Shown here: piece by piece, positions 1-64,000 of the stretch
Numbering within the stretch: the first letter of the stretch is position 1
Layout of the letters: each line of letters opens with the position of its first letter
NCBI GenBank assembly: GCA_016936975.1
Contig: JAFGWU010000004.1
Coordinates: forward strand, 1-64,000
Direction of reading: 5' to 3'
DNA: 64,000 nt
From: Bacteroidales bacterium
GTDB lineage: Bacteria; Bacteroidota; Bacteroidia; Bacteroidales; GCA-2748055
Made by a program: the position numbers and the translations under genes
Notes under the pieces: model-generated
Told to the model about the DNA's origin: nothing
Databases searched by the model: none
The model's input: only the letters and a program-made list of their open reading frames with translations

Positions 1-362
1 CCGTGGGCAAATCCTTTGGGTATCAGCAACTGCAGTCCGTTCTCCGAGGTGATCTCCAGTCCGTACCATTGCCCGAAGGTGGGGGAGCCGTTTCGGAGAT
101 CGACCGCCACATCGTAGATGGCTCCCTCGAGCACCCGCACCAGCTTGGTCTGTGCAAAGGGCTCCTTCTGGAAGTGCAGTCCGCGGATTACCCCGTATTC
201 CGACTTCGACTGGTTGTCCTGCACGAACGGGATGTCAATCCCGGCATCAAAAAAAACCTGCCGGTTATAACTCTCGAAAAAATAGCCGCGTGCATCCCTG
301 AAAATTTTTGGTTCAAGAATGAACAGCCCTTCAATATTGGTTTCCGGTTTTATAATCTTCAT
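1..362 (-). CDS. rfbC: dTDP-4-dehydrorhamnose 3,5-epimerase, 3' end cut by window edge
   Basis: The minus strand reads [20 protein letters not shown] at the N-terminus, then FVQDNQSKSEYGVIRGLHFQ and later KLVRVLEGAIYDVAVDLR. These are characteristic of RmlC, the cupin-fold epimerase that converts dTDP-4-keto-6-deoxyglucose to its L-lyxo form in dTDP-L-rhamnose synthesis. The RGLHFQ segment carries the catalytic His region. About 120 of the usual 180-190 residues are present; the C-terminus lies outside the window. The ATG complement is at 360-362 and shares one base with the rfbA stop codon, so the two genes are translationally coupled. Confidence 0.95.
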   Translation of the reverse strand, partial: MKIIKPETNIEGLFILEPKIFRDARGYFFESYNRQVFFDAGIDIPFVQDNQSKSEYGVIRGLHFQKEPFAQTKLVRVLEGAIYDVAVDLRNGSPTFGQWYGLEITSENGLQLLIPKGFAH

Positions 363-1237
363 CAGAAAATCTCTTCTTTAGCGATACTTTGCAGGTAGGT
401 CCCGTATTTGCTTTTCTCCAGTTCCTTTGCGAGGGAAAGGAGCTGGGAGCGGTTGATAAATCCCTTTTTATAGGCGATCTCTTCCGGGCAGGAGATCTTC
501 AGTCCCTGCCTCTGCTCGATCGTATATATATAATTGGATGCCTGGAGCAGGCTCTCCTGGGTGCCGGTATCGAGCCAGGCCATGCCGCGTCCCAGGTTCA
601 CCACCTGCAGGCGCCCCTCTTCGAGGTAGAGCCGGTTAAGGTCGGTGATCTCCAGTTCCCCCCGTTTGGACGGCTTCAGTGTCCGGGCCTTCCGCACCAC
701 ATCGTTGCCGTAGAAGTAGAGACCCGTAACGGCATAGTTGGAGCGTGGCTTTTCCGGTTTCTCCTCGATGCTCAGCACCTTCCCCGACCTGTCAAAATCG
801 ACCACGCCATACCGCTCGGGATCGTTCACCCAGTACCCGAACACAATGGCTCCATCCTCCAGTCCGGCTGCTTTTTCGAGGATCAATCGCAGTCCCTGCC
901 CGTAAAAGATATTATCGCCCAGGATCAGGCAGACCGGCTGGTCCCCGATAAACGCCTCACCGATCAGGAAAGCCTGTGCCAGCCCGTCGGGGGAGGGCTG
1001 AATGGCATAATCAATGTGCAACCCCAGGTGCGACCCGTCATCGAGCAGGTTCCTGTACAGGTGAATGTCCGTGGGGGTGGAAATGATGAGGATCTCCCGG
1101 ATCCCGGCCAGCATCAGGACCGAGAGCGGGTAATAAATCATTGGTTTGTCATACACAGGGATGATTTGCTTCGAGATGCTTTTCGTAATGGGGTAAAGCC
1201 GTGTCCCCGCTCCCCCCGCCAAAATAATTCCTCTCAT
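362..1237 (-). CDS. rfbA: glucose-1-phosphate thymidylyltransferase
   Basis: The 291-residue product makes dTDP-glucose from dTTP and glucose 1-phosphate, the first step of dTDP-L-rhamnose synthesis. The N-terminus has the nucleotide-binding signature [14 protein letters not shown] followed by [17 protein letters not shown], and the central region contains [10 protein letters not shown] and [19 protein letters not shown], all typical of RmlA. Length matches the family (about 290). It overlaps rfbC by one base downstream and lies 97 bp after the UDP-glucuronate decarboxylase gene; a strong GC hairpin lies in that gap. Confidence 0.97.
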
Positions 1238-1290
1238 ATGGCATATAATTTATTTTCAAGTGTCCCCCCGCCTGAAACGTCCCACAACCA

Positions 1291-1310
1291 TCTCCCCCCC
1301 CGGGGGGAGA
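1291..1310. repeat. GC-rich inverted repeat between two nucleotide-sugar genes
   Basis: The + strand has a 9-base arm TCTCCCCCC at 1291-1299, two C bases, and the exact complement GGGGGGAGA at 1302-1310. It lies in the 97-bp gap between the decarboxylase and rfbA, which read in the same direction. It could act as a pause or processing hairpin in the shared transcript or be a dispersed repeat. No U-tract follows on the minus strand, so it is not a clear terminator. Confidence 0.6.
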
Positions 1311-1334
1311 CAGGAGAGGGGGTACGCCTCGTTA

Positions 1335-2270
1335 TCATAGAACTTCCTTAAAATAAGCAATCGTCCTCTCCAGCCCCTCCTCCAGTTCCACCTTAGGCTC
1401 CCACCCGTCCAGCATCTTCCCGGCCAGGGTGATATCGGGCTTGCGCTGGATCGGATCATCTTCCGGAAGGGGCAGGTAAATAATTTTTGATTTCGACCCG
1501 GTCATCTCAATAATCTTCTGCGCCAGTTCCAGGATGGTGAATTCATTCGGGTTCCCGATGTTAACGGGACCCGTAAACGATTCGGGGGTTTTCATCGTCC
1601 GGATGAGCGCCTCCACCAGGTCATCCACGTACTGGAAACTGCGTGTTTGCCGTCCGTCCCCGAAAACAGTGATGTCCCTGTTTCCCAGTGCCTGCACGAT
1701 GAAGTTCGAGATCACCCTGCCGTCGTTCGGATGCATCCGGGGGCCGTAGGTGTTAAAGATGCGGGCGATTTTGATCCGCACTTTATTCTGCTTGTGGTAA
1801 TCCATGAACAGGGTCTCTGCACAGCGTTTCCCCTCGTCGTAGCACGACCGGATCCCGATCGGGTTCACGTTTCCCCGGTAGGATTCCGGCTGGGGATGCA
1901 CAGAGGGATCGCCGTACACCTCGCTGGTGGAGGCCTGCAGGATTTTCGCCCTGATCCGCTTGGCCAGCCCGAGCATGTTGATGGCGCCCATGACCGATGT
2001 CTTGACAGTCTTTATGGGGTTATACTGGTAGTGAACGGGGGATGCCGGGCAGGCCAGGTTGTAAATTTCATCCACTTCGGCATAATAGGGCTGTGTGACA
2101 TCGTGCCGGACCAGCTCGAAATAGGGGTGGTCGAGCAGGTGGATAATGTTCTGTTTTGTACCGGTGAAATAGTTGTCGAGGCAGATTACATCGTGACCGT
2201 CATGGAGGAGCCGCTCACAGAGATGGGAACCGATAAAACCCGCACCGCCGGTCACCAGGATTCGTTTCAT
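1335..2270 (-). CDS. UDP-glucuronate decarboxylase (UDP-xylose synthase), extended SDR
   Basis: The 311-residue product is an NAD-dependent extended SDR. It has the Rossmann motif [10 protein letters not shown] near residue 8, the STSEVYGDP active-site segment, and the YDEGKR catalytic Tyr-x-x-x-Lys found in UXS enzymes, plus [17 protein letters not shown] and [16 protein letters not shown]. Family knowledge: it oxidises and decarboxylates UDP-glucuronate to UDP-xylose. The UDP-glucose dehydrogenase that supplies the substrate is encoded immediately upstream, 17 bp away, which supports this assignment over a dTDP-glucose dehydratase. Confidence 0.93.
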
Positions 2271-2287
2271 AAAAGGAACTGTTTTTA

Positions 2288-3616
2288 TCAGGGCTTAACC
2301 GGACGTCTTCCCACGCTGTAATAGGTGTACCCGTATTCCAGCAGTTCGGCCGGTTCATATATATTCCTGCCGTCAAAGATAACTTTTTCGCGCATCAGTT
2401 TACCAAGGACCTTATAATTCAGGACCCTGAACTCGGGCCATTCGGTCACCACAATCAGTCCGTCGCTGTCGACCACAGCCTCATATTTATCCTCGCAGTA
2501 CTCAATCCGGTCCCCGATCCGTTTCCGCGCCTCTCCCATGGCAACCGGGTCGTAAGCTTTGACCAGGGCACCCATTTTCAGAAGCTCATCAATAATCACC
2601 AGCGAAGGGGCCTCCCGCATGTCGTCGGTCTGCGGTTTGAAGGAGAGTCCCCATAGGCCGAGCCGGGCGCCTTTGATCCGGTCCCCGAAATGCTCCCGCA
2701 CCTTTTTCGGCAACAGGCCTTTCTGCCGATCGTTAACCGACTCCACAGCCTTCATGATTTCCAGAGGCGTATGGTATTCATCACCCGTCCGGATCAGGGC
2801 CTTCACATCTTTCGGGAAACAGCTTCCCCCGTAACCGGCACCGGGGTAGATAAATTTCGGACCGATACGGGTATCACTTCCGATTCCCTTCCGCACCATG
2901 TTCACATCGGCTCCCACTGCCTCGCACAGGTTGGCGATGTCGTTCATGAAGCTGATCTTGGTAGCCAGCATGGCATTGGCGGCGTACTTGGTCATTTCGG
3001 CGGAGGGAATATCCATGGAGATGATGGGGTGGCCGTTCAGCACGAATGGTTTATAGATCCGCCGCAGAACCTTTTCGGCCCGCTCAGAATCCGTCCCGAT
3101 CACAATGCGGTCGGGTTTGAGGAAATCATTGATGGCGGCGCCTTCTTTCAGGAATTCGGGGTTCGATGCCACATCGAACGGAATATCCGCACCTCTTTTC
3201 TGAAGCGACTCCTTTATCTGCTTCCTCAGCTTTTCAGCGGTCTTGATGGGCACAGTGCTTTTAGTAACCACCACCAGGTAATCCTGCATGGTTCTTCCAA
3301 TCTCCGAGGCCACCTCCAGCACATGCTTCAGGTCGGCACTGCCATCCTCACCGGGAGGGGTGCCGACGGCAATAAACACCGCATCGCAATCTGCAATGCT
3401 CTCTTCCAGGCTCGTGGAGAACTCCAGCATATTCTTCTCGACATTGGTTTTTACCATATCCTCCAGTCCGGGTTCATAAATGGGGATGATCCCCTTCTTC
3501 AGTTTCTCGATCTTCTCCCGGTCAACATCCACGCAAACCACATTGATACCGGTTTCGGCAATGCATGTTCCCGATACCAGTCCAACATAGCCGGTACCCA
3601 CTACAGCGATTTTCAT
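2288..3616 (-). CDS. ugd: UDP-glucose 6-dehydrogenase
   Basis: The 442-residue protein oxidises UDP-glucose to UDP-glucuronate. The N-terminus has the NAD-binding motif [11 protein letters not shown], the middle has [11 protein letters not shown], and the catalytic Cys lies in [10 protein letters not shown]; the C-terminal UDP-binding domain includes [19 protein letters not shown]. Length and motif order match the UDP-glucose/GDP-mannose dehydrogenase family. It is the first gene of a minus-strand series with the decarboxylase, rfbA and rfbC, so the series makes UDP-glucuronate, UDP-xylose and dTDP-rhamnose for surface polysaccharide. Confidence 0.97.
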
Positions 3617-3758
3617 TCAGAACGGTTTTGAGTTTGAAGTGTCAAAGATAAAAGTAAAAAATAAATTTAACAGTACGAGCGGTCCCTAAGCTGTTCTCTT
3701 CACAGGAAAACTGTAAGGGTTTTCTCATTTCATGGATCAGATTTGGCTGTACAGGCCG

Positions 3759-6700
3759 TTAATCGAGGTTCACAATCCGCTTCAGGATCTGTTTGTCCCC
3801 GGTTCTGAATTTTACCAGGTAGGTTCCCTGAGGCAGTCCGGAACCATCCCATGCAACCGAATAGGTGCCGGGACCGAGCGACATCTCTTTAAAGATTTTG
3901 ATTCTCTTTCCATAAATATCATACAATGCAAGGTAAACATCCGTGGTATGATTAATGGAATATTCTATGTTCAGCAGGTCGGTAAACGGATTGGGAAAGA
4001 CCGAAAGAGCACTCTGCGGGTAAGATTCCTGCCTGGAAATATCCAGTGCCGTATTCACGTTCAGTTCAAACGGATTCAACGCATCTGCAACCACCATGTC
4101 TTTTTCAAATTCGATCGACCCTGTACAGGGGTAAAGTTCTGACTTTTCTGAATCGAAATATTGGAATGTAATGGTTTCCCCCTCTTCAACATTGCTGTAG
4201 ACCATCAGCGGGTAGACAAATGCATCTACAGGGTCGAAGTACATCCCGCCGGAAATTCCGCGGCACTCTTCCCCGGCATAGGCCAGGAGCAGGTCGCTTT
4301 CCGAACCTGCAGGCAGGCCGTCCATGAATACCCTGCAGGTCACGGTCCCGTTAAATTCATACTGGTGCGGATCCGGTCCGGACAGGGATGGATCGGACAG
4401 GCTGATCCCGGCTCCTTTTTTTGCAGCGGGCTGGCTCTCTTCAGAGGGATATTCGAGGGTGCCCGGTTCGGCGACCTTCAGCATATACCCTTCTCCGGGA
4501 ACCAGGTTTTCAAGGGACCCGAACCATCCATACTCTCCATAATATGTGGCAGATTGGGTCTGGTTCTTGATATAATCCATCATGGACAGGTTTACGGAAG
4601 AGAGGGCAGAATCAATCGGCAGGGGATATTCAGGGAGGTAACCGATCCAGTTCCAGCCCGAGGCCAGGTCAATCCGGTTGGATATTTTTTCTGCTGTTAT
4701 ACCGGACAGTTCCATACAGCAACCGTTGGCGGTTTTAATCATATATAGCGAAGAGGGATCCAGCGTATCGAGTGAACCCCACCAGCCAAAATTATCGTAC
4801 CAGGTGGCAGATTGGGTCTGGTTCTTTAAATAATCCCCCTGTGCCAGGTTATCGGAAAGAATCTGGCTGAGGGCCATCTCTTCCTGAACAATATTCACGG
4901 AGAACCAGTTCCATCCCGGAACAAAGGTCTTGCTGAAATGGTTGTAATGATGGAGATGAACGGGACCTGAAGGTTCCCCCAGCGCGATGCCCGGAATAAA
5001 TTCAAACTGTTCGTGGAGGGTGTAAATCGAATCAGAACCGGGTTCATAGTACCTGAAAGAGAGGGTATCGCCCGAAAGGAAGTTGCTGTAATATTGTAAT
5101 TCAAAGAAATGATAGTCCGGACCGGGATAAAAGGTAACCGGGGCAATTCCCCTGCAGCTGCTTCCGGACCAGGCGGTAAGGTACCCCGAGGTCACTGTGT
5201 CGGTTTCCAGGAGCACCATGGCGGTGATGCCGGCCGAGTAACTGAATGTATCCGGATTAATCTGCCAGCCGGCGGGTAATGCATCCGGGAAGGTTTTCAG
5301 AACGTTAAAGCTGATCACCCCGCCGGTCATGGAAATATCGTGAATGGAAATGAAGGGCGGTTCATTGTTCCATGAATTGGAGGAAGGAACGGAACTCCCC
5401 GAGAACGATTGGTTATCGGTGTTTCCCGGGAAGGGATCGCCGCCGTAGGTTTCGTAACTCCCGATGTCATCCGCCTCCTCGATATCGAAACCCTGGTGGA
5501 GCGGATCGACATTGATATCATTGGTGAGCCATCCCGGGTGATTCTTATCGGCGTGATAGATCAGCAGTCCGCTCGAGGGGACGTAGCTATCCAGGCCAAT
5601 CTGCTGGCGGTTTTCGAGGATGAAGCATTCGTTATAGGTGGAGGTTTTAATCTTAAAGGCCTCGGGGTGTTCAGAGGCACCGTTCAGCGAGTAGCTTCCC
5701 GGGTCGGTCAGTACCGGCAGGTCTATCCATCCCAGGTAGCTTTTCGACCAGGCGTTATGATTGGCCGGGGATGCGCCGCCGTTGTTCCACGACCCGTCGG
5801 CCATCAGGTCCCAGAAGGTCAGGTCGAAGGCGTAACCGCCGCTTTCCGTATCATCCGTATCATAGAAATCGGGCAGTCCGAGGCTGTGACCGAATTCGTG
5901 ACAGATGACCCCTACATTGGTAATATCGGTCCCTTCATTTCCCCTGAGCTCGGGGGCCATCACATAATTATCGATCGTCACGCCGTCATATACCACGTTC
6001 AGTTCACCTAGGTGCCAGGAGTGCGACCAGATACAGGAGTCGCCGGTTCCGATATATTCTTCCCCGAAACCCGAATGAATGATGATTATTTCGTCGACAT
6101 ATCCGTCGCCGTCGTTGTCAAACTGTGAAAAATCCAGTCCGGCGACCTCGGCAAGATCGATCGCTTCGCGTGCAAGCTCCTGGGGCCTGATATCCTCCCC
6201 GTTACCGTCGTTATCCCCGTAATAGGCCATGTTCATGCTCACCGTAACCCATGCGGTGACTGTTGTGGAGAGGAGCAGGCTGTCGAACGAGGCAATCCTG
6301 TAATAATCCCTGAAGCTGCCGGTCCCGTTGAAATTCTCCTGGTTCATCAGGTCACTGAATGTCTGACGGTCCGTCACGGCAGTCTGGTCGGGAAACTCCA
6401 GCAGGATCATCAGCACCGTATTGTCCCCTTTGGAGGGGAATGGATTCGGGTTATACTTGGTCGGGGCATCCTCAAAGTAGGATCGGGTGAATTTATCGAT
6501 CTGTGCCGGGCTGTACGACAGGTGCTTATCAATCCCCTGAAGGTCCGTTCCCTTGGTGGTCCCCACTCTGAGTCCGGAGGGGACCAGGTCCCCGTTTTCG
6601 TTCCTGACGGCATAGCAGTAATATCCCTTCTGATCGTTCAGGACCGTGTATCCATCCGGGGTCTCTGCACTGTGGATCACGCCGTCGCCTTTGCCGATGA

Positions 6701-6863
6701 GCGTGATGACCGATCCGTTGGGCTGGGTCACTTCAACCGGGAACGGGTAAGCGGTGATCCCCCTGCTTTTCACAGGCCTGGAGAGCGGCTGTCCGTTCAG
6801 CCCGGTGGCAAAATCAACCAGGGTGCAGAGAATGACTGCAATGACTAAAAAAGCTCTTTTCAT
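3759..6863 (-). CDS. M6-family secreted metalloprotease with T9SS type A sorting domain
   Basis: The start at 6863 is preferred over an in-frame start at 6917 because it begins the signal peptide MKRAFLVIAVILCTLVDFAT and has AGGA 10 bases upstream. The protein is about 1034 residues. The zinc motif HEFGHSLGLPDFYD marks an M6 (immune inhibitor A-like) peptidase, preceded by a DNDGDGYVDEI calcium-type segment. Two internal repeats near residues 650-730 and 733-810 share GWNW and KNQTQSAT. The last 85 residues (SALSVFPNPFTDLLNI through the C-terminal VKF and RIVNLD region) are a Por secretion C-terminal domain, so the enzyme should cross the outer membrane through T9SS. Its natural substrate is unknown. 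Confidence 0.93.
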   Translation of the reverse strand: MKRAFLVIAVILCTLVDFATGLNGQPLSRPVKSRGITAYPFPVEVTQPNGSVITLIGKGDGVIHSAETPDGYTVLNDQKGYYCYAVRNENGDLVPSGLRVGTTKGTDLQGIDKHLSYSPAQIDKFTRSYFEDAPTKYNPNPFPSKGDNTVLMILLEFPDQTAVTDRQTFSDLMNQENFNGTGSFRDYYRIASFDSLLLSTTVTAWVTVSMNMAYYGDNDGNGEDIRPQELAREAIDLAEVAGLDFSQFDNDGDGYVDEIIIIHSGFGEEYIGTGDSCIWSHSWHLGELNVVYDGVTIDNYVMAPELRGNEGTDITNVGVICHEFGHSLGLPDFYDTDDTESGGYAFDLTFWDLMADGSWNNGGASPANHNAWSKSYLGWIDLPVLTDPGSYSLNGASEHPEAFKIKTSTYNECFILENRQQIGLDSYVPSSGLLIYHADKNHPGWLTNDINVDPLHQGFDIEEADDIGSYETYGGDPFPGNTDNQSFSGSSVPSSNSWNNEPPFISIHDISMTGGVISFNVLKTFPDALPAGWQINPDTFSYSAGITAMVLLETDTVTSGYLTAWSGSSCRGIAPVTFYPGPDYHFFELQYYSNFLSGDTLSFRYYEPGSDSIYTLHEQFEFIPGIALGEPSGPVHLHHYNHFSKTFVPGWNWFSVNIVQEEMALSQILSDNLAQGDYLKNQTQSATWYDNFGWWGSLDTLDPSSLYMIKTANGCCMELSGITAEKISNRIDLASGWNWIGYLPEYPLPIDSALSSVNLSMMDYIKNQTQSATYYGEYGWFGSLENLVPGEGYMLKVAEPGTLEYPSEESQPAAKKGAGISLSDPSLSGPDPHQYEFNGTVTCRVFMDGLPAGSESDLLLAYAGEECRGISGGMYFDPVDAFVYPLMVYSNVEEGETITFQYFDSEKSELYPCTGSIEFEKDMVVADALNPFELNVNTALDISRQESYPQSALSVFPNPFTDLLNIEYSINHTTDVYLALYDIYGKRIKIFKEMSLGPGTYSVAWDGSGLPQGTYLVKFRTGDKQILKRIVNLD

Positions 6864-7134
6864 AGCAAATCCTTTTTCCAAATATTCATAAGAGCGGCCG
6901 GTGCCGGTTGCGTGCAAATATCACATTTTAAACCGGACGATACCATAATATTTATCATTAGATACGCAGTTTGAGCGATTTGGTTCCCCTTATTTTGATT
7001 AAGAACTTCACAGCGTGGATAAACATCCGGTTTGTGTGAAGATTTAAGAAAAACGTATGGTTTCTGTTACCCTTTGAAATATGGAATTTTACCGAAGAGT
7101 ATCTTCCGCCCGTCAAAATGGAAACACAGGTTCA

Positions 7135-7183
7135 GCACCCTGCACCCTGCACCCTGCACCCTGCACCCTGCCCCCTGCACCCA
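7135..7183. repeat. Tandem heptamer array, 7 units of GCACCCT
   Basis: Seven consecutive 7-bp units run from 7135: five exact GCACCCT, then GCCCCCT and GCACCCA. Read on the minus strand the unit is AGGGTGC, the same phased family as the CAGGGTG array at 49938-49972. It lies in the intergenic space between the divergent M6 protease and wecB genes, just upstream of the predicted wecB promoter. The remainder of the 6864-7233 gap shows no gene. Confidence 0.9.
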
Positions 7184-7185
7184 AT

Positions 7186-7215
7186 TTGTTTCAGGGCCAA
7201 TAATCACTATCTTAG
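7186..7215 (+). promoter_or_regulatory. Candidate Bacteroidota promoter for wecB
   Basis: TTG at 7186-7188 is followed after 19 bp by TATCTTAG at 7208-7215, one base away from the consensus TAnnTTTG. The wecB ATG is 18 bp downstream, consistent with a short leader. Confidence 0.45.
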
Positions 7216-7233
7216 CCGGAAATTTACGGTTCT

Positions 7234-8385
7234 ATGAAGATCATCTCCGTCGTTGGTGCCCGGCCGAACTTTATGAAGATTGCCCCGTTCATGCGGGCTG
7301 TTGAGGCACACAACGCGAAAACGGGAAACAGGGTGGAGCACCTGCTGGTCCACACCGGTCAGCATTACGACCATACGATGTCACAGAAATTTTTCGAGGA
7401 CCTGGGCATTCCGCCGGCAGACATCCACCTGGGGGTGGGTTCGGGGACCCATGCCGAGCAGGTGGGAAATACGATGATCGCATTTGAGAAGGTCCTGATG
7501 GAGGAGCGGCCCGACTGGGTGGTGGTGGTCGGCGACGTGAACGCTACGCTGTCGTGCTCCGTGACCGCAAAGAAACTGCATATTAAATGCTGTCATATCG
7601 AGGCCGGACTGCGTTCGGGCGATATGACCATGCCGGAGGAGATCAACCGCCTGGTGACCGACCGGATCTCCGATCTCCTGCTGACGCCGGACCGGCTCTC
7701 GATAAAAAACCTGGAACAGGAGGGGACCGATCCCGGGAAGATAAAGTTCGTCGGGAACATCATGATCGATACGCTTGAAGCACAGCGCGACCGGGCCGCA
7801 CGGCTGGATACCGGTGAAATCATACAAAGGAACCGGCTGAACCCGGGGAAACCTTTTCCGGCTGTCGAACCGGAAAGGTATGCCGTGATGACCCTTCACC
7901 GTCCGTCCAACGTGGATTACCGGGAGATTTTCGGTCCGATCATTGATTTTCTCACCGGTGAGGTTGCGGAAACCTTTCCGCTGATCTGGCCGATCCATCC
8001 CCGGGCCAGGAAACAGCTTGAGCAGTTCGGCCTATGGGATAAGGTGGAACAGTGTTACAACCTGGTCCTTCTGCAGCCGGTCGGTTATCACGATATGCTG
8101 AGGCTGAACATGTCGGCGAAGATGCTGCTGACCGACAGTGGCGGGTTGCAGGAGGAGTGCACCATTCTCGGAACCCCCTGCCTGACCCTGAGGTGGAACA
8201 CCGAACGGCCGGTCACCCTGTGGGAACATGGCGGTGCCAGTGTGCTGGTGGGGAACAACGTGGAACGCATCCGCAAAGAGTTCCGCGCGGCTTTGAAGAG
8301 GCCCCGCCATCCCGTCAGACCCGAGCTGTGGGACGGAAAAACCGCGGCACGATGCCTGCAGGCGATCCTGGAGGCGTCTGTGTAA
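7234..8385 (+). CDS. wecB: UDP-N-acetylglucosamine 2-epimerase, non-hydrolysing
   Basis: The 383-residue protein interconverts UDP-GlcNAc and UDP-ManNAc for surface polysaccharide. It begins MKIISVVGARPNFMKIAPFM, with VHTGQHYDHTMS, the HIEAGLRSGD motif with catalytic acidic and His residues, TLHRPSNVDY, and TDSGGLQEECTILGTPCLTLR near the C-terminus. All are hallmark WecB/MnaA segments and the length is normal. It is a single gene on the plus strand, with repeats on both sides; the sugar-nucleotide genes upstream on the other strand give a shared theme. Confidence 0.96.
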   Translation: MKIISVVGARPNFMKIAPFMRAVEAHNAKTGNRVEHLLVHTGQHYDHTMSQKFFEDLGIPPADIHLGVGSGTHAEQVGNTMIAFEKVLMEERPDWVVVVGDVNATLSCSVTAKKLHIKCCHIEAGLRSGDMTMPEEINRLVTDRISDLLLTPDRLSIKNLEQEGTDPGKIKFVGNIMIDTLEAQRDRAARLDTGEIIQRNRLNPGKPFPAVEPERYAVMTLHRPSNVDYREIFGPIIDFLTGEVAETFPLIWPIHPRARKQLEQFGLWDKVEQCYNLVLLQPVGYHDMLRLNMSAKMLLTDSGGLQEECTILGTPCLTLRWNTERPVTLWEHGGASVLVGNNVERIRKEFRAALKRPRHPVRPELWDGKTAARCLQAILEASV

Positions 8386-8400
8386 ATAAATCCCGGGAAA

Positions 8401-8449
8401 AAGGTTTAAGATTCAAGGTTCAAGGTTCAAGGCTTAAAGCTTAAGGCAT
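8401..8449. repeat. Heptamer array of the AAGGTTC family
   Basis: Seven in-phase 7-bp units: AAGGTTT, AAGATTC, AAGGTTC, AAGGTTC, AAGGCTT, AAAGCTT, AAGGCAT. It begins 15 bp after the wecB stop codon. The same family occurs at 8572-8606 and, on the opposite strand, at 56059-56160. The gap 8386-8956 contains only repeats and the rpsA promoter; no gene was found in it. Confidence 0.85.
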
Positions 8450-8674
8450 AAATTGTACAAATAATTTTTGCAGAATGTTCGCCGGAGCGCGGTGGATGTC
8501 CACGGTTGTGCGAAATCGGGAAGCGAGAAAAAACAGCGGAAAGGCCTGCGCGAATTTGTTGGCCCGGGAAAAAGGTTCAAGGTTCAAGGCTTAAAGCTTA
8601 AGGCATAAATTGTAAAAATAATTTTTGCAGAATGTTCGCCGGAGCGCGGTGGATGTCCACGGTTGTGCGAAATC
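8415..8674. repeat. 103-bp direct duplication (8415-8517 and 8572-8674)
   Basis: The two 103-bp copies are offset by 157 bp and differ at one base that I could find (TGTACAA versus TGTAAAA). Each copy starts with heptamer units and continues through a promoter-like TAATTTTTG, CGCCGGAGCGCGG, a short GTGGA/TCCAC hairpin and TTGTGCGAAATC. The near identity implies a recent duplication or gene conversion. No open reading frame of note lies inside. Confidence 0.9.
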
Positions 8675-8754
8675 ACGAAGGGCCGGAAAAAAGGGTGAAT
8701 GGCTTTGAGGGAAAGGCCCGAAGTGATTTGGTAACCGTGGCGTACTTTTCTTGC

Positions 8755-8784
8755 GTACTTCTTTTGTAAGGGCAAAAGAAGTAC
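8755..8784. repeat. 12-bp inverted repeat upstream of rpsA
   Basis: The arm GTACTTCTTTTG at 8755-8766 pairs perfectly with CAAAAGAAGTAC at 8773-8784 around a 6-base loop. A related direct copy, CGTACTTTTCTTG, lies immediately to the left. The hairpin has no T-run, so it looks like a dispersed repeat rather than a terminator. Confidence 0.7.
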
Positions 8785-8870
8785 GAAAAGGTTCAAGGTC
8801 TTCGCCTTATAAGTAACCTCTGCACTCAGGAATCATGTGATTTGTAAGAATTAACAAAACGCATGATTGC

Positions 8871-8901
8871 TTGGCAATTCCCGCTCCTTTTACTATCTTT
8901 G
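8871..8901 (+). promoter_or_regulatory. Bacteroidota promoter of rpsA
   Basis: TTG at 8871-8873, a 20-bp spacer, and TATCTTTG at 8894-8901 give a full match to the Bacteroidota sigma-70 pattern. The AT-rich leader then runs about 50 bp to the rpsA ATG at 8957. Confidence 0.8.
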
Positions 8902-8956
8902 CGCTTCAATTTAATAAACATAATGTCTAACTTATTAATTTTAATGTAATTATCTA

Positions 8957-11404
8957 ATGATTGAAAATGAAAAGGATGCTTTGCATGAAGAGAACAATAC
9001 GAATGAAAGCACTCAGGAAGAATTTAATGAAAATCCTCAGGAAGAGGTAACTGCCGAACCGGAAGCTGAAGAAACTGCCCCGGTGGAATCCAAAACCCGG
9101 GAGAAATCGAAAAAGGCTGCTCCGGACAAAACCGAATCATTGGAACCCGAACCCGAAGAAATTAAGGCTGAGGAAAGTGTTCCCGAAGAATCCCCCACAG
9201 AAGCTTTGAAGTCAGAAGAACCCGAACCGGGAGAACCAGAAGTGCCGGAAGCCGGAAAGAGTGAAACGGAAGCTTCTGAGCCCGCAGAGGAAGTAAAAGC
9301 TGAAGAGCCGGCAGAAGAGCCGGCAGAAGAGTCGGCAGAAGAGTCGGCAGAAGAGTCGGCAGAAGAGTCGGCAGAAGAACCTTCTGAAGTACCTGCTGAG
9401 GAGACGGAAAAAGTGGAAGAACCTGAAGCTGATGCAGCGGAAGAATCCGTTGCAGAAGCGGAAGAGAAACCGGAACCGGAAAAAGCAGAGGCGAAATCAA
9501 CGGAAGAGGCGGATGAAGAGGTAACCGAAAAGGTTGCCCCGGAAGAAGCCGTTGAAAAAAATGCTTCAGCAGTAAGCGGACTGCTTGAGACCGGTAATCC
9601 CGATTTTGACTGGGACGAGTTTACTGAGGAGGAGGCGGACAAAAGAGCATCCGACAAAGCAAAATTTGAAGAACTTTACAATGAGACCCTTTCAACGATT
9701 GCAGAGAATGAGGTGATCGAGGGAACGGTTATCTCGCTGAACAAGAGAGAAGCGGTTATTAACATCGGATTTAAATCGGAAGGTGTGGTATCCATCAGCG
9801 AGTTCCGTTACAATCCCGATCTGAAGGTCGGCGACACGGTGGAGGTTTACGTGGAGAGCCAGGAGGACAAGAAAGGTCAGCTGATCCTTTCCCACAAGAA
9901 GGCCCGCGCCATGCGTTCCTGGGACCGTGTGAACCAGGCCCTCGACCAGGATGAGGTGATCAAGGGATACATCAAATGCCGTACAAAAGGCGGTATGATC
10001 GTGGATGTGTTCGGCATCGAGGCGTTCCTGCCGGGATCGCAGATCGATGTGAAGCCAATCCGCGATTATGATGCATTCGTAGGCAAAACCATGGAGTTCA
10101 AGGTGGTGAAGATCAACCACGAATTCAAGAACGTGGTCGTTTCCCACAAGGCCCTCATCGAAGAGGAGCTGGAACAGCAGAAGAAAGAGATTATCGCCAA
10201 GCTTGAAAAAGGACAGGTTCTGGAAGGGACCGTTAAAAATATTACCTCCTATGGTGTGTTCATTGACCTGGGCGGCGTGGACGGATTGATCCATATCACC
10301 GACCTGTCGTGGGGCCGGGTGAACCACCCCGAAGAGATTGTGGAGCTCGACCAGAAGCTGAACGTGGTGATCCTCGATTTCGATGATGATAAGAAAAGAA
10401 TTGCCCTGGGTCTGAAACAGCTTACCCCGCATCCGTGGGATTCGCTGGATGAGAAACTGGCCATAGGAGATAAGGTGAAGGGAAGAGTCGTGGTGATGGC
10501 CGATTATGGAGCCTTCGTGGAGATCGCCCCGGGCGTGGAAGGATTGATTCATGTATCGGAGATGTCGTGGTCACAGCACCTCCGCAGTGCCCAGGAGTTC
10601 ATGACCGTGGGGGACGAAATAGATGCCGTTATCCTGACCCTCGACCGTGAGGAAAGAAAGATGTCGCTGGGCATCAAACAGCTGAAGGAAGATCCGTGGG
10701 AAAAAATTGAAGAAAATTACCGGGTAGGAACCAAACATACTGCAAAAGTTCGTAACTTTACTAACTTCGGTGTCTTTGTGGAGATCGAGGAAGGCGTTGA
10801 CGGACTGATTCATATATCAGATCTGTCGTGGACGAAGAAGGTGAAGCATCCCGCTGAGTTCACATCGATCGGGGCTGAAATTGAGGTGGTGGTCCTGGAA
10901 ATCGACAAGGAAAACCGGCGGCTGAGCCTCGGACATAAACAGCTCGAAGAGAATCCGTGGGATGTGTTTGAAACACTCTTCGAGGTGGATTCGGTTCACG
11001 AAGGTACGATCATTGAATTGATGGATAAAGGTGCGGTTGTGGCACTGCCTTATGGAGTTGAAGGTTTTGTTACGCCAAAACATCTTGTAAAAGAGGATGG
11101 TAGTCCTGTTAAACTTGATGACAGGTTATCTTTTAAGGTGATAGAGTTTAATAAATCAGCAAAAAAGATTATCTTGTCTCATAGTCGCATTTATGAGGAT
11201 CAGAAGAAATCATCCGAAAAAGCAACCAAACAGGCAGCAGATGCAGAAACCAAGAAAGCGACCAGGAAGATAAAGGCCAATCTCGAGAAGACAACCCTTG
11301 GCGATATATCCGACCTGGCAGCTTTGAAGGATGAGATGGAGAAGAAGGAGAAGAAGGAGAAGAAGGGAAGAAAGAAGGCGGAAGACGACAAAACATTAGA
11401 ATAA
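8957..11404 (+). CDS. rpsA: 30S ribosomal protein S1 with long acidic N-terminal extension
   Basis: The 815-residue protein has six S1 OB-fold repeats from about residue 250 to 745, recognisable by blocks such as GTVKNITSYGVFIDLGGVDG, GLIHITDLSW, GLIHVSEMSW and GLIHISDLSW. S1 binds mRNA on the 30S subunit and promotes initiation. The first 210 or so residues are an unusual Glu/Ala/Pro-rich acidic tail with EESA/EEPA tetrapeptide repeats, and the C-terminus is Lys-rich. E. coli S1 is about 557 residues, so the extra length is almost all in the tail. The next gene, a STAS protein, starts 30 bp downstream. Confidence 0.96.
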   Translation: MIENEKDALHEENNTNESTQEEFNENPQEEVTAEPEAEETAPVESKTREKSKKAAPDKTESLEPEPEEIKAEESVPEESPTEALKSEEPEPGEPEVPEAGKSETEASEPAEEVKAEEPAEEPAEESAEESAEESAEESAEEPSEVPAEETEKVEEPEADAAEESVAEAEEKPEPEKAEAKSTEEADEEVTEKVAPEEAVEKNASAVSGLLETGNPDFDWDEFTEEEADKRASDKAKFEELYNETLSTIAENEVIEGTVISLNKREAVINIGFKSEGVVSISEFRYNPDLKVGDTVEVYVESQEDKKGQLILSHKKARAMRSWDRVNQALDQDEVIKGYIKCRTKGGMIVDVFGIEAFLPGSQIDVKPIRDYDAFVGKTMEFKVVKINHEFKNVVVSHKALIEEELEQQKKEIIAKLEKGQVLEGTVKNITSYGVFIDLGGVDGLIHITDLSWGRVNHPEEIVELDQKLNVVILDFDDDKKRIALGLKQLTPHPWDSLDEKLAIGDKVKGRVVVMADYGAFVEIAPGVEGLIHVSEMSWSQHLRSAQEFMTVGDEIDAVILTLDREERKMSLGIKQLKEDPWEKIEENYRVGTKHTAKVRNFTNFGVFVEIEEGVDGLIHISDLSWTKKVKHPAEFTSIGAEIEVVVLEIDKENRRLSLGHKQLEENPWDVFETLFEVDSVHEGTIIELMDKGAVVALPYGVEGFVTPKHLVKEDGSPVKLDDRLSFKVIEFNKSAKKIILSHSRIYEDQKKSSEKATKQAADAETKKATRKIKANLEKTTLGDISDLAALKDEMEKKEKKEKKGRKKAEDDKTLE
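9302..9373 (+). repeat. In-frame 12-bp tandem repeat inside rpsA
   Basis: Six 12-bp units, two GAAGAGCCGGCA followed by four GAAGAGTCGGCA, encode the tetrapeptides EEPA and EESA. The period is a multiple of three, so slippage would change the length of the acidic tail without breaking the frame. Confidence 0.9.
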
Positions 11405-11434
11405 AGAGTAACCTTAATTAATTAATTTTCAGAT

Positions 11435-11782
11435 ATGGAATTCAAAATTGATAAATTCGAGAATCACACCCTGATTAAGGTGCTTGAGGAAAAGCTTGAT
11501 ACGCATATTGCTCCTACACTTAAATCGGAGTTGGTTCTTGTTTCAGGAAACGGTGAAAAAAACATCATCCTTGATTTGAGTAACTGCCGTTATTGCGACT
11601 CTTCGGGTCTGAGTGCCATTCTTGTGGCCAACAGGCTCTGTAAAAATGCCAATGGAACCTTTGTGCTCACCGGCTTAAATGATGCCGTGGAGCGACTGAT
11701 TACCATTTCGCAACTGGATACGGTGCTGAATATTACAGATTCAGTGGAAAATGCCGTGACCCTGATCAAAGAAGCTGAATAA
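11435..11782 (+). CDS. STAS-domain anti-sigma factor antagonist
   Basis: The 115-residue protein is a single STAS domain. The motif NIILDLSNCRYCDSSGLSAI places the phosphorylatable Ser at residues 56-57, as in SpoIIAA-like antagonists. In partner switching, the dephosphorylated form binds a kinase or anti-sigma factor; the partner is not visible next to this gene. It is between rpsA and rnz, 30 bp from one and 13 bp from the other, all on the same strand, so the three may share a transcript. A second STAS protein is encoded at 24315-24653. Confidence 0.9.
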   Translation: MEFKIDKFENHTLIKVLEEKLDTHIAPTLKSELVLVSGNGEKNIILDLSNCRYCDSSGLSAILVANRLCKNANGTFVLTGLNDAVERLITISQLDTVLNITDSVENAVTLIKEAE

Positions 11783-11795
11783 CGAAGGTCTTTAG

Positions 11796-12740
11796 GTGTC
11801 GTTTGAAGTTATTATACTGGGAAGCAGTTCCGCACTGCCTACCTCTGAACGTTTTCCTGCCGCTCATTTACTCATTGTGAATGAGCGGTTTTTTTTGATC
11901 GACTGCGGAGAGGGAACCCAGATACAGCTGAGACGATTCAGGCTGAATCCCTCCCGGATCAGCCATATCTTTATCACCCACCTGCACGGGGATCATGTTT
12001 TTGGTTTATTCGGACTGCTCAGCTCACTCGGACTGATGGGCCGGCAACGGGAGATTCACCTGTATGGCCCGGAAGGACTGCAGGTTCTCCTGCAGGATCA
12101 CCTCCGTTATTTTGGTCCGCTTCCCTATGCGATCATCTTCCATGTTCCGGAGGAGGGAAGAGATTATCTTTACGAGGATGATAAACTTGCGGTAACAGCC
12201 ATTCCGCTGGCCCACCGCACAACAACCTTCGGATTCCTTTTCAGGGAGAAACCGAAACCGCTCAATATTAAAAAGGAGGAGATCGAAAAGCTGGACCTCA
12301 GCATCGCCGATATCGTAAAGATTAAAAACGGGGCGGACTATCATCTGCCGGACGGAACGGTTATCCCGAACAGCGCTTTAACCCTTCCGCCGTTTCATCC
12401 AAGGTCTTATGCCTATATCTCTGATACGGCCTTCCTCCCTTCCATCGTCGATAAAATAAGGCATGTGGACCTTCTCTACCACGAGGCCACCTTTTCGGAA
12501 GAGGACCTGGATCTGGCACGGGAGAACTGGCACTCCACCGCACGGCAGGCCGCCGAAATCGCCCGGCATGCCGGCGCCGGGAAACTGCTGATCGGACACT
12601 TCTCATCCCGTTATAAGAGCGTGGAAACACTGCTGGAGGAAGCCGGGGAGATCTTTCCCAATACGGTTGCAGTCAGCGACGGTGACCGTTTCGAACTGCC
12701 CCTCGAACGGGAAAATCCTTCCCCGGATGATCACTTATAA
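11796..12740 (+). CDS. rnz: Ribonuclease Z
   Basis: The 314-residue protein is a metallo-beta-lactamase-fold endonuclease that trims the 3' trailer of tRNA precursors. It has the zinc motif ITHLHGDHVFGLFGLL, the substrate segment AYISDTAFLP, LYHEATF and a late HFSSRYK with the final His ligand. Length fits the short tRNase Z class. The frame opens with GTG at 11796; no in-frame ATG is suitably placed, and the family N-terminus (VIILGSSSALPT) follows at once. Upstream is the STAS gene, 13 bp away. An 11-bp stem-loop begins 4 bases after the stop. Confidence 0.96.
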   Translation: MSFEVIILGSSSALPTSERFPAAHLLIVNERFFLIDCGEGTQIQLRRFRLNPSRISHIFITHLHGDHVFGLFGLLSSLGLMGRQREIHLYGPEGLQVLLQDHLRYFGPLPYAIIFHVPEEGRDYLYEDDKLAVTAIPLAHRTTTFGFLFREKPKPLNIKKEEIEKLDLSIADIVKIKNGADYHLPDGTVIPNSALTLPPFHPRSYAYISDTAFLPSIVDKIRHVDLLYHEATFSEEDLDLARENWHSTARQAAEIARHAGAGKLLIGHFSSRYKSVETLLEEAGEIFPNTVAVSDGDRFELPLERENPSPDDHL

Positions 12741-12743
12741 AAA

Positions 12744-12789
12744 ATCCGGGCAGAAGTGGCAACTATTTTTGCACGATATCTGCCCGGAT
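12744..12789. promoter_or_regulatory. Perfect 11-bp stem-loop between rnz and guaA
   Basis: ATCCGGGCAGA at 12744-12754 pairs perfectly with TCTGCCCGGAT at 12779-12789 around a 24-base loop. No T-run follows. The loop contains TATTTTTG (12764-12771), itself a match to the TAnnTTTG promoter box. It could be a transcription end or an mRNA stability element for rnz, or a regulatory leader of guaA. Confidence 0.55.
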
Positions 12790-12812
12790 AAAACACTCTG
12801 ACATCGACAGGC

Positions 12813-12846
12813 AACGTTCGTCATTAAATATATAACGTTCGTCATT
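12813..12846. repeat. Direct repeat AACGTTCGTCATT, two copies 21 bp apart
   Basis: The 13-bp word occurs at 12813-12825 and 12834-12846. The 21-bp phase is two turns of the DNA helix, the arrangement expected if a dimeric or tandem regulator bound one face of the helix. The site is about 100 bp upstream of the guaA promoter box. No family of regulator can be named from the word alone. Confidence 0.5.
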
Positions 12847-12948
12847 TAAAAAAGGTTGCACGTCATAAAAAAAAGTTTCAGAGGACCGGCATCGGATACC
12901 TGACCCGAACCGGAAACCGGAAACCAGATCCCGAACCAATATATTTAT

Positions 12949-12956
12949 TACTTTTG
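12949..12956 (+). promoter_or_regulatory. Candidate -7 box of guaA
   Basis: TACTTTTG at 12949-12956 fits TAnnTTTG and is 29 bp before the GTG start of guaA. A clear TTG at the -33 position was not seen. Confidence 0.45.
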
Positions 12957-12985
12957 CTTGTTCTTCATTTTAAAGTCCGGTTTAC

Positions 12986-14515
12986 GTGAATGAGAAAATT
13001 TTAATCCTTGATTTCGGTTCCCAGTATACACAGTTGATAGCAAGGAAAGTGAGGGAGTTGAATGTCTATTGTGAGATTCATCCCTTCAGCCGGGTTCCCG
13101 AACCGGATGAAACGGTGAAAGGTGTCATCCTGTCGGGAAGTCCGTTCTCCGTCAGGGATAAAAACGCTCCGGTTCCGGACCTGGAAAACCTGAAGGGAAA
13201 ATACCCGGTGCTGGGGATCTGTTACGGGGCGCAATACCTCTCGCATTACTACGGGGGAGAGGTGCAATCAGCCGATTCCAGGGAGTACGGACGGGCCAGG
13301 CTCGCATCGGTGGACCAAACCCATCCCCTTATGAAGGGGGTAAGCCTGAACTCCCAGGTCTGGATGTCCCACGGCGACACCATCGTCCGCCTGCCGGAGC
13401 AGTACCGGGTCATAGCCGGTACGGCAGATATCGGGGTCGCAGCCTATGCCGCAAAGGATGAGGATACCTTCGGACTGCAGTTTCATCCGGAGGTCTACCA
13501 TACCACGGAGGGCAGGCAGATCCTTCTCAATTTCCTGGTTGAAATTTGCGGATGCAGGATGGACTGGACCCCGGAAATGTTTGTAGAGACTACGGTTGAG
13601 GAGCTGAAACGAACCCTGGGTGAGGATCACGTGGTCCTGGGGATTTCAGGTGGGATCGATTCAACCGTTACCGCACTCCTGCTGAACAGGGCGATCGGAA
13701 GCAACCTTACCTGCATCTTCGTGGATAACGGGCTTTTAAGGAAAAATGAGTATGAAGAGGTCCTGGAATCCTACCGGCATATGGGATTAAATGTAGTCGG
13801 CATCAATGCCGGGGAGAAGTTCTTGAAGGACCTGTCGGGAATCAGTGATCCCGAGCTTAAGAGGAAAAGCATCGGGAAGAATTTCATAGAGGTTTTTGAA
13901 GAGGAGGCCCGCAGGATTCAGGACGTTAAGTGGCTGGCACAGGGAACCATTTACCCCGATGTGATTGAATCGGTATCGGTCAATGGTCCCTCGGTAACCA
14001 TCAAGTCGCATCATAACGTGGGCGGATTGCCCGAAAGAATGAAGCTGTCGGTGGTGGAGCCTTTAAGATTGCTTTTCAAGGATGAGGTGCGCAGGGTGGG
14101 GCATGCGCTGGGAATCAGCGAGAGCTTCCTCCGGCGGCACCCCTTTCCCGGGCCCGGACTGGCAATACGGATCGTGGGAGAGGTTACCCCAGAAAAGATC
14201 AGGCTGGCCCAGGAGGTCGACGATATCTATATCGGGGCCCTCAAACGTTTCGGACTTTACGACCGGGTGTGGCAGGCCGGGGTGATTCTTCTTCCCGTCC
14301 AGTCGGTGGGGGTGATGGGCGATGAACGGACCTACGAATACGTGGTGGCCCTCCGGGCAGTCAGCTCAACAGACGGGATGACGGCCGACTGGGTCCAGTT
14401 TCCCCATGAGTTCCTGAGCAGGGTATCGAACGATATCATCAACAGGGTGAAAGGGATCAACCGGGTGGTCTATGACATCAGCTCCAAACCCCCGGCAACC
14501 ATCGAATGGGAATAG
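12986..14515 (+). CDS. guaA: GMP synthase (glutamine-hydrolysing)
   Basis: The 509-residue protein converts XMP to GMP with ATP and glutamine. Its N-terminal class I amidotransferase has the nucleophile in [10 protein letters not shown] (Cys79) and the His/Glu pair in [10 protein letters not shown]. The ATP pyrophosphatase domain has the P-loop [14 protein letters not shown] near residue 220, and the C-terminal dimerisation domain ends with the usual PPATIEWE. Length is standard. The start codon is GTG at 12986, fixed by the conserved [20 protein letters not shown] that follows directly. Confidence 0.97.
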
Positions 14516-14637
14516 GTTGACCCGGATCATCATTCCGGATGGATGAACAGGAAGTTGCGAGCGAAAAGGATTTACCGGCGCCCTTCAGAAGCGCTGTGCA
14601 TGCCTGCCGTACATATCGCGGGCTTAAATAAAGAGTT

Positions 14638-16230
14638 ATGATGAAGAAAATTGTTTTTTTTGCTGCAATGATGCTCTGGACCGCTGCCACTCAGGCGCAG
14701 TGGAACCAGGAATCGGTCAAGCTGATGGAGGTGATGGACAGGGTGAGCCGCTATTATGTGGATTCCATCGACGAGAGTGAAGTGGTTGAGGATGCCATAA
14801 CAAATCTCCTGCATGACCTGGACCCTCACTCCTCCTACATAAGCCTTGAGGAGCTCGAGCTGATGAATGAACAGCTGGAAGGGGAGTTCGAGGGAATCGG
14901 CGTGAGTTTCAATATTCTCAATGATACCATATTTATTATACGCGCGATTGCCGGGGGACCGTCCGAGCGACTCGGTATCCGTCCCGGGGACCGTATTGTG
15001 GAGGTGGACGGGGAGAATGTCGCAGGGATCGGGATCTCCACACAGGGAGTCCAGTCGAGGCTGAAAGGCGCAAAGGGTTCCAGGGTCAACATAAAGGTCA
15101 AAAGAAAACAGGTTCCCGAACTGCTGGAGTTCAATATAACCCGTGACAAAATTCCGGTGTATAGCCTGGATGCTTCCTATATGGTTAACGACCGGATCGG
15201 GTATGTCAAGCTGGCCCGGTTCTCGCAGACAACCAATGCAGAATTTGAAAAGGCTGTCAGGGACCTCAGGAAGCAGGGCATGCAGGACCTGGTGCTCGAT
15301 CTGTCGGGAAACGGCGGCGGCTGGTTACCTGTGGCTGTCGAACTGGCCGATCATTTCCTGGACGGTGAAAAAATGATCGTCAGCACCGAGGGTCGGACAG
15401 TTTCAAAACGGGAGTATAAGTCCAGGAAAGAGGGATTGTTTGAGAAAGGCAGGCTGGTGGTGATGATTGACCAGAACTCGGCATCGGCAAGTGAAATTGT
15501 CAGCGGTGCGGTACAGGATTGGGACCGGGGGGTGATCGTGGGGAGGCGCTCCTTCGGGAAAGGATTGGTTCAGCAGCCGTTCTACCTGAACGACGGATCC
15601 ATGATCCGGCTTACGGTTGCACGCTATTATACCCCCACCGGCAGGCTGATACAGAAACCGTATGAGAATGGATACGAGGATTATGAAATGGACCTGATAA
15701 ACCGCTATAACAGCGGAGAGCTCAACAGCACCGACAGCATCACCTTCCCGGAGTCTCAGAGATATAAAACTTTGATTCTGAAAAGAACCGTTTATGGAGG
15801 CGGCGGAATCATGCCGGATTATTTTGTGCCCATCGATACATCCAATTATTCCGTTTATTACAGGGACCTGATAAACAAAGGGATCTTTAACCAGTTCATT
15901 TTGCAGTATGTCGACCGTCACCGGAATGAACTGAAGCAGGCCTATCCCGACTTTCCCTCCTTCAAGGCCGGATATGAGCCGCAGGAGGCGCTCTTCAGCG
16001 AACTTATCGACTTCGCAGAGGGAGAGGGCATAGCATTTAACCGGGATCAGTGGAACATCTCCGAACCACAGCTGAAGATGCTTGTCAGAAGCTACCTTGC
16101 GCGGGATCTGTATGAAACAGGCAGTTTTTACGAGATTTACAACGAATCCGATCCACTGTACCAGAAAGCGGTGGAGATATTGAAAGATCCCCACCTGCAC
16201 CAGGCCAAACTTGCGAAGGCAGACCAGTAA
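14638..16230 (+). CDS. S41 family C-terminal processing peptidase
   Basis: The 530-residue protein has a signal peptide (MMKKIVFFAAMMLWTAATQA), a PDZ domain around residues 85-165 (GVSFNILNDTIFIIRAIAGG and PGDRIVEVDGENV), and the S41 protease core. The catalytic Ser lies in DQNSASASEIVSGA and the catalytic Lys in RRSFGKGLVQQPF. These are exported Ser/Lys proteases that process or degrade envelope proteins. A C-terminal region of about 150 residues follows, common in Bacteroidota members. Its stop codon shares one base with the pnuC start. Confidence 0.93.
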   Translation: MMKKIVFFAAMMLWTAATQAQWNQESVKLMEVMDRVSRYYVDSIDESEVVEDAITNLLHDLDPHSSYISLEELELMNEQLEGEFEGIGVSFNILNDTIFIIRAIAGGPSERLGIRPGDRIVEVDGENVAGIGISTQGVQSRLKGAKGSRVNIKVKRKQVPELLEFNITRDKIPVYSLDASYMVNDRIGYVKLARFSQTTNAEFEKAVRDLRKQGMQDLVLDLSGNGGGWLPVAVELADHFLDGEKMIVSTEGRTVSKREYKSRKEGLFEKGRLVVMIDQNSASASEIVSGAVQDWDRGVIVGRRSFGKGLVQQPFYLNDGSMIRLTVARYYTPTGRLIQKPYENGYEDYEMDLINRYNSGELNSTDSITFPESQRYKTLILKRTVYGGGGIMPDYFVPIDTSNYSVYYRDLINKGIFNQFILQYVDRHRNELKQAYPDFPSFKAGYEPQEALFSELIDFAEGEGIAFNRDQWNISEPQLKMLVRSYLARDLYETGSFYEIYNESDPLYQKAVEILKDPHLHQAKLAKADQ

Positions 16231-16823
16231 TGACGGCTTGGATATTAGATAATTATATCGAGATCCTGGGAGTCCTCTTCAGCCTGGCCTACCTGGTGTT
16301 CAGCATCCGTCAGAATATTCTCCTGTGGCCGATGGGCATTGTCAGTGCCGTACTTTATGTTTTTATATTTTTCCGGGCAAAGTTTTATGCCGATATGGGA
16401 TTGAATGTGTATTACTTTGTGATCAGCATCTATGGATGGGTGGTTTGGAAAAAGGGACGGGAAAGGGCTCCCGGCAGGAAAATGCCCATCAGGCGGCTGT
16501 CACCAAAGCTTATGATTCTGCTGACAGCCATTACGGCGGTTCTGTTCCTGTTGATCGGCTATATTCTTGATAACTATACTGACTCCCCAATCCCTTACTG
16601 GGATGCACTGACCACGGCAGGAAGCATTACCGCCACCTGGATGCTTGCCCGGAAGATTCTTGAGCACTGGATAGTCTGGATTGCCGTAGATGCATTATCG
16701 GTGGCCCTCTACATATACAGGGGGCTTTACCCGACGGTGGTGCTGTTTTTGATCTATACCGCCATGGCCATCGTCGGATTTATTGAATGGAAGAAAGAAG
16801 CCCCGGATCGTGAAAAAAATTGA
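16230..16823 (+). CDS. pnuC: PnuC-family nicotinamide riboside transporter
   Basis: The 197-residue protein is a multi-helix membrane protein with the PnuC features ILLWPMGIVSAVLYVFIFF, YYFVISIYGWVVW and YWDALTTAGSITATWMLARK. PnuC proteins move nicotinamide riboside (or, in some members, thiamine) by facilitated diffusion, trapped by intracellular phosphorylation. The following gene encodes a NadR-type kinase, which points to nicotinamide riboside rather than thiamine. No TPP riboswitch was seen. The start overlaps the stop of the S41 protease gene by one base. Confidence 0.93.
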   Translation: MTAWILDNYIEILGVLFSLAYLVFSIRQNILLWPMGIVSAVLYVFIFFRAKFYADMGLNVYYFVISIYGWVVWKKGRERAPGRKMPIRRLSPKLMILLTAITAVLFLLIGYILDNYTDSPIPYWDALTTAGSITATWMLARKILEHWIVWIAVDALSVALYIYRGLYPTVVLFLIYTAMAIVGFIEWKKEAPDREKN

Positions 16824-17397
16824 ACAAACAGAACCGCAGCATGCGGAAATGGGACCGGGTACAGCAGGGAGAGGCAGGAAGGTCCTGGTCACCGGACCCG
16901 AGTCAACCGGGAAAACCGATCTCTGCCGTTTTCTGGCCGGTCATTTCAATGGACTGATGGTTCCGGAATATGCCAGGACCTATATCGAGAACCTTAAAAG
17001 GCCTTACAGGTATGCAGATGTATGTGCCATAGCCCGGGAACAGCGGTTACAGTACGACGCCTTGCAGGATACCGGAAGCTGGATATTTTTTGATACCTGG
17101 CTGATTATTACCAGGGTGTGGATGGATGTTGTCTACGGGAAGGTTCCGCGATGGGTTGACGGGGAAATCAGAAAAGCCCGCTTTGACCTGGTCCTGGTCT
17201 GTGCTCCCGACATTCCCTGGATACCTGATCCTGTTCGGGAGAACGGAGGACCGGAGCGGCAGTTGCTTTACCGGAGGTACATCCGTGAGGTTGAGCAGCT
17301 GGAATGGAAATACAGGATTGTGGATGGAACAGGGGAGGAGCGGTTGCGGAATGCGCTGAGGATCCTGCAGGAAGATCGCGGGCTACCCGATTTTTAA
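16810..17397 (+). CDS. NadR-type ribosylnicotinamide kinase (kinase domain only)
   Basis: The product has the P-loop GPESTGKTDLCRF followed by FNGLMVPEYARTYIENL, a thymidylate-kinase-like fold seen in the C-terminal half of NadR. It should phosphorylate nicotinamide riboside brought in by PnuC, giving NMN. The NMN adenylyltransferase half and the DNA-binding part of E. coli NadR are absent. The start is uncertain: GTG at 16810 is listed, ATG at 16783 would overlap pnuC by 41 bp, and ATG at 16849 is closest to the conserved domain. Confidence 0.85.
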   Translation: MKKIEQTEPQHAEMGPGTAGRGRKVLVTGPESTGKTDLCRFLAGHFNGLMVPEYARTYIENLKRPYRYADVCAIAREQRLQYDALQDTGSWIFFDTWLIITRVWMDVVYGKVPRWVDGEIRKARFDLVLVCAPDIPWIPDPVRENGGPERQLLYRRYIREVEQLEWKYRIVDGTGEERLRNALRILQEDRGLPDF

Positions 17398-17414
17398 CAA
17401 AAACAGACATTTAA

Positions 17415-18590
17415 ATGAAAGGCACTACACAGAAGGCAGAAATATACCATGCAAAAACCCTGAAAGGGTTGGAGCCCTGGCTCGCATCCGAACTTATTGA
17501 ACTGGGAGCGGAAAAGGTGACAGCAGTTAACAGGGGCGTCAATTTCAGCGGTGGGCGGGCCATGCTCTACAAGGTGAATGTGGCATCGAGACTGGCACTG
17601 AGGGTTCTGATGCCGCTCTCTACCTTCCTGGTCACCGATGAAAAAGCATTGTACAGAAATGTGCAGAAGATTAACTGGTCGGATTACATGGATAACAAGA
17701 TGTCCTTCGCTGTGGATGCGGTGGTTTTTTCAAACCTTTTCAGGAACAGTCATTTTGTATCCCTTAAAGTGAAGGATGCCATTGCCGACCAGTTCAGGGA
17801 CCGCACCGGTTTAAGACCTTCCGTGAATACGAAAGACCCGGACCTGCTGGTTAACATTCATATATCGGAGCAGAGGGCCACCCTTTCGCTGGATAGTTCC
17901 GGTGAGTCGCTCCACAAACGGGGATACAGGAGCCGGAATTTTGAGGCACCGCTTAACGAGGTGCTTGCGGCAGGAATGGTGATGATATCCGGATGGAAAG
18001 GAGAGACGCCTTTTATTGATCCCATGTGCGGATCAGGCACGATTGCGATCGAGGCCGCGCTGATTGCTTCCGGGATCCCGCCGGGAATTTTCAGGAAAGC
18101 GTATGGTTTTGAGAAATGGAAAGATTTTGATCCGGCATTGATGAGGGGACTTGTTGAGCGGCTTCCCCGGGAGAGAGCGGTCACGGTTCCCATCATTGCC
18201 TCCGATATCAGCATGGAAGCGGTACGGGCCACCAGGGAGCATGCCAGGAGAGCAGGCATTGAGGATCTGATCCGGATTGAAAAGCGGGACTTTATCTCAT
18301 ACGAACCCTGGGACAGACCGGTGACCCTGATTATGAATCCGCCCTACGGGGAACGGATGAATCCCGGCGACCTGGCCATCACCTACCAGATGATCGGTGC
18401 GACCCTCAAACATAAATTTCCCGGCAGTGAAGCATGGATCCTCAGTTCCAACCGGATGGCCATTAAACAGATCGGACTGAAGCACTCCGACAGAAAGATC
18501 CTTTTCAACGGGCCCATCGAATGCCAGTATCTGAATTACCGGACCTTCCCCGGAACGCTGAAGGAACATAAACAGAACATTAATCAATGA
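17415..18590 (+). CDS. THUMP-domain class I rRNA methyltransferase (RlmL N-terminal half type)
   Basis: The 391-residue protein has an N-terminal ferredoxin-like/THUMP region (FHAK-type opening seen here as YHAKTLKGLEPWLASELIEL) and a SAM-dependent domain with FIDPMCGSGTIAIEAAL (motif I) and the base-methylating LIMNPPYGERMNPGD (NPPY, motif IV). This matches the RlmL/Trm14 family that makes N2-methylguanosine, for example m2G2445 in 23S rRNA. Only one methyltransferase domain is present, unlike the double-domain E. coli RlmKL. It is 17 bp after the kinase gene. Confidence 0.92.
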   Translation: MKGTTQKAEIYHAKTLKGLEPWLASELIELGAEKVTAVNRGVNFSGGRAMLYKVNVASRLALRVLMPLSTFLVTDEKALYRNVQKINWSDYMDNKMSFAVDAVVFSNLFRNSHFVSLKVKDAIADQFRDRTGLRPSVNTKDPDLLVNIHISEQRATLSLDSSGESLHKRGYRSRNFEAPLNEVLAAGMVMISGWKGETPFIDPMCGSGTIAIEAALIASGIPPGIFRKAYGFEKWKDFDPALMRGLVERLPRERAVTVPIIASDISMEAVRATREHARRAGIEDLIRIEKRDFISYEPWDRPVTLIMNPPYGERMNPGDLAITYQMIGATLKHKFPGSEAWILSSNRMAIKQIGLKHSDRKILFNGPIECQYLNYRTFPGTLKEHKQNINQ

Positions 18591-18739
18591 TAAAAGCTGA
18601 TTATCAAAAAAAATAGGGTTACATTTAAAAAAAATCCACGTTTTATTAGATTTTCTGACTAAGGCGAATTATTTTTAGATTGATTTAATTGATTATTATT
18701 GCATGCCGCCCTTGACCGGCGGGTGCATTTTAACTTGTT

Positions 18740-18768
18740 TTGACAGATTATTATTTTTTATATATTTG
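18740..18768 (+). promoter_or_regulatory. Bacteroidota promoter upstream of siaB-like gene
   Basis: TTG at 18740-18742, an 18-bp spacer and TATATTTG at 18761-18768 fit the consensus. The ATG of the kinase gene is 43 bp downstream. Confidence 0.7.
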
Positions 18769-18811
18769 CTGATCAGATCAGTTAATTCCCGAATAACCAA
18801 AGTAAACCTGA

Positions 18812-19372
18812 ATGAGCTTTGATGTAAACGAGTACTACTCCAGGATGGATGGCGGAGAGATCCTGATGGCCTACAAAGGCAACATTTCCAGTGAGCTCAT
18901 CAGCAATGTCCTTGAAGTGGTGGAATCCCGAATGGATAATTACAGCGAAGATTCCAGGATCCGTAAAAAGGTTTACAATGTTCTGGTTGAAAGTCTGCAG
19001 AATCTCTACCACCATATCGAAGCGTTGCCGGAGCGGATGCAGAATGAGTATGATGAAAAATTTGGGATACTGGTTGTTTCAAAGGTTAAGGATCGCTACA
19101 GGATATCGACCGGTAATTTTGTCACAGGTGAACGGGTGGAGATTCTGAAGAACAAGATCGATAAGATCAATTCGATGACCAGGGAGGAGCTGAAGGATAT
19201 GTACAAGTTCATCCTGAACCACCAGCGGTTATCGGAAAAAGGCGGAGGCGGCCTCGGGCTTGTCGACATTGCCAGGAAGACAGGGAACAAACTGGATTAC
19301 AGGTTTGAGAAATTTGATGACACCTATTTCTTCTTTAACCTCGACGTATACATTGATTCGTTAAATGAGTAA
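18812..19372 (+). CDS. siaB: SiaB-family protein kinase (DUF6272)
   Basis: The 186-residue protein resembles SiaB, a small GHKL-fold Ser/Thr kinase. Visible features are the N-box-like segment NVLVESLQNLYHHIEALPE, where Glu/Asn would bind magnesium, and the glycine-rich loop SEKGGGGLGLVDIARKTG near residue 142. In Pseudomonas aeruginosa SiaB phosphorylates SiaC and so controls the diguanylate cyclase SiaD. Here the SiaC homologue follows 21 bp later. No SiaA-like phosphatase or SiaD-like cyclase is in the window, so the downstream target is unknown. Confidence 0.88.
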   Translation: MSFDVNEYYSRMDGGEILMAYKGNISSELISNVLEVVESRMDNYSEDSRIRKKVYNVLVESLQNLYHHIEALPERMQNEYDEKFGILVVSKVKDRYRISTGNFVTGERVEILKNKIDKINSMTREELKDMYKFILNHQRLSEKGGGGLGLVDIARKTGNKLDYRFEKFDDTYFFFNLDVYIDSLNE

Positions 19373-19393
19373 CAATAAACATTTAATATAACT

Positions 19394-19774
19394 ATGGAAC
19401 CACTATCGATTGAAGGAACCGCAAAAACGCCGAGTGTTAAATTCGACGGACAGGAAGGCATTCTTGAAATAAAAGGGAGATCGATTCCTGAAAACTCCAT
19501 TGAGTTTTACAAGCCATTGGTGGAGTGGCTGGAGGAGTATGGCAAGAATCCATTGAATCTTACCCAGGTAAATGTGCAACTGGAATACTTCAATACGAGC
19601 TCTTCGAAGTGCATCCTCGATGTGTTTAAAAAACTGGAATCCATCCATAAAGGTAAAACCGAGGTGATTATTAACTGGTATTACGAAGAGGATGATGAAG
19701 ATATGCTCGAAGCAGGGGAAGATTACGAATCCATCATCCGGGTTCCGTTCAAGATGATTGAGATCGTGGAATAG
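19394..19774 (+). CDS. siaC: SiaC-family regulatory phosphoprotein (DUF1987)
   Basis: The 126-residue protein matches SiaC: it opens MEPLSIEGTAKTPSVKFD and has LEYFNTSSSKCILDVFKKLE, where the Thr at residue 68 corresponds to the phosphorylated Thr68 of P. aeruginosa SiaC. The acidic YYEEDDEDMLEAGEDYE segment is also typical. In the characterised system the unphosphorylated form binds and activates a diguanylate cyclase. It lies directly after siaB with the same orientation and is followed by a strong terminator, so siaB-siaC form a closed two-gene unit. Confidence 0.92.
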   Translation: MEPLSIEGTAKTPSVKFDGQEGILEIKGRSIPENSIEFYKPLVEWLEEYGKNPLNLTQVNVQLEYFNTSSSKCILDVFKKLESIHKGKTEVIINWYYEEDDEDMLEAGEDYESIIRVPFKMIEIVE

Positions 19775-19797
19775 AGATAGTGTGCATAAAAATAATG

Positions 19798-19828
19798 AAA
19801 GGGTGTTGATGAAACATCCTTTTTTTTT
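19798..19828 (+). terminator. Rho-independent terminator after siaC
   Basis: The stem AAAGGGTGTT (19798-19807) pairs with AACATCCTTT (19813-19822), with one G-U pair and a five-base loop, and runs straight into a T-tract to 19828. It is placed between the convergent siaC and ABC transporter genes. Confidence 0.85.
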
Positions 19829-19879
19829 GAAGAATCCCGGAAAATTCCTTCACGGTGATTCCCGCCGGCCACCGGCTCT

Positions 19880-22800
19880 TTATTCCCTCTGTCTCGATCC
19901 CGTTCCCTCAAACATCTCCAGGATGCGCTTCAGAACCCTGAAGTATAGCAGGATGTAAAGCAGGAGTGTCATTACCCAGATAACCATTATGTTAACCCAG
20001 ATGGTCGGGAAGTAGGTTCCGAACACCATCTTACGCGGTGCATAGAAGTGGGCCCTGACAAACCTGCTGGTGGGATCAAGAAAGATGGGTTCAATCTTCT
20101 GAATAAGCGCTCCCTTATACTCGGTGATCCGTTCAAATTCATTTTTATTGGTCACAAATTCTTCCAGCGATTCATTATGATGTTTACGCTTCATGGCCTG
20201 AAGCTCGTTCAGGTCGAACCGGTGCGTGATATCGTCGGAGGCTTTGTAGGCGGTTCTGTAGGTTGTGGAATAAAATTCCCTCAGCGCGGACAGGTACTCA
20301 CCGGTATACTCCAGGATTTCAGGGTTAATCGTTCCCGGATGGAGCTGGTCTGAGCCCTTCATCGAAAAAGCGGGGGTTTCGGGATAGTAAGACTTGAAAA
20401 TCAGCCGGTCCCTGTATTCCTTTTCTATCTCGTTTCTGATAACCTCCAGGTTGTAGGCGATCCTGTCTGCAGCATCCTCTTTTTCCAGATCACCCGCAAC
20501 CGCCTCAAGCTTGTTCTGGAGATCCTTCAGCAGGAAATTGGATTTGAAGCCCGCATTGCTCCGGACCTTATCCCAGTAATAGAAGTGCTTTTCGTACTCA
20601 TTATTCATGAACTGATAGGTGGCGAGCCCTTCATATGCCCACCGCGCTGAGAATATCTCACCATAGAGGGGGATGCGGCTCGGGGAGGATATGGTCGGAT
20701 TCAGTTTCTCGTATTTCACAATTACCCCGCTGAGAATGATCTGGGGAATCACCAGGAAGGGTATCAGTATATATATGGTTACGACGGTCTTGAAACTGTC
20801 TGAAATAAGCAGGCCCATAAGGTTTGAAGAGGCCCATGCCGAGAAGAGAATAACCCAGTATTCCAGGTACATTCCCTTGATTTCCATGATGGAATTACCG
20901 ACCAGAACAAAGGTGAGCGCCTGGATGGCAGAGAGCATGAACTGAACGGACACTTTTGCCAGGAGGTAACCCGACCAGCTGAGGTTGAGAAAGGCTTCCC
21001 TTTTCAGGATCTTCCGATCCTTGATGATCTCTTCGGCACTGACCGTCAGGCCCATGAAGATGGCCACAATCACCGACATGAAGATGTATACCGGCAGGTT
21101 ACTGTTGTCGAGCAGGGTGTATCCATACTCATTGGATACCCCTACGTTGTAATATTTAACAATAAATGCAAGGAGAAAGGCCAGGAGCGGTGCTTCAAGG
21201 AAATTGATGAAGAGGTACTGGGTATCGCTCAGTTTTTTTAGAATATCCCGTTTCAGGAACACCATGAACTGTTTAAAACGGCCCGGTATCCTGAAGGATA
21301 TTTCGGGCAGTTCTTCTTTACCTGCCCTCTCTTCCCCTGCTTCCCTGTAATGCTTTTTAAAATGACTGCTCCACTCTTTCGGGGATACACGCCGCGTGTG
21401 TGTGACCTTTCCGTATTCATCCAGCACACTGGTCTCCACGATATTGAAAACCTGTTCGGGATTCACATTTCCGCATTTGGGACACTCGCTCTCATTCCAG
21501 TCGGCGTGCTGCATCTCCGATTTAAAATAGATGATCGAGTCGATGGGATTCCCGTTATATATAAGGTATCCCCCCGTATCGAGGATCAGAAGACGGTCGA
21601 ACATCTTGAAGATATCGGACGAGGGTTGGTGGATGACTACAAAAACCAGTTTACCCTTGAAAGAGAGTTCCTTCAGGAGATCCAGGATATTTTCGCTGTC
21701 GCGGCTTGACAGGCCCGATGTGGGTTCATCGAGGAAGAGCACTGCCGGTTCCCTGATGAGCTCAAGGGCGATATTCAGCCTTTTTCGCTGTCCCCCGCTG
21801 ATCTTTTTATTCAGGGGAGAACCGACCTGGATATCCTTGATTTCAAATAGCCCCAGGTTCTTCAAAACCCTGTTGACGGTTTCAACGATCTCTTCTTCCG
21901 AATAGTTTTCAAAGCAGAGCCTGGCATTGTAGTAGAGGTTCTGGTAAACCGTAAGTTCCTCGATCAGCAGGTCGTCCTGGGAAACATGCCCGATAATTCC
22001 CTCGATACCGGAATGGTCGCTGTGAATATTCACCCCGTTTATGAGGACTTCCCCTTCCGTAGGTCTGACCGAGCCATTGAGCACATTCAGCAGGGTTGAC
22101 TTCCCGGCACCACTGGCGCCCATGATCCCGACCAGCCGGCCCGATTTCTCAGTGAAGCTTATGTCGTGAAGGCCTGTGGAACCGATCGGGAACCGGAAAG
22201 TGATATGTTTCGCCTCAAAAACAATTCTGGATTTGATCCGGTCACTGACAAACCGGGAAACGACATCACTGTAATAGACGGGGGCGATCTGCTGGTTACG
22301 CAGGGAGGAGCCGGTTGTAAGCGGGTAGGTGCTGTACTGCTGGAGGAGCTGGCCGTTCATGTACATCTCCGACTGTCCGATGTATTTTGTGAAGCAGAGG
22401 TTTGTGGAGGGGACATGAACAAATCTGATCTGTCCGGTCAGATTATCCCGGTGGATGTGCTTTATCCGCTCCTTCAGATATTTACCGTCTGTACTGTCGG
22501 CATACAGGTAATGGTCTGAACCGGGGAGTTCCCTGTCCGACAGCACAAAGTCCCTGATAACCTCATACTCTTCCTTCGGGATGTTGAAGGTGTCGGCAAC
22601 CGTTGTGACAAATTCCATCTCCTGGTCGGTAACCTCCTCGGTCTTCGACTTGATGAATTCCAGGAGCTGAAACAGGACGATGACCTTCTGGGGCTGGGCC
22701 AGCTCTTCGTTGATGGCTGTGCAGATCTTCAGCACCCGCACGGACCTACGGGCCAGCAGGCTTCGTTTTTTGGTCACCTTTTCCTCTTCTTCTTCAATAT

Positions 22801-22969
22801 TTTTCTTGTAGAAGGTGTCAAAAACCCGCAGGTATTCGGTAACCAGTTCCTGGTTGAGCTGTCTTTTGAGAAAGGATTCCACAACCGGACGGCGGTCGGC
22901 TGCATTGCTTTCGGGCCTGGCAATTATGGCGAATAACTGCATCAATGCCTTTAAGATCTCTTCGTTCAT
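19880..22969 (-). CDS. ABCG-type ABC transporter with N-terminal TerB-like domain
   Basis: The 1029-residue protein fuses several parts. Residues 1-150 are a helical, acidic TerB-like region (LKALMQLFAIIARPESNAAD). The nucleotide-binding domain has Walker A GIMGASGAGKSTLLN, signature ISGGQRKRLNIALELI, Walker B VLFLDEPTSGLSS and the switch His in VVIHQPSSD. An ABC-2 permease with about six membrane segments follows, interrupted by a long extracytoplasmic or cytoplasmic loop before the last helix. The order NBD then TMD is that of ABCG half transporters. A CPKCGN motif lies in the linker. Substrate unknown. Confidence 0.9.
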   Translation of the reverse strand: MNEEILKALMQLFAIIARPESNAADRRPVVESFLKRQLNQELVTEYLRVFDTFYKKNIEEEEEKVTKKRSLLARRSVRVLKICTAINEELAQPQKVIVLFQLLEFIKSKTEEVTDQEMEFVTTVADTFNIPKEEYEVIRDFVLSDRELPGSDHYLYADSTDGKYLKERIKHIHRDNLTGQIRFVHVPSTNLCFTKYIGQSEMYMNGQLLQQYSTYPLTTGSSLRNQQIAPVYYSDVVSRFVSDRIKSRIVFEAKHITFRFPIGSTGLHDISFTEKSGRLVGIMGASGAGKSTLLNVLNGSVRPTEGEVLINGVNIHSDHSGIEGIIGHVSQDDLLIEELTVYQNLYYNARLCFENYSEEEIVETVNRVLKNLGLFEIKDIQVGSPLNKKISGGQRKRLNIALELIREPAVLFLDEPTSGLSSRDSENILDLLKELSFKGKLVFVVIHQPSSDIFKMFDRLLILDTGGYLIYNGNPIDSIIYFKSEMQHADWNESECPKCGNVNPEQVFNIVETSVLDEYGKVTHTRRVSPKEWSSHFKKHYREAGEERAGKEELPEISFRIPGRFKQFMVFLKRDILKKLSDTQYLFINFLEAPLLAFLLAFIVKYYNVGVSNEYGYTLLDNSNLPVYIFMSVIVAIFMGLTVSAEEIIKDRKILKREAFLNLSWSGYLLAKVSVQFMLSAIQALTFVLVGNSIMEIKGMYLEYWVILFSAWASSNLMGLLISDSFKTVVTIYILIPFLVIPQIILSGVIVKYEKLNPTISSPSRIPLYGEIFSARWAYEGLATYQFMNNEYEKHFYYWDKVRSNAGFKSNFLLKDLQNKLEAVAGDLEKEDAADRIAYNLEVIRNEIEKEYRDRLIFKSYYPETPAFSMKGSDQLHPGTINPEILEYTGEYLSALREFYSTTYRTAYKASDDITHRFDLNELQAMKRKHHNESLEEFVTNKNEFERITEYKGALIQKIEPIFLDPTSRFVRAHFYAPRKMVFGTYFPTIWVNIMVIWVMTLLLYILLYFRVLKRILEMFEGTGSRQRE

Positions 22970-23090
22970 TGCAAGCGATGTAACGGATAGGTTTGAGGTG
23001 TCACTCCGACACCATCGAAGATAATAATAATAACATTATGAACCAGCATGAACCGTTGTTGATCCTGTTACCGTTTAACGAAAAAAAACG

Positions 23091-23171
23091 CTGAACCGTT
23101 TCATTTCTTTTCTCCTGTTTTTCTGCATGCTGTTACAGGGCTGTACGGCGGGCGCCGGACACAGGGAGAGC
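23091..23171 (+). pseudogene. Possible lipoprotein signal-peptide remnant
   Basis: An open frame without a standard start reads LNRFISFLLFFCMLLQGCTA, which looks like a lipoprotein signal with lipobox LQGC. It then runs antisense into the 3' end of the PepSY gene, where the frame stays open by chance to 23339. The only ATG, at 23127, is inside the hydrophobic part. It may be the stump of a deleted gene or a coincidence. Confidence 0.25.
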
Positions 23172-23738
23172 TTAGAACCAGAGATAAATGGCCAAAAAGA
23201 TGAGCGGGATGAGGATGCCAATGAGGGTGAGGATGCCTCCCCGGCGGGTGATGCTGTTTTTACCCCTCACGATGAACAGACCGGAAACAGCCAGCAGGAT
23301 CAGGGAAACCGCATAGAGATCGGAGAACCAGGTCCATAATTGTTTGGGCTTGTTGTAGTGCAGGTAGTTTACCTCCCTGAAGACGGGCCGGTTCCTCACC
23401 TTAACGAGCAATCCCTTACCGGTCTTAAGGTTGAGAGTGATATGACCCCCTTTCAGGTAAATCATCAGCTCCCTGTCGGAAGGAAAGTAATATTGTTTGT
23501 AATTATCTGTCTCTCCCACCTGTTCCAGGATATCCCGGATTACTTCTTTGTCGACCGATTTCTTTGTCAAGCCGGGATTGACTTCAAATTGTTCCGAGCG
23601 GATAACGGTATCCGGGGTCCAGTGCCTGGCAACGTAATGATTCAGGGCGATGCCGGAAAGCCCGTATATGATGGTCATTCCAAAAAAAACATATCCCAGC
23701 TCACGGTGAAGCCATCGGTTCCATTTTCGCCAGTTCAT
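23172..23738 (-). CDS. PepSY-associated transmembrane protein
   Basis: The 188-residue inner-membrane protein has an N-terminal helix after NWRKWNRWLHRELGYVFFGM, a periplasmic PepSY-like part (residues 40-125) with NLKTGKGLLVKVRNRPVFRE, and two C-terminal helices (LYAVSLILLAVSGLFIVRG and LIGILIPLIFLAIYLWF). Family members are linked to iron, haem or flavin reduction and siderophore handling, but function is not proven. The lipoprotein gene upstream is 5 bp away on the same strand, so the two are probably one unit. Confidence 0.88.
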   Translation of the reverse strand: MNWRKWNRWLHRELGYVFFGMTIIYGLSGIALNHYVARHWTPDTVIRSEQFEVNPGLTKKSVDKEVIRDILEQVGETDNYKQYYFPSDRELMIYLKGGHITLNLKTGKGLLVKVRNRPVFREVNYLHYNKPKQLWTWFSDLYAVSLILLAVSGLFIVRGKNSITRRGGILTLIGILIPLIFLAIYLWF

Positions 23739-23743
23739 ATGGA

Positions 23744-24190
23744 TTATTCCGTAATTTCCCTGTAGCTTGATGCTTCGAGAAAATAAGCGGCATTTTCTGC
23801 TTCCTTGTGAGCCCTTTCATTCTGATGATGAACCATGGAATCATTCGATTCCTGAAGTTCGGTTGTTTCGGCGACGGTAAGTGTTTTGAATATGCCGGTG
23901 AACTCCACAGTGGAGCCTTCCAGCGCCACGTCGAACTCATCGAGTTCCGGTCCGGCATTGACCCTGATCTGGGATTCCCCGTCCCCGGCAAGCACAAAAC
24001 ACTTCTGCCCGCCGTGTTTGCAGACATGGGTTACCATGCCGGTCAGAACCACCGCCTTTCCTTCAAAATCTCCGGGGCTGGCAAGGATCTCTTCAATAGC
24101 AGCGGATACCGCATCCCCTGATTTTTTTTCGGACTGGTTGCAGGCGATCATCATCACCGGCAATACAAACAATAAGAGCGTTTTTTTCAT
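23744..24190 (-). CDS. OB-fold lipoprotein
   Basis: The 148-residue product has a lipoprotein signal, MKKTLLLFVLPVMMIACNQS, with Cys17 as the lipidated residue. The body looks like a small OB-fold (FEGKAVVLTGMVTHVCKHGG, then a core of alternating strands). The motif VCKHGGQKC has two Cys and one His that could bind a metal. The downstream partner is the PepSY membrane protein. A role in metal or haem handling at the envelope is only inferred from that pairing. Confidence 0.75.
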   Translation of the reverse strand: MKKTLLLFVLPVMMIACNQSEKKSGDAVSAAIEEILASPGDFEGKAVVLTGMVTHVCKHGGQKCFVLAGDGESQIRVNAGPELDEFDVALEGSTVEFTGIFKTLTVAETTELQESNDSMVHHQNERAHKEAENAAYFLEASSYREITE

Positions 24191-24314
24191 AATTCTGTCT
24201 CCTCCTGTGATTAATATCAGCGGGTAAAAATATAAAAAATGAATGAAATTACACCTCCGGGCCCGGGGGAGAAAACAGAGGCCGGCTGATGAATGGATGT
24301 TGAAAGCTTCCCTG

Positions 24315-24653
24315 CTATTCGAAACTCTTTAAGCACTCATCAAGGTCCCGGTATATTTCGAACACATTGTGAAGCTGAAGCAGTTTGAACAGTTCCATGA
24401 CCTCCTTGTTCACACTGCAGATTTTGAACCTGCCGCTGTTGCTGTTGGCTGCCTTCAGTGCGGAAAGAAAGACCCCAAAGCCGGAGCTGTCGATAAACTG
24501 GATCCCTTCCAGGTTCAGAATGATTTTTACATTCGGTTTCTCGTAATATTCCAGCAGTTTTTCCTTAACCGGTCCGGCAATCAGAGAATTGAACCGGTTT
24601 GTATCCGCGAATGATAATACAAGAATGTCATTGATGTTTTTACTTTTGAGCAT
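24315..24653 (-). CDS. STAS-domain anti-sigma factor antagonist
   Basis: The 112-residue single-domain protein has the STAS core KIILNLEGIQFIDSSGFGVF, with Asp55 and the phosphorylatable Ser56/57. It would act in partner switching with a serine kinase and a phosphatase. The Hpt gene is 24 bp upstream on the same strand, and the SiaB/SiaC pair is 5 kb away, so several phospho-signalling parts are clustered. No anti-sigma kinase of RsbW type is adjacent. Confidence 0.9.
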   Translation of the reverse strand: MLKSKNINDILVLSFADTNRFNSLIAGPVKEKLLEYYEKPNVKIILNLEGIQFIDSSGFGVFLSALKAANSNSGRFKICSVNKEVMELFKLLQLHNVFEIYRDLDECLKSFE

Positions 24654-24677
24654 CGGGTTTGGTATGAGAGGTTAATG

Positions 24678-25004
24678 TCAGGTATTCAATTCTTCCAGTA
24701 CCTGCCTGCAGGTGGTCATAAACCTGTTGACATACTCCCTGCATGCTTCCGGATCTTTTCCTTCCCTGGCCATCAGCTCCAGTTCCTTCAGGTATTCCGC
24801 CTCATCGTTCATTCCCATTATGGCAACAGATGATTTTGCCTTGTGGGCCAGCCTGGAGAGGTTTGCATAATCGGACTGCTCAAGCAGCAGGGGCATCTCT
24901 TTCAGATATTCAGCAACCTGCTCCCTGAAAATATCCACCATCTCACCTATGAATTGTTCATCGCCGCCCGACAGGGTTCGCAAATAGTTTAAATCTATGA
25001 TCAT
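24678..25004 (-). CDS. Histidine phosphotransfer (Hpt) domain protein
   Basis: The 108-residue protein is one four-helix Hpt domain. The phosphorylated His is His54 in LSRLAHKAKSSVAIMGM, the standard H-x-x-K-S pattern. It would relay phosphate between a hybrid histidine kinase and a response regulator, neither of which is in the window. It is the first gene of a two-gene unit with the STAS protein, an unusual pairing of a phosphorelay and a partner-switching component. Confidence 0.9.
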   Translation of the reverse strand: MIIDLNYLRTLSGGDEQFIGEMVDIFREQVAEYLKEMPLLLEQSDYANLSRLAHKAKSSVAIMGMNDEAEYLKELELMAREGKDPEACREYVNRFMTTCRQVLEELNT

Positions 25005-25022
25005 TTTGATAGGTTAAAGCCG

Positions 25023-25052
25023 TTGAAAACTATCTAATAAACACTAAATTTA
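25023..25052 (+). promoter_or_regulatory. Candidate promoter of the TPR/PorE-like operon
   Basis: TTG at 25023-25025 is followed by 19 bp and TAAATTTA at 25045-25052, one base from consensus. The TPR gene start is about 90 bp downstream. Confidence 0.4.
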
Positions 25053-25144
25053 TTTTTTTATTTTTAGAAATGAAACCCTTTGGGATTTTTTTTAGTCAAC
25101 AGGATCAGGTTGATAATTATAATTCGATTCATATGATAATCAAA

Positions 25145-26179
25145 ATGAAACAAATCACGTCACTGCTGGCTCTGTTAATTCTCACGACCGGCGTAACCGT
25201 CGCACAGGTCACCCTGTCGGAGAAGAGGGAGCGCGACAGGGTTTATAACCAGGGCATCGAGTTGATTCAGAATGGGGATGTTTATGCAGCCTCGGAATAT
25301 TTCTCCCGGTGTCTTGAGATTGACAATACCTTTGCCCCGGCCTATCTTCAGCGTGCCCGTATATCAATTGACCAGGGCTTAAACGATGCGGCTGAGGGGG
25401 ACCTGGACAGGGCCCTTGGATTTGATAACAACCTGGGTGAAGCGTGGTTCTACAAGGGATACCTGGTCCTCGGCACAGATCGGTCCGGGGAGGCTCTGGA
25501 GTTGTTCAACAGGGCCATCCAATTGGGTTTTGAGGATCCCTTTGCCTACTACCTGAGGGGACTCGTACACTTGGGAGAAGGTGCCGAAACGGAAGCCCTG
25601 AAGGATCTCAATAAGGCCATTGAACTGAAACCTGATTTTGCCATTGCCTACCATGACCGGGCAGGCATAAAAAGGGAAGTGGGAGACTACCAGGGAGCGC
25701 TTTTCGACTATAAAACCGCCACAGATATTGATCCCGAATTCTCTCTGGCATTTAACAATATGGGCTCCATCAAAATCCTTATGGGAGATTATGAGGGAGG
25801 AATCAGGGATTATACCCGGGCGGTGGAACTCGATCCCGACATGTATCTCGCCTATAATAACAGGGGCTGTGCCCGTTATCAAATGGGAGATTATGAAGCG
25901 GCCCTGGAGGATTTCAACCTTGCTGTTTTATTGTATGGTTCGTTCTCCGTGGCAAAAATGAATAAGGCGAATACCCTGGCCAAACAGAACGATTTCGAGA
26001 CTGCGCTGGAACTGCTGAATGAAACCATAACCGAACAAACCGAAGAGGCCCTGTTGTTTGTAAACCGGGGACTCATCAGGGAGCTGACCGGTGATAAGAA
26101 GGGTGCCTGCTCCGATTGGCAAAAAGCCTATGAACTGGGTTATACCGGGGTGGCAGAATATCTGGAAGAATGTAATTAA
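25145..26179 (+). CDS. Exported TPR-repeat protein
   Basis: The start at 25145 (MKQITSLLALLILTTGVTVA) is chosen because it begins a clean signal peptide; in-frame ATGs at 25070 and 25133 would add charged residues in front. The mature part is about 320 residues made of at least seven TPR units, for example AYLQRARISIDQGLNDAAEG, AIAYHDRAGIKREVGDYQGA and AYNNRGCARYQMGDYEAALE. It is likely a periplasmic or outer-membrane scaffold. It ends 4 bp before the PorE-like gene, so the two are co-transcribed and may work in one complex. Confidence 0.9.
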   Translation: MKQITSLLALLILTTGVTVAQVTLSEKRERDRVYNQGIELIQNGDVYAASEYFSRCLEIDNTFAPAYLQRARISIDQGLNDAAEGDLDRALGFDNNLGEAWFYKGYLVLGTDRSGEALELFNRAIQLGFEDPFAYYLRGLVHLGEGAETEALKDLNKAIELKPDFAIAYHDRAGIKREVGDYQGALFDYKTATDIDPEFSLAFNNMGSIKILMGDYEGGIRDYTRAVELDPDMYLAYNNRGCARYQMGDYEAALEDFNLAVLLYGSFSVAKMNKANTLAKQNDFETALELLNETITEQTEEALLFVNRGLIRELTGDKKGACSDWQKAYELGYTGVAEYLEECN

Positions 26180-26183
26180 TTTA

Positions 26184-28265
26184 ATGAAAACCCTTATGAA
26201 ATATTCATTGTTTGCATCATTGATTCTGCTCTTTTCATTCCTGATCCCCGCGGGAGCCCAGGAGCAGGTGAAAATTATCAAGAAGGAGTTCAGGTATGAT
26301 AACACTGAGGGATTCAAGGAAGCCTGGAAAAGCATCCGGGAAGGAGATCTGTACTTTGCCGCAGGAAAAGGCACCTATGACCTGGCGCGCGATCATTACC
26401 TGTTTGCCCACCAGTATAACCCGGATAACCCGGCACTGAATTACAAAATCGGGGTATGCCATCTATATTCAGGAAGTCCGTATGAAGCCATAAAATATTT
26501 ACTCCGGGCCTATGAGCTGAATCCGAAAGTGACCGGTGATATTCACCATATGATGGGACGCTCCTACCACCAGGTGCTTGAATTTGACAGGGCCATTGAA
26601 GAGTACAAATTGCACAAGGAAGCCCTTCCTCCGGAGAAGCTGTCGGAATATGAACCGCAATTTACAAAGCTCATCAATGAGTGTCAGCATGGGAAAGAGA
26701 TCACCCGGGAACCGGTAAGGGTAATCATCCAGAACCTCGGGGAGAATATTAATTCGAAATATGACGATTATAATCCGGTATTTGCCCACAATGACACAGT
26801 CTTATTCTTCACTTCCCGCCGGCCGTTTGAAACCTCCAAACGGAATCCGATTGACAATAAATTCAATGAGGATATTTATGTCTCTTTCAACCGGAACGGC
26901 GACCTGCGAGAATCCGCGCGTCTTGATAAACCGTTCAACTCCCCGCACAATGAATCAGTGGTGGGGGTATCGCCCAACGGTGACCGGATATTGCTGTACA
27001 AGGGGCATATTGACGGGGGAGATCTGTTCCTTGCCACCTACAATGCGAAAAAGGAGAAATGGAATAAGCCGAAGCCTGTCTCAAAAAGTTTGCGGAGCAA
27101 GCAGGGAGAGACTTCAGCCTGTTTTTCCCCGGACGGAAAGGAACTCTATTTCATCTCCCGGAATGAAAAGCTGACCAGGGGAGGAAAAGATATCCTCGTG
27201 TCGCGCCTCGATTCGAAGGAGAAATGGAGCGATCCGGTTAATGCCGGTTCCATCCTGAATACTCTTTATGATGAAGAGGGCGTTTACATTACTCCCGATG
27301 GAAGCACGCTCTATTTCTCATCCAGGGGACACAATTCCATGGGAGGTTTTGATATCTTCAGATCGGTCAGGAACGAGCTGGGGGGGTGGTCCATTCCCGA
27401 GAACCTCGGGTATCCCATTAACACGCCGGCAGATGAACTTTTTTTCGTGACAGACGCGGAGGGGGTTTATGGATACTATTCAACCGTCCCGGAAGGGGGA
27501 ATGGGGGGAAAGGATATCTGCAGGGTGATGTTCCTGGGGTCCGAAAAAGAGCTGGTTATGCTGACCCGCGATCACCTGGTGGCCGGGAAGGATTACCTGT
27601 CGGGAGGATTCCTGACCATGCCGGAAAAGATCCTGGTGGACACCACCATTACGGTTGAGGGACGGGTTATCGATCCCAAATCAGACAGCATTCCGGTTGT
27701 GGCGCGCCTGACATTCATTGATCCCGATGACGGGTCGACCGATGCAAATGCCATTTCCGACGCAAGCGGCAGATATACGGCCAGACTTCCCGAAGCGAAA
27801 ACCTACGGGGTGGAGATCAATGCGACCGGTTACCTCTACTTCCTGGATATCGTCGACCTTTCCGGGAAATCGAGTGATGAGAAGGTGTACAGGGACTTCT
27901 ACCTGCAAAAGATCGAGGTGGGCACCAAGGTGGTCCTGGAAAATATCTATTTTGAAACCGGAAAGGCCATACTGCGTGCGGAGTCCTATGAGTCACTCGA
28001 TCAGGTCTATAAATTCATGGAGAATAACCCAACCGTTCAGCTTGAAATCTCGGGTCATACGGATAACACGGGTACCTATAAAATCAATTCAAAGCTATCC
28101 CGCGACAGGGCGAAAGCCGTGGTGGATTATCTCACAGGACGCGGAATTCCTGCAGACCGGCTGGTGTATGAAGGGTATGCAGATTCACAGCCCATTGCAA
28201 CGAATGACACCGCTGCGGGACGTGAAAGGAACAGAAGGGTGGAATTCAAGGTCATTTCCAAGTAG
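26184..28265 (+). CDS. PorE-like envelope protein: TPR, PD40 propeller, carboxypeptidase-regulatory-like, OmpA domain
   Basis: The start at 26184 opens with MKTLMKYSLFASLILLFSFL, a signal peptide; the product is 693 residues. In order: a TPR region (residues 45-190), PD40/WD40-like propeller repeats (about 215-460; ACFSPDGKELYFISRN, YITPDGSTLYFSSRG), a carboxypeptidase-regulatory-like beta domain (VEGRVIDPKSDSIPVVARLT), and a C-terminal OmpA domain. The OmpA part keeps the peptidoglycan-binding Asp in ISGHTDNTG and Arg in RERNRRVEF. The same four-part order defines PorE, a T9SS-linked peptidoglycan anchor. Bacteroidota genomes have several paralogues, so the T9SS role is probable but not proven. 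Confidence 0.88.
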   Translation: MKTLMKYSLFASLILLFSFLIPAGAQEQVKIIKKEFRYDNTEGFKEAWKSIREGDLYFAAGKGTYDLARDHYLFAHQYNPDNPALNYKIGVCHLYSGSPYEAIKYLLRAYELNPKVTGDIHHMMGRSYHQVLEFDRAIEEYKLHKEALPPEKLSEYEPQFTKLINECQHGKEITREPVRVIIQNLGENINSKYDDYNPVFAHNDTVLFFTSRRPFETSKRNPIDNKFNEDIYVSFNRNGDLRESARLDKPFNSPHNESVVGVSPNGDRILLYKGHIDGGDLFLATYNAKKEKWNKPKPVSKSLRSKQGETSACFSPDGKELYFISRNEKLTRGGKDILVSRLDSKEKWSDPVNAGSILNTLYDEEGVYITPDGSTLYFSSRGHNSMGGFDIFRSVRNELGGWSIPENLGYPINTPADELFFVTDAEGVYGYYSTVPEGGMGGKDICRVMFLGSEKELVMLTRDHLVAGKDYLSGGFLTMPEKILVDTTITVEGRVIDPKSDSIPVVARLTFIDPDDGSTDANAISDASGRYTARLPEAKTYGVEINATGYLYFLDIVDLSGKSSDEKVYRDFYLQKIEVGTKVVLENIYFETGKAILRAESYESLDQVYKFMENNPTVQLEISGHTDNTGTYKINSKLSRDRAKAVVDYLTGRGIPADRLVYEGYADSQPIATNDTAAGRERNRRVEFKVISK

Positions 28266-28289
28266 GAAACTGCTGCTTGAGCGAATGGA

Positions 28290-28371
28290 CCTCCTTCGCT
28301 AAAGTTATGCCTTCGTCCCGTCCCGATAGCTGTCGGGACGATACTTTGGCATACACGGTCGGAGGATAAAA
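28290..28371. repeat. Hairpin repeat element, copy A
   Basis: CCTCC at 28290-28294 pairs with GGAGG at 28361-28365, and inside is the perfect stem CGTCCCGA/TCGGGACG (28319-28326, 28333-28340). The right end continues ATAAAAG. A shorter copy with the same outer ends is at 48101-48141. Both are preceded by GCGAATG. The rest of the 28266-28514 gap holds only the gcvT promoter. Confidence 0.7.
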
Positions 28372-28468
28372 GCAAACAGGCGAATACTGTTTACTTCCTG
28401 CCAGTTGTCTGCAGGGAGCCTGCTGCAGACTTCTGTTTTAAAACAATTTTCAACCTCGCGGAAAGTAT

Positions 28469-28476
28469 TACTTTTG
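28469..28476 (+). promoter_or_regulatory. Candidate -7 box of gcvT
   Basis: TACTTTTG at 28469-28476 matches TAnnTTTG and is 38 bp before the GTG start. No glycine-riboswitch-like structure was recognised in the leader. Confidence 0.45.
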
Positions 28477-28514
28477 TTATTTCAATATTATGTCTCAATT
28501 TATTTCCATCGATC

Positions 28515-29606
28515 GTGAAAAGAACGGTTTTTTATGAGCGGCACGTAGGGCTGGGAGCCCGTATAGTGCCTTTTGCCGGTTTTGAGATGCCGGTTGAGTA
28601 TGAAGGGATCCGTAAGGAGCATATCAATGTGAGAACCAACGTCGGGGTTTTCGATGTGTCCCACATGGGTGAAATATGGGTTAAGGGTGAAGGGGCTGCT
28701 GAACTGGTGCAGAAATTGACATCCAACGACATCCGGAAACTGGAACCGGGTAAGATTCAGTATTCATGCTTCCCGAACGGAAAGGGAGGAATTGTGGACG
28801 ATTTGCTGGTATACCAGTTCGGAGAGGATAAATATTTGCTGGTGGTCAATGCCGCCAATATTGAAAAAGATTATCTCTGGGTCTTTGAACGTAACGATAC
28901 ACCGGCTGAGGTTGAAAATGCATCTGACAAAATCTCCCAGCTGGCTGTTCAGGGTCCGAATGCCTTAAAGGTATTACAGAAACTCACCCCTGCAGATCTG
29001 TCCGGGGTGCCATACTATACCTTTATCACCGGCCGGTTCGCCGGGGTGGATGAGGTGATTATCAGCAATACAGGATACACCGGGTCGGGAGGATTTGAGA
29101 TTTACTTTTATAATGGGGACGGTCCGGCTATCTGGGATGCTGTTTTTGATGCCGGGAAAGAAACCGGTATCGCTCCGGCGGGACTTGCCGCAAGGGATAC
29201 CCTGCGGCTGGAAATGGGGTATTGCCTCTACGGAAACGATATAGACGATACCACCTCTCCCATTGAGGCAGGACTCGGATGGATCACGAAGTTTACGGAG
29301 GGGAACCGCTTCACAGACAGAACACGGTTGGAAGTGCAGAAGGCTTCCGGTGTTGACCGGCGGCTTGTGGGTTTTGAACTTCTTGAAAAAGGAATACCCC
29401 GCCAGCATTATAAGATAACGGACCCGAAGGGGAACGAGATAGGAGAGGTAACCTCGGGGACCATGTCTCCCATGTTGAATAAGGGAATTGGGATGGGGTA
29501 TGTGAATTCCGACCATGCAAGGGAGGGAACGGATATCCGTATTCTTATCAGGGACAAGCAGGTTCCTGCAAAAGTGGTGCGTCCTCCGTTTTATAAACCA
29601 CAGTAA
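28515..29606 (+). CDS. gcvT: Glycine cleavage system T protein (aminomethyltransferase)
   Basis: The 363-residue protein transfers the methylene carbon of glycine to tetrahydrofolate. It opens with [20 protein letters not shown] and [12 protein letters not shown], has the catalytic Asp in [17 protein letters not shown] (QYS motif) and the [18 protein letters not shown] folate-binding segment, then a beta-barrel C-terminus. Length is standard. Translation starts with GTG at 28515; the nearest ATG (28490) is out of frame. The other glycine cleavage genes are not in the window. The comB gene follows after 9 bp. Confidence 0.97.
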
Positions 29607-29615
29607 GTTCAGCGG

Positions 29616-30332
29616 ATGAAGAAAGTTGAAGTTTGTTACAGTCCGGCCCTCTATCCCTATTATGAGAACAGGGAGGCGGTGGTGGTTGTGACGGATGTGT
29701 TGCGTGCCAGTTCGGCTATTGTAACGGCTTTCATGAACGGGGTAAGGAAGATCATCCCGGTAGGTTCGCTTGAAGAGGCGAAAGCCTATAAAGCTAAAGG
29801 CTTTATGGTTGCCGCCGAGCGCGATGGAATCGTCAGGGATTTTGCGGACTTTGGAAACTCACCTTTCAATTTCACAAGGAAGCAGATTGCCGGTAGGGAG
29901 ATTGTTTACAGCACCACCAACGGGACCCGGGCCATACACCTGGCATCAAGCGGTGAGCAGGTGCTTATCGGAGCCTACCTCAACCTGACGGCTCTGGTAC
30001 AGTATGTTATCAACAGCGACCGAGACCTGCTGATCCTCTGTGCGGGCTGGAAAAACAAATTCAACCTGGAAGACACCCTGTTCGCAGGAGCCCTCGCCGG
30101 GAAGATACTGGAAAACAATAATTATCAAACGATCTGCGATGCCACCCTGGGAGCGGTTGACCTTTTTGAACTGGCCAGGAACGACATGATGAATTACATG
30201 GAAAAAGTGGCCCAGAGGCACCGTCTTAAAAAAAATAATCTCGATGATGTGATTGCATACTGCCACACCCCGGACCTTACCGATATCATTCCGGTCCTGG
30301 AAAAGAATTACCTTGTGGCCGTCAAAAAATGA
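29616..30332 (+). CDS. comB: 2-phosphosulfolactate phosphatase (ComB family)
   Basis: The 238-residue protein has the ComB hallmarks VVVTDVLRASSAIVTAFMNG, the STTNGTRAI segment and FAGALAGKIL. ComB was characterised as the magnesium-dependent phosphatase that makes sulfolactate in archaeal coenzyme M synthesis. In bacteria the family is widespread without coenzyme M, and some Bacteroidota make sulfonate lipids, but no other sulfonate gene is nearby, so the bacterial substrate is uncertain. It is 9 bp after gcvT. Confidence 0.88.
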   Translation: MKKVEVCYSPALYPYYENREAVVVVTDVLRASSAIVTAFMNGVRKIIPVGSLEEAKAYKAKGFMVAAERDGIVRDFADFGNSPFNFTRKQIAGREIVYSTTNGTRAIHLASSGEQVLIGAYLNLTALVQYVINSDRDLLILCAGWKNKFNLEDTLFAGALAGKILENNNYQTICDATLGAVDLFELARNDMMNYMEKVAQRHRLKKNNLDDVIAYCHTPDLTDIIPVLEKNYLVAVKK

Positions 30333-30379
30333 ACAGAGCTGAAAGGACTTCATCATTAATCGAAAGTTATTCACATTAT

Positions 30380-30410
30380 TTGGTCAGGAATTATCAAACA
30401 TTTAACTTTA
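30380..30410 (+). promoter_or_regulatory. Candidate promoter of the serC operon
   Basis: TTG at 30380-30382, a 20-bp spacer and TAACTTTA at 30403-30410 match the pattern with one deviation. The serC start is 39 bp downstream. Confidence 0.4.
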
Positions 30411-30449
30411 AATGTTATATAAATAACAAAGGTTCAAAACATATCAGGT

Positions 30450-31523
30450 ATGAAAAAACACAATTTTTATGCTGGCCCGTCAATCCTCTCTGACTATACG
30501 GTTGAGAATACGGCCAAAGGAGTTCTTGATTTCAATGGGACAGGTCTCTCCATTATGGAGATATCCCACCGCAGTAAAGAGTTTATCGCGGTAATGGATG
30601 AGGCTCATTCCCTGTTTGTTGAATTGCTCGGGATCCCTTCCGGCTATTCGGTGCTCTTTTTGCATGGCGGCGCCAGCCTTCAGTTCTGTATGGTGCCCTA
30701 CAACCTGCTGAATAAAAAAGCGGCCTATCTCGATTCAGGATCCTGGGCTTCCAAAGCCATCAAGGAGGCAAAACTGTTCGGGGAGGTGGATGTGGTTGCC
30801 TCATCCAAAGAGTCGACCTACAACTACATACCCAAAGAGTATAAAATTCCCGCAGATGCCGATTATTTTCACATTACCACCAATAATACGATTTACGGAA
30901 CAGAGATCAAGGAAGACATAGACTGCCCGGTTAACCTTGTTGCCGACATGTCGTCCGATATCTTCAGCCGGCCTGTGGATATTTCCAAATACGCCCTTAT
31001 TTACGGAGGGGCCCAGAAGAACCTGGCTCCTGCAGGGGTCGCCTTTGTGATCATCAGGGATGAAATCCTTGGAAAGGTTGACAGGGCCATCCCGACCATG
31101 CTCAACTACCGTACTCATATTGAAAACGAATCGATGTTCAATACCCCGCCGGTCATTGCCGTATTCGCGGCGCTTCAGACCCTCCGGTGGTACAGGGATC
31201 TTGGGGGCTTGAGTGTCATCCACAAGAAAAACCAGGAAAAGGCCGATCTTCTCTATGATGAAATCGACCGCAATAAAATGTTTGTCCCCACGGTGAAGGA
31301 GGCTGGTGACCGGTCCATTATGAATGTGACCTTTGTGATGGCTGAGGCTTACAAAAATCTTGAAGCAGAGTTCCTCTCCTTTGCCACCGCCAAGGGGATG
31401 ATCGGCATAAAAGGTCACCGCTCGGTGGGCGGCTTCAGAGCCTCCATTTATAATGCAATGGAACTATCGAGTGTTCAGGCGCTTGTCGATGCAATGAAGG
31501 AATTTGAATCGAAACACAGTTAA
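30450..31523 (+). CDS. serC: Phosphoserine aminotransferase
   Basis: The 357-residue PLP enzyme makes 3-phosphoserine from 3-phosphohydroxypyruvate. It starts [15 protein letters not shown] (family: NFxAGPA), has [15 protein letters not shown], the Schiff-base Lys in [13 protein letters not shown], and ends with [15 protein letters not shown]. Length is standard. The phosphoglycerate dehydrogenase gene begins 10 bp downstream, giving the first two steps of serine synthesis in one unit, followed by a DUF1015 gene as in many Bacteroidota. Confidence 0.97.
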
Positions 31524-31533
31524 AATTAAGGTT

Positions 31534-32454
31534 ATGACAAAAGTACTGATTGCTACTGAAAAGCCCTTTTCCGGGAAAGCGGTTAGTGAGATTCGCGGCC
31601 TGCTGACAGAGGCCGGTTATGAGGTTGTCCTGCTGGAGAAATACGGGTCACAGGATGCCCTGCTGAAGGCGGTTGAGGAGGTGGATGCCATGATCATCCG
31701 CAGTGATGTCGTTGATAAAGATGTGATCAATGCCTCAAGGAACCTGAAGATCGTGGTGCGGGCAGGGGCCGGTTATGATAATGTCGACCTGGAAGCAGCA
31801 AAAGCAAAAGGGGTGGTGGTTATGAACACCCCCGGACAAAATGCCAACGCTGTTGCCGAACTGGCCTTCGGAATGATGGTTTACCTGAACAGGAACAAAT
31901 TTAATCCCACCACCGGAACGGAGCTCAGGGGTAAAACCCTCGGCATTCATGCCTATGGTTATGTGGGACGGATTGTCGGGATGATTGGTAAGGGATTCGG
32001 GATGAAGGTTTATGCCTTCGACCCTTATATCGATAAGGTTATCATTGAAAATGACGGGGTGGTGTCCCTTTCTTCCGCTGAGGATCTGTACCGGACCTGT
32101 CAGTATGTTTCACTCCACATTCCCGCAAACAAGGAAACACGCGAATCCATTAATTACGATCTGATGAACCTCATGCCCCAGGGGGCTACCCTGGTCAATA
32201 CCGCCCGTAAGGAGGTGATCGACGAGGCATCGCTTCTCAAGATCTTCAATATGCGGAGCGATTTCCGATATCTTTCCGATATCGCACCGGATTGTGCCGC
32301 GGAAATTGAACAGCATTTTGAGGGACGGTTTTTCTTTACCCCGAAAAAAATGGGGGCCCAGACGGCCGAGGCCAATTTGAATGCCGGGGTAGCAGCAGCC
32401 CGGCAGATCGTTAACTTTCTGGACCGGGGAGACGAAACATTCAGGGTAAACTGA
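31534..32454 (+). CDS. serA: D-3-phosphoglycerate dehydrogenase, short form
   Basis: The start at 31534 (MTKVLIATEKPFSGKAV, AAGG just upstream) is preferred over 31504, which would overlap serC. The 306-residue protein is a D-2-hydroxyacid dehydrogenase: VRAGAGYDNVDLEAAKAKGV, LRGKTLGIHAYGYVGRIVG (NAD loop), catalytic Arg in NTARKEVID, and a late Glu/His region. It lacks the C-terminal ACT and regulatory domains of E. coli SerA, as usual in Bacteroidota. The place between serC and DUF1015 supports the role in serine synthesis. Confidence 0.93.
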   Translation: MTKVLIATEKPFSGKAVSEIRGLLTEAGYEVVLLEKYGSQDALLKAVEEVDAMIIRSDVVDKDVINASRNLKIVVRAGAGYDNVDLEAAKAKGVVVMNTPGQNANAVAELAFGMMVYLNRNKFNPTTGTELRGKTLGIHAYGYVGRIVGMIGKGFGMKVYAFDPYIDKVIIENDGVVSLSSAEDLYRTCQYVSLHIPANKETRESINYDLMNLMPQGATLVNTARKEVIDEASLLKIFNMRSDFRYLSDIAPDCAAEIEQHFEGRFFFTPKKMGAQTAEANLNAGVAAARQIVNFLDRGDETFRVN

Positions 32455-32475
32455 CCGATTCGGGGGAAAAAGATT

Positions 32476-33723
32476 ATGGCAGTAATACATGCATTCAGAG
32501 GATACCGGCCAGGAAAGGCTCTTGTCGATCAGATTGCTTCCCGGCCCTACGACGTTTTGAATTCGGAGGAAGCCAGGGAGGAGGTGAAGGATAATCCATA
32601 CTCGTTCCTGCATGTCGTGAAACCCGAAGTGGACCTTCCCGAAGATATTGATCTCCACTCTGAGGTGGTTTATCAAACCGGGAGAAAGAATCTGCAGAAG
32701 CTGATTGATGAGGGGTTGTTCGTTCAGGACCGAAAGGCGATGCTCTATATCTATGCCCAAACCATGTTCGGCAAGACACAATACGGAATTGTCGGATGTG
32801 CCGCAGTGGATGATTATATGAATGATCGCATCAGGAAGCATGAACTGACCAGGCCCGATAAGGAAGAGGACAGGATGAACCACATACGGGTGACCAATTT
32901 CAATGCGGAACCTGTATTCTTTGCTTTTCCCGATCATCCCGGGCTGGAAAGCATCATCCGGCGCATCGTATCCGGGCCGCCCGAATACGATTTCGTAACC
33001 GGTGACGGCGTGGGCCACCATTTCTGGCTGGTGGATTCAGACCGGGACATTGACCTGATCACGGAAATCTTCCGGAAGGATATTCCCGTGACCTATGTGG
33101 CAGATGGCCATCACCGGACCGCTGCCGCCGCCCTGGTCGGGAATGAGAGGAAAGAAAATAATCCGCTCCACAGGGGCAACGAAGAGTATAATTATTTTCT
33201 GGCCGTTCATTTTCCGGCTTCCCATCTGACCATTATCGATTATAACCGGGTTATCCGGGACCTCAACGGGTTATCCCCGGAAGCGTTCCTGGAAGCCCTG
33301 ATGAGGGGATTTGAGATAGAGGAGAAAGGAACAGAGGTTGTAAAACCCCAAAGACTGCATTCCTTCTCGATGTATCTCGGAGGCAAATGGTACGCTCTCA
33401 ATGCCAGGCCGGGCACCTACGACGATACCGACCCGATCAGGAGCCTTGACGTGACCCTGCTTTCTGAGCAGGTACTGGGCCCTCTCCTGAACATTACGGA
33501 CCTGCGCAAATCGGATCGCATAGATTTTGTCGGAGGGATCAGGGGACTCGGGGAACTGAAACGGCGGGTGGACAGCGGGGAGATGAAAGCAGCTTTTGCA
33601 TTATACCCCGTGTCAATGAAACAGCTGATGGATATAGCCGACAACGGAATGATCATGCCTCCGAAAACCACCTGGTTCGAGCCCAAGCTCAGAAGCGGAC
33701 TGGTTATTCACGACCTTGAGTAG
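32476..33723 (+). CDS. DUF1015 family protein
   Basis: The 415-residue protein matches DUF1015: it opens VIHAFRGYRPGKALVDQIAS and contains RPYDVLNSEEAR, TYVADGHHRTAAAALVG and FLAVHFPASHLTIIDYNRV. The ADGHHR segment is the most conserved feature of the family and suggests metal or phosphate binding. The biochemical function is unknown; steady linkage to serC and serA suggests a role in serine or phosphorylated-serine metabolism. It is 21 bp after serA. Confidence 0.92.
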   Translation: MAVIHAFRGYRPGKALVDQIASRPYDVLNSEEAREEVKDNPYSFLHVVKPEVDLPEDIDLHSEVVYQTGRKNLQKLIDEGLFVQDRKAMLYIYAQTMFGKTQYGIVGCAAVDDYMNDRIRKHELTRPDKEEDRMNHIRVTNFNAEPVFFAFPDHPGLESIIRRIVSGPPEYDFVTGDGVGHHFWLVDSDRDIDLITEIFRKDIPVTYVADGHHRTAAAALVGNERKENNPLHRGNEEYNYFLAVHFPASHLTIIDYNRVIRDLNGLSPEAFLEALMRGFEIEEKGTEVVKPQRLHSFSMYLGGKWYALNARPGTYDDTDPIRSLDVTLLSEQVLGPLLNITDLRKSDRIDFVGGIRGLGELKRRVDSGEMKAAFALYPVSMKQLMDIADNGMIMPPKTTWFEPKLRSGLVIHDLE

Positions 33724-33891
33724 GTATCGACCGAACTGATTCAGGATTGGTTCACATCATGAGATCGGAAGAATAGCCCTCCTGTCCGGAAAATAGCCGG
33801 CAGGCCAGGGGGAAGTTTTGAAATCTTCGCTGTATATTTGAGAATGCAGATCCCGTTCGGACCGGACAAAGATGAATAAATACTGAATACC

Positions 33892-34869
33892 ATGATTGAC
33901 CTGACAACCAGCTATGCGGGGCTCAAGCTTAAGACCCCGGTTATTGTGAGCAGCAGCGGATTAACCAATACCGTTGTACGGATTAAGAAGATGGCCTCTG
34001 CCGGAGCCGGGGCCGTGGTGCTCAAGTCACTTTTCGAAGAGCAGATTCTTCATGAAATAAGTACATTCTCCGCCGCCAGTGATTATCCCGGGGCAGAAGA
34101 TTACATCCGTACCTATGCACGGGAAAATTCCCTCGATACCTATCTCAATCTGATCAAATCCGCAAAAGAGTCGGTGGATATTCCCGTCATTGCCAGTATC
34201 AACTGCGTGAGCTCCCGGGAGTGGGTAACCTTTGCTTCGGAGATTGAAAAGGCAGGCGCTGATGCCCTTGAGTTGAACATCTATTTTCTGGCAGCCAATA
34301 AGGATAGGAATCCCAGGGATTATGAAAAAAATTACCTGGACCTGGTCAGCGAAGTCAGGAAAAGAACGGGATTACCTGTAATGGTTAAACTGGGCGCAGG
34401 ATTCACCAACATTCCCTGGATCGTGGACCAGCTTGCGTTGCTCGGGGCATCAGCAGTGGTTCTTTTTAACCGGTTCTATGCACCCGATATTGATACCGAA
34501 ACGCTGGCATTCGGCTCTTCTGAAGTACTCAGTTCGCCTCAGGATATCCGGGATTCCCTGCGTTGGGTGGGGATTGTATCCTCGCAGGTGAAGAATATCG
34601 ACATTGCCGCATCCACCGGTGTGCACAGCGGACTGGCGGTTGTTAAACAAATTCTTGCCGGAGCCTCCGCCGTGCAGGTTTGTTCGGTTCTCTACCGGAA
34701 CGGTGTGGATTATCTCAGGGATATGATCGGCGAAATGAAAAAATGGATGGAGAAACGCCGGGTAAACTCCCTCGCGGAATTCAGGGGCCGCCTCAATTAC
34801 GGCAAACTCAAGGATCCTTCGGTCTATGAACGGTCCCAGTTCATTAAATATTTCAGCAGGATGACCTGA
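33892..34869 (+). CDS. Dihydroorotate dehydrogenase-like flavoprotein
   Basis: The 325-residue protein is a PyrD-like TIM barrel: IDLTTSYAGLKLKTPVIVSS, a phosphate-loop region GVHSGLAVVKQILAGASAVQ, and VIASINCVSSREW where the Cys and Ser fall near the class 1 active-site loop. It is the divergent PyrD-like group common in Bacteroidota, distinct from the main PyrD. Substrate is unproven; pyrimidine oxidation is only the family guess. It stands alone, 168 bp after DUF1015 and convergent with the next gene. Confidence 0.88.
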   Translation: MIDLTTSYAGLKLKTPVIVSSSGLTNTVVRIKKMASAGAGAVVLKSLFEEQILHEISTFSAASDYPGAEDYIRTYARENSLDTYLNLIKSAKESVDIPVIASINCVSSREWVTFASEIEKAGADALELNIYFLAANKDRNPRDYEKNYLDLVSEVRKRTGLPVMVKLGAGFTNIPWIVDQLALLGASAVVLFNRFYAPDIDTETLAFGSSEVLSSPQDIRDSLRWVGIVSSQVKNIDIAASTGVHSGLAVVKQILAGASAVQVCSVLYRNGVDYLRDMIGEMKKWMEKRRVNSLAEFRGRLNYGKLKDPSVYERSQFIKYFSRMT

Positions 34870-34940
34870 TGAGCGGGGCTTAAGAAGATAAACGACCGGC
34901 AGAACCGGGAAAAAACCGATGAAGCGATCCGCGGACCGGA

Positions 34941-36149
34941 TTATTCCCCCATACAATTCTTTACAATAAAGTTCCGGGCTTCGAACACCCCATACTGGTA
35001 AGCTTTCTTATAATTGTGGCATGCTGTTTCATTTTTGCCCAGCCGGGCGGCCACTTTCCCCTTTTCAAACCATGTTTGTCCATTCTCCGGATCCAGGTCA
35101 AGTGCCATGGAAAAGTCTTTCTCCGCATATTGAAGGGTTCCGGTCTGCACATAGACCAGTCCGCGGTGATGATAATATTCTGCCCTGCCGGTGTTCAGCT
35201 CCAGTGCCTTATTGAAACTCAGGATAGCATTGAGGTATTTTCCATGCCTGTATAGAATGGTCCCTTTCAGAAAATAGGCAGAGTCTCTGTCAGGGAAGTA
35301 AAGCAGGTAATTATCAATATCTCCCACGGCACCATCCAGGTCCCCGGTTTCACTCCTGGCTACCGCGCGGACCAGGTAGGCTTCGAATTGGGCGGGATCG
35401 AGCCGGATCAATTTATCACAATCGGCAAGAGCCTCTTCAAATTTCCCGTTTTTCATAGCGTATTCTACCCTGATGCCCAATGCATTGTGGTTTCGGACAT
35501 CACTCCTGACCGCTCTGTCGATCTCAGCCATCACTGCCTTATCATTTCCCAGGGATTCGTAAATCTCTGCCTTAATGGTAAGGACCTCGCTCTTGCGGTA
35601 GCCCTGCTTCTCCAAATCGTTCAGGAGGTTGATGGCTTCAAGGTATGCACCGTTGCCCTGATGAAACAGGGCATCCTGAAAGTTCCTGTCGTTCTGGTTA
35701 TACCAGCTTTTTTCGTTCCAGAGCGCTTTCCAGTCATCCCGTGCCTGGAGGGTGCCCAGCTCTTCATCCAGGAGGATATCCTTTTCGGGAAGTTTATAAC
35801 GGGAGGCGAGATGGATACGAAGATATTTCAGCGCCTGCTCAGGGTGGTTCAAACGGACCTCGGTCCGGGCAAGGTAATGGCTTGCCATTCCTTTCTGCCT
35901 CCTTTCAACCTGGAAGAAGTCTTCATGAGCCTTCATGTTATTTTGCAGGTTAAAATGACTGATTCCGCGGTGGAAGAGAATATCCACGTCACCGGGCTTC
36001 TGTTGCAGTGCACGGTCAAAGAGGACAATGGCAGAATCATATTGGCCTTTCATCATGCAGGCCCTTCCCATCAGGTAATCATCCGGAGATTGGGACCACA
36101 ACCCATTCGACAGAAAGAGGAACATGAACAGGCTGATGAGTATCTTCAT
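34941..36149 (-). CDS. Exported TPR-repeat protein
   Basis: The start at 36149 (MKILISLFMFLFLSNGLWSQ) gives a clean signal peptide and avoids overlap with the upstream gene; an ORF extends to 36200. The product is about 402 residues with many TPR units, for example MGRACMMKGQYDSAIVLFDR, AEYYHHRGLVYVQTGTLQYA and GQTWFEKGKVAARLGKNETA. It is the last gene of a three-gene minus-strand unit, 7 bp after the T9SS type B cargo gene. A periplasmic scaffold role is likely. Confidence 0.9.
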   Translation of the reverse strand: MKILISLFMFLFLSNGLWSQSPDDYLMGRACMMKGQYDSAIVLFDRALQQKPGDVDILFHRGISHFNLQNNMKAHEDFFQVERRQKGMASHYLARTEVRLNHPEQALKYLRIHLASRYKLPEKDILLDEELGTLQARDDWKALWNEKSWYNQNDRNFQDALFHQGNGAYLEAINLLNDLEKQGYRKSEVLTIKAEIYESLGNDKAVMAEIDRAVRSDVRNHNALGIRVEYAMKNGKFEEALADCDKLIRLDPAQFEAYLVRAVARSETGDLDGAVGDIDNYLLYFPDRDSAYFLKGTILYRHGKYLNAILSFNKALELNTGRAEYYHHRGLVYVQTGTLQYAEKDFSMALDLDPENGQTWFEKGKVAARLGKNETACHNYKKAYQYGVFEARNFIVKNCMGE

Positions 36150-36156
36150 GGCTGGA

Positions 36157-38772
36157 CTATTTTTCAATGAAAACATCATTTTCGTCTCCTGAATAAACAT
36201 ATATAAATCCCGTCAGTGCGTAGGCTTCCAAACCGGACAGCCTGTATTCATATACGTCACAGATATAATAATAAACTCCGGAAGAGACCAGGTTGCCGGT
36301 TCCGGATATCTTCCCGTCCCAATTGATATCGGGATCCTCCGTCTCAAAGACCAGGAGTCCCCACCGGTTGAATATTTTCATGTGTACCCGCTCAACATAG
36401 GCGGTTCTTAAAGGAATATAGAGGTCATTGATCCCGTCGTTATTCGGTGAAAAGACATTTGGCAGAACATAGTTGGAGCACTCATCGAGACAAACCCTGA
36501 CGGAGGGGACCGATTCGTTCTGAAAGGAGTCGATGGCTGTCACATAATAACAGCCTGTAAGGGATTGCTCCGGGGTATGGTTGGTGCTTGTATCGTTTCT
36601 GTGGAAGAATTCGGCGATCCGGGTAAACTCCCCGCCGGAAGTCGGAGAGAAATAAAGCCGGTATCCTGTCACATCCTCGTAACAGGGATCATCCGTAATC
36701 CACCAGAAAACATGATTGTAACCACTGTCGCATAATGAATAGGCATTAATGGAAGGGGGACAGGGAGGGAATGAGTCAACCGGCATGGTGCAGTTTATGT
36801 GACTGAAATTGGCGTTTTCATAAAGCTGGCCGTCGAGGATCCGCCATCCGGTACTGGTTACCCTGTAGCAATACTCCACGTTGTTGGCCAGCCCGTCGTC
36901 GACAAATTCGGTTTCGGTGGTAAAACCAATGGAATCGTATTCTCCGCTGGAGTTATTCAGCCGAAAGATTGTATAGTCGTAGTTTATCCAGGGTACACTT
37001 TTCACCATTTCCATAACGACCCGGTTGTCCTCACCCCTGAGCCGGGGATAGAGGGAACTGGCATTTTCCGGGGTGCCAATCATAAATCTTTTTCCGGGTT
37101 CGTTATTGTACAGTTCAACTCTGTAAGAATAGGGGAAGGTGCGCGTATCGACATCGCTGTCGATATAAACCGTATCATCCAGGTTGGTGGTATTGATGGT
37201 TCCGATCTGCATCGGATCCTGTCCGAGGAGATTATTCGAACGGTAAATGATGTACTCGTAAGGTCCGGGTGCAGGAATGGTATCCAGTCCCTCCGGTCTT
37301 ACCCATGCCACCCTGATGATTCCGTTCGCCGAATGTTCCGTGACACTTACCTCGATGAGCGAGGGTGAACCGGCCACCAGCGGCGAACATGCTTCCGGGG
37401 AGGGGAAACTCAAAGTCCCGTCGGGATAGATTGAAGCAATCACATAACAATATTCATTGCCCTGTTCCAGCCCGGAGCCTTTTGCATCGTCGAAAAATAT
37501 CGTATCCGTCCGGCTGTTCAGTGTACCGATCTTTACGTATCCTGTTTCCGGGGGAACTCCCGAGGTGCATGAGTCGGGAACATAACCTGCCGGACCGATC
37601 CTCCTGTAAACATGGTAACCGGTCACATTGGTGCAGGTATCCGGACTCCAGGTTACGGTTATGGAGTTACTGCCCGGTATGAGGGCGGGCATTCCGGGAG
37701 GAGGTCCCATGACCTTGATACTCGCATTGATGATATCCACCAGTGAAATGACGGGATTGTTGTCCTCTGCCTTGAAGATTGTGGTGTAATACTGGTCCCG
37801 CACATGGGAGCAGTTGGTTTTCCATTCGAAGAGCGCTCTGCTGTAACCACGCCTGGCGGTCGCCTGATCAACGGTAAAGGTAGCGGGGTTTGTTTCCACG
37901 ACAAAGGGGCCCCCGCTTGCGGATTGCAGGATAGAATCCAGGTCTTCATCTGTCGCAATAATGTTGAAAGTAAGAACCGTTCCGGCGGGAATGCAAACGG
38001 AGCGTGATCCCGTTTGTGCCGGAGCATTGTTATCGGTATTGTACACCTCAATTTGCATGTCCCTGGCGATGTTGCCGATTTTCACCCCCTGCCGCCACTC
38101 TTCCACATCCATAGCGATATTGTAAATACCGGTATCCACAGGGGTAATCCAGGTGAGGTCACCTGTAAAGGCATCCACAAAAAGGGTGTCACTGTATGGA
38201 GGCAGGGTATAGCCATCTATCGGCTTCCCGTCCTGTTCCGTGCAAACGGTGAGCCTGTAAGATATGCTGTCTCCGTCGGGATCGTACGCTGCGGGATTAT
38301 GGATGAAGATCTGCCCGAGTGCAGCCCGATCAATGGGCGGGTTGAGCAAAACCGGTGTGGAGTTGGAACCAAGTATGGGATTGATGGTGATGGTCGTTTT
38401 GATGGAGAAGATAACATTTACGGAGTTGGGAATGTTTTTCACGCCCAGGTTTCTGTTTGGATCCTGTACGACAATGCTGTAGGTTCCGGGGCCGGGGAAG
38501 GTGTGCTGGGTAATGTATATATTCTTCTGATAAAAATTGGGCAGTTTGGTGATCGATTTCCGGTCGGCATAGGAGTAAGTGTTGTCCCCCCACTGGACCT
38601 CGAGCCGGTTCCGGTCTGCCTGGCTGAGGGTATAGGTGAAGGTGGTAATGGTAATTTCATAGGTGAGATCATCCAACTGCCTCAGCGTAATCTCTCCGGC
38701 CCGGTTATGCGTTGCAAGCAACGGAAAAGCCAGATAAAGAAAGGATCCTATTATGATTACCAACCGTTTCAT
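36157..38772 (-). CDS. Gliding-motility-associated C-terminal domain protein (T9SS type B cargo)
   Basis: The 871-residue secreted protein has a signal peptide (MKRLVIIIGSFLYLAFPLLA) followed by THNRAGEITLRQ, a start shared by many Bacteroidota T9SS substrates. The middle contains PKD/fibronectin-III-like beta domains (STPVLLNPPIDRAALGQIF; ITVTWSPDTCTNVTGYHVYR). The C-terminus carries the type B sorting domain: VLPNVFSPNNDGINDLYIP, MKIFNRWGLLVFET and SSGVYYYICDVYE. It should be an adhesin-like surface protein moved by T9SS. It lies between DUF6702 and a TPR gene on one strand. Confidence 0.93.
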   Translation of the reverse strand: MKRLVIIIGSFLYLAFPLLATHNRAGEITLRQLDDLTYEITITTFTYTLSQADRNRLEVQWGDNTYSYADRKSITKLPNFYQKNIYITQHTFPGPGTYSIVVQDPNRNLGVKNIPNSVNVIFSIKTTITINPILGSNSTPVLLNPPIDRAALGQIFIHNPAAYDPDGDSISYRLTVCTEQDGKPIDGYTLPPYSDTLFVDAFTGDLTWITPVDTGIYNIAMDVEEWRQGVKIGNIARDMQIEVYNTDNNAPAQTGSRSVCIPAGTVLTFNIIATDEDLDSILQSASGGPFVVETNPATFTVDQATARRGYSRALFEWKTNCSHVRDQYYTTIFKAEDNNPVISLVDIINASIKVMGPPPGMPALIPGSNSITVTWSPDTCTNVTGYHVYRRIGPAGYVPDSCTSGVPPETGYVKIGTLNSRTDTIFFDDAKGSGLEQGNEYCYVIASIYPDGTLSFPSPEACSPLVAGSPSLIEVSVTEHSANGIIRVAWVRPEGLDTIPAPGPYEYIIYRSNNLLGQDPMQIGTINTTNLDDTVYIDSDVDTRTFPYSYRVELYNNEPGKRFMIGTPENASSLYPRLRGEDNRVVMEMVKSVPWINYDYTIFRLNNSSGEYDSIGFTTETEFVDDGLANNVEYCYRVTSTGWRILDGQLYENANFSHINCTMPVDSFPPCPPSINAYSLCDSGYNHVFWWITDDPCYEDVTGYRLYFSPTSGGEFTRIAEFFHRNDTSTNHTPEQSLTGCYYVTAIDSFQNESVPSVRVCLDECSNYVLPNVFSPNNDGINDLYIPLRTAYVERVHMKIFNRWGLLVFETEDPDINWDGKISGTGNLVSSGVYYYICDVYEYRLSGLEAYALTGFIYVYSGDENDVFIEK

Positions 38773-38782
38773 CCCTGTTCGC

Positions 38783-39274
38783 TCACCTTAAAGAGATTTC
38801 CTCTTCATGCTTTCTGACGTCAAATCTTATGCCGGATTCCCTGTTTCTGAAACCAATGATCACGAGGTTGGTCTGGTCCGGATATATGTCTGTCAGGAGT
38901 GTATTACAAATGTACAAAGAATTTGGCTCCCGCTTCAATTCCGCATGCATTTCAATTTCCATATCCATATCATTCACCATGATGGTATCGACTTCGAGCT
39001 GAAGGGGCGGACTATCGGGTTTAAGGGAGATCCTGAACGATTTTTCCAGGTAATCCCTGAACCATGGGATATCCCGGTCAGCCTGACTGCGGAAGTCGAT
39101 GATCCTGCTGTAGTAATGAAAATAAGCAACTTCCCAGTCATCCCGGAAGGTCTTCATCCGTATCCGTATTTCCCTGTCTTCAACCGATATATTGGTAATG
39201 GAAAGGTGCAGTGGATGAGCGATGTTCACACTTCCGGTCAGCAGGATGATTGAAAAAAGCAATGAAAATCTCAT
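38783..39274 (-). CDS. DUF6702 family exported protein
   Basis: The 163-residue protein has a signal peptide (MRFSLLFSIILLTGSVNIAH) followed by PLHLSITNISVEDREIRIRM, the conserved opening of DUF6702 (HPxHxSxTxI). The rest is beta-rich with no catalytic motif. In other genomes the family neighbours envelope and metalloprotease genes; function unknown. It is the first gene of the minus-strand unit, 10 bp before the T9SS cargo gene. A -7-like CAAAAATA (minus-strand TATTTTTG) sits at 39283-39290, so the leader would be very short. Confidence 0.85.
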   Translation of the reverse strand: MRFSLLFSIILLTGSVNIAHPLHLSITNISVEDREIRIRMKTFRDDWEVAYFHYYSRIIDFRSQADRDIPWFRDYLEKSFRISLKPDSPPLQLEVDTIMVNDMDMEIEMHAELKREPNSLYICNTLLTDIYPDQTNLVIIGFRNRESGIRFDVRKHEEEISLR

Positions 39275-39704
39275 TTCACCTGCAAAAATACAATAAACTT
39301 CTCAGGCTTAAAAATAGGGGGGAGGTATTTGGGATTAAAGAAATTGAAATGCCATTTAGTACCTGTGAAATGATATCCGTTTAGGGGTATCCGAAAGCTT
39401 TTCTGCAAAGTAGTTTATCATATTAATCATAACCCCAGGGGTGAGATCTTAATAATTAAGTAATTTTGAACGGGTATACGCGATTTTTTGTTCCAGGTAT
39501 CAACGGACAAAAAGATTTATTAAGTTAGATCTCTTCTTGGGATGGAAGAGCAGGCTTCAGGTTTGAAAAATCTGATTTTCAATGGGGCCCCAGGAAATAA
39601 ATAGAATCGAATTTGAACACAAAAATAGCGGGTAAACCGGGTTGTAAATACTGTATGGATTGTTGTTTTAAATAATTTTCAGAAAGGGATTCCTCTAAAA
39701 ACCG
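39275..39704. other. 430-bp intergenic region before xerD
   Basis: AT-rich sequence between divergent genes. It holds a minus-strand -7 box for DUF6702 (39283-39290), small palindromes such as TGGGGCCCCA and ACCCCAGGGGT, and TAATTTTC at 39673-39680 as a weak -7 box for xerD. No ORF, RNA gene or dif-like site was convincing. Confidence 0.5.
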
Positions 39705-40631
39705 ATGGATAGCTGGAATGCAATATTACGGGAATATGAGATATTCCTGAAGCTTGAAAAGGCGCTCTCTGAAAATTCGGTTTCCGCCTACACGGCTGAT
39801 ATCCGGAAGTTACTCCGGTATTTTGAAATTCGAGGTCAGGTACCAGCGCCGGACGAGGTTGAATATCAACATTTGCAGGAGTTCCTTGGATGGATCAACG
39901 GTCTGGGTCTGTCGGCACGGAGTCAGGCCAGGATTATTTCAGGGATCAAATCTTTTTATAAGTTCCTGCTGATTGAGGACCGGATCACAAAGGATCCCAC
40001 AGCGATGCTGGAGGGCCCGAGAACAGGGCGGAAACTGCCGGAAGTCCTTTCAGTGGATGAGATTGACAGGATCCTTTCAGTGATCGACCTGAGCAGGCCC
40101 GAGGGTCGGCGGAACAGGGCCATGATCGAGGTGCTGTACAGTTGCGGATTGCGGGTCAGCGAGCTGATCAACCTTCAATTGTCAAACCTTTACCGGACCG
40201 AAGGATTCTTCAGGATTATCGGCAAGGGAGACAAGGAACGGTTGGTGCCCGTCAGTGACCGGGCCCTGAAGGAGATCGAATTTTACCTTCCCGACCGGAA
40301 TGCGCTGGACATCAAGAGGGGGCATGAGGATTTCCTGTTCCTGAACCGCAGGGGACGGCAGCTGACCAGGGTCATGGTTTTTACGGTTGTTAAAGAACTT
40401 GCCGCCGATGCAGGAATAAGAAAAACAATCAGCCCCCATACCTTTCGCCACTCTTTTGCCACCCACCTGGTGGAAGGGGGTGCGGATCTGAGGGCCGTGC
40501 AGGAGATGCTCGGCCACGAGTCGATCCTTACCACCGAAATCTACACCCATCTCGACCGGGAGTATCTGAGGGAGGCCATTATGAGTTACCATCCAAGGTC
40601 AGGTAAGAGTGCGGAAAGAAATGGAAAATAA
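39705..40631 (+). CDS. xerD: Site-specific tyrosine recombinase XerD
   Basis: The 308-residue protein has the N-terminal SAM-like core-binding domain (YEIFLKLEKALSENSVSAYT) and the catalytic domain with Arg in YSCGLRVSELINLQ, His-x-x-Arg in SPHTFRHSFATHLVEGG, His in MLGHESILTTEIYTH and the nucleophile Tyr of the last motif. Length fits chromosomal XerC/XerD. XerD resolves chromosome dimers at dif. There is no sign of an integrative element around it, so it is the housekeeping enzyme. Confidence 0.95.
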   Translation: MDSWNAILREYEIFLKLEKALSENSVSAYTADIRKLLRYFEIRGQVPAPDEVEYQHLQEFLGWINGLGLSARSQARIISGIKSFYKFLLIEDRITKDPTAMLEGPRTGRKLPEVLSVDEIDRILSVIDLSRPEGRRNRAMIEVLYSCGLRVSELINLQLSNLYRTEGFFRIIGKGDKERLVPVSDRALKEIEFYLPDRNALDIKRGHEDFLFLNRRGRQLTRVMVFTVVKELAADAGIRKTISPHTFRHSFATHLVEGGADLRAVQEMLGHESILTTEIYTHLDREYLREAIMSYHPRSGKSAERNGK

Positions 40632-40679
40632 CCGGAAGATAACAGGCCGGAAGGATTTCTCAAAGTTCCTGGTCCTGAA

Positions 40680-40710
40680 TTGGTGTGTTATCATAATTTC
40701 TGTATATTTC
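40680..40710 (+). promoter_or_regulatory. Candidate promoter of the AraC-type regulator gene
   Basis: TTG at 40680-40682, a 20-bp spacer and TATATTTC at 40703-40710. The TTG start codon of the regulator is 28 bp downstream and has AAGGGG 8 bases before it. Confidence 0.55.
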
Positions 40711-40738
40711 AGGTCAATTCACATTAAGGGGTCAGCCA

Positions 40739-41614
40739 TTGGATGATTTTTTCAAATATGTGAGTCCGGGTCGGGAGGATGTCCGATGGGGATTATATAC
40801 CAATTGTGCCGGTAAAGCGGTGATCCCTCCGGGCAAGGTCTATCCCCCTGCCGAACATCCCTCAGGTTATTATTTCACCTTTAAAAAAGGAAGAATCCTC
40901 AATGAATACCAGTTAAATTATATAACCGACGGTGAGGGCATATATCAGAATCATGCCGGTACATACATTGTAAAACCGGGTTCACTGATGGTTACCAAAC
41001 CGGGTGACCTGCATCGCTACAGGCCCAGGAAGAACAAAGGCTGGATTGAACATTATGTGGGATTTTCAGGGCACATCGCCAACGAGTTGTTTTCCAAGCC
41101 TGCCCTCAGGAAAAAAAAAGCGGTTCTTGATATCGGAAACAGGGAGGAGATCCTGGGGACCTTTTATGAGATTTTTGAGACGGTTATTAATGAGAAGCCG
41201 GGATACCAGCAGGTGTCAGCCGGGTTGATCATGAAATTGCTGGGATATTTGGTATCTCTTGACAAGCAGAAGGATTTTGCAGGAAAACGGATCGAGAAGA
41301 TCATCCGGAATGCCTGCTATGAAGTGCGAAAAAATGTGGAGGGTAAGATGGATTTCAAGAGCTTTGCGGAAGAGAATCATGTCGGGTACTCTTATTTCCG
41401 GAAGATGTTTAAAATGTATACCGGTAATCCGCCTTCCCAGTATCATCTGGAGTTAAAGATGCTGCGCGCCAAGGAGATGTTACTGCATACCGATATGCTG
41501 GTGAAGGAGATCAGTGATGTGCTGGGTTTTGAGTCGGTATTTTATTTCAGTCGCCTGTTCAAGCAGAAGATGGGGATATCCCCTACGGAAATGAGAAAGA
41601 CGGTAAGAAATTAA
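40739..41614 (+). CDS. AraC-family transcriptional regulator, probably of the rhamnose genes
   Basis: The 291-residue protein has an N-terminal cupin sensor (residues 20-150; NYITDGEGIYQNHAGTYIVK) and a C-terminal pair of helix-turn-helix motifs (DFKSFAEENHVGYSYFRKMF and LVKEISDVLGFESVFYFSRL). It starts with TTG at 40739, supported by the AAGGGG ribosome site. It stands directly before rhaT and rhaA in the same direction, the usual place of RhaR-type activators in Bacteroidota, so L-rhamnose or rhamnulose is the likely inducer. Confidence 0.9.
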   Translation: MDDFFKYVSPGREDVRWGLYTNCAGKAVIPPGKVYPPAEHPSGYYFTFKKGRILNEYQLNYITDGEGIYQNHAGTYIVKPGSLMVTKPGDLHRYRPRKNKGWIEHYVGFSGHIANELFSKPALRKKKAVLDIGNREEILGTFYEIFETVINEKPGYQQVSAGLIMKLLGYLVSLDKQKDFAGKRIEKIIRNACYEVRKNVEGKMDFKSFAEENHVGYSYFRKMFKMYTGNPPSQYHLELKMLRAKEMLLHTDMLVKEISDVLGFESVFYFSRLFKQKMGISPTEMRKTVRN

Positions 41615-41747
41615 TTTCATTCGGAGTAATCTGCCGGGTAAAAAGCAGTACCAAAAAGTGCATCGAATTTCCCAGTTTGTGTATTGATACAAGCTAATTT
41701 TAGACTTATTTTTCGTTAATTCTGAAAACCAATCTTAACCATAAAAA

Positions 41748-42776
41748 ATGAATGCATTTTCAGCTATTGGCCTCATAGCCATCGGGAGCATCGGGGCCGC
41801 CAGTTTCTATGTACCCCTAAACCGGGTTAAAAAGTGGGCCTGGGAGTCATACTGGATTGTTCAGGGGCTTGCGGCCTGGATCATAGCCCCCTGGGTTTTT
41901 GCGCTCTTTACCGTGCCCGATGGCAAGCTGCTGACCATTATTTCCGAAGCGCCGGCATCGTCCAAATGGCTCACCATGATGTTCGGGGCCATCTGGGGAG
42001 TGGGGGGGCTCACTTTCGGGTTGAGTATCCGCTACCTGGGAGTGGCCCTCGGGCAGAGTATCGCACTCGGATTCTGTGCTGCTTTCGGAACCCTTATTCC
42101 CCCTTTTATTGCCGGAGAAAATCTCTTTACGACCCGCGAGGGGCTCATTATCCTGATCGGGGTGGCGATATGCGTGGCGGGTATCGCCATCATCGGATAT
42201 GCCGGATCCCTCAAGAACAAAGGACTGAGTGAAGAGGAGCGGAAAGCGGCCGTGAAGGAGTTCGCACTGAAGAAGGGACTGATTATTGCCGTTTTTGCCG
42301 GCTTGATGAGTGCCGCCTTCAGCTTTGGTTACCAGGCAGGGATTCCCATCGACGAGGTCGCCCTGAAGCACGGCACCAATCCGTTGTTCCAGAGTAACCC
42401 GACCCTGATCTTTATTCTGATTGGCGGTTTTGTCACCAATTTCATTTACTGCATGTTTCTGAATATAAAGAACAAGACGATAAAGGATTATGTATCGGTA
42501 TCCCCGGGTATATTCTTTAACAACCTCTTTTTTACTTTCCTGGCCGGTTTTCTATGGTTCCTGCAGTTTCACTTCTATGGAATGGGGAGAAGCCAGCTGC
42601 CTGCCGGCATTGCCATATTCAGCTGGAGCATCCTGATGGCCCTGAATATTGCATTCAGCAATATCTGGGGCATAATGCTGAAAGAGTGGAAAGGGGTCAG
42701 CAAAAAAACGATGGTCGTACTCATTATCGGGATCATCGTTCTGATCCTCTCAACTTTTGTGGTGAGCATCAAATGA
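41748..42776 (+). CDS. rhaT: L-rhamnose/H+ symporter
   Basis: The 342-residue protein has about ten membrane segments in the drug/metabolite transporter fold and the RhaT-specific opening GLIAIGSIGAASFYVPLNRV with KKWAWESYWIVQGLAAWIIA. Other family blocks are GAIWGVGGLTFGLSIRYLGV and FWFLQF-like FLWFLQFHFYGMG. It imports L-rhamnose with protons. The rhamnose isomerase gene begins 44 bp downstream, and the AraC-type regulator is upstream. Confidence 0.95.
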   Translation: MNAFSAIGLIAIGSIGAASFYVPLNRVKKWAWESYWIVQGLAAWIIAPWVFALFTVPDGKLLTIISEAPASSKWLTMMFGAIWGVGGLTFGLSIRYLGVALGQSIALGFCAAFGTLIPPFIAGENLFTTREGLIILIGVAICVAGIAIIGYAGSLKNKGLSEEERKAAVKEFALKKGLIIAVFAGLMSAAFSFGYQAGIPIDEVALKHGTNPLFQSNPTLIFILIGGFVTNFIYCMFLNIKNKTIKDYVSVSPGIFFNNLFFTFLAGFLWFLQFHFYGMGRSQLPAGIAIFSWSILMALNIAFSNIWGIMLKEWKGVSKKTMVVLIIGIIVLILSTFVVSIK

Positions 42777-42820
42777 TTCCGGACAATCATAAATCGTATT
42801 ATAAACTTCAAACTCATATT

Positions 42821-44089
42821 ATGGAACAGAAAGAACAGATAAAAAATTTGTATGACCTGGCCAGGAAGGAGTATGCTTCCCTGGGTGTGGATACAGACAG
42901 GGCCCTTGATGCCATGAAAGAGGTGCAGATTTCACTGCATTGCTGGCAAACTGATGATGTAGGGGGATTCGAAACGCCCGATGCAGTGCTGGGAGGCGGA
43001 GGCATACAGGCTACGGGCAACTACCCGGGGAAAGCGAAAACCATTCAGCAGGTCAAGCAGGATATCGAAAAAGTGATGGAACTACTTCCGGGGAAACAGC
43101 GCTTTAATCTTCATGCTATTTACGGCGACTTTGGAGGCCAGTTTGTGGACCGCGACCAGATAGAGGTCAGGCATTTCCAGACCTGGATCGACTGGGCAAA
43201 AGAACAGGGAATCGGGTTGGATTTCAACTGCACCTGTTTCTCCCATCCGAAAGCCGAGGCCGGATTCACCCTCTCCAGTAAGGATGAGAAAATCAGAAAA
43301 TTCTGGGTGGAGCATACCCGTCGCTGCCGCAAGATTGGCGCTGAGATGGGCAAACAGCTGGGAACCCCGTGCGTGCACAATATCTGGGTACCCGACGGCT
43401 CGAAGGATATCCCTGTGGACCGTTTTACGCACAGGGCATTGCTCAAAAAATCACTGGATGAGATCTTTTCGGATCACTATCCCAAAACCCATCTCAAGGA
43501 TTCCGTGGAAAGCAAACTGTTTGGAATAGGATTGGAAGCGATGACGGTAGGATCGCATGACTTCTACCTGGGCTATGCCATCAGGAATGACAAGCTGATC
43601 TGTCTCGACAGCGGACATTTTCACCCTACTGAACAGGTGGGAGATAAGATTTCGGCCTGTCTCCAGTTTGTGGATGAACTGATGCTGCATGTGACACGCC
43701 CCATCCGTTGGGACAGTGATCACGTCGTGACCCTGAATGATGATGTCCTGTTGATTGCACAGGAGATCGTGAGGTCGAATGCCCTGAAAAGGGTCAATTT
43801 CGGGCTCGACTTTTTCGATGCCAGCATGAACCGCATCGGGGCCTATGTGATCGGTACCCGTGCCGCACAGCAGGCCATGCTGTTTGCACTGCTTGAGCCG
43901 ATTGAGTTGCTGAAGAAGTACGAAAATGAAGAGAAGAGCTTTGAGCGTCTTGCCGTCATGGAGCTGATGAAAACGAAACCGTTCGGTGCCGTCTGGAATT
44001 ACTACTGCCAGAAAGAGGGGGTACCGGTTGGTGAAGATTATATCAAAGAGATCCAGGCTTACGAGAAAAGCGAACTCAGCAAGCGTTAA
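42821..44089 (+). CDS. rhaA: L-rhamnose isomerase
   Basis: The start at 42821 (MEQKEQIKNLYDLARKEYAS) gives 422 residues, the normal size; a longer frame from 42554 overlaps rhaT and is not needed. Family motifs include KEVQISLHCWQTDDVGGFET, LNLHAIYGDFGGQ-like FNLHAIYGDFGGQFVDRDQI, the metal site around CLDSGHFHPTEQVGDKISA and RWDSDHVVTLNDDVLLI. It converts L-rhamnose to L-rhamnulose using a metal-hydride mechanism. The neighbours are rhaT and an aldolase gene on the same strand. Confidence 0.96.
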   Translation: MEQKEQIKNLYDLARKEYASLGVDTDRALDAMKEVQISLHCWQTDDVGGFETPDAVLGGGGIQATGNYPGKAKTIQQVKQDIEKVMELLPGKQRFNLHAIYGDFGGQFVDRDQIEVRHFQTWIDWAKEQGIGLDFNCTCFSHPKAEAGFTLSSKDEKIRKFWVEHTRRCRKIGAEMGKQLGTPCVHNIWVPDGSKDIPVDRFTHRALLKKSLDEIFSDHYPKTHLKDSVESKLFGIGLEAMTVGSHDFYLGYAIRNDKLICLDSGHFHPTEQVGDKISACLQFVDELMLHVTRPIRWDSDHVVTLNDDVLLIAQEIVRSNALKRVNFGLDFFDASMNRIGAYVIGTRAAQQAMLFALLEPIELLKKYENEEKSFERLAVMELMKTKPFGAVWNYYCQKEGVPVGEDYIKEIQAYEKSELSKR

Positions 44090-44137
44090 GCCGGATTGCG
44101 TTCCGGGGAGGAAGGTTTGAGAAGAATATGATGTAAC

Positions 44138-45262
44138 ATGGATAAGGATACGGAGTCCATTCAGGAACTGGTTGCTATCTCCAGGTTTTACGGTGCCGAT
44201 CCCGATTATGTGATTGCCGGGGGCGGGAATACTTCGTTTAAGAACGACACCCGCCTCTGGATCAAAGCCAGCGGCATAGCGCTGGCTACCATTGCAGAGG
44301 ATGGATTCGTTTGTATGTCTCGAACCCTTTTAAACCGGATCGGGGAGAAGCAGTACAGTCGCGATCCCGTTAAAAGGGAGGCAGAGGTCAAGCAGGCTCT
44401 CTCAATGGCGGTAATCACCCCGAAAGAGCTTCGTCCTTCCGTGGAGACCTCCCTGCACAACATCCTGGATTTTGCGTATGTGGTGCATACCCATCCGACC
44501 CTTGTGAACGGAATGCTCTGCTCTCTGAAGGCCGCAGAGACCGTTTCGGAACTGTTCGGGGAGGATGCATTGTATGTGGAATATACCGATCCGGGTTATA
44601 CCCTGTTCAGAAAGGTCAGCGAACAGGTTCAACGCTATACGGAGATGCATGGAAAGCCCCCGGGGATGATCTTCCTTCAGAACCACGGACTGTTTGTGGG
44701 GGGAAACAGCATTGAAGAGGTCAAAAAGACCTACAGGACTATCCGGGATGCGATCCGGGGTGGTTTATCCGCACCGGAACCTCCCGGAGATTTTCAAGAG
44801 GTCCATTCGGAAGCACTCGATGCGGTGAGGGATTTCTTCTCCGGAAAGAACCTCGTGGCCAGGGAGTACGGGGGAGCGCTGATCTCCCGTTTCACGATGG
44901 ACCGGAGCAGTTACGATAAGGTGAAAAGACCCTTTACGCCGGATATCATCGTGTACTGCAAATCGGATTACCTTTTTATCGCTAAGGGAACCGATCCCCA
45001 TACGATTTCCCGGCATATCGAACGGTTCCGGTCCGATCATGGCTACTTTCCCAGGATCATCCTCAGGGAGGGAGGCGGGATGATCTGCTGCGATGCAAAC
45101 GGCAAGGCCGTGGAAACGGTAAGGGATGTGTTCCTGGATATGATGAAGATCAGCCTGCTGTCGGAAAACTTCGGCGGGCCCCACTTCATGACAGAGGATC
45201 AGATTGCCTTCATCGATAACTGGGAGGTGGAAAATTACAGGAGAAAAATAGCAAATCAGTAA
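44138..45262 (+). CDS. Class II aldolase, probable rhamnulose-1-phosphate aldolase
   Basis: The 374-residue protein has the class II aldolase core with intact zinc ligands: Glu in RPSVETSLHNI, both His of VVHTHPTLVNG and His of FLQNHGLFVGG. The opening VIAGGGNTSFKNDTRLWIKA resembles the aldolase half of bifunctional rhamnulose-1-phosphate aldolase/lactaldehyde dehydrogenase proteins (RhaD with a C-terminal SDR). Here the SDR half is absent; a C-terminal region of about 150 residues is present instead. It should split L-rhamnulose 1-phosphate to DHAP and L-lactaldehyde. It is 17 bp before the kinase gene. Confidence 0.82.
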   Translation: MDKDTESIQELVAISRFYGADPDYVIAGGGNTSFKNDTRLWIKASGIALATIAEDGFVCMSRTLLNRIGEKQYSRDPVKREAEVKQALSMAVITPKELRPSVETSLHNILDFAYVVHTHPTLVNGMLCSLKAAETVSELFGEDALYVEYTDPGYTLFRKVSEQVQRYTEMHGKPPGMIFLQNHGLFVGGNSIEEVKKTYRTIRDAIRGGLSAPEPPGDFQEVHSEALDAVRDFFSGKNLVAREYGGALISRFTMDRSSYDKVKRPFTPDIIVYCKSDYLFIAKGTDPHTISRHIERFRSDHGYFPRIILREGGGMICCDANGKAVETVRDVFLDMMKISLLSENFGGPHFMTEDQIAFIDNWEVENYRRKIANQ

Positions 45263-45279
45263 CATTCAAAACCGGAACC

Positions 45280-46650
45280 ATGAAAAAAGAGGTGATTCTT
45301 ATTTTTGATATTGGAAAAACGAATAAAAAGCTGCTCCTCTTCGATATGACCTTCAGGGTGCTTCACCAGGAAGAAACCCGGTTCGATGAGGTTACCGATG
45401 ATGACGGATTTGCCTGTGATGACGGGGACCGGCTCGAGCGATGGATTGATGACAGCCTGCAGGTGTACCTGGAACATCCTGCATATGATGTAATGTCCAT
45501 CAATTTCACCACCTATGGAGCAACCCTCGTGTATGTTAATGATGAAGGGAAGCGAATCACACCCATCTACAATTACCTGAAGCCGATGCCCGGAGGTGTG
45601 CTGGAAGGGTTTTATGAACGATACGGGGGGATTGATGAATTCAGCAGGCGGACCGCATCTCCCGCCATGGGCATGCTCAACTCGGGACTACAGGCCCTCT
45701 GGCTCAAAAGAAAGAAGCCGGAGACCTTCAGAAAGGTGTCCCATATCATGCATTTACCGCAATACCTCTCCTATCGCCTCACAGGGTTCGTGTCCAGCGA
45801 ACATACCTCGATTGGCTGTCATACGGCTTTGTGGGACTTCGACCGGATGCGATATCACCCATGGGTCGGGGAGGAGTCAGTTCATCTGCCCGAACCGATT
45901 GACGTGTCTTCCACCTTCCCGGTGAAGATTGGCGGCAAAACCATCAGGGCCGGAATCGGGATACACGACAGCTCGGCCTCGCTGGCGCCCTATATCATGA
46001 ACAGCAGGGAACCCTTTATCCTGCTTTCCACAGGAACCTGGTGCATCAGCATGAACCCGTTTAACCATACTCCCCTGACGGCGGAGCAACTGAAACAGGA
46101 TTGTCTCTGCTACATGAGCGTCAGCATGAAACCTGTGAAGTCTTCAAGGGTATTTCTCGGGCATATTCATGATGTGAATGTGAAAGTCCTGGCGGATTAT
46201 TTTAAGGTTGGGGAGGATGATTACAAAAAAGTGAAACCCGACCCGGATCTTTTGCAGCGTCTGACAGAGCAGCACCATGGACAATCAATGTTTTTCCCGG
46301 AAGGTGTGCCGGAATCGTACCTGAACAGGGGTATTGACCTGAAGAAATTCGCATCATTCGGGGAAGCCTATCATCAGCTGATGATGGATCTGACAAAACT
46401 GGTTATTACAGCCATCGAATTAATTATCCCGGAGAACGACTCCACCGGCTGCATTTATATCACGGGGGGCTTTGCCCGCAACGAAATTTTCACCCGTTTG
46501 CTTGCCTCGGCCTTCACGAAGAAGCGGGTTTTTACTTCCGAGGTGGATAACGCCACATCCCTTGGTGCTGCGATGGTCGTTGCCGGTGAGCGCCCGAAAG
46601 GGACCGCATTCTCATTTGATCTCGGATTGAAACCGGTTGTTCCGTTTTGA
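45280..46650 (+). CDS. FGGY-family carbohydrate kinase, divergent type
   Basis: The 456-residue protein has the ribonuclease-H-like ATPase fold of FGGY kinases: N-terminal phosphate loop IFDIGKTNKKLLLFDM, LLSTGTWCISMNPF, and the C-terminal GCIYITGGFARNEIFTRLLA. It lacks the [12 protein letters not shown] motif of standard RhaB. Such divergent kinases neighbour class II aldolases in many genomes. By position it should phosphorylate L-rhamnulose at O1. The true substrate cannot be fixed because a RhaB-type kinase is encoded at 52053-53537 in the fucose operon. Confidence 0.82.
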   Translation: MKKEVILIFDIGKTNKKLLLFDMTFRVLHQEETRFDEVTDDDGFACDDGDRLERWIDDSLQVYLEHPAYDVMSINFTTYGATLVYVNDEGKRITPIYNYLKPMPGGVLEGFYERYGGIDEFSRRTASPAMGMLNSGLQALWLKRKKPETFRKVSHIMHLPQYLSYRLTGFVSSEHTSIGCHTALWDFDRMRYHPWVGEESVHLPEPIDVSSTFPVKIGGKTIRAGIGIHDSSASLAPYIMNSREPFILLSTGTWCISMNPFNHTPLTAEQLKQDCLCYMSVSMKPVKSSRVFLGHIHDVNVKVLADYFKVGEDDYKKVKPDPDLLQRLTEQHHGQSMFFPEGVPESYLNRGIDLKKFASFGEAYHQLMMDLTKLVITAIELIIPENDSTGCIYITGGFARNEIFTRLLASAFTKKRVFTSEVDNATSLGAAMVVAGERPKGTAFSFDLGLKPVVPF

Positions 46651-46708
46651 TAACCGGGTTTCAACCTGTTACTGAACACACCTTTCATTCATTCTAACTT
46701 TTGGCTCG

Positions 46709-48004
46709 ATGGACAAAATAGATCCCATTCTCCAGCATCCCCGCGACCAGATCACCGCCATCATTAAACGGATTTATCATGCCGGGATGACCACCACTTC
46801 AGGAGGCAATATTTCCATAATCGATAACGAAGGAAACATCTGGGTCACACCCTCGGCTATTGATAAGGGCTCCCTGCAGAGAAAGGATATCATGTGCGTC
46901 AGGAAGGATGGAACGATTGTCGGACATCACAAACCCTCTTCTGAATTCCCGTTTCATAAGGCTGTTTATGAAGTCCGTCCCGACATCAGGGCGGTCATTC
47001 ATGCACATCCTCCGGCACTGGTCTCTTTCAGTATTGTGAGGCAGATTCCGAATACCAATATTATCCCGCAGGCCCGCCATGTATGCGGACCCATCGGTTA
47101 TGCCGAGTATGCCCTTCCCGGGGGGGAGGAGCTGGGTAAAAAAATTGCCCGTCAGTTCGGTGAAGGATTCAATGCCGTGATCATGGAAAATCACGGGGTG
47201 GTTGTCGGGGGAACCGACCTTAAGGATGCCTATGTGAGGTTTGAGACCCTTGAATTCTCGGCCAGAACCATTATCGGGGCAAAAACAGTCGGTGAGCCGC
47301 GTTACCTGGCCGATGAACAGATTGAAGAGTTTGACCGGCAGGTTCCGGAAGACCTTCCGGAGATGAAAGAGGTGATGCACGATCCCGGGGAGTTATCCAT
47401 CAGAAGGAATATTGCCCTCCTGGTTAGACGGGCCTGCGACCAGGGATTGATGATCAGCTCCTACGGAAACATGTCGGTACGGTGGCGGGAGAATGATTTT
47501 CTGATTACCCCGCGTAATGTACCCCGCTGGGAGATGGACCTTGAAGATATCATACAGATCCGGGGGGGCATGCGGGAACCCGGCAAATTTCCGAGCCGAT
47601 CGATCCGTATCCATGAAAAAATTTATAGCCGGCATCCAGACGTGAATTCGATTATCATGACCCAGTCTCCCAACGTGATGGCTTTTGGAGTGGCCCATGC
47701 CAGGCTGGATGTAAGGACCATTCCCGAGAGCTGGATTTTCCTCCAGGATATCCGGTTTGCAAAATTCGGTGAACAGTTCACGGATAATCCGGCGATTCCC
47801 TCCATGATCTCAAAGAATTCACCGGCAGTCATTGTGGAAAACGATGCGATCATTGTAACCGGGGACAAGTTGCTGCAGACCTTCGACCGCTTGGAGGTGG
47901 CGGAGTTCAGTGCCAAATCGCTAATAATGGGCCATCCCCTCGGGGACATGGTTCCCATAAACAAACAGCAGATCGAAGATCTCAGAAAGAAGTTTTTGGG
48001 GTAA
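46709..48004 (+). CDS. Tandem class II aldolase/adducin protein with a degenerate second domain
   Basis: The 431-residue protein holds two class II aldolase domains in tandem (residues 5-215 and 225-420). The first has all zinc ligands: Glu in KPSSEFPFHKAVY, two His in VIHAHPPALVSF and His in IMENHGVVVGG. In the aligned second domain these are replaced: FPSRSIRIHEKIY (Glu to Ser), IIMTQSPNVMAF (His to Met and His to Gln) and IVENDAIIVTG (His to Asp). The second domain should therefore be non-catalytic, perhaps structural or ligand sensing. The active domain may serve fuculose- or rhamnulose-1-phosphate. It closes the rhamnose operon. Confidence 0.85.
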   Translation: MDKIDPILQHPRDQITAIIKRIYHAGMTTTSGGNISIIDNEGNIWVTPSAIDKGSLQRKDIMCVRKDGTIVGHHKPSSEFPFHKAVYEVRPDIRAVIHAHPPALVSFSIVRQIPNTNIIPQARHVCGPIGYAEYALPGGEELGKKIARQFGEGFNAVIMENHGVVVGGTDLKDAYVRFETLEFSARTIIGAKTVGEPRYLADEQIEEFDRQVPEDLPEMKEVMHDPGELSIRRNIALLVRRACDQGLMISSYGNMSVRWRENDFLITPRNVPRWEMDLEDIIQIRGGMREPGKFPSRSIRIHEKIYSRHPDVNSIIMTQSPNVMAFGVAHARLDVRTIPESWIFLQDIRFAKFGEQFTDNPAIPSMISKNSPAVIVENDAIIVTGDKLLQTFDRLEVAEFSAKSLIMGHPLGDMVPINKQQIEDLRKKFLG

Positions 48005-48058
48005 GCGATTGGGCGATTGGGCGAATAAGCGAATTAGCAAATAAGCGAATGGGCGACT
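48003..48058. repeat. Octamer array of the ARGCGAAT family
   Basis: Seven in-phase 8-bp units: AAGCGATT, GGGCGATT, GGGCGAAT, AAGCGAAT, TAGCAAAT, AAGCGAAT, GGGCGACT. The array begins inside the stop codon of the tandem aldolase gene. A further GGGCGAAT is at 48090-48097. The same family is at 54569-54608. Confidence 0.85.
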
Positions 48059-48100
48059 GCGTAATCCGAAGCCTTGGCGAAGGATTAATGGGCGAATGAT

Positions 48101-48141
48101 CCTCCTTCGTCCCGATTGCTCGGGACTACGGAGGATAAAAG
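48101..48141. repeat. Hairpin repeat element, copy B
   Basis: CCTCC at 48101-48105 pairs with GGAGG at 48130-48134; the inner stem is GTCCCGA (48109-48115) with TCGGGAC (48120-48126) around a TTGC loop. ATAAAAG follows. Ends and flanks match copy A at 28290-28371, which has a longer interior. Confidence 0.7.
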
Positions 48142-48162
48142 TGAATCGGCTGAGATTTTTTT

Positions 48163-48170
48163 TAATTTTG
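48163..48170 (+). promoter_or_regulatory. Candidate -7 box of the radical SAM gene
   Basis: TAATTTTG at 48163-48170 matches TAnnTTTG and lies 20 bp before the ATG at 48191. A clear -33 TTG was not found. Confidence 0.45.
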
Positions 48171-48190
48171 CAGAATTTCTGATTATACCG

Positions 48191-49126
48191 ATGTATAAAC
48201 ACCTGTTTGGACCGGTTCCTTCAAGGAGGCTGGGGATGTCACTGGGGGTCGATATGGTTCCCCGCAAGGTTTGCTCCCTGGATTGTGTTTACTGTGAGTG
48301 CTTTGATACAACCAAACTCACCGTCGACCGGATGGAGTATGTGCTGTATGAAAAAGTCACCTGGGAACTGGAGCATTTCTTTGCGAACCATCCCGATCCC
48401 GATTTCATTACTTTCTCAGGTTCGGGAGAGCCGACCCTGAATGAGCGGATCGGGCAGGTTATCGACTTTATTAAAGTGCGAAAGCCCGAAATTTCCCTGG
48501 CAGTTCTCACCAACGGCACCCTGCTGTCGAAAAAGAGTGTCAGACAGGAACTGCTGAAGGCCGACGTGGTGCTCCCGTCCCTCGATGCCGCAACCGAAGA
48601 AACATTCAGGAAGATCAACCGTCCCCATCCGGATCTGAATATCGGGGATTATATCAACGGAATCATTGCCTTCAGGAAGGAGTACAGGGGGGATATATGG
48701 CTCGAGGTGATGATTATTCCGGGCTATAACGATTCGGAAAAAGAGCTGGGACTGCTCAGGGAAAGCATTAAAAAGATTGCCCCCGACCGGGTTCAGCTGA
48801 ATACCCTCGACAGGCCGGGAACCGTGGGGGATATCCGGTCGGCGACCCGTTCAGAACTGGAATATATTGCAGATTTCATGAAGCTCCCCAACCTGGAGAT
48901 TATTGCAGCGTCGCCCGTCCGGAAGAATTTGCAAGCCTATCGTCAGGATACCGAGTCGGCTATTCTCGAGACCATTCTCCGCCGTCCCTGCACGGTTGAG
49001 GATCTCTCCATGATCCTCGGGTTGCATCCTAATGAGGTGAATAAATACCTGGATGTTCTGGAGTCGGAGAAGCGGGTTTACTCCTTAAGGCAGGACAGGG
49101 GTGTATTTTACAGGGTGAACACGTAA
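48191..49126 (+). CDS. Radical SAM protein with C-terminal helical domain
   Basis: The start at 48191 (MYKHLFGPVPSRRLGMSLGV) is supported by the conserved family opening; a longer frame from 48116 adds unrelated residues. The 311-residue protein has the 4Fe-4S motif CSLDCVYCEC (Cys28, Cys32, Cys35), FSGSGEPTLN, and a C-terminal winged-helix-like segment (CTVEDLSMILGLHPNEVNKY). The closest broad group is COG0731 (related to wyosine-base enzymes), but the reaction in bacteria is unknown. It is a single transcription unit between the rhamnose and fucose operons. Confidence 0.88.
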   Translation: MYKHLFGPVPSRRLGMSLGVDMVPRKVCSLDCVYCECFDTTKLTVDRMEYVLYEKVTWELEHFFANHPDPDFITFSGSGEPTLNERIGQVIDFIKVRKPEISLAVLTNGTLLSKKSVRQELLKADVVLPSLDAATEETFRKINRPHPDLNIGDYINGIIAFRKEYRGDIWLEVMIIPGYNDSEKELGLLRESIKKIAPDRVQLNTLDRPGTVGDIRSATRSELEYIADFMKLPNLEIIAASPVRKNLQAYRQDTESAILETILRRPCTVEDLSMILGLHPNEVNKYLDVLESEKRVYSLRQDRGVFYRVNT

Positions 49127-49213
49127 AACTGAAATAAACTGCCAATCCGGATGTTCGTTGCCTGTCCGGAGAGACTGCAACCATCCAGCTTATAGACCTT
49201 CTTTCGGGACTGC

Positions 49214-49882
49214 TTAATGCAATGATATCAGTCGCGCCGTCAGCAGTGAATCCCCTGTAATCTGGTTGTTCATCTCCTCAAGCGCCTCCTTAAGTGCCTT
49301 CTGATGGGCAAGCCGGGTCGATGAGGAGTTGTAAAGGGTCAGTGGTCTGGAAACATGTCCCACCCCGTGGTATTTTGAGATAAATTGATCCTGTGCATCG
49401 AAAAAGAGCGCTTCCAGTTCAACATCTGTGATGGTTCTTCCATAAGGAATCCCCAGAAGGGTACCCAATCCGAACGTGGCCACTCCAAGGACGCCTCCAA
49501 TGCCGAATCCGTTCCGCATATTGAAGTAGGTCACACTCATCTCCACTGTACCATGCTTTTCACTGCCGGAAGCAAGGAGTTGGTTGTCCAGGTAATTCTC
49601 AATAAAACGAATCGCATCCACGACCTTTTCATCGTTGATGTAGCTTGTGGAGACCTGTTCCATGGATTCATCACCCGGACCGGTGAATTCACTGGTAAAA
49701 ACCTGTCCAGTGGTCTGGTAGGAGCTGGCGATCTCCTCAAGGTTGATATGGACATTCATTGCCGGCAGCCGTTGTTCATTCTCGAACGGCAGGGCATAGA
49801 CCGATTTCTGGGCCATCAGGGAGGGATTCAGGAGTATCATGGCCAGAAACACGGTAATGGTATAATTAATATCTGTTTTCAT
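49214..49882 (-). CDS. Exported hypothetical protein with a glycine-rich hydrophobic segment
   Basis: I do not recognise a named family. The start at 49882 (MKTDINYTITVFLAMILLNP, then SLMAQ) gives a signal peptide; a longer frame begins at 49918. The mature 200 or so residues contain FENEQRLPAMNVHINLEEIA, a Gly-rich stretch FGIGGVLGVATFGLGTLLGI that could insert in a membrane, and a polar C-terminus. It stands alone, downstream of repeats and convergent with the radical SAM gene. Confidence 0.7.
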   Translation of the reverse strand: MKTDINYTITVFLAMILLNPSLMAQKSVYALPFENEQRLPAMNVHINLEEIASSYQTTGQVFTSEFTGPGDESMEQVSTSYINDEKVVDAIRFIENYLDNQLLASGSEKHGTVEMSVTYFNMRNGFGIGGVLGVATFGLGTLLGIPYGRTITDVELEALFFDAQDQFISKYHGVGHVSRPLTLYNSSSTRLAHQKALKEALEEMNNQITGDSLLTARLISLH

Positions 49883-49937
49883 GGAATAAGGTATTTCCGA
49901 TAATACCTCAAATTCCATTCCGAAATCTTCCCTGTTT

Positions 49938-49972
49938 CAGGGTGCATGGTGCAGGGTTCATAGTTCAGGGTC
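49938..49972. repeat. Heptamer array of the CAGGGTG family
   Basis: Five in-phase units: CAGGGTG, CATGGTG, CAGGGTT, CATAGTT, CAGGGTC. It is the same family as the array at 7135-7183 but on the opposite strand. It lies about 55 bp before the start of the hypothetical gene, on its upstream side. Confidence 0.75.
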
Positions 49973-50049
49973 CTGATTCTTCATATAGCTGAGTAAACTG
50001 CTAAAAATCGTTGATATTCCAAGTCATGCATGGCATGGCTACTGTTTCA

Positions 50050-50085
50050 CCCGCCGAAGTCCCGATGCATCGGGAAGCAGGCGGG
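50050..50085. repeat. Nested palindrome TCCCGATGCATCGGGA
   Basis: A perfect 16-bp palindrome at 50060-50075 is flanked by a second matching pair, CCCGCC at 50050-50055 and GGCGGG at 50080-50085. The TCCCGA/TCGGGA core is shared with the hairpin elements at 28290 and 48101. Confidence 0.65.
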
Positions 50086-50133
50086 CCTACTGCTTACTGG
50101 TTCAGGGTTTCCGATTTTGATTCCGGTTGCTTT

Positions 50134-50238
50134 CAACGTTTGTCGGATCGCTCCCAACGTTTGTTGGATCGCTCCCAACGTTTGTTGGATCGCTCCCAGT
50201 GATTGTAAGTTGGTTTCCAACGGTTGTAAGTTGGCTTC
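50134..50238. repeat. 21-bp tandem array, five units
   Basis: Units begin at 50134, 50155, 50176, 50197 and 50218. The first three are nearly identical (CAACGTTTGTTGGATCGCTC core); the last two are diverged (CAGTGATTGTAAGTTGGTTT type). It sits 43 bp beyond the fucI stop codon. A short open frame across it encodes QRLLDRS repeats but has no other gene-like features. The rest of the 49883-50281 gap has no gene. Confidence 0.85.
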
Positions 50239-50281
50239 CAGTTAAAAGATAATCAGTATGTTAATTCATTTTAAAGGGGAC

Positions 50282-52066
50282 TCAGCCGTAAAGGGGTCCG
50301 TAGGCTGCACATGCCCTGTAATCCGAGCCCTCTTTATCCGACCCGAATGCGGACCAGGCACTCGGGCGGAAGAGGTGATCCTCAGGTACGTTGTGCATGC
50401 AGACCGGGATCCGGAGCATGGAGGCCAGGGATATCAGCTCGGCCCCGATATGTCCGTATGTGAATGCCCCATGGTTGGCTCCCCAGCCGGCCATAACAGA
50501 GTAGACATCCACGAAGTTCCCTTTTCCGGTAAGGTTTGGAACGAACCATGTGGTTGGCCATGAGGGATCGGTTCTCTCTGTCAGCACCTTATGAACATCG
50601 TCGGGCAGGTCGATGGTAACCCCTTCGGCAATCTGAAGAACGGGTCCCAGTCCCTTGACGATGTTGATCCTGCTGAGGGTAACCGGCATGCCCCCCCTGG
50701 TATTGAAGGTGGATGAAAAACCACCGCCCCTGAAATATCCCCTGACACCTGCTCCCCAGGTGGTGTGGTCCAGGCATTTCTGTGCCTCCCCTTCCGTTAT
50801 CTCATACCAGGGCTTCATGGCCGGTTTGCCGTGAATGCTCTGCTGTCCGGTTCCATCCAGGGCAGAGGCTCCGGAATTGATAAGGTGGATAAAACCGTTT
50901 CCTGCCGGTCCTTCTAATGTATGGCCGGTGACCCTTTTAACCGCTTTGGGGCTCCAGTAGGTTCTCACATCGCTGAATACCTGTGCGGCACCGGTCAGCA
51001 GATGGCCGAACAGCATGACCACCCCGTTCAGGCTGTCATTTTCAGTGGCGAGCATATAGGGTTGGCGGATTCCGTTCCAATCGAATGAGGAACAGAGGAT
51101 GGCTTCCATGAAGTCCCCGTTCGGGAAATGGTCGGTCCATTGCCGTTGTCCCTGGAATCCGGCTGCCAGCGCATTATGACCGAGGGCCTCCTCCTCATAA
51201 CCCATTGCTTTCAGAACGGGATTTCCCACCATCAGGTCACGGCCGATCAAAGCCATTTTTGCCACAAATTCCCAGACCTCTTTTTTCTTCCCGGGTGATT
51301 GCTGCAGTTTCGGGGGATTATAATCCTTGCCTTCCCTGCAATTTTTTTGGATCCAGGTCAGGGCGCGTTTCAACTCATCCCGGTCGTAGATCCCCTCATC
51401 GATGCGCCGCGTAAACTCAGACATATCCACGTATTCACAGCGCATTCCAAGGTATTCCTCGAAGAAATCGGCATTGACGATGGAACCTGCAATTCCCATG
51501 GAAACACTGCCCATCGACAGGTAGGATTTGCCTTTCATGTGCGCCACGGCCAGTCCGGCCCTGGCAAATCGCACTATTTTTTCCTTCACATCGCCGGGGA
51601 TCTTCCGTGAATCGGAATCCTGAACATCTTTTCCGTAGATGCCGAATGCCGGTAATCCTTTCTGATTATGGCCGGCCAGTGCTGCGGCAAGATATACGGC
51701 CCCTGGCCGCTCGGTTCCGTTGAAACCCCAGATGGCTTTTGGAATGGACGGATTCATATCAATGGTTTCACTGCCGTAACACCAGCAGGGGGTGACCGTC
51801 AGACTGATCCCAACACCTTCCCGTTCAAATTTGATCGCTGAAGCAGCCGCTTCTGCCACGCCTCCGATACAGCTATCGGCAATGACGCACTCCACCGGGG
51901 TTCCATCCGGGTGCTTCAGGGTGGACTCGATCAATTGTTTGGCCATATCGGCCATCTGCATGGTTTGTGCCTCGAGGGATTCCCGTACACCTCCCATCCT
52001 TCCGTCGATGGCAGGACGGATCCCTATTTTCGGATTCTCTCCGATCAATCGGTTACTCTTTTCCAT
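50282..52066 (-). CDS. fucI: L-fucose isomerase
   Basis: The 594-residue protein matches FucI in length and motifs: [20 protein letters not shown] at the N-terminus, [31 protein letters not shown], the metal-binding [20 protein letters not shown] (Asp) and the late [17 protein letters not shown]. It converts L-fucose to L-fuculose with manganese and may also take D-arabinose. Its start overlaps the end of the kinase gene by 14 bp, so they are translationally coupled. It is the last gene of the GntR-kinase-fucI unit. Confidence 0.97.
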
Positions 52067-53537
52067 TGTGATTCAGTGTTATTAAATGTTTGAATTGTTC
52101 GTAGCGGAGCTCCATATCCGGATGCACGCTTTGCGGGGCATATTCTTTGATATCAAAAGAACGTTTTACAATCTGCCGGATCTCATACCTGTCTTCCACG
52201 ATTCCCAATGAGAGAGCCTGCACCAGGATGTTTCCTATTGCTGCACCCTCCACAGGTCCGGATATGACAGGGCGGGAAGATACATCTGCCACGTTCTGGT
52301 TCAGGTAATCCGACTGGCTGCCTCCTCCAATCAGATGAAGAACCCCGATATGCTTCCCGGTGAGTTCCTCAAGCAGTTCAATATGATACCTGAAGGAGAA
52401 ACAGAGGCTGTCATAGGCGCATTTAATGTAACCGCTTAAATTTCGGGGGAGATTCTGTCCCGTTTCCCGGAAGTAGGCATCAAAAGCCGCCTTCATGTTT
52501 ACGGGATTGTAAAAGACCCCGCTGTCGGGATTGATAACCTGTGGAATGGATCCGGCCTCATCAGCTATCCGTTCAAGACCGGCATGCGAAAGGGTATCGG
52601 GCAGCTCTTTTTTCAGACCCTGGATGAGCCAGAGTCCGACAATATTCTTCAGAATGCGGAAGGTATTGTTAAATCCCCTCTCGTTGGTAAATCCCGCTTT
52701 AAGCGCCTCTTTTGTCAGGATCGGGGATTCCGATTCCACTCCCACGATACACCATGTTCCCGATGAGATGTAGGCGGCGCTCCTTTCTCCGGCAGGAAGG
52801 GCAAGAACGGCGGAGGCTGTGTCGTGACCGCAAACCTGGATCACCTGCATGGAAGCGTTATGAACGGACGGATGGATGATCTCTCCGAGAATGGTTCCGG
52901 GAAAATCGGGTTGCCCGAATATTTCGGGTGCCAATCCGAGATGTTCCAGGATTTTCGGATCCCAGCTTGTGGAGCGGGCACTCAGAAGCTGGGAGGTGGA
53001 AGCGATGGTCAGCTCATTTCTCATCAGTCCGGTTAACAGGTAGTTCATGAACCCCGGGGTGAACAGGATGCGGTTTGTATTCTTCAGGGCTTCGGTTTCT
53101 TTGATCGAAAGCAGCTGGTAAAGGGTGTTGAACTGGTAGAAGTTGATGCCGGTCCGTTCAAAGGTTTCCATTTTCGACATCATCCCCTGCCACTTCCGGT
53201 CCATCCCCAGGGTCCGGGCATCCCGGTAAGAGACCGGTGTTTCGATCAGCTCACCGTTTTCATCCAGCATGGCAAAATCCACTCCCCATGAATCGAATCC
53301 GATGGAGGAGAGGGAATGGCCATGTTCATCCACAATCCGGTTGATTCCCCGAACCACCTCCCGGGTGATGCGGTCGAAGTCCCATCTTTCGTGGCCCTCT
53401 TTTTCAAACACCCTGTTTTCAAAGCGGTGGTATTCATGATAACGCATCGTTCCTTCCCGCAGTGTCCCAAGCATGATGCGGATACTGGAAGCCCCCATAT
53501 CAACGGCGATACATTTGAATTCACCTTTTGAATTCAT
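52053..53537 (-). CDS. RhaB-family FGGY kinase, probable L-fuculokinase by context
   Basis: The protein has the FGGY kinase architecture with RhaB-type signatures: [17 protein letters not shown] (phosphate loop), [45 protein letters not shown] and [17 protein letters not shown]. By sequence it is a rhamnulokinase-type enzyme; RhaB enzymes also accept fuculose to some degree. Placed between a GntR regulator and fucI, it probably phosphorylates L-fuculose at O1. ATG at 53537 is used; a TTG at 53564 is in frame. No aldolase gene accompanies it. Confidence 0.88.
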
Positions 53538-53651
53538 TTCGGTGTGCTGTTTGTTTGATGCCAAATCGAATCACAATATAACATAATTTGCCAAAACCTG
53601 ACAGCAGAAACCGGACATTCATTGATGCGGAATCCATACTGGCGGGGATGT

Positions 53652-54365
53652 TTAAAACCTTCCGGTGAGACTGTAATTTTCGGTGTTACAGTAAACCTGG
53701 CTGTAAAAGCAGAAACCGACCCGGTTGGTCTCCAGCTTTCTGTCGAGGCGCAGTATGGGGTGGTTTTCGCTGACCCGGAAATGACGCCGGATTTTTTGAT
53801 CGGCCTTGATGGCCAGTATCTTCTGCTCCCCTCCCGTAACCTGGAGCTGGTAATGTTTCCTGAGAATTTCGAAAAGCGACCGGTTTTCAAAGTTCCGGGA
53901 GGTGAATCGCGGAAGGTTCATATTGGGAATCATGGTGATATCGTAGAACACCGGGACATTGTTGATCAGTCTCAATCGCTCCATGTGGATGTACCCGACA
54001 CTCTTTTCCTCCCCGGAGATATCAAATCCGAAGGCCCGGTCCCATTTTCTGATATGCGGTTTCACAATGATATGGGTCGTAAGGTTTTCATCTCCGATGG
54101 CCGAAGTAGTGCCGCTCAGGGAGAGGATCCCGATGCCTTTCGGTGTTCCCCTGACAATGCTTCCTTTCCCCTGCTGGCGCATGATGAAACCGTCATTCAC
54201 CAGCATGTCAAGCGCTTTTCTCACGGTGGGACGGGTAAGATGATGCACCGCGCACAACTCATTCTCCGAAGGCAGGAGCTCCCCGTTTTTATAGATACCA
54301 TCCTCGACCAGTTTTCTCAACTGTTCGTAAAGTTGACGGTATTGCGGTGCTTTTTTGATGGCCAT
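53652..54365 (-). CDS. GntR-family regulator, HutC/UTRA subfamily
   Basis: The start at 54365 (MAIKKAPQYRQLYEQLRKLV) is chosen because it opens directly on the winged helix; a frame to 54428 adds an unlikely tail. The 237-residue protein has an N-terminal helix-turn-helix (LPSENELCAVHHLTRPTVRK) and a C-terminal UTRA ligand-binding domain with HMERLRLINNVPVFYDITMI. UTRA proteins usually respond to sugar phosphates or related small molecules. It is divergent from the E2-E1-SorE-fucosidase operon, and a HutC-type palindrome lies at that operon's promoter, so it probably represses it. Confidence 0.92.
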   Translation of the reverse strand: MAIKKAPQYRQLYEQLRKLVEDGIYKNGELLPSENELCAVHHLTRPTVRKALDMLVNDGFIMRQQGKGSIVRGTPKGIGILSLSGTTSAIGDENLTTHIIVKPHIRKWDRAFGFDISGEEKSVGYIHMERLRLINNVPVFYDITMIPNMNLPRFTSRNFENRSLFEILRKHYQLQVTGGEQKILAIKADQKIRRHFRVSENHPILRLDRKLETNRVGFCFYSQVYCNTENYSLTGRF

Positions 54366-54394
54366 GGATTCCCCGGTAAATTGACAGCAACAGA

Positions 54395-54410
54395 ATTTAC
54401 AGTTGTAAAT
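54395..54410. promoter_or_regulatory. Palindrome ATTTAC-AGTT-GTAAAT upstream of the GntR gene
   Basis: Perfect 6-bp arms around a 4-bp centre, 30 bp upstream of the GntR start on its leader side. It does not fit the GTnTAnAC pattern of HutC regulators, so it could be a site for a second regulator or a weak autoregulatory site. Confidence 0.45.
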
Positions 54411-54514
54411 ATAGGTATAGAATGACATATTGCAAAATAAAATTCTTTATATAGCTTTAAATTGTTTAAATACAACATTATATAATTAAATCTTATAGCA
54501 GGATACAATTTTTT

Positions 54515-54543
54515 TTGATTTCACTAAAATAGTGTTATATTTG
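54515..54543 (+). promoter_or_regulatory. Bacteroidota promoter of the E2/E1/fucosidase operon
   Basis: TTG at 54515-54517, an 18-bp spacer and a perfect TATATTTG at 54536-54543. The predicted start point falls in the operator at 54545-54560, about 85 bp before the E2 start codon. Confidence 0.7.
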
Positions 54544-54544
54544 C

Positions 54545-54560
54545 ACTTGTATAGACAAGT
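54545..54560. promoter_or_regulatory. HutC-type GntR operator ACTTGT-ATAG-ACAAGT
   Basis: A perfect inverted repeat with 6-bp arms. Its core GTATAGAC matches the GTnTAnAC consensus of the HutC subfamily of GntR regulators. It starts two bases after the -7 box, so a bound repressor would cover the transcription start. The only GntR/UTRA gene in the window is adjacent and divergent. Confidence 0.75.
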
Positions 54561-54568
54561 TGAAGAAA

Positions 54569-54608
54569 AAGCGAATGAGCGAATAGGCGAGTAAGCGAGC
54601 AGGTGAAT
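54569..54608. repeat. Octamer array in the leader of the E2 operon
   Basis: Five in-phase 8-bp units: AAGCGAAT, GAGCGAAT, AGGCGAGT, AAGCGAGC, AGGTGAAT. The same family is at 48003-48058. It is transcribed as part of the leader and ends 22 bp before the E2 start. Confidence 0.8.
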
Positions 54609-54630
54609 GAACAGAAAAAGAATTGAAATC

Positions 54631-56037
54631 ATGGCAAAACCAGTCATTATGCCCAGGCAGGGGCAATCCGTTGAAAGCTGCATCCTGACGCAGTGGTTTA
54701 AAAATATCGGGGATAAGGTGGAAAAAGGAGATCTCCTGTTTGCCTATGAAACAGACAAGGCGGCATTTGAAGAGGAGGCTCCTGAAGAGGGGGTGCTGCT
54801 GGCCCGTTATTACGAAGAGGGGGATGAAGTTCCCGTACTAGAAAATGTGGCAATGATCGGAGCGGAGGGAGAGCCGATTGATCAGGCGGTGTCTGCGGCG
54901 GATAAACAGGAGGGCAGGCCGGATACGGGATCCGGGGAAAAGTTGTCCGGGGCCGGCGGTGATGCAGAAGGAGAGATTGCGAAGGAGACCGGGCAGATTG
55001 TTCATTCCGGATTATCTGCAGACGGGGAAAGAATTACGGCTGCCGGTGAAAAGGCGGGTGGCGGCGGACCGGTTAAGATATCACCGCGTGCCAGAAAACT
55101 TGCGGAAGAGAAGCGGGTGATTTACGACCTGCTGAAGGGTTCGGGTCCCGGCGGCCGGATTATTGAACGGGATATCCTGGAGGCGATCAGAAGCGGTAAA
55201 CGGTTGACCCCTCTGGCAGAACGGAAAATGAAGGGAGAGGGACTGGGTATTCCGGATCAGGGAAAGGCCCCCTATGGAAAAATTACTTCGAGGGACCTGG
55301 TTGAGCGGCCGGCAGAGGTACCCGCTGCTTCCGCCGGGGATTATACCGATAAACCGCTCAGCAATATGCGTAAATTAATTTCAGCGGCCATGTTCCGCTC
55401 CCTGCAGAATTCCGCTCAGCTGACGCACCACCTGGGAGCCAATGCATCGGCATTGCTGATGCTCAGAAAGCAGGTTAAGTCCGGGATGGGGGATGGTTAT
55501 CCGTACAATATTACCCTCAACGATATGATATGTTATGCGGTTGTCAGGGCCTTAAAGCGTCATCCGGGAGTCAATGCCCATTTTCTCGGCGATGCAGTGC
55601 GGGTATTCAATAAGGTGAACCTCGGGGTGGCGGTGGACACGGAACGGGGATTGATGGTGCCGGTGCTTCTGAACGCCGACGATCTGTCGCTTACCGGGCT
55701 TTCCTCGCGGATGAAGGATCTGGCCGATTCGGCGAAGAAAGGAAACATTTCACCCGATCTCCTCACCCCGGAATCCGCATCATTTACAGTTTCGAACCTG
55801 GGGAACTACGGGGTGGAGATGTTTACCCCGGTGATCAACCTGCCACAGGTTGCCATCCTTGGTGTAAACACCATCGTGCACCGGCCGGCTATCCTGAAGG
55901 ACGGATCCTACAGCTTTCAGCCGTTCATCGGGCTCTCACTGACATACGATCACAGGGCCCTCGACGGCGGTCCGGCTACACTTTTCCTCGTTGCCGTCAA
56001 AGAAGAGATAGAAAAACTGTCAGACGATCTGCTTTAA
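54631..56037 (+). CDS. Dihydrolipoamide acyltransferase (E2) of a 2-oxoacid/acetoin dehydrogenase-type complex
   Basis: The start at 54631 (MAKPVIMPRQGQSVESCILT) opens on the lipoyl domain; an ATG at 54607 is in frame. The 468-residue protein has a lipoyl domain with the modified Lys43 in FAYETDKAAFEEEA, two peripheral-subunit-binding domains (about residues 149-186, SPRARKLAEEKRV, and 192-226, TPLAERKMKGEGL), and a C-terminal acyltransferase with the catalytic His and Asp in TYDHRALDGGPA. The acyl specificity is not evident. E1 follows in the same operon; no E3 gene is in the window. Confidence 0.92.
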   Translation: MAKPVIMPRQGQSVESCILTQWFKNIGDKVEKGDLLFAYETDKAAFEEEAPEEGVLLARYYEEGDEVPVLENVAMIGAEGEPIDQAVSAADKQEGRPDTGSGEKLSGAGGDAEGEIAKETGQIVHSGLSADGERITAAGEKAGGGGPVKISPRARKLAEEKRVIYDLLKGSGPGGRIIERDILEAIRSGKRLTPLAERKMKGEGLGIPDQGKAPYGKITSRDLVERPAEVPAASAGDYTDKPLSNMRKLISAAMFRSLQNSAQLTHHLGANASALLMLRKQVKSGMGDGYPYNITLNDMICYAVVRALKRHPGVNAHFLGDAVRVFNKVNLGVAVDTERGLMVPVLLNADDLSLTGLSSRMKDLADSAKKGNISPDLLTPESASFTVSNLGNYGVEMFTPVINLPQVAILGVNTIVHRPAILKDGSYSFQPFIGLSLTYDHRALDGGPATLFLVAVKEEIEKLSDDLL

Positions 56038-56058
56038 TATGAACAACCACTCAATTTC

Positions 56059-56160
56059 TTAAACCTTAAACCTTAAACCTTAAACTTTGAGCCTTAAATC
56101 TTAAACTTTGAGCCTTAAATCTTAAACTTTGAGCCTTAAATCTTAAACTTTGAACTTTTA
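56059..56160. repeat. Heptamer and 21-bp repeat array between the E2 and E1 genes
   Basis: Three TTAAACC heptamers at 56059-56079 are followed by three exact 21-bp units (TTAAACTTTGAGCCTTAAAT plus C) at 56080-56142 and a partial unit to 56160. The 21-mer is itself three heptamers. On the minus strand the units read AAGGTTT, AAGATTT and AAGGCTC, the family seen at 8401-8449. The array fills the whole gap between two co-oriented operon genes. Confidence 0.9.
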
Positions 56161-56162
56161 CC

Positions 56163-58631
56163 ATGCCAAAAAATCTTTTCTTAGACCCGGCTGAATTGAG
56201 AAAGCCGAAAATGCTGGAACTTGATTCCATTCCGGTAAACCAGTACAAAAAAACCGTAAAGGAGGAACTTTCAAGATATTCCCGGGAGGATTTCATTCGC
56301 ATTTACAGGGATATGTATATTATCCGTGAGTTTGAAACGATGCTGAACCTGATCAAAACCACCGGGGAGTACAACGGGATGTCCTATTCCCATCCCGGTC
56401 CGGCACATCTTTCGATCGGTCAGGAGGCCGCCGCGGTGGGTATGGCCTATCATCTTGGTATCGATGACTTTATCTTCGGTTCCCACCGTTCCCACGGGGA
56501 GATCCTGGCGAAGGGATTGTCGGCCATCCACAAGCTCGATAATGATTCCCTGGATAAGATCATGAAATCCTATTTCGACGGACGAATCCTGTCGATTGTT
56601 GAGAAGGGTCACAGCGGGGATATAAAATCCCTGGCATTGCGGTTCCTGTTATACGGAACCCTGGCAGAGATATTTGCCCGTGAAACGGGCTTCAACAGGG
56701 GGCTTGGCGGGTCGATGCACGCATTTTTTACGCCGTTTGGGATCTATCCGAATAATGCCATCGTCGGAGGATCCGGTGATATAGCCGTCGGGGCGGCCCT
56801 GTACAAAAAGGTGAACCGCAAACCGGGTATTGTGGTGGCCAACATCGGAGATGCTTCCCTGGGATGCGGTCCGGTGTGGGAAGGAATGGTCTTTTCTGCA
56901 ATGGACCAGTTCAATCAGTTGTGGGAGAAAGATATGAAAGGCGGGATGCCGATCATCTTCAATATCATGAACAACCAGTACGGAATGGGGGGGCAGACCG
57001 CCGGTGAGACCATGGGATACACCATTGCTGCCCGTGTAGGGGCTGCGGTCAACCGGGTCAACATGCATGCCGAACGGGTTGACGGATATAGTCCCCTGGC
57101 AGTCATTGATGCCTACGAACGAAAAATGAAACTGCTGAATGAGAAAAAAGGTCCAGTTTTGCTGGATGTCCTGACCTACCGCTTCAGCGGACATTCGCCA
57201 TCGGATTCTTCTTCATATCGTTCGAAAGAGGAGATTGAAGCCTGGGAATCGATTGATTCCATCGATTCTTTCGGGAAGGAGCTTATGGATTCGGGATTGG
57301 CGGATCAGTCTGAGTTGGAGAAGATCCGGTCCGAAATAACGGACCTGGTATCTCTGGCATGCCGGTTATCCATTGATGATGCAGTCTCTCCCAGGATGGA
57401 TCTGGTAAAAAATCCCGAGTTAATCGGTGAGATGATGTTTTCAAACGGATCGGTTGACAGGATGGAGGAGCGGCAGGCGGATGTGTTGATGCCCCTGGAA
57501 GAGAATCCGAGGGTAAAGCAACTCATGAAAAAGGAGCGTTATGCTTATGATGCGAAGGGGAACCCCCACTCTTCCATGAAACTGTACCAGTTTCGCGACG
57601 GTATTTTTGAGGCGATCATCAACCGGTTTTACAGGGATCCGACCCTGGTGGCCTACGGAGAGGAGAACAGGGACTGGGGTGGCGCGTTTGCTGTCTACCG
57701 GGGTCTTACCGAAGCACTGCCCTATCACAGGCTTTTCAACGCACCCATTTCGGAGGGTGCCATAGTGGGGACGGCCATCGGTTACGGTATGTGTGGTGGC
57801 AGGGTGATCCCGGAGATCATGTACTGCGATTTCCTCGGGAGGTCGGGGGATGAAGTTTTTAACCAGCTTCCCAAGTGGCAGTCCATGAGCGGAAACCTTA
57901 TCAGGATGCCTGTCGTCCTGCGTGTCTCCGTTGGCTCAAAATACGGGGCCCAGCACTCCCAGGACTGGTCCTCACTGGTGGCACATATCCCCGGTATCAA
58001 AGTTGTTTTTCCTGCAACGCCTTATGATGCAAAAGGATTGATGAATGCGGCCCTCCAGGGAACCGACCCGGTCGTGTTCTTCGAGAGCCAGCGTCTCTAT
58101 GGAATCGGTGAACAGTTTCACAAGGAGGGGGTCCCGGAAGGATATTATGAAGTAGCCATCGGCGAACCGGATGTGAAACGACCGGGAAAAGATATTACCA
58201 TCCTCTCCATCGGGGCCACCCTTTACAGGGTTGTCGAAGCAGCTGAAAGACTCCTGAAGGAGTATGATCTGTCTGCAGAAATTATTGATGCACGCTCGCT
58301 GGTGCCTTTCAATTATGAGCCTGTGCTCGAATCCATCAGGAAAACCGGCCGGATACTCCTTGTGAGCGATGCCTGTGAAAGGGGTTCCTACCTGAAGGAT
58401 ATGGCCCAGACCATCACCGAGCTCGGATTTGATGACCTGGATGCCCCGCCTGTCGTTGTTGGCTCAAGGAACTGGATAACGCCCGCCTATGAGTTGGAGG
58501 ATTATTTCTTCCCCCAGGCATCCTGGATTCTGGATGCGATCCACGAGCACATTCTTCCGCTGAAGAACCATAAAACTGAAAATAATTTTAGCAGGGAGAT
58601 TAAATTGAGGCGAAGCAGGATGGGGGTGTAG
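56163..58631 (+). CDS. Fused E1 alpha-beta TPP-dependent dehydrogenase component
   Basis: The 822-residue protein joins the alpha and beta subunits of a 2-oxoacid/acetoin-type E1. The alpha part (about residues 40-400) has the TPP motif from IGDASLGCGPVWEGMVF to IMNNQYG, with a longer spacing than usual, and SYSHPGPAHLSIGQEAAAVG. The beta part (about 480-800) has GEENRDWGGAFAVYRGL, EGAIVGTAIGYGMCGGRVI, KYGAQHSQDWSSLVAHIPG and the C-terminal IDARSLVPFNYEPVLESI. Fusion is common in some Bacteroidota E1 enzymes. In this operon, with SorE- and SrlD-like enzymes, a methyl-ketone sugar phosphate is a possible substrate; pyruvate or a branched-chain acid is the conventional alternative. Confidence 0.92.
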   Translation: MPKNLFLDPAELRKPKMLELDSIPVNQYKKTVKEELSRYSREDFIRIYRDMYIIREFETMLNLIKTTGEYNGMSYSHPGPAHLSIGQEAAAVGMAYHLGIDDFIFGSHRSHGEILAKGLSAIHKLDNDSLDKIMKSYFDGRILSIVEKGHSGDIKSLALRFLLYGTLAEIFARETGFNRGLGGSMHAFFTPFGIYPNNAIVGGSGDIAVGAALYKKVNRKPGIVVANIGDASLGCGPVWEGMVFSAMDQFNQLWEKDMKGGMPIIFNIMNNQYGMGGQTAGETMGYTIAARVGAAVNRVNMHAERVDGYSPLAVIDAYERKMKLLNEKKGPVLLDVLTYRFSGHSPSDSSSYRSKEEIEAWESIDSIDSFGKELMDSGLADQSELEKIRSEITDLVSLACRLSIDDAVSPRMDLVKNPELIGEMMFSNGSVDRMEERQADVLMPLEENPRVKQLMKKERYAYDAKGNPHSSMKLYQFRDGIFEAIINRFYRDPTLVAYGEENRDWGGAFAVYRGLTEALPYHRLFNAPISEGAIVGTAIGYGMCGGRVIPEIMYCDFLGRSGDEVFNQLPKWQSMSGNLIRMPVVLRVSVGSKYGAQHSQDWSSLVAHIPGIKVVFPATPYDAKGLMNAALQGTDPVVFFESQRLYGIGEQFHKEGVPEGYYEVAIGEPDVKRPGKDITILSIGATLYRVVEAAERLLKEYDLSAEIIDARSLVPFNYEPVLESIRKTGRILLVSDACERGSYLKDMAQTITELGFDDLDAPPVVVGSRNWITPAYELEDYFFPQASWILDAIHEHILPLKNHKTENNFSREIKLRRSRMGV

Positions 58632-58769
58632 AGGACAGTCGGCAGTTTATTACGAGCGAAGCCGGATATCCCGGGATCTAAAGGTAACCAGTCAGATAAA
58701 TGTTGATGATGCAGCCAAGTAATGCCTGGCGTGGGAAATCCAGGATCCAGTCAGTAACACGCAGTAAAA

Positions 58770-59999
58770 ATGAAATACAAAAATATGAAATGGTTGGGTG
58801 AATTTCCGGAACCGGAGAAGCTTATTTCAGAGATGAAGGGGAACCTTCCGGCGGCTCCTTTGAATGTAAATAGCCACATACACACTCCCTACTCTTTCAG
58901 TGCCTTTCATTCCATAGAAGAGGCAGTGAGGCTGGCTGATGCGGAGCAGGTCAGGATACTGGGCATCAATGATTTTTATGTGACCGACGGATTTGCCGGT
59001 TTCATTGAAGCATGCGGCCGCCGGAAGATCTTCCCCCTCCTGAACGTGGAACTGATTGGTATCGATAAAGAGGATCAGCGGCGCGGACTGCGGGTGAACG
59101 ATCCGAAAAATCCGGGACGGACCTACATCAGCGGAAAAGGGCTTAAATACCCGGTCGGACTGCCAGACGTGCTTGCGAAGAAGTTATCGGATGTCCTGAC
59201 GGAGTCGCACAATCAGGTATCGGGGATGATCGATCTGCTGAATGAATGGCTTGCCGGTCGCAGGATTGACATCAGATTATCCATGGAGGAGATTCTGGAA
59301 CATCATGCCCTTAAGCTTGTCAGGGAAAGACATATAGCCAAAGCGCTCCGCATTGAAGTTGAAAAGCGGGCGAAAACGGAGGTTCAGTTTTATAAATTGC
59401 TGGAGAATATTTACGGAGGCAGGCCTTCAGATAAACAGATCGGGGATATCGCAGGGATTGAGGAAGAGTTGCGAAGCCGTTTATTAAAGGCCGGATCCCC
59501 GGCATTTGTTGCGGAGGATGATGGGGCTTTCCTTTCGCTCGATGAGATCATTGAGATCATCAGGGTGGCCGGGGGTATTCCCACCTATCCGATGCTCCTC
59601 GACGGAACAGGCGGTGCGATCACCGAGTTTGAATCGGATATGGAGGGGTTGATACAAAGATTAAGGGATCGGCAAATTACTTCCGTTGAATTTATTCCAT
59701 TGAGAAATAAATTTGATATCTTGAAGGCGTATACAGAGTTCTTTTATGATAATGGATTCAGTGTAACCTTCGGAACCGAACATAACACTTCGGCGATGCT
59801 TCCGTTAAAAGTTACCTGCAAGGGTGGTGTTCCCCTCGACGAATCTCTTTCCAGGATCGCTTTTAACGGTGCTGCCGTCATCGCTGCCCACCAGTACCTG
59901 GTTGCCATGCGGGGAATTGACTATGAACCGGTTTCACGCACGGAAATGGAAGCCCTGGGCAAAGCAGTCATTGGTTATTATTTCAAAATTGCACGTTAG
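58770..59999 (+). CDS. PHP-domain protein, putative phosphoesterase
   Basis: The 409-residue protein has a PHP metal-binding fold: HIH at residues 36-38 in NVNSHIHTPYSFSAFHSIEE, an acidic and His set around LGINDFYVTDG and LLNVELIGIDK, and a late TFGTEHNTSAM. PHP proteins include histidinol phosphatases and other phosphoesterases, so a sugar-phosphate hydrolase is reasonable. An inserted helical region (residues 130-215) sets it apart from the polymerase and HisK types. Operon position between E1 and the SDR suggests a step in the same pathway. Exact reaction unknown. Confidence 0.8.
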   Translation: MKYKNMKWLGEFPEPEKLISEMKGNLPAAPLNVNSHIHTPYSFSAFHSIEEAVRLADAEQVRILGINDFYVTDGFAGFIEACGRRKIFPLLNVELIGIDKEDQRRGLRVNDPKNPGRTYISGKGLKYPVGLPDVLAKKLSDVLTESHNQVSGMIDLLNEWLAGRRIDIRLSMEEILEHHALKLVRERHIAKALRIEVEKRAKTEVQFYKLLENIYGGRPSDKQIGDIAGIEEELRSRLLKAGSPAFVAEDDGAFLSLDEIIEIIRVAGGIPTYPMLLDGTGGAITEFESDMEGLIQRLRDRQITSVEFIPLRNKFDILKAYTEFFYDNGFSVTFGTEHNTSAMLPLKVTCKGGVPLDESLSRIAFNGAAVIAAHQYLVAMRGIDYEPVSRTEMEALGKAVIGYYFKIAR

Positions 60000-60042
60000 C
60001 TTCCGGTTAAAACAGGAATATTAACTCCTTAAAAAATCGCGT

Positions 60043-61227
60043 ATGGATCAATACAAAGAAAAGATATTGAATGTGCTTCCCGCGATACGGATGATCATGT
60101 CTGATCAGACCACAAAGGTGGCCATTTTTGTACCGCTGTCCCAGTTGCAGGTTACTGATCCGGCGGAGTTATCGGCCAGGATTGGGAGAAGTGTATCGGT
60201 CTTTAAAAATCGTTCCTCCGATGAGATCATTCAGGAAGTCATAAAAATGAGGAAGGATATCGGCGAGTATCTGTTCATAGAGGAGATGGGATTAATCGGC
60301 ATCGGGGTGAACAAATCGAAGATCGAACAGAAGCTGATTGTCATAAGGAAGAGCAGGGGGGATCGCGAACTGCCCGAGTCGGTCCCGGTTCCGCAGATTA
60401 AGAAAACGATCTACAACAAAATAGTGATGATCACGGGCGGCGCACAGGGATTTGGCGAGGGAATTGCCAGGAACCTTTTCAAGCTCGGAGCCAACATCAT
60501 CATCGGGGATATCAACGAGGAAGGGGGAATGGCCCTGGTGAAGGACCTCAATGCCCATAAGACACCCAATCGTGCCCTTTTTGTGAAGATGGATGTAACC
60601 GATCCCGCTTCGGTTGATGCGGCAGTCACGGAGGTTATTTTTGAATATGGGGGGATGGATTTGATGATCAGCAATGCCGGTATTCTGAGAGCGGGCTCGC
60701 TTGAAGAGATGGATCCGGATGAATTCATGATGGTCACCCGTGTCAACTATACCGGATTCTTCCATTGTACACGTTCTGCATCCCGGGTGATGAAGGTCCA
60801 GAACCGCTACGGGACAGACCATTATTCAGATATCATACAGATCAATTCCAAATCGGGACTGCAGGGCAGCAAGAAAAATTTTGCCTATGCGGGAGGGAAG
60901 TTTGGCGGTATCGGGCTGGTGCAGTCTTTTGCACTTGAGTTGATCCCGGATCGCATCAAAGTGAATGCCATCTGTCCGGGAAATTACTTTGAGGGACCCC
61001 TCTGGTCCGATCCCGATAACGGACTTTTTGTGCAGTATCTGAAGGCAGGCAAGGTTCCCGGGGCAAAAACCATTGCCGATGTGAAGAAGCATTATGAATC
61101 CATGGTTCCGGCGGGAAGGGGGTGCAAGCCCGCAGATGTGGTAAAGGCCATCCTTTATGTCATTGACCAGGAGTATGAAACCGGACAGGCCATTCCGGTG
61201 ACGGGTGGGCAGGTGATGTTGCGATGA
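60043..61227 (+). CDS. SDR dehydrogenase resembling sorbitol-6-phosphate dehydrogenase, with an N-terminal extension
   Basis: The 394-residue protein has the SDR Rossmann motif VMITGGAQGFGEGIARNLF at residues 128-146, NAG in MISNAGILRAG, and the catalytic Ser and YAGGK (Tyr/Lys). The end, EYETGQAIPVTGGQVMLR, resembles SrlD-type hexitol-6-phosphate dehydrogenases. The first 120 residues form an extra domain with no recognised family. SrlD oxidises sorbitol 6-phosphate to fructose 6-phosphate. An alternative is the lactaldehyde-dehydrogenase half of split RhaDE proteins. It overlaps the HAD gene by 4 bp. Confidence 0.85.
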   Translation: MDQYKEKILNVLPAIRMIMSDQTTKVAIFVPLSQLQVTDPAELSARIGRSVSVFKNRSSDEIIQEVIKMRKDIGEYLFIEEMGLIGIGVNKSKIEQKLIVIRKSRGDRELPESVPVPQIKKTIYNKIVMITGGAQGFGEGIARNLFKLGANIIIGDINEEGGMALVKDLNAHKTPNRALFVKMDVTDPASVDAAVTEVIFEYGGMDLMISNAGILRAGSLEEMDPDEFMMVTRVNYTGFFHCTRSASRVMKVQNRYGTDHYSDIIQINSKSGLQGSKKNFAYAGGKFGGIGLVQSFALELIPDRIKVNAICPGNYFEGPLWSDPDNGLFVQYLKAGKVPGAKTIADVKKHYESMVPAGRGCKPADVVKAILYVIDQEYETGQAIPVTGGQVMLR

Positions 61228-61883
61228 AGGTCAGAGGTGTCATATTCGACATGGACGGAACCCTGCTGGATACCATTGAGGATATCGGAGCAGCAGTGAA
61301 CAGCATGCTCACTGCCCATGGATACCCGGTTCACAGGGTGGAAGATTACATAAAATGGATAGGCAATGGTGCGGTAAGGCTCGTTGAACTGGCGGTTCCC
61401 TCAGAACCGAAACCCCTTTTGCTGGATGTGTTGGTGGAAGAGTTCAGAATAAATTATCAGCAGAATCTGCACCATAAAACATGCCTGTATGATGGCGTCG
61501 GAGAGGTGATCGATTTTCTGGAGGAGCGCGGAATTTTTCTTTCGATCCTGTCCAACAAGCCGGATCACCTGACCCGTGAAGTGGCCAGATGGTACCTTTC
61601 AGAATGGGATTTCCGGTTTATTTACGGGCAGAGGGAGGGGATCCCGAGAAAGCCCGATCCGCTGGCAGCCTTAGCATTAGCTGAGGAGATGGGGCTGGAT
61701 CCCGGAGAAATCATGTTTATCGGCGATTCCGGAAATGACATGATAACTGCCCGGCGTGGAGGATTTGTACCGGTTGGGGTATTGTGGGGATATGGCACTG
61801 AACGGGATATCAGGGAGGGCGGAGCGGAATTTGTCATCCGCAAACCGGAGGAGCTGATACCAATTTTAAATGGATTAACCTGA
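61224..61883 (+). CDS. HAD-superfamily phosphatase
   Basis: The 219-residue protein has the HAD motifs IFDMDGTLLDTIEDIGAAVN (nucleophile Asp), ILSNKPDHLTRE, KPDPLAALALAEEMG and FIGDSGNDMITARR. It resembles phosphoglycolate phosphatase (Gph) and other small sugar-phosphate phosphatases, with a cap domain of the C1 type. In the operon it might remove phosphate from a pathway intermediate. The ATGA overlap with the SDR stop codon shows translational coupling. Confidence 0.88.
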   Translation: MKVRGVIFDMDGTLLDTIEDIGAAVNSMLTAHGYPVHRVEDYIKWIGNGAVRLVELAVPSEPKPLLLDVLVEEFRINYQQNLHHKTCLYDGVGEVIDFLEERGIFLSILSNKPDHLTREVARWYLSEWDFRFIYGQREGIPRKPDPLAALALAEEMGLDPGEIMFIGDSGNDMITARRGGFVPVGVLWGYGTERDIREGGAEFVIRKPEELIPILNGLT

Positions 61884-61888
61884 ATAAA

Positions 61889-63169
61889 ATGAAAACCAGG
61901 GCAGTCAGATTGTACGGAAAAAAGGATTTGAGGCTCGAGGAGTTCGACCTTCCGCCGATCGGGGAGGATGCAATCCTGGCAAAGGTGGTAAGTGATAGCC
62001 TCTGCATGTCGTCCTATAAAGCATCGATCCAGGGGACGGAGCATAAACGGATTCCGGACGATGTAGCTGTGAACCCGGTGATTATAGGGCATGAATTTGC
62101 AGGTGAGCTTATTGAGGTGGGCTCTAAATGGAAGGGGCAATTCAAACCCGGGGATAAATTTGCCATTCAACCTGCCCTGAATTTTGAGGGGGGGCCCGTT
62201 GGCCTGCTCAGTGCCCCCGGATATTCCTATCCTTATCTTGGTGGCGATGCAACTTTTGTGATCATCCCGAACGAGGTAATGGAGCTGGGCTGCCTGCTGG
62301 TTTATGACGGACCCGGTTATTACCCGGCATCCATGGCCGAACCGCTCTCATGCGTAATCGGGGCGATGCACGCCAATTATCACACCCGGCCGGGATCCTA
62401 TGTCCATGAGATGGAGATCGTGGATGGCGGGAAGATGGCCATTCTGGCAGGCGTGGGCCCGATGGGCCTGGCTGCCATAAATTATGTCATCCACAGGGAA
62501 GAGCGAAAGCCCTCCCTGCTTGTGGTGACGGATATTAACCAGGAGCGGCTCGACAGGGCGGCGGGCCTGTTCTCACCGGAATATGCCCTGGGCAGGGGCA
62601 TTGAACTTCATTATTTCAATACATCTGCTTTCGAGGACCCGGCAGGATCACTGAAAGAACTAACCGGGGGGAAGGGCTACAATGATGTGTTCGTCTTCGC
62701 CCCCGTGAGCCAGGTTGTTGAGCAGGCCGACAGTATCCTGGCCTTTGACGGCTGTCTGAATTTCTTCGCCGGACCCTCGGATCCCCGGTTCAGCGCCCGG
62801 TTGAATTTCTACAATGTGCATTATGCTTTCACCCATATTGTAGGAACCAGCGGCGGGAATACCGATGATATCAGGGAGTCACTGGAGATGATGGCCGCAG
62901 GATTGGATCCGTCGGGGCTGATTACCCATATCGGGGGATTGAATGCGGTTCCGGACGCTACCCTGAACCTGCCCGATATTCCCGGGGGAAAGAAGTTAAT
63001 ATACACCCATATAGATATGCCTCTTACCGCAATAGCCGATTTCAGGAAACTGGGTCAGAAGCATTCCTTATTCAGGGAGCTGGCGGATATTTGTGACCGG
63101 CACGACGGATTGTGGTCGCTCGAGGCAGAAGAGCTCCTGATGAAATATTGCCAGCCGGTGACCGGTTGA
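61889..63169 (+). CDS. Zinc-dependent dehydrogenase resembling L-sorbose-1-phosphate reductase (SorE)
   Basis: The 426-residue MDR protein has the catalytic zinc region SDSLCMSSYKA and IIGHEFAGELIEVG, the Rossmann loop LAGVGPMGLAAINYVI, and PGYSYPYLGGDATFVIIPNE. The overall form, with KTRAVRLYGKKDLRLEEFDL and the long C-terminal region, resembles SorE, which reduces L-sorbose 1-phosphate to D-glucitol 6-phosphate. In Klebsiella SorE works with an SrlD-type SDR; here the same two families are separated by only the HAD gene. In this operon the likely substrate is a 6-deoxyketose 1-phosphate. The fucosidase gene follows after 47 bp. Confidence 0.83.
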   Translation: MKTRAVRLYGKKDLRLEEFDLPPIGEDAILAKVVSDSLCMSSYKASIQGTEHKRIPDDVAVNPVIIGHEFAGELIEVGSKWKGQFKPGDKFAIQPALNFEGGPVGLLSAPGYSYPYLGGDATFVIIPNEVMELGCLLVYDGPGYYPASMAEPLSCVIGAMHANYHTRPGSYVHEMEIVDGGKMAILAGVGPMGLAAINYVIHREERKPSLLVVTDINQERLDRAAGLFSPEYALGRGIELHYFNTSAFEDPAGSLKELTGGKGYNDVFVFAPVSQVVEQADSILAFDGCLNFFAGPSDPRFSARLNFYNVHYAFTHIVGTSGGNTDDIRESLEMMAAGLDPSGLITHIGGLNAVPDATLNLPDIPGGKKLIYTHIDMPLTAIADFRKLGQKHSLFRELADICDRHDGLWSLEAEELLMKYCQPVTG

Positions 63170-63216
63170 TTTAATGTCAGAAAGGATTTGTTTTTAATAA
63201 TTCAATAATTTTAACC

Positions 63217-64000
63217 ATGAAAAAAATGCGATTCCTCTCCCCCCTGCTGTTCATCCTGTTGTTTGCTATGATCCCGTCTCTTCACGGCCAGCAGGGATAC
63301 CGCCCGGCACCTGAGAACCTGCAAAACAGGGAATGGTTCATGGATGCCAAATACGGCCTTTTTATTCACTGGGGTGTCTATTCAGTCCTTGCAGGAGGAG
63401 GGGACCAGGGCATAGCAGAGTGGATCATGAACAGGAAGCAGATCCCGGTCGTCCAATACGAAAAACTGGCCGGATTTTTCAATCCGACCGGTTTTGACCC
63501 GGCAGAATGGGTATCCCTGGTGAAAAAGGCGGGCATGAAATACATCACCATCACCAGTAAGCACCATGACGGGTTTGCCATGTTTGATTCGGAAATCAGT
63601 TCCTATGACGTGGTGGATGCCACACCCTATGGAAAGGACATTATCGGGTTGCTGAAGGAGGAGTGCGACAGGCAGGGGATCAGACTATTCTTTTATCATT
63701 CACAGCTCGACTGGCATCATCCCGATTATTATCCGAGGGGAAATACCGGCAGGGATTATACGGGAAGACCTGATTCGGGGGACTGGAATGCCTATATTGA
63801 CTACATGAATACGCAGCTGACAGAATTACTGACGAATTATGGTGAGATTGGCGGAATCTGGTTCGATGGGATGTGGGATAAGCCGGAGGCCAACTGGCGG
63901 CTGGATGAAACCTATTCGCTGATTCACAGGCTCCAGCCGGGCGCCCTGATCGGCAGTAACCATCACAGAATGCCATTCCCGGGAGAGGATTTTCAAATGT
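63217..64000 (+). CDS. GH29 alpha-L-fucosidase, 3' end cut by window edge
   Basis: The frame opens at 63217 with a signal peptide (MKKMRFLSPLLFILLFAMIP) and continues into GH29 motifs: WFMDAKYGLFIHWGVYSV, YITITSKHHDGFAMFDS and GEIGGIWFDGMWD, where the Asp at residue 217 is the expected nucleophile. It releases L-fucose from glycans, probably in the periplasm. About 261 of the usual 450-600 residues are present. As the last visible gene of the GntR-controlled operon it ties the operon to L-fucose. Confidence 0.95.
   Translation, partial: MKKMRFLSPLLFILLFAMIPSLHGQQGYRPAPENLQNREWFMDAKYGLFIHWGVYSVLAGGGDQGIAEWIMNRKQIPVVQYEKLAGFFNPTGFDPAEWVSLVKKAGMKYITITSKHHDGFAMFDSEISSYDVVDATPYGKDIIGLLKEECDRQGIRLFFYHSQLDWHHPDYYPRGNTGRDYTGRPDSGDWNAYIDYMNTQLTELLTNYGEIGGIWFDGMWDKPEANWRLDETYSLIHRLQPGALIGSNHHRMPFPGEDFQM

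Follow-up and report, generated by a model that had tools for sequence, protein, structure and literature searches.

Genes and elements of the locus

The window, a stretch of 64,000 nucleotides, corresponds to contig 62 of a 3.48-Mb Bacteroidales genome. Between positions 18812 and 25004 every gene named by the initial annotation was recovered as an open reading frame with the same ends. The following genes and elements were assigned, and the candidate promoter element can be compared with the Bacteroidota -7 consensus TAnnTTTG.

18761 to 18768, plus strand: TATATTTG, candidate -7 element of a Bacteroidota-type promoter 5' of siaB, found by eye
18812 to 19372, plus strand: siaB-like protein kinase (DUF6272, GHKL type), assigned by profiles and the conserved E60/N64
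19394 to 19774, plus strand: siaC-like phosphoprotein of the STAS-like fold family PF09345, assigned by profile and alignment to 6kko
19595 to 19597, plus strand: Thr68 codon of siaC, from the 6kko alignment and the column count
19797 to 19823, plus strand: terminator-like hairpin followed by a T run, in the interval between siaC and the convergent ABC gene
19880 to 22969, minus strand: ABC transporter of 1029 aa with the ABCG-like order of nucleotide-binding domain, then ABC2 membrane domain, and with an N-terminal extension
22541 to 22969, minus strand: predicted TerB-like helical domain, transporter residues 1-143 (AlphaFold model, VIA, weak Pfam match on a paralogue)
22247 to 22522, minus strand: predicted FHA-like beta domain, transporter residues 150-241 (Foldseek, VIA, weak sequence match)
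23172 to 23738, minus strand: PepSY_TM-like membrane protein, assigned by profile
23744 to 24190, minus strand: small lipoprotein without family match
24315 to 24653, minus strand: STAS protein of the anti-anti-sigma type with the motif DSSG (profile, 1.5e-15)
24678 to 25004, minus strand: Hpt protein (profile, 2e-10), His54 present in 24 of 24 alignment rows

SiaB was identified by the SiaB family kinase profile NF038262 (1.6e-47; 161 bits at a cut-off of 85) and by PF19788 (8e-40). Its score against the equivalog NF038264 was 81.8 and thus below the cut-off of 225; the scores of SiaA, SiaB and SiaC were all below the NCBI equivalog cut-offs. A Pfam match of SiaB to FANCI_S3 was taken as spurious. 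The residues E60 and N64 are both retained in 79 of 80 rows of the SiaB alignment. SiaC matched PF09345 with 3e-45 and could be aligned to SiaC from P. aeruginosa (PDB 6kko) with an E-value of 2.9e-20, and in this alignment Thr68 falls on Thr68. Position 68 is occupied by threonine in 75 and by serine in 6 of the 81 rows, and Y65, N67, S70 and W95 are invariant. The literature also contains other proteins called SiaC, for example a sialidase from Capnocytophaga.

The view that SiaB and SiaC form a closed unit with a conserved Thr68 was confirmed: the gap between the two genes is 21 nt, the hairpin follows at the 3' side, and all 81 rows contain T or S at position 68. The downstream transporter gene, which matches PF00005 and ABC2_membrane in the profile search, is convergent and the terminator-like hairpin is located in between, so that siaB-siaC and the transporter of the window are not part of one transcript.

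The SiaABCD system of P. aeruginosa is a biofilm pathway in which SiaA is a PP2C phosphatase, SiaB a kinase, SiaC a phosphoprotein and SiaD a diguanylate cyclase. Thr68 of SiaC is the residue phosphorylated by SiaB, and SiaABC has so far been understood as a c-di-GMP device. According to the eLife report on this system, SiaC binds and activates the co-transcribed enzyme SiaD, and in the complex the SiaC residues Y65, N67, T68 and S69 contact SiaD (PMC8457831). Phosphorylation of T68 blocks this interaction, which makes unphosphorylated SiaC the binder, and the authors proposed that modulation of adjacent proteins is a common role of DUF1987 proteins (PMC8457831). The Bacteroidales locus shares with SiaABCD both the SiaB and SiaC families, Thr68 in a YxNT context and a SiaA-type PP2C adjoining a paralogous pair, which is described below. 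It differs in that SiaD is absent and that an ABC exporter with a predicted TerB/FHA-like N-terminus adjoins SiaC.

The second locus, phosphatases and cyclases

At the locus itself no SiaA-type PP2C gene adjoins the SiaB-SiaC pair. A profile search of all contigs revealed five SiaC and two SiaB genes in the genome, together with nine SpoIIE/PP2C matches, two of which are pieces of one reading frame. The second SiaB-SiaC pair is located on contig C97 within a row of genes that all point in one direction and encode CheR, a HAMP/GAF/PAS sensor, a GAF protein, a SiaA-like PP2C, SiaB, SiaC, a transporter, a lipoprotein (Lp) and a small secreted protein. The PP2C gene lies directly upstream of SiaB; its product matches NF038263 with 1.2e-45, below the equivalog cut-off, and the structure 6k4e with 1.4e-33. 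The transporter of C97 is a paralogue of the one in the window, with 44% identity over its length. The cell is therefore not devoid of SiaA, and the transporter is the neighbour common to both SiaB-SiaC pairs.

The initial annotation had described SiaA and SiaD as missing, had proposed a genome search for PP2C phosphatases and cyclases, and had regarded homologues of both proteins elsewhere in the genome, with standard wiring and no interaction with the STAS/Hpt pair, as evidence against its interpretation. Absence of the two genes is correct for the window, and in the genome, which is 89.9% complete, the Pfam profile search detected no GGDEF domain. For SiaA the statement did not hold at the level of the genome, since a SiaA-like PP2C is found beside the second SiaB-SiaC pair; of the two homologues in question, SiaA is therefore present elsewhere and SiaD is not.

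With a genome of this completeness, an ordinary SiaABCD pathway whose diguanylate cyclase was simply missed could be imagined. To this the distribution of cyclases in the order can be opposed. In a survey of 149 Bacteroidales genomes, with the same draw for each profile, GGDEF was found in 5 and EAL in 1 (Pfam profiles, E 0.001), but SiaC in 63. GGDEF occurs in only one of the 64 SiaB genomes, and G311 is the sole genome of the 149 with both SiaC and GGDEF. The same profiles matched 8 (GGDEF) and 6 (EAL) of 14 well-known control genomes. The rarity of GGDEF and EAL across the order indicates that the absence of cyclases is a property of the group and not an assembly gap, and we consider a missed cyclase extremely improbable.

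Linkage of SiaB-SiaC, the transporter and the Hpt-STAS pair

In the same 149 genomes SiaB was found in 64, SiaC in 63, all of them inside the SiaB set, and the transporter N-terminus in 62. SiaB and transporter occur together in 57 genomes, SiaB only in 7 and the transporter only in 5 (Fisher 3.6e-27 with genomes treated as independent, i.e. ignoring kinship). At least 67 of the 150 transporter matches listed have a listed SiaB or SiaC no more than 5 kb away, compared with about 1.9 expected by chance; among those listed, at least 42 of the linked matches are colinear and at least 25 convergent. Linkage was found in at least 47 of the 57 genomes and both arrangements in at least 19, again among the matches listed. 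Of 247 genomes drawn from the phylum, 18 have SiaB; the transporter was found in 5, all of which also have SiaB. SiaC must have further targets, because 7 of the 64 SiaB genomes lack the transporter and many genomes contain up to 21 SiaC copies.

Twenty loci were fetched that had been picked for a colinear SiaB and transporter, so that only the other genes are informative. PP2C is located directly upstream of SiaB in all 20 and CheR is found upstream in 18, whereas the 3' side of the transporter is directly followed by Lp in 19 and carries the small secreted protein in 18. The gap between SiaC and the transporter ranges from 15 to 183 nt. At the colinear locus L212 a 186-aa gene in the row encodes a CheB methylesterase. 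Five of 20 further regions, picked mostly as seemingly unlinked transporters, turned out to be linked; at least two of these, L240 and L243, were already among the matches listed. One region, L234 from genome G253, is divergent, with a transporter, SiaB-SiaC and PP2C. Thus two arrangements are recurrent: the colinear order PP2C-SiaB-SiaC-ABC, and the convergent one of the window. No fusion of SiaC with the transporter was present among the reading frames examined. SiaB-SiaC fusions occur at L246 and L247.

A scan of named genomes, restricted to the best 80 loci among at least 543 relatives, contained nearly exclusively metagenome-assembled genomes, and the nearest named relatives were Bacteroidales genomes of this type. 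Sequence of at least 1500 nt past the transporter was available for 62 of the 80 loci; 47 of these 62 have SiaB or SiaC within 4 kb (45 have both), and 15 have neither nearby. The order of the window including Hpt, STAS, lipoprotein and PepSY is preserved gene for gene at L119, L120, L121, L123 and L139, and also at L240 in the same-family genome G253. The PepSY_TM-like gene is retained only among nearer relatives.

Phylogenetic trees were consistent with a lasting association. All 22 transporters beside colinear SiaB-SiaC form one clade (support 100), and so do the 22 SiaC sequences of the colinear loci (97/90). In the SiaC tree the convergent loci fall almost into a single group; in the transporter tree, in which 30 of 112 transporters have no SiaB-SiaC nearby, they occur at more than one place. 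SiaC and the transporter appear to have been kept paired since the duplication. The SiaC tree is based on few columns and contains long branches (L018, L019, L020 and L234). Read without a root, the transporter tree does not provide a number of linkage origins.

One objection is that SiaB-SiaC and the transporter of the window are neighbours by inherited gene order only, with this SiaC having its output elsewhere. The convergent neighbourhood is indeed conserved to a large extent: 37 of 47 linked loci have RlmL close to siaB, so that the linkage is in part a matter of inherited order. In addition, the hairpin separates siaC from the transporter. A mirror-tree analysis did not discriminate either: the partial correlation of SiaC and transporter given RlmL was 0.58 (36 loci), but the unrelated neighbours GuaA and S41 protease reached similar values of 0.48 (27 loci) and 0.52 (28 loci). 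Distance correlation was therefore dropped as evidence. What argues against inherited order as the full explanation is the colinear arrangement, in which a paralogous transporter follows SiaC among different neighbours in the same and in other genomes, furthermore the divergent arrangement in G253 and the tight coupling of SiaB and transporter in presence and absence. We regard this explanation as unlikely. The initial annotation had treated the ABC transporter as mere surroundings of the signalling genes; its order-wide linkage in two arrangements identifies it instead as a conserved partner of SiaB-SiaC.

The STAS and Hpt genes form a unit of their own on the opposite strand, as had been proposed: both are located on the minus strand as a conserved two-gene pair, separated at this locus by 24 nt with no gene in between. 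The two serines of the DSSG motif of STAS are retained in 32 of 32 and 28 of 32 rows. In P. aeruginosa, the HptB-HsbR-HsbA cluster combines Hpt, a response-regulator PP2C and STAS. Hpt and STAS proteins of this system act in one pathway (PMC6482189; see also PMC5085249); the pair described here shares the Hpt and STAS proteins, but no gene for a response-regulator phosphatase is located between them, although a phosphatase might act in trans.

It had been suggested that Hpt, STAS, SiaB and SiaC act together in a composite pathway. In line with this idea the key histidine and serine residues are retained. Among the best 80 loci of the scan, 47 extend at least 8 kb upstream, and 17 of these have the Hpt-STAS pair 5' of the convergent transporter; the pair is found in 14 of 31 SiaBC-linked loci compared with 1 of 11 unlinked loci. 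However, 16 of these 17 loci are of a single neighbourhood type that lacks Lp, while SiaBC-ABC is retained in the other types as well; in 21 loci Lp is present and the Hpt-STAS pair absent. Other genes are often inserted between Hpt-STAS and the transporter, and the pair was not detected at any of the 20 colinear loci. With Hpt-STAS absent from many SiaBC-ABC loci, the composite pathway is not supported, and we consider it highly unlikely. Hpt plus STAS has a precedent in HptB-HsbR-HsbA, and here Hpt-STAS is more plausibly a neighbouring phospho-signalling pair in its own right. Elsewhere the genome encodes two RsbW-like kinases and one GAF-PP2C, which could serve the STAS protein.

The transporter N-terminus and a putative phospho-switch

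Residues 1-245 of the transporter were modelled with AlphaFold using 77 sequences (pLDDT 91.2). The model consists of seven helices followed by a beta domain. The helical part resembles the Porphyromonas protein 2h5n, which we take to be a TerB-like protein (VIA Z 9.4, rmsd 3.5, 117 aligned), and Pfam TerB gave a weak match to the C97 paralogue (0.0087). The beta part matched almost exclusively FHA domains: the top row in Foldseek was FHA domain 5yyz (probability 1.00, E 0.012), VIA yielded Z-scores of about 7 for many FHA domains (1g6g: Z 7.6, rmsd 3.7, 88 aligned), and the FHA domain of Mek1 gave a weak sequence match (E 0.38). The N-terminus is thus predicted to be TerB-like plus FHA-like. 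Canonical FHA domains bind phosphothreonine through the residues GR, SxxH and N, which were not apparent at the sequence level in the 77-row alignment, and for this reason we name the domain FHA-like only. A model of the Lp lipoprotein from the colinear operon (pLDDT 80.7; alignment of 33 of the 37 Lp sequences listed) had no clear match in the PDB, which by itself is no sign of a new fold, and provided no clue to the substrate.

The interpretation that we favour by a modest degree is that SiaB and SiaC form a Ser/Thr phospho-switch like SiaABC, but act on the adjacent ABC exporter and not on a diguanylate cyclase. It is compatible with the observed protein families and key residues, with the arrangement and co-occurrence of the genes and with the scarcity of cyclases. 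SiaB would phosphorylate SiaC at Thr68, and a SiaA-like PP2C would remove the phosphate, in the case of the window pair probably in trans, e.g. from the C97 operon, where PAS/GAF sensors and CheR adjoin the PP2C. The exporter would be bound by SiaC in one of its two phosphorylation states, most likely without the phosphate as in Pseudomonas, and probably at the TerB-like/FHA-like N-terminal extension or at the ATPase next to it. Bound SiaC may then set the exporter's activity, by analogy to the control of SiaD in Pseudomonas, whatever the sign of this control and the exported substrate may be. Reading of phospho-Thr68 by the FHA-like domain is a possibility, which we demoted because a canonical FHA motif is not evident and because the Pseudomonas target is bound by unphosphorylated SiaC.

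The transporter might also be the sensor, reporting via its N-terminal domain to the SiaA/SiaB pair while SiaC acts elsewhere, similar to BceAB-type transporters, which report to a histidine kinase. The same gene linkage and the many SiaC copies without a linked transporter would fit, but the transporter directly follows SiaC in the colinear operon, and an extra sensor is not needed there since this operon has its own GAF/PAS sensors and CheR/CheB. We rate a sensory role as quite unlikely.

Two known systems are related to the favoured interpretation, the exporter as target of SiaC. The STAS protein MlaB binds and supports the ABC ATPase MlaF (PMC7367683). Both cases would involve a small STAS-fold protein regulating an ABC transporter, but MlaB is a part of the Mla phospholipid transporter, whereas the STAS-like SiaC has its own kinase and phosphatase and is tied to the transporter by gene linkage, its binding being putative. 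Rv1747 from Mycobacterium tuberculosis is an ABC exporter with FHA domains, through which a phosphothreonine protein reads it (PMC5549992). An ABC exporter with an N-terminal domain of FHA type, here predicted as FHA-like, and presumed threonine phosphorylation nearby would be common features; here, in contrast, no canonical phosphothreonine motif is evident, a predicted TerB-like domain comes first, and the kinase is of the SiaB type and not of the Hanks type. Among the titles and beginnings of abstracts covered by our literature search, with subscription journals mostly outside, no publication tied a SiaB/SiaC pair to an ABC transporter or to Bacteroidota.

More tentatively, and with less confidence than an even chance, we propose that in much of Bacteroidales SiaC may be a reversible, phospho-switched regulatory subunit of the TerB/FHA-like ABC exporter, comparable to an MlaB with an on/off function. 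The colinear operon would be driven by a methylation-tuned sensor array consisting of CheR, CheB, PAS/GAF proteins and PP2C, and SiaABC would represent a general partner-switch with an output swapped between c-di-GMP synthesis and export. Taken together, the SiaABC phospho-switch is abundant in an order nearly without c-di-GMP enzymes, with a specific exporter apparently in place of the cyclase. This provides a testable prediction for the role of DUF1987/SiaC proteins in bacteria other than Pseudomonas and for a possible gating of ABC exporters by Ser/Thr phosphorylation, and the pairing of the switch with an exporter in Bacteroidales suggests a new way in which bacteria may control export.

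Neighbouring genes in the window

Two further genes of the window lie on the forward strand.

8957-11404, +: ribosomal protein S1-like gene (family assigned by eye)
11435-11782, +: a second STAS gene, standing alone and flanked by the S1-like gene and RNase Z

The S1-like gene encodes a long, acidic N-terminal extension which is rich in repeats. In a number of related loci, among them L167, L168 and L175, the genes for STAS, RNase Z and GuaA follow one another in this same order.

Proteins adjoining the transporter

A lipoprotein family and a small secreted protein adjoin the ABC transporter that recurs beside SiaB-SiaC.

L017:3156-4479; lipoprotein (Lp) genes in loci L119-L198: lipoprotein family and small secreted protein

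The lipoproteins contain an SPSPYQ-like motif. Family searches revealed no match, and the fold comparison no clear one.

Fusions and multiple copies of SiaB and SiaC

At two loci SiaB and SiaC are fused into a single protein, and a second SiaC follows the fusion.

L246:1932-2807: SiaB-SiaC fusion, 291 aa
L247:1937-2812: SiaB-SiaC fusion, 291 aa

Several surveyed genomes (G256, G262, G282, G301, G307, G315 and others), which belong to an order nearly devoid of c-di-GMP enzymes, harbor 13-21 SiaB or SiaC copies each, and many of their SiaB copies are located within reading frames of 370-530 aa.

Further SiaC genes of the same genome

Two additional SiaC genes are located on other contigs of the window's own genome (G000).

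L020:5029-6261, contig 30: fifth SiaC gene and adjoining gene for a 267-aa protein
L018:6667-8298, contig 50: third SiaC gene and MacB/FtsX-type ABC permease gene

The 267-aa protein had zero matches in Pfam or NCBIfam. The SiaC of L018 carries Ser at position 68, the site equivalent to the Thr68 phosphorylated by SiaB in Pseudomonas. Because this SiaC directly follows the permease, with 12 nt from the end of the permease gene to the SiaC start, a second kind of ABC transporter adjoins a SiaC in this genome.

Follow-up and report, generated by a model that had tools for sequence, protein, structure and literature searches.

A tandem class II aldolase of Bacteroidota whose second domain has lost its metal site and may complete the active site of the first

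The stretch of DNA analysed here (the window) comprises 64,000 nucleotides of a Bacteroidales contig and encodes two class II aldolase domains joined in one protein. The first domain carries the metal-site residues of the family, and the second carries different residues at all four positions. The locus raises the question of what a fused aldolase domain that has lost its metal site does for its intact partner, and which reaction the pair carries out.

Loss of the metal site in the second domain

The reading frame is unbroken over 431 amino acids, with an ATG at 46709 and a stop codon that ends at 48004. The features discussed below are as follows.

46709–48004, + strand: tandem class II aldolase gene; intact ORF, two PF00596 domains, AlphaFold2 (AF2) model
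46748–47269, + strand: domain 1 (D1), intact aldolase domain (PF00596), with E79, H98, H100, and H162 in 99/99 homologues
46943–46945, + strand: codon of D1 Glu79, equivalent of FucA Glu73 (catalytic base and metal-site Glu), 99/99 homologues
47000–47008, + strand: D1 metal ligands His98-Ala-His100, 99/99 homologues
47192–47194, + strand: D1 metal ligand His162, 99/99 homologues
47408–47920, + strand: domain 2 (D2), pseudo-aldolase without a metal site (PF00596; D1/D2 profile match; purifying selection)
47600–47602, + strand: D2 Ser298, in place of Glu (HHalign; A/S/T/G in homologues)
47657–47665, + strand: D2 Met317-Thr-Gln319, in place of His-x-His (HHalign; homologue comparison)
47714–47749, + strand: putative D2 donor loop RTIPESWIFLQD, residues 336–347, equivalent of the FucA Tyr113' segment (conservation windows; alignment to 6btd)
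47843–47845, + strand: D2 Asp379, in place of His (HHalign; Asp in 94/99)

PF00596 matches the protein twice, at 163.9–164.3 bits for D1 and 80.3–80.4 bits for D2, both above the curated cut-off of 22.2. Alignment of the D1 and D2 family profiles with HHalign (E about 1e-29 to 1e-33) gave the register of the two domains with no hand-fitting and pairs Glu79 with Ser298, His98 with Met317, His100 with Gln319, and His162 with Asp379. These are the same four substitutions (Glu to Ser, His to Met, His to Gln, and His to Asp) that the first-pass annotation had read by eye. Site counts were made on 99 full-length or near-full-length homologues. The Glu/His/His/His set is complete in D1 of every one of them and in D2 of none. 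Position 298 of D2 is Ala, Ser, Thr, or Gly, with rarer small or hydrophobic residues and never Glu, and position 317 is Leu, Met, Ile, and others, with His in 3 of the 99. Position 319 is Gln in 97/99 and position 379 is Asp in 94/99, so that Gln319 and Asp379 are themselves conserved among the replaced positions and 298 and 317 drift. Since the D2 state is common to all 99 homologues, a sequencing error or an accident of one genome is rejected as its cause.

The median dN/dS is 0.064 for D1 and 0.078 for D2 (45 pairs of moderately diverged homologues). D2 is under strong purifying selection, and with a dN/dS of about 0.08 it is not the decaying half of a pseudogene. Structure prediction of the tandem, the check proposed at first pass, was carried out with AlphaFold2 on a 43-row alignment and modelled both domains and their mutual packing well (pLDDT 93.1 and pTM 0.91 across both domains); the whole-chain pTM suggests that the packing of D1 against D2 is fixed. 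The top folds found by Foldseek with this model are FucA-type enzymes. D2 is thus a pseudoenzyme domain in the sense that its fold is kept under selection and its catalytic residues are lost. The earlier description of an intact copy joined to a fused pseudo-enzyme domain is well supported by the homologue counts, HHalign, the AF2 model, and dN/dS, and a search for homologues with two complete sites, which would have contradicted it, found none among those examined.

The homologue search matched at least 539 loci, and the nearest named homologues are nearly all from Bacteroidota. D1 and D2 fall on separate branches of the domain tree, and the same four divergent loci (L119, L120, L017, and L022) lie near the base of each. 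With its long branches the tree places no single-domain lineage as the donor of D2; it fits one old fusion, with the ligands lost before the radiation. None of the viral contigs checked encodes a relative. Homologues with 47–52% identity are carried on large Persicobacter plasmids (CP012863.1:50088-51344 and NZ_AP025293.1:468230-469501). One further tandem, at 32% identity (L180, G095:C137), has its D1 in two frames, through a frameshift or an assembly error, with the metal ligands kept. The window itself is Bacteroidota-like in that it encodes a protein with a type IX secretion signal (CHU_C).

Reciprocal conservation and the role of the second domain

The single-domain enzyme FucA removes the C3 proton with Glu73, and each of its active sites is completed by a loop of the adjacent subunit that brings in Tyr113', which acts on the C4 hydroxyl (PMC11841055). 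The tandem homologues hardly vary in the D2 loop that corresponds to the Tyr113' segment (RTIPES[W/Y]I; T337-I-P-E-S-W/Y-I), whereas the D1 counterpart is variable, with at least four common residues at position 124. Mean entropy over the segment is close to 0.2 for D2 and exceeds 1 for D1. Although D2 is less conserved than D1 overall, none of the other 176 aligned 11-residue windows shows as large an excess of D2 conservation as this segment, which ranks first. In the profile alignment to structure 6btd, Ser341 and Trp/Tyr342 of D2 stand opposite a Ser-Tyr pair; residue 342 is Tyr in the most divergent tandems and Trp in the main clade. The metal site is therefore invariant in one domain and the loop near-invariant in the other, which suggests that D2 probably completes the active site of D1.

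Divergent tandems bear on the same point. In one of them (L188, genome G515) D1 is intact and the IPES motif of D2 is kept, in a second (L182, genome G514) the D1 metal site is partly broken and the D2 loop is absent, and in a third (L179, genome G057) the D1 metal site is fully gone and the D2 loop is also lost. Judged by sequence, the D1 metal site and the D2 loop appear to decay together in one related family, although the cases are few and may represent a single lineage. The tandem without any metal site (L179:5889-7139, - strand, in G057) adjoins a purA-like gene.

The probable reading, and the one that we prefer, is that D2, as a fused pseudo-subunit, completes the D1 site within a two-chain pseudo-tetramer, and that the reaction is most likely the cleavage of L-rhamnulose-1-phosphate. 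D1 would be the catalytic half, with one metal bound by Glu79, His98, His100, and His162 and with the substrate phosphate bound through the kept motifs G33-N34, T47-P-S, and S77-S78. The D2 site would be unable to bind a metal, and D2 would instead play the part of the neighbouring subunit in FucA, its IPES-Trp/Tyr loop reaching into the D1 site. If D2 takes this role, two chains would close into a ring of pseudo-fourfold symmetry, D1-D2-D1'-D2', that has two working sites rather than four, each composed of a D1 metal and a D2 loop. The tandem would then cleave L-rhamnulose-1-phosphate to DHAP and L-lactaldehyde, either as a second aldolase or as the sole one where RhaE is absent. We infer all three elements, the ring assembly, the loop donation, and the substrate; the placement of the D2 loop in the D1 site rests on homology to FucA. 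Two observations count against the loop model: Trp342 of the main clade cannot serve as an acid/base like Tyr113' of FucA, and Gln319, Asn378, and Asp379 of the dead pocket are conserved and are given no role by it.

Other roles for D2 can be weighed against the same pattern of conservation. D2 could be a purely structural holder of the tetramer, as in adducin, with its loop conserved for packing and not for the D1 site. Aldolase domains of adducin form tetramers without catalytic activity (PMC12599920), the D2 profile matches adducin chains (8iah), and the D1-D2 packing is fixed in the AF2 model. However, the excess conservation of D2 sits on the very segment that bears the neighbour's catalytic Tyr113' in FucA, and the loop is lost together with the D1 metal site, so that we regard a structural role by itself as unlikely. 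The role in subunit assembly suggested at first pass thus points in the right direction but is too weak, as the conservation pattern indicates that D2 also supplies an inter-subunit loop to D1.

The conserved pocket residues could alternatively reflect binding of a ligand. D2 may be a regulatory domain in which an effector, bound in the remodelled pocket (Q319, N378, D379, S296-R297, and H302), controls D1; these residues are conserved despite the loss of the metal, and an anion could be bound by Arg297, which stands at the position of the phosphate-site Ser. Against this, the D1 loop that would cover the D2 pocket is variable and pocket positions 298 and 317 drift, which makes such a domain improbable. 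The first-pass suggestion of ligand sensing found no positive support beyond the conserved Gln319, Asn378, and Asp379. It would be similarly surprising if the pocket (Gln319, Asn378-Asp379, and Arg297) bound a pathway metabolite and gated D1 via the donated loop; were this the case, the tandem would be an aldolase under feedback control, its former active site having turned into an effector site. D2 could instead have a working metal site of another kind, for which the conserved D347, E340, H302, and D379 would in principle be able to serve as ligands, or it could catalyse a second reaction. Positions 298 and 317 drift, no conserved cluster of His, Asp, or Glu is found at the old site, and the strongest conservation in D2 forms a loop and no new pocket, leaving this explanation very improbable.

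Rhamnose context and the likely substrate

The tandem gene follows a set of genes for L-rhamnose breakdown in the order AraC-RhaT-RhaA-RhaE-kinase-tandem.

40739–41614, + strand: AraC-family regulator at the head of the rha locus (PF12833, PF02311)
41748–42776, + strand: RhaT-type L-rhamnose transporter (PF06379, 228.9 bits)
42554–44089, + strand: L-rhamnose isomerase RhaA, in the operon of the tandem (TIGR01748, 609.8 bits, above cut-off)
44138–45262, + strand: stand-alone RhaE-type aldolase, the aldolase half of PRK08324/RhaEW (NF006196, 120 bits over residues 3–368, below cut-off)
45280–46650, + strand: FGGY kinase, probable rhamnulokinase, directly upstream of the tandem (PF21546, PF00370)

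The called start of RhaA (42554) overlaps the RhaT gene; translation probably begins at an internal Met, as the family match covers the protein only from residue 95 on.

The tandem sits mostly inside rhamnose-breakdown genes in hundreds of Bacteroidota. A rhamnose-pathway isomerase lies near it in 50 of 80 named loci (RhaA in 23 and RhaI in 27), with none within about 8 kb in the other 30, which counts against the rhamnose reading, and a kinase is found upstream in 49/80. RhaEW lies near the tandem in 27 of these loci and RhaE on its own in 9, and genes for lactaldehyde reductase, aldehyde dehydrogenase, and lactate dehydrogenase often occur nearby. RhaE or RhaEW is also present in 19 of 20 named tandem genomes examined, and RhaEW is common across the phylum in genomes that lack the tandem. 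Elsewhere, RhaEW has been verified as a rhamnulose-1-phosphate aldolase/lactaldehyde dehydrogenase (PMC3870299). The tandem would thus be unneeded for this step in most hosts, which appear to have two aldolases for it, and a simple replacement of RhaE by the tandem is rejected as a general rule. Why many rhamnose-eating Bacteroidota should have two aldolases for seemingly one step is a question that the tandem raises.

A pointer to the substrate comes from a 100% complete genome (G055) in which the operon reads AraC-RhaT-RhaA-kinase-tandem and which has a single further class II aldolase, AraD, leaving the tandem as the sole aldolase candidate beside a rhamnose operon. FucI is absent from this genome. 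A second genome (G004, 92% completeness) resembles it, and a further complete genome (G443) has the kinase-tandem pair and no RhaE. On the strength of the G055 operon, L-rhamnulose-1-phosphate aldolase is the likeliest function and our best single guess. A divergent tandem in another genome (L177:7717-14730, in G341) lies near RhaA, a RhaB-type kinase, and a single-domain class II aldolase, at a locus that also holds an apparent microcompartment shell protein, recognized by eye.

The tandem could alternatively be an L-fuculose-1-phosphate aldolase that lies in a rhamnose operon as deoxy-sugar pathways share enzymes, a rival for the substrate only. The genome of the window has FucI and a kinase (50282–53564) and no single-domain FucA, FucI occurs in 15/20 and 11/19 tandem genomes, and the best folds of the tandem model are FucA-type. 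FucI is missing, however, from at least 13 tandem genomes, among them the complete G055, G443, and G341, which weakens a FucA role as a general rule; three genomes have another class II aldolase of 265–284 amino acids adjoining FucI, and D1 scores far under the FucA cut-offs. We consider fuculose-1-phosphate a doubtful substrate. The cluster at 50282–54428 of the window is a divergent L-fucose cluster (FucI, RhaB-type kinase, and GntR).

Comparison with known systems

Class II aldolases, dead aldolase domains as in adducin, and pseudoenzyme partners are already known. A literature search of open-licence papers, with most subscription journals outside its reach, found no description of a covalent tandem or half-dead class II aldolase. 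The fused pseudo-subunit appears to retain only the partner-serving half of an active site formed at an interface, and the tandem is a clean natural experiment in how homo-oligomeric enzymes turn asymmetric.

The FucA-type enzymes (the coli enzyme 1fua, 4c24, and DrdA 6btd) share with the tandem the fold, the D1 metal ligands and Glu base, the phosphate-binding motifs, and, on our reading, an active site completed at an interface. FucA has one domain per subunit and assembles into a homotetramer whose four sites are identical, whereas the tandem fuses two unlike domains of which one binds metal. RhaE/RhaEW (PRK08324, TIGR02632) shares the pathway context and the PF00596 domain and accompanies the tandem in most genomes; unlike the tandem, it has one aldolase domain, either by itself or joined to a dehydrogenase, and a TIGR02632 match to the tandem is not among the 25 families listed in the NCBIfam scan. 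Classical RhaD (TIGR02624, 1gt7) has the same class II chemistry and, by our assignment, the same reaction, but is a single domain of 274 amino acids that extends further at the N terminus. Against TIGR02624, D1 reaches 36.9 bits, below the cut-off of 400.95. The whole tandem protein likewise stays under family cut-offs (96.9 bits against 400 and 168.6 against 264), and a further family profile in the scan scores 62.1 bits against 389.

The adducin aldolase domain (8iah; 3ocr tetramer) resembles D2 in that a class II fold is kept as a non-catalytic tetramer partner; adducin, however, is a eukaryotic cytoskeletal protein in which all subunits are dead and no tandem fusion exists. In the trypanosome AdoMetDC/prozyme pair a dead paralogue is required by the active one (PMC6221367). 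The likeness to the tandem would lie in this need of an active copy for a dead partner, although AdoMetDC and prozyme have an unrelated fold and are separate chains, unlike the fused domains of the tandem.
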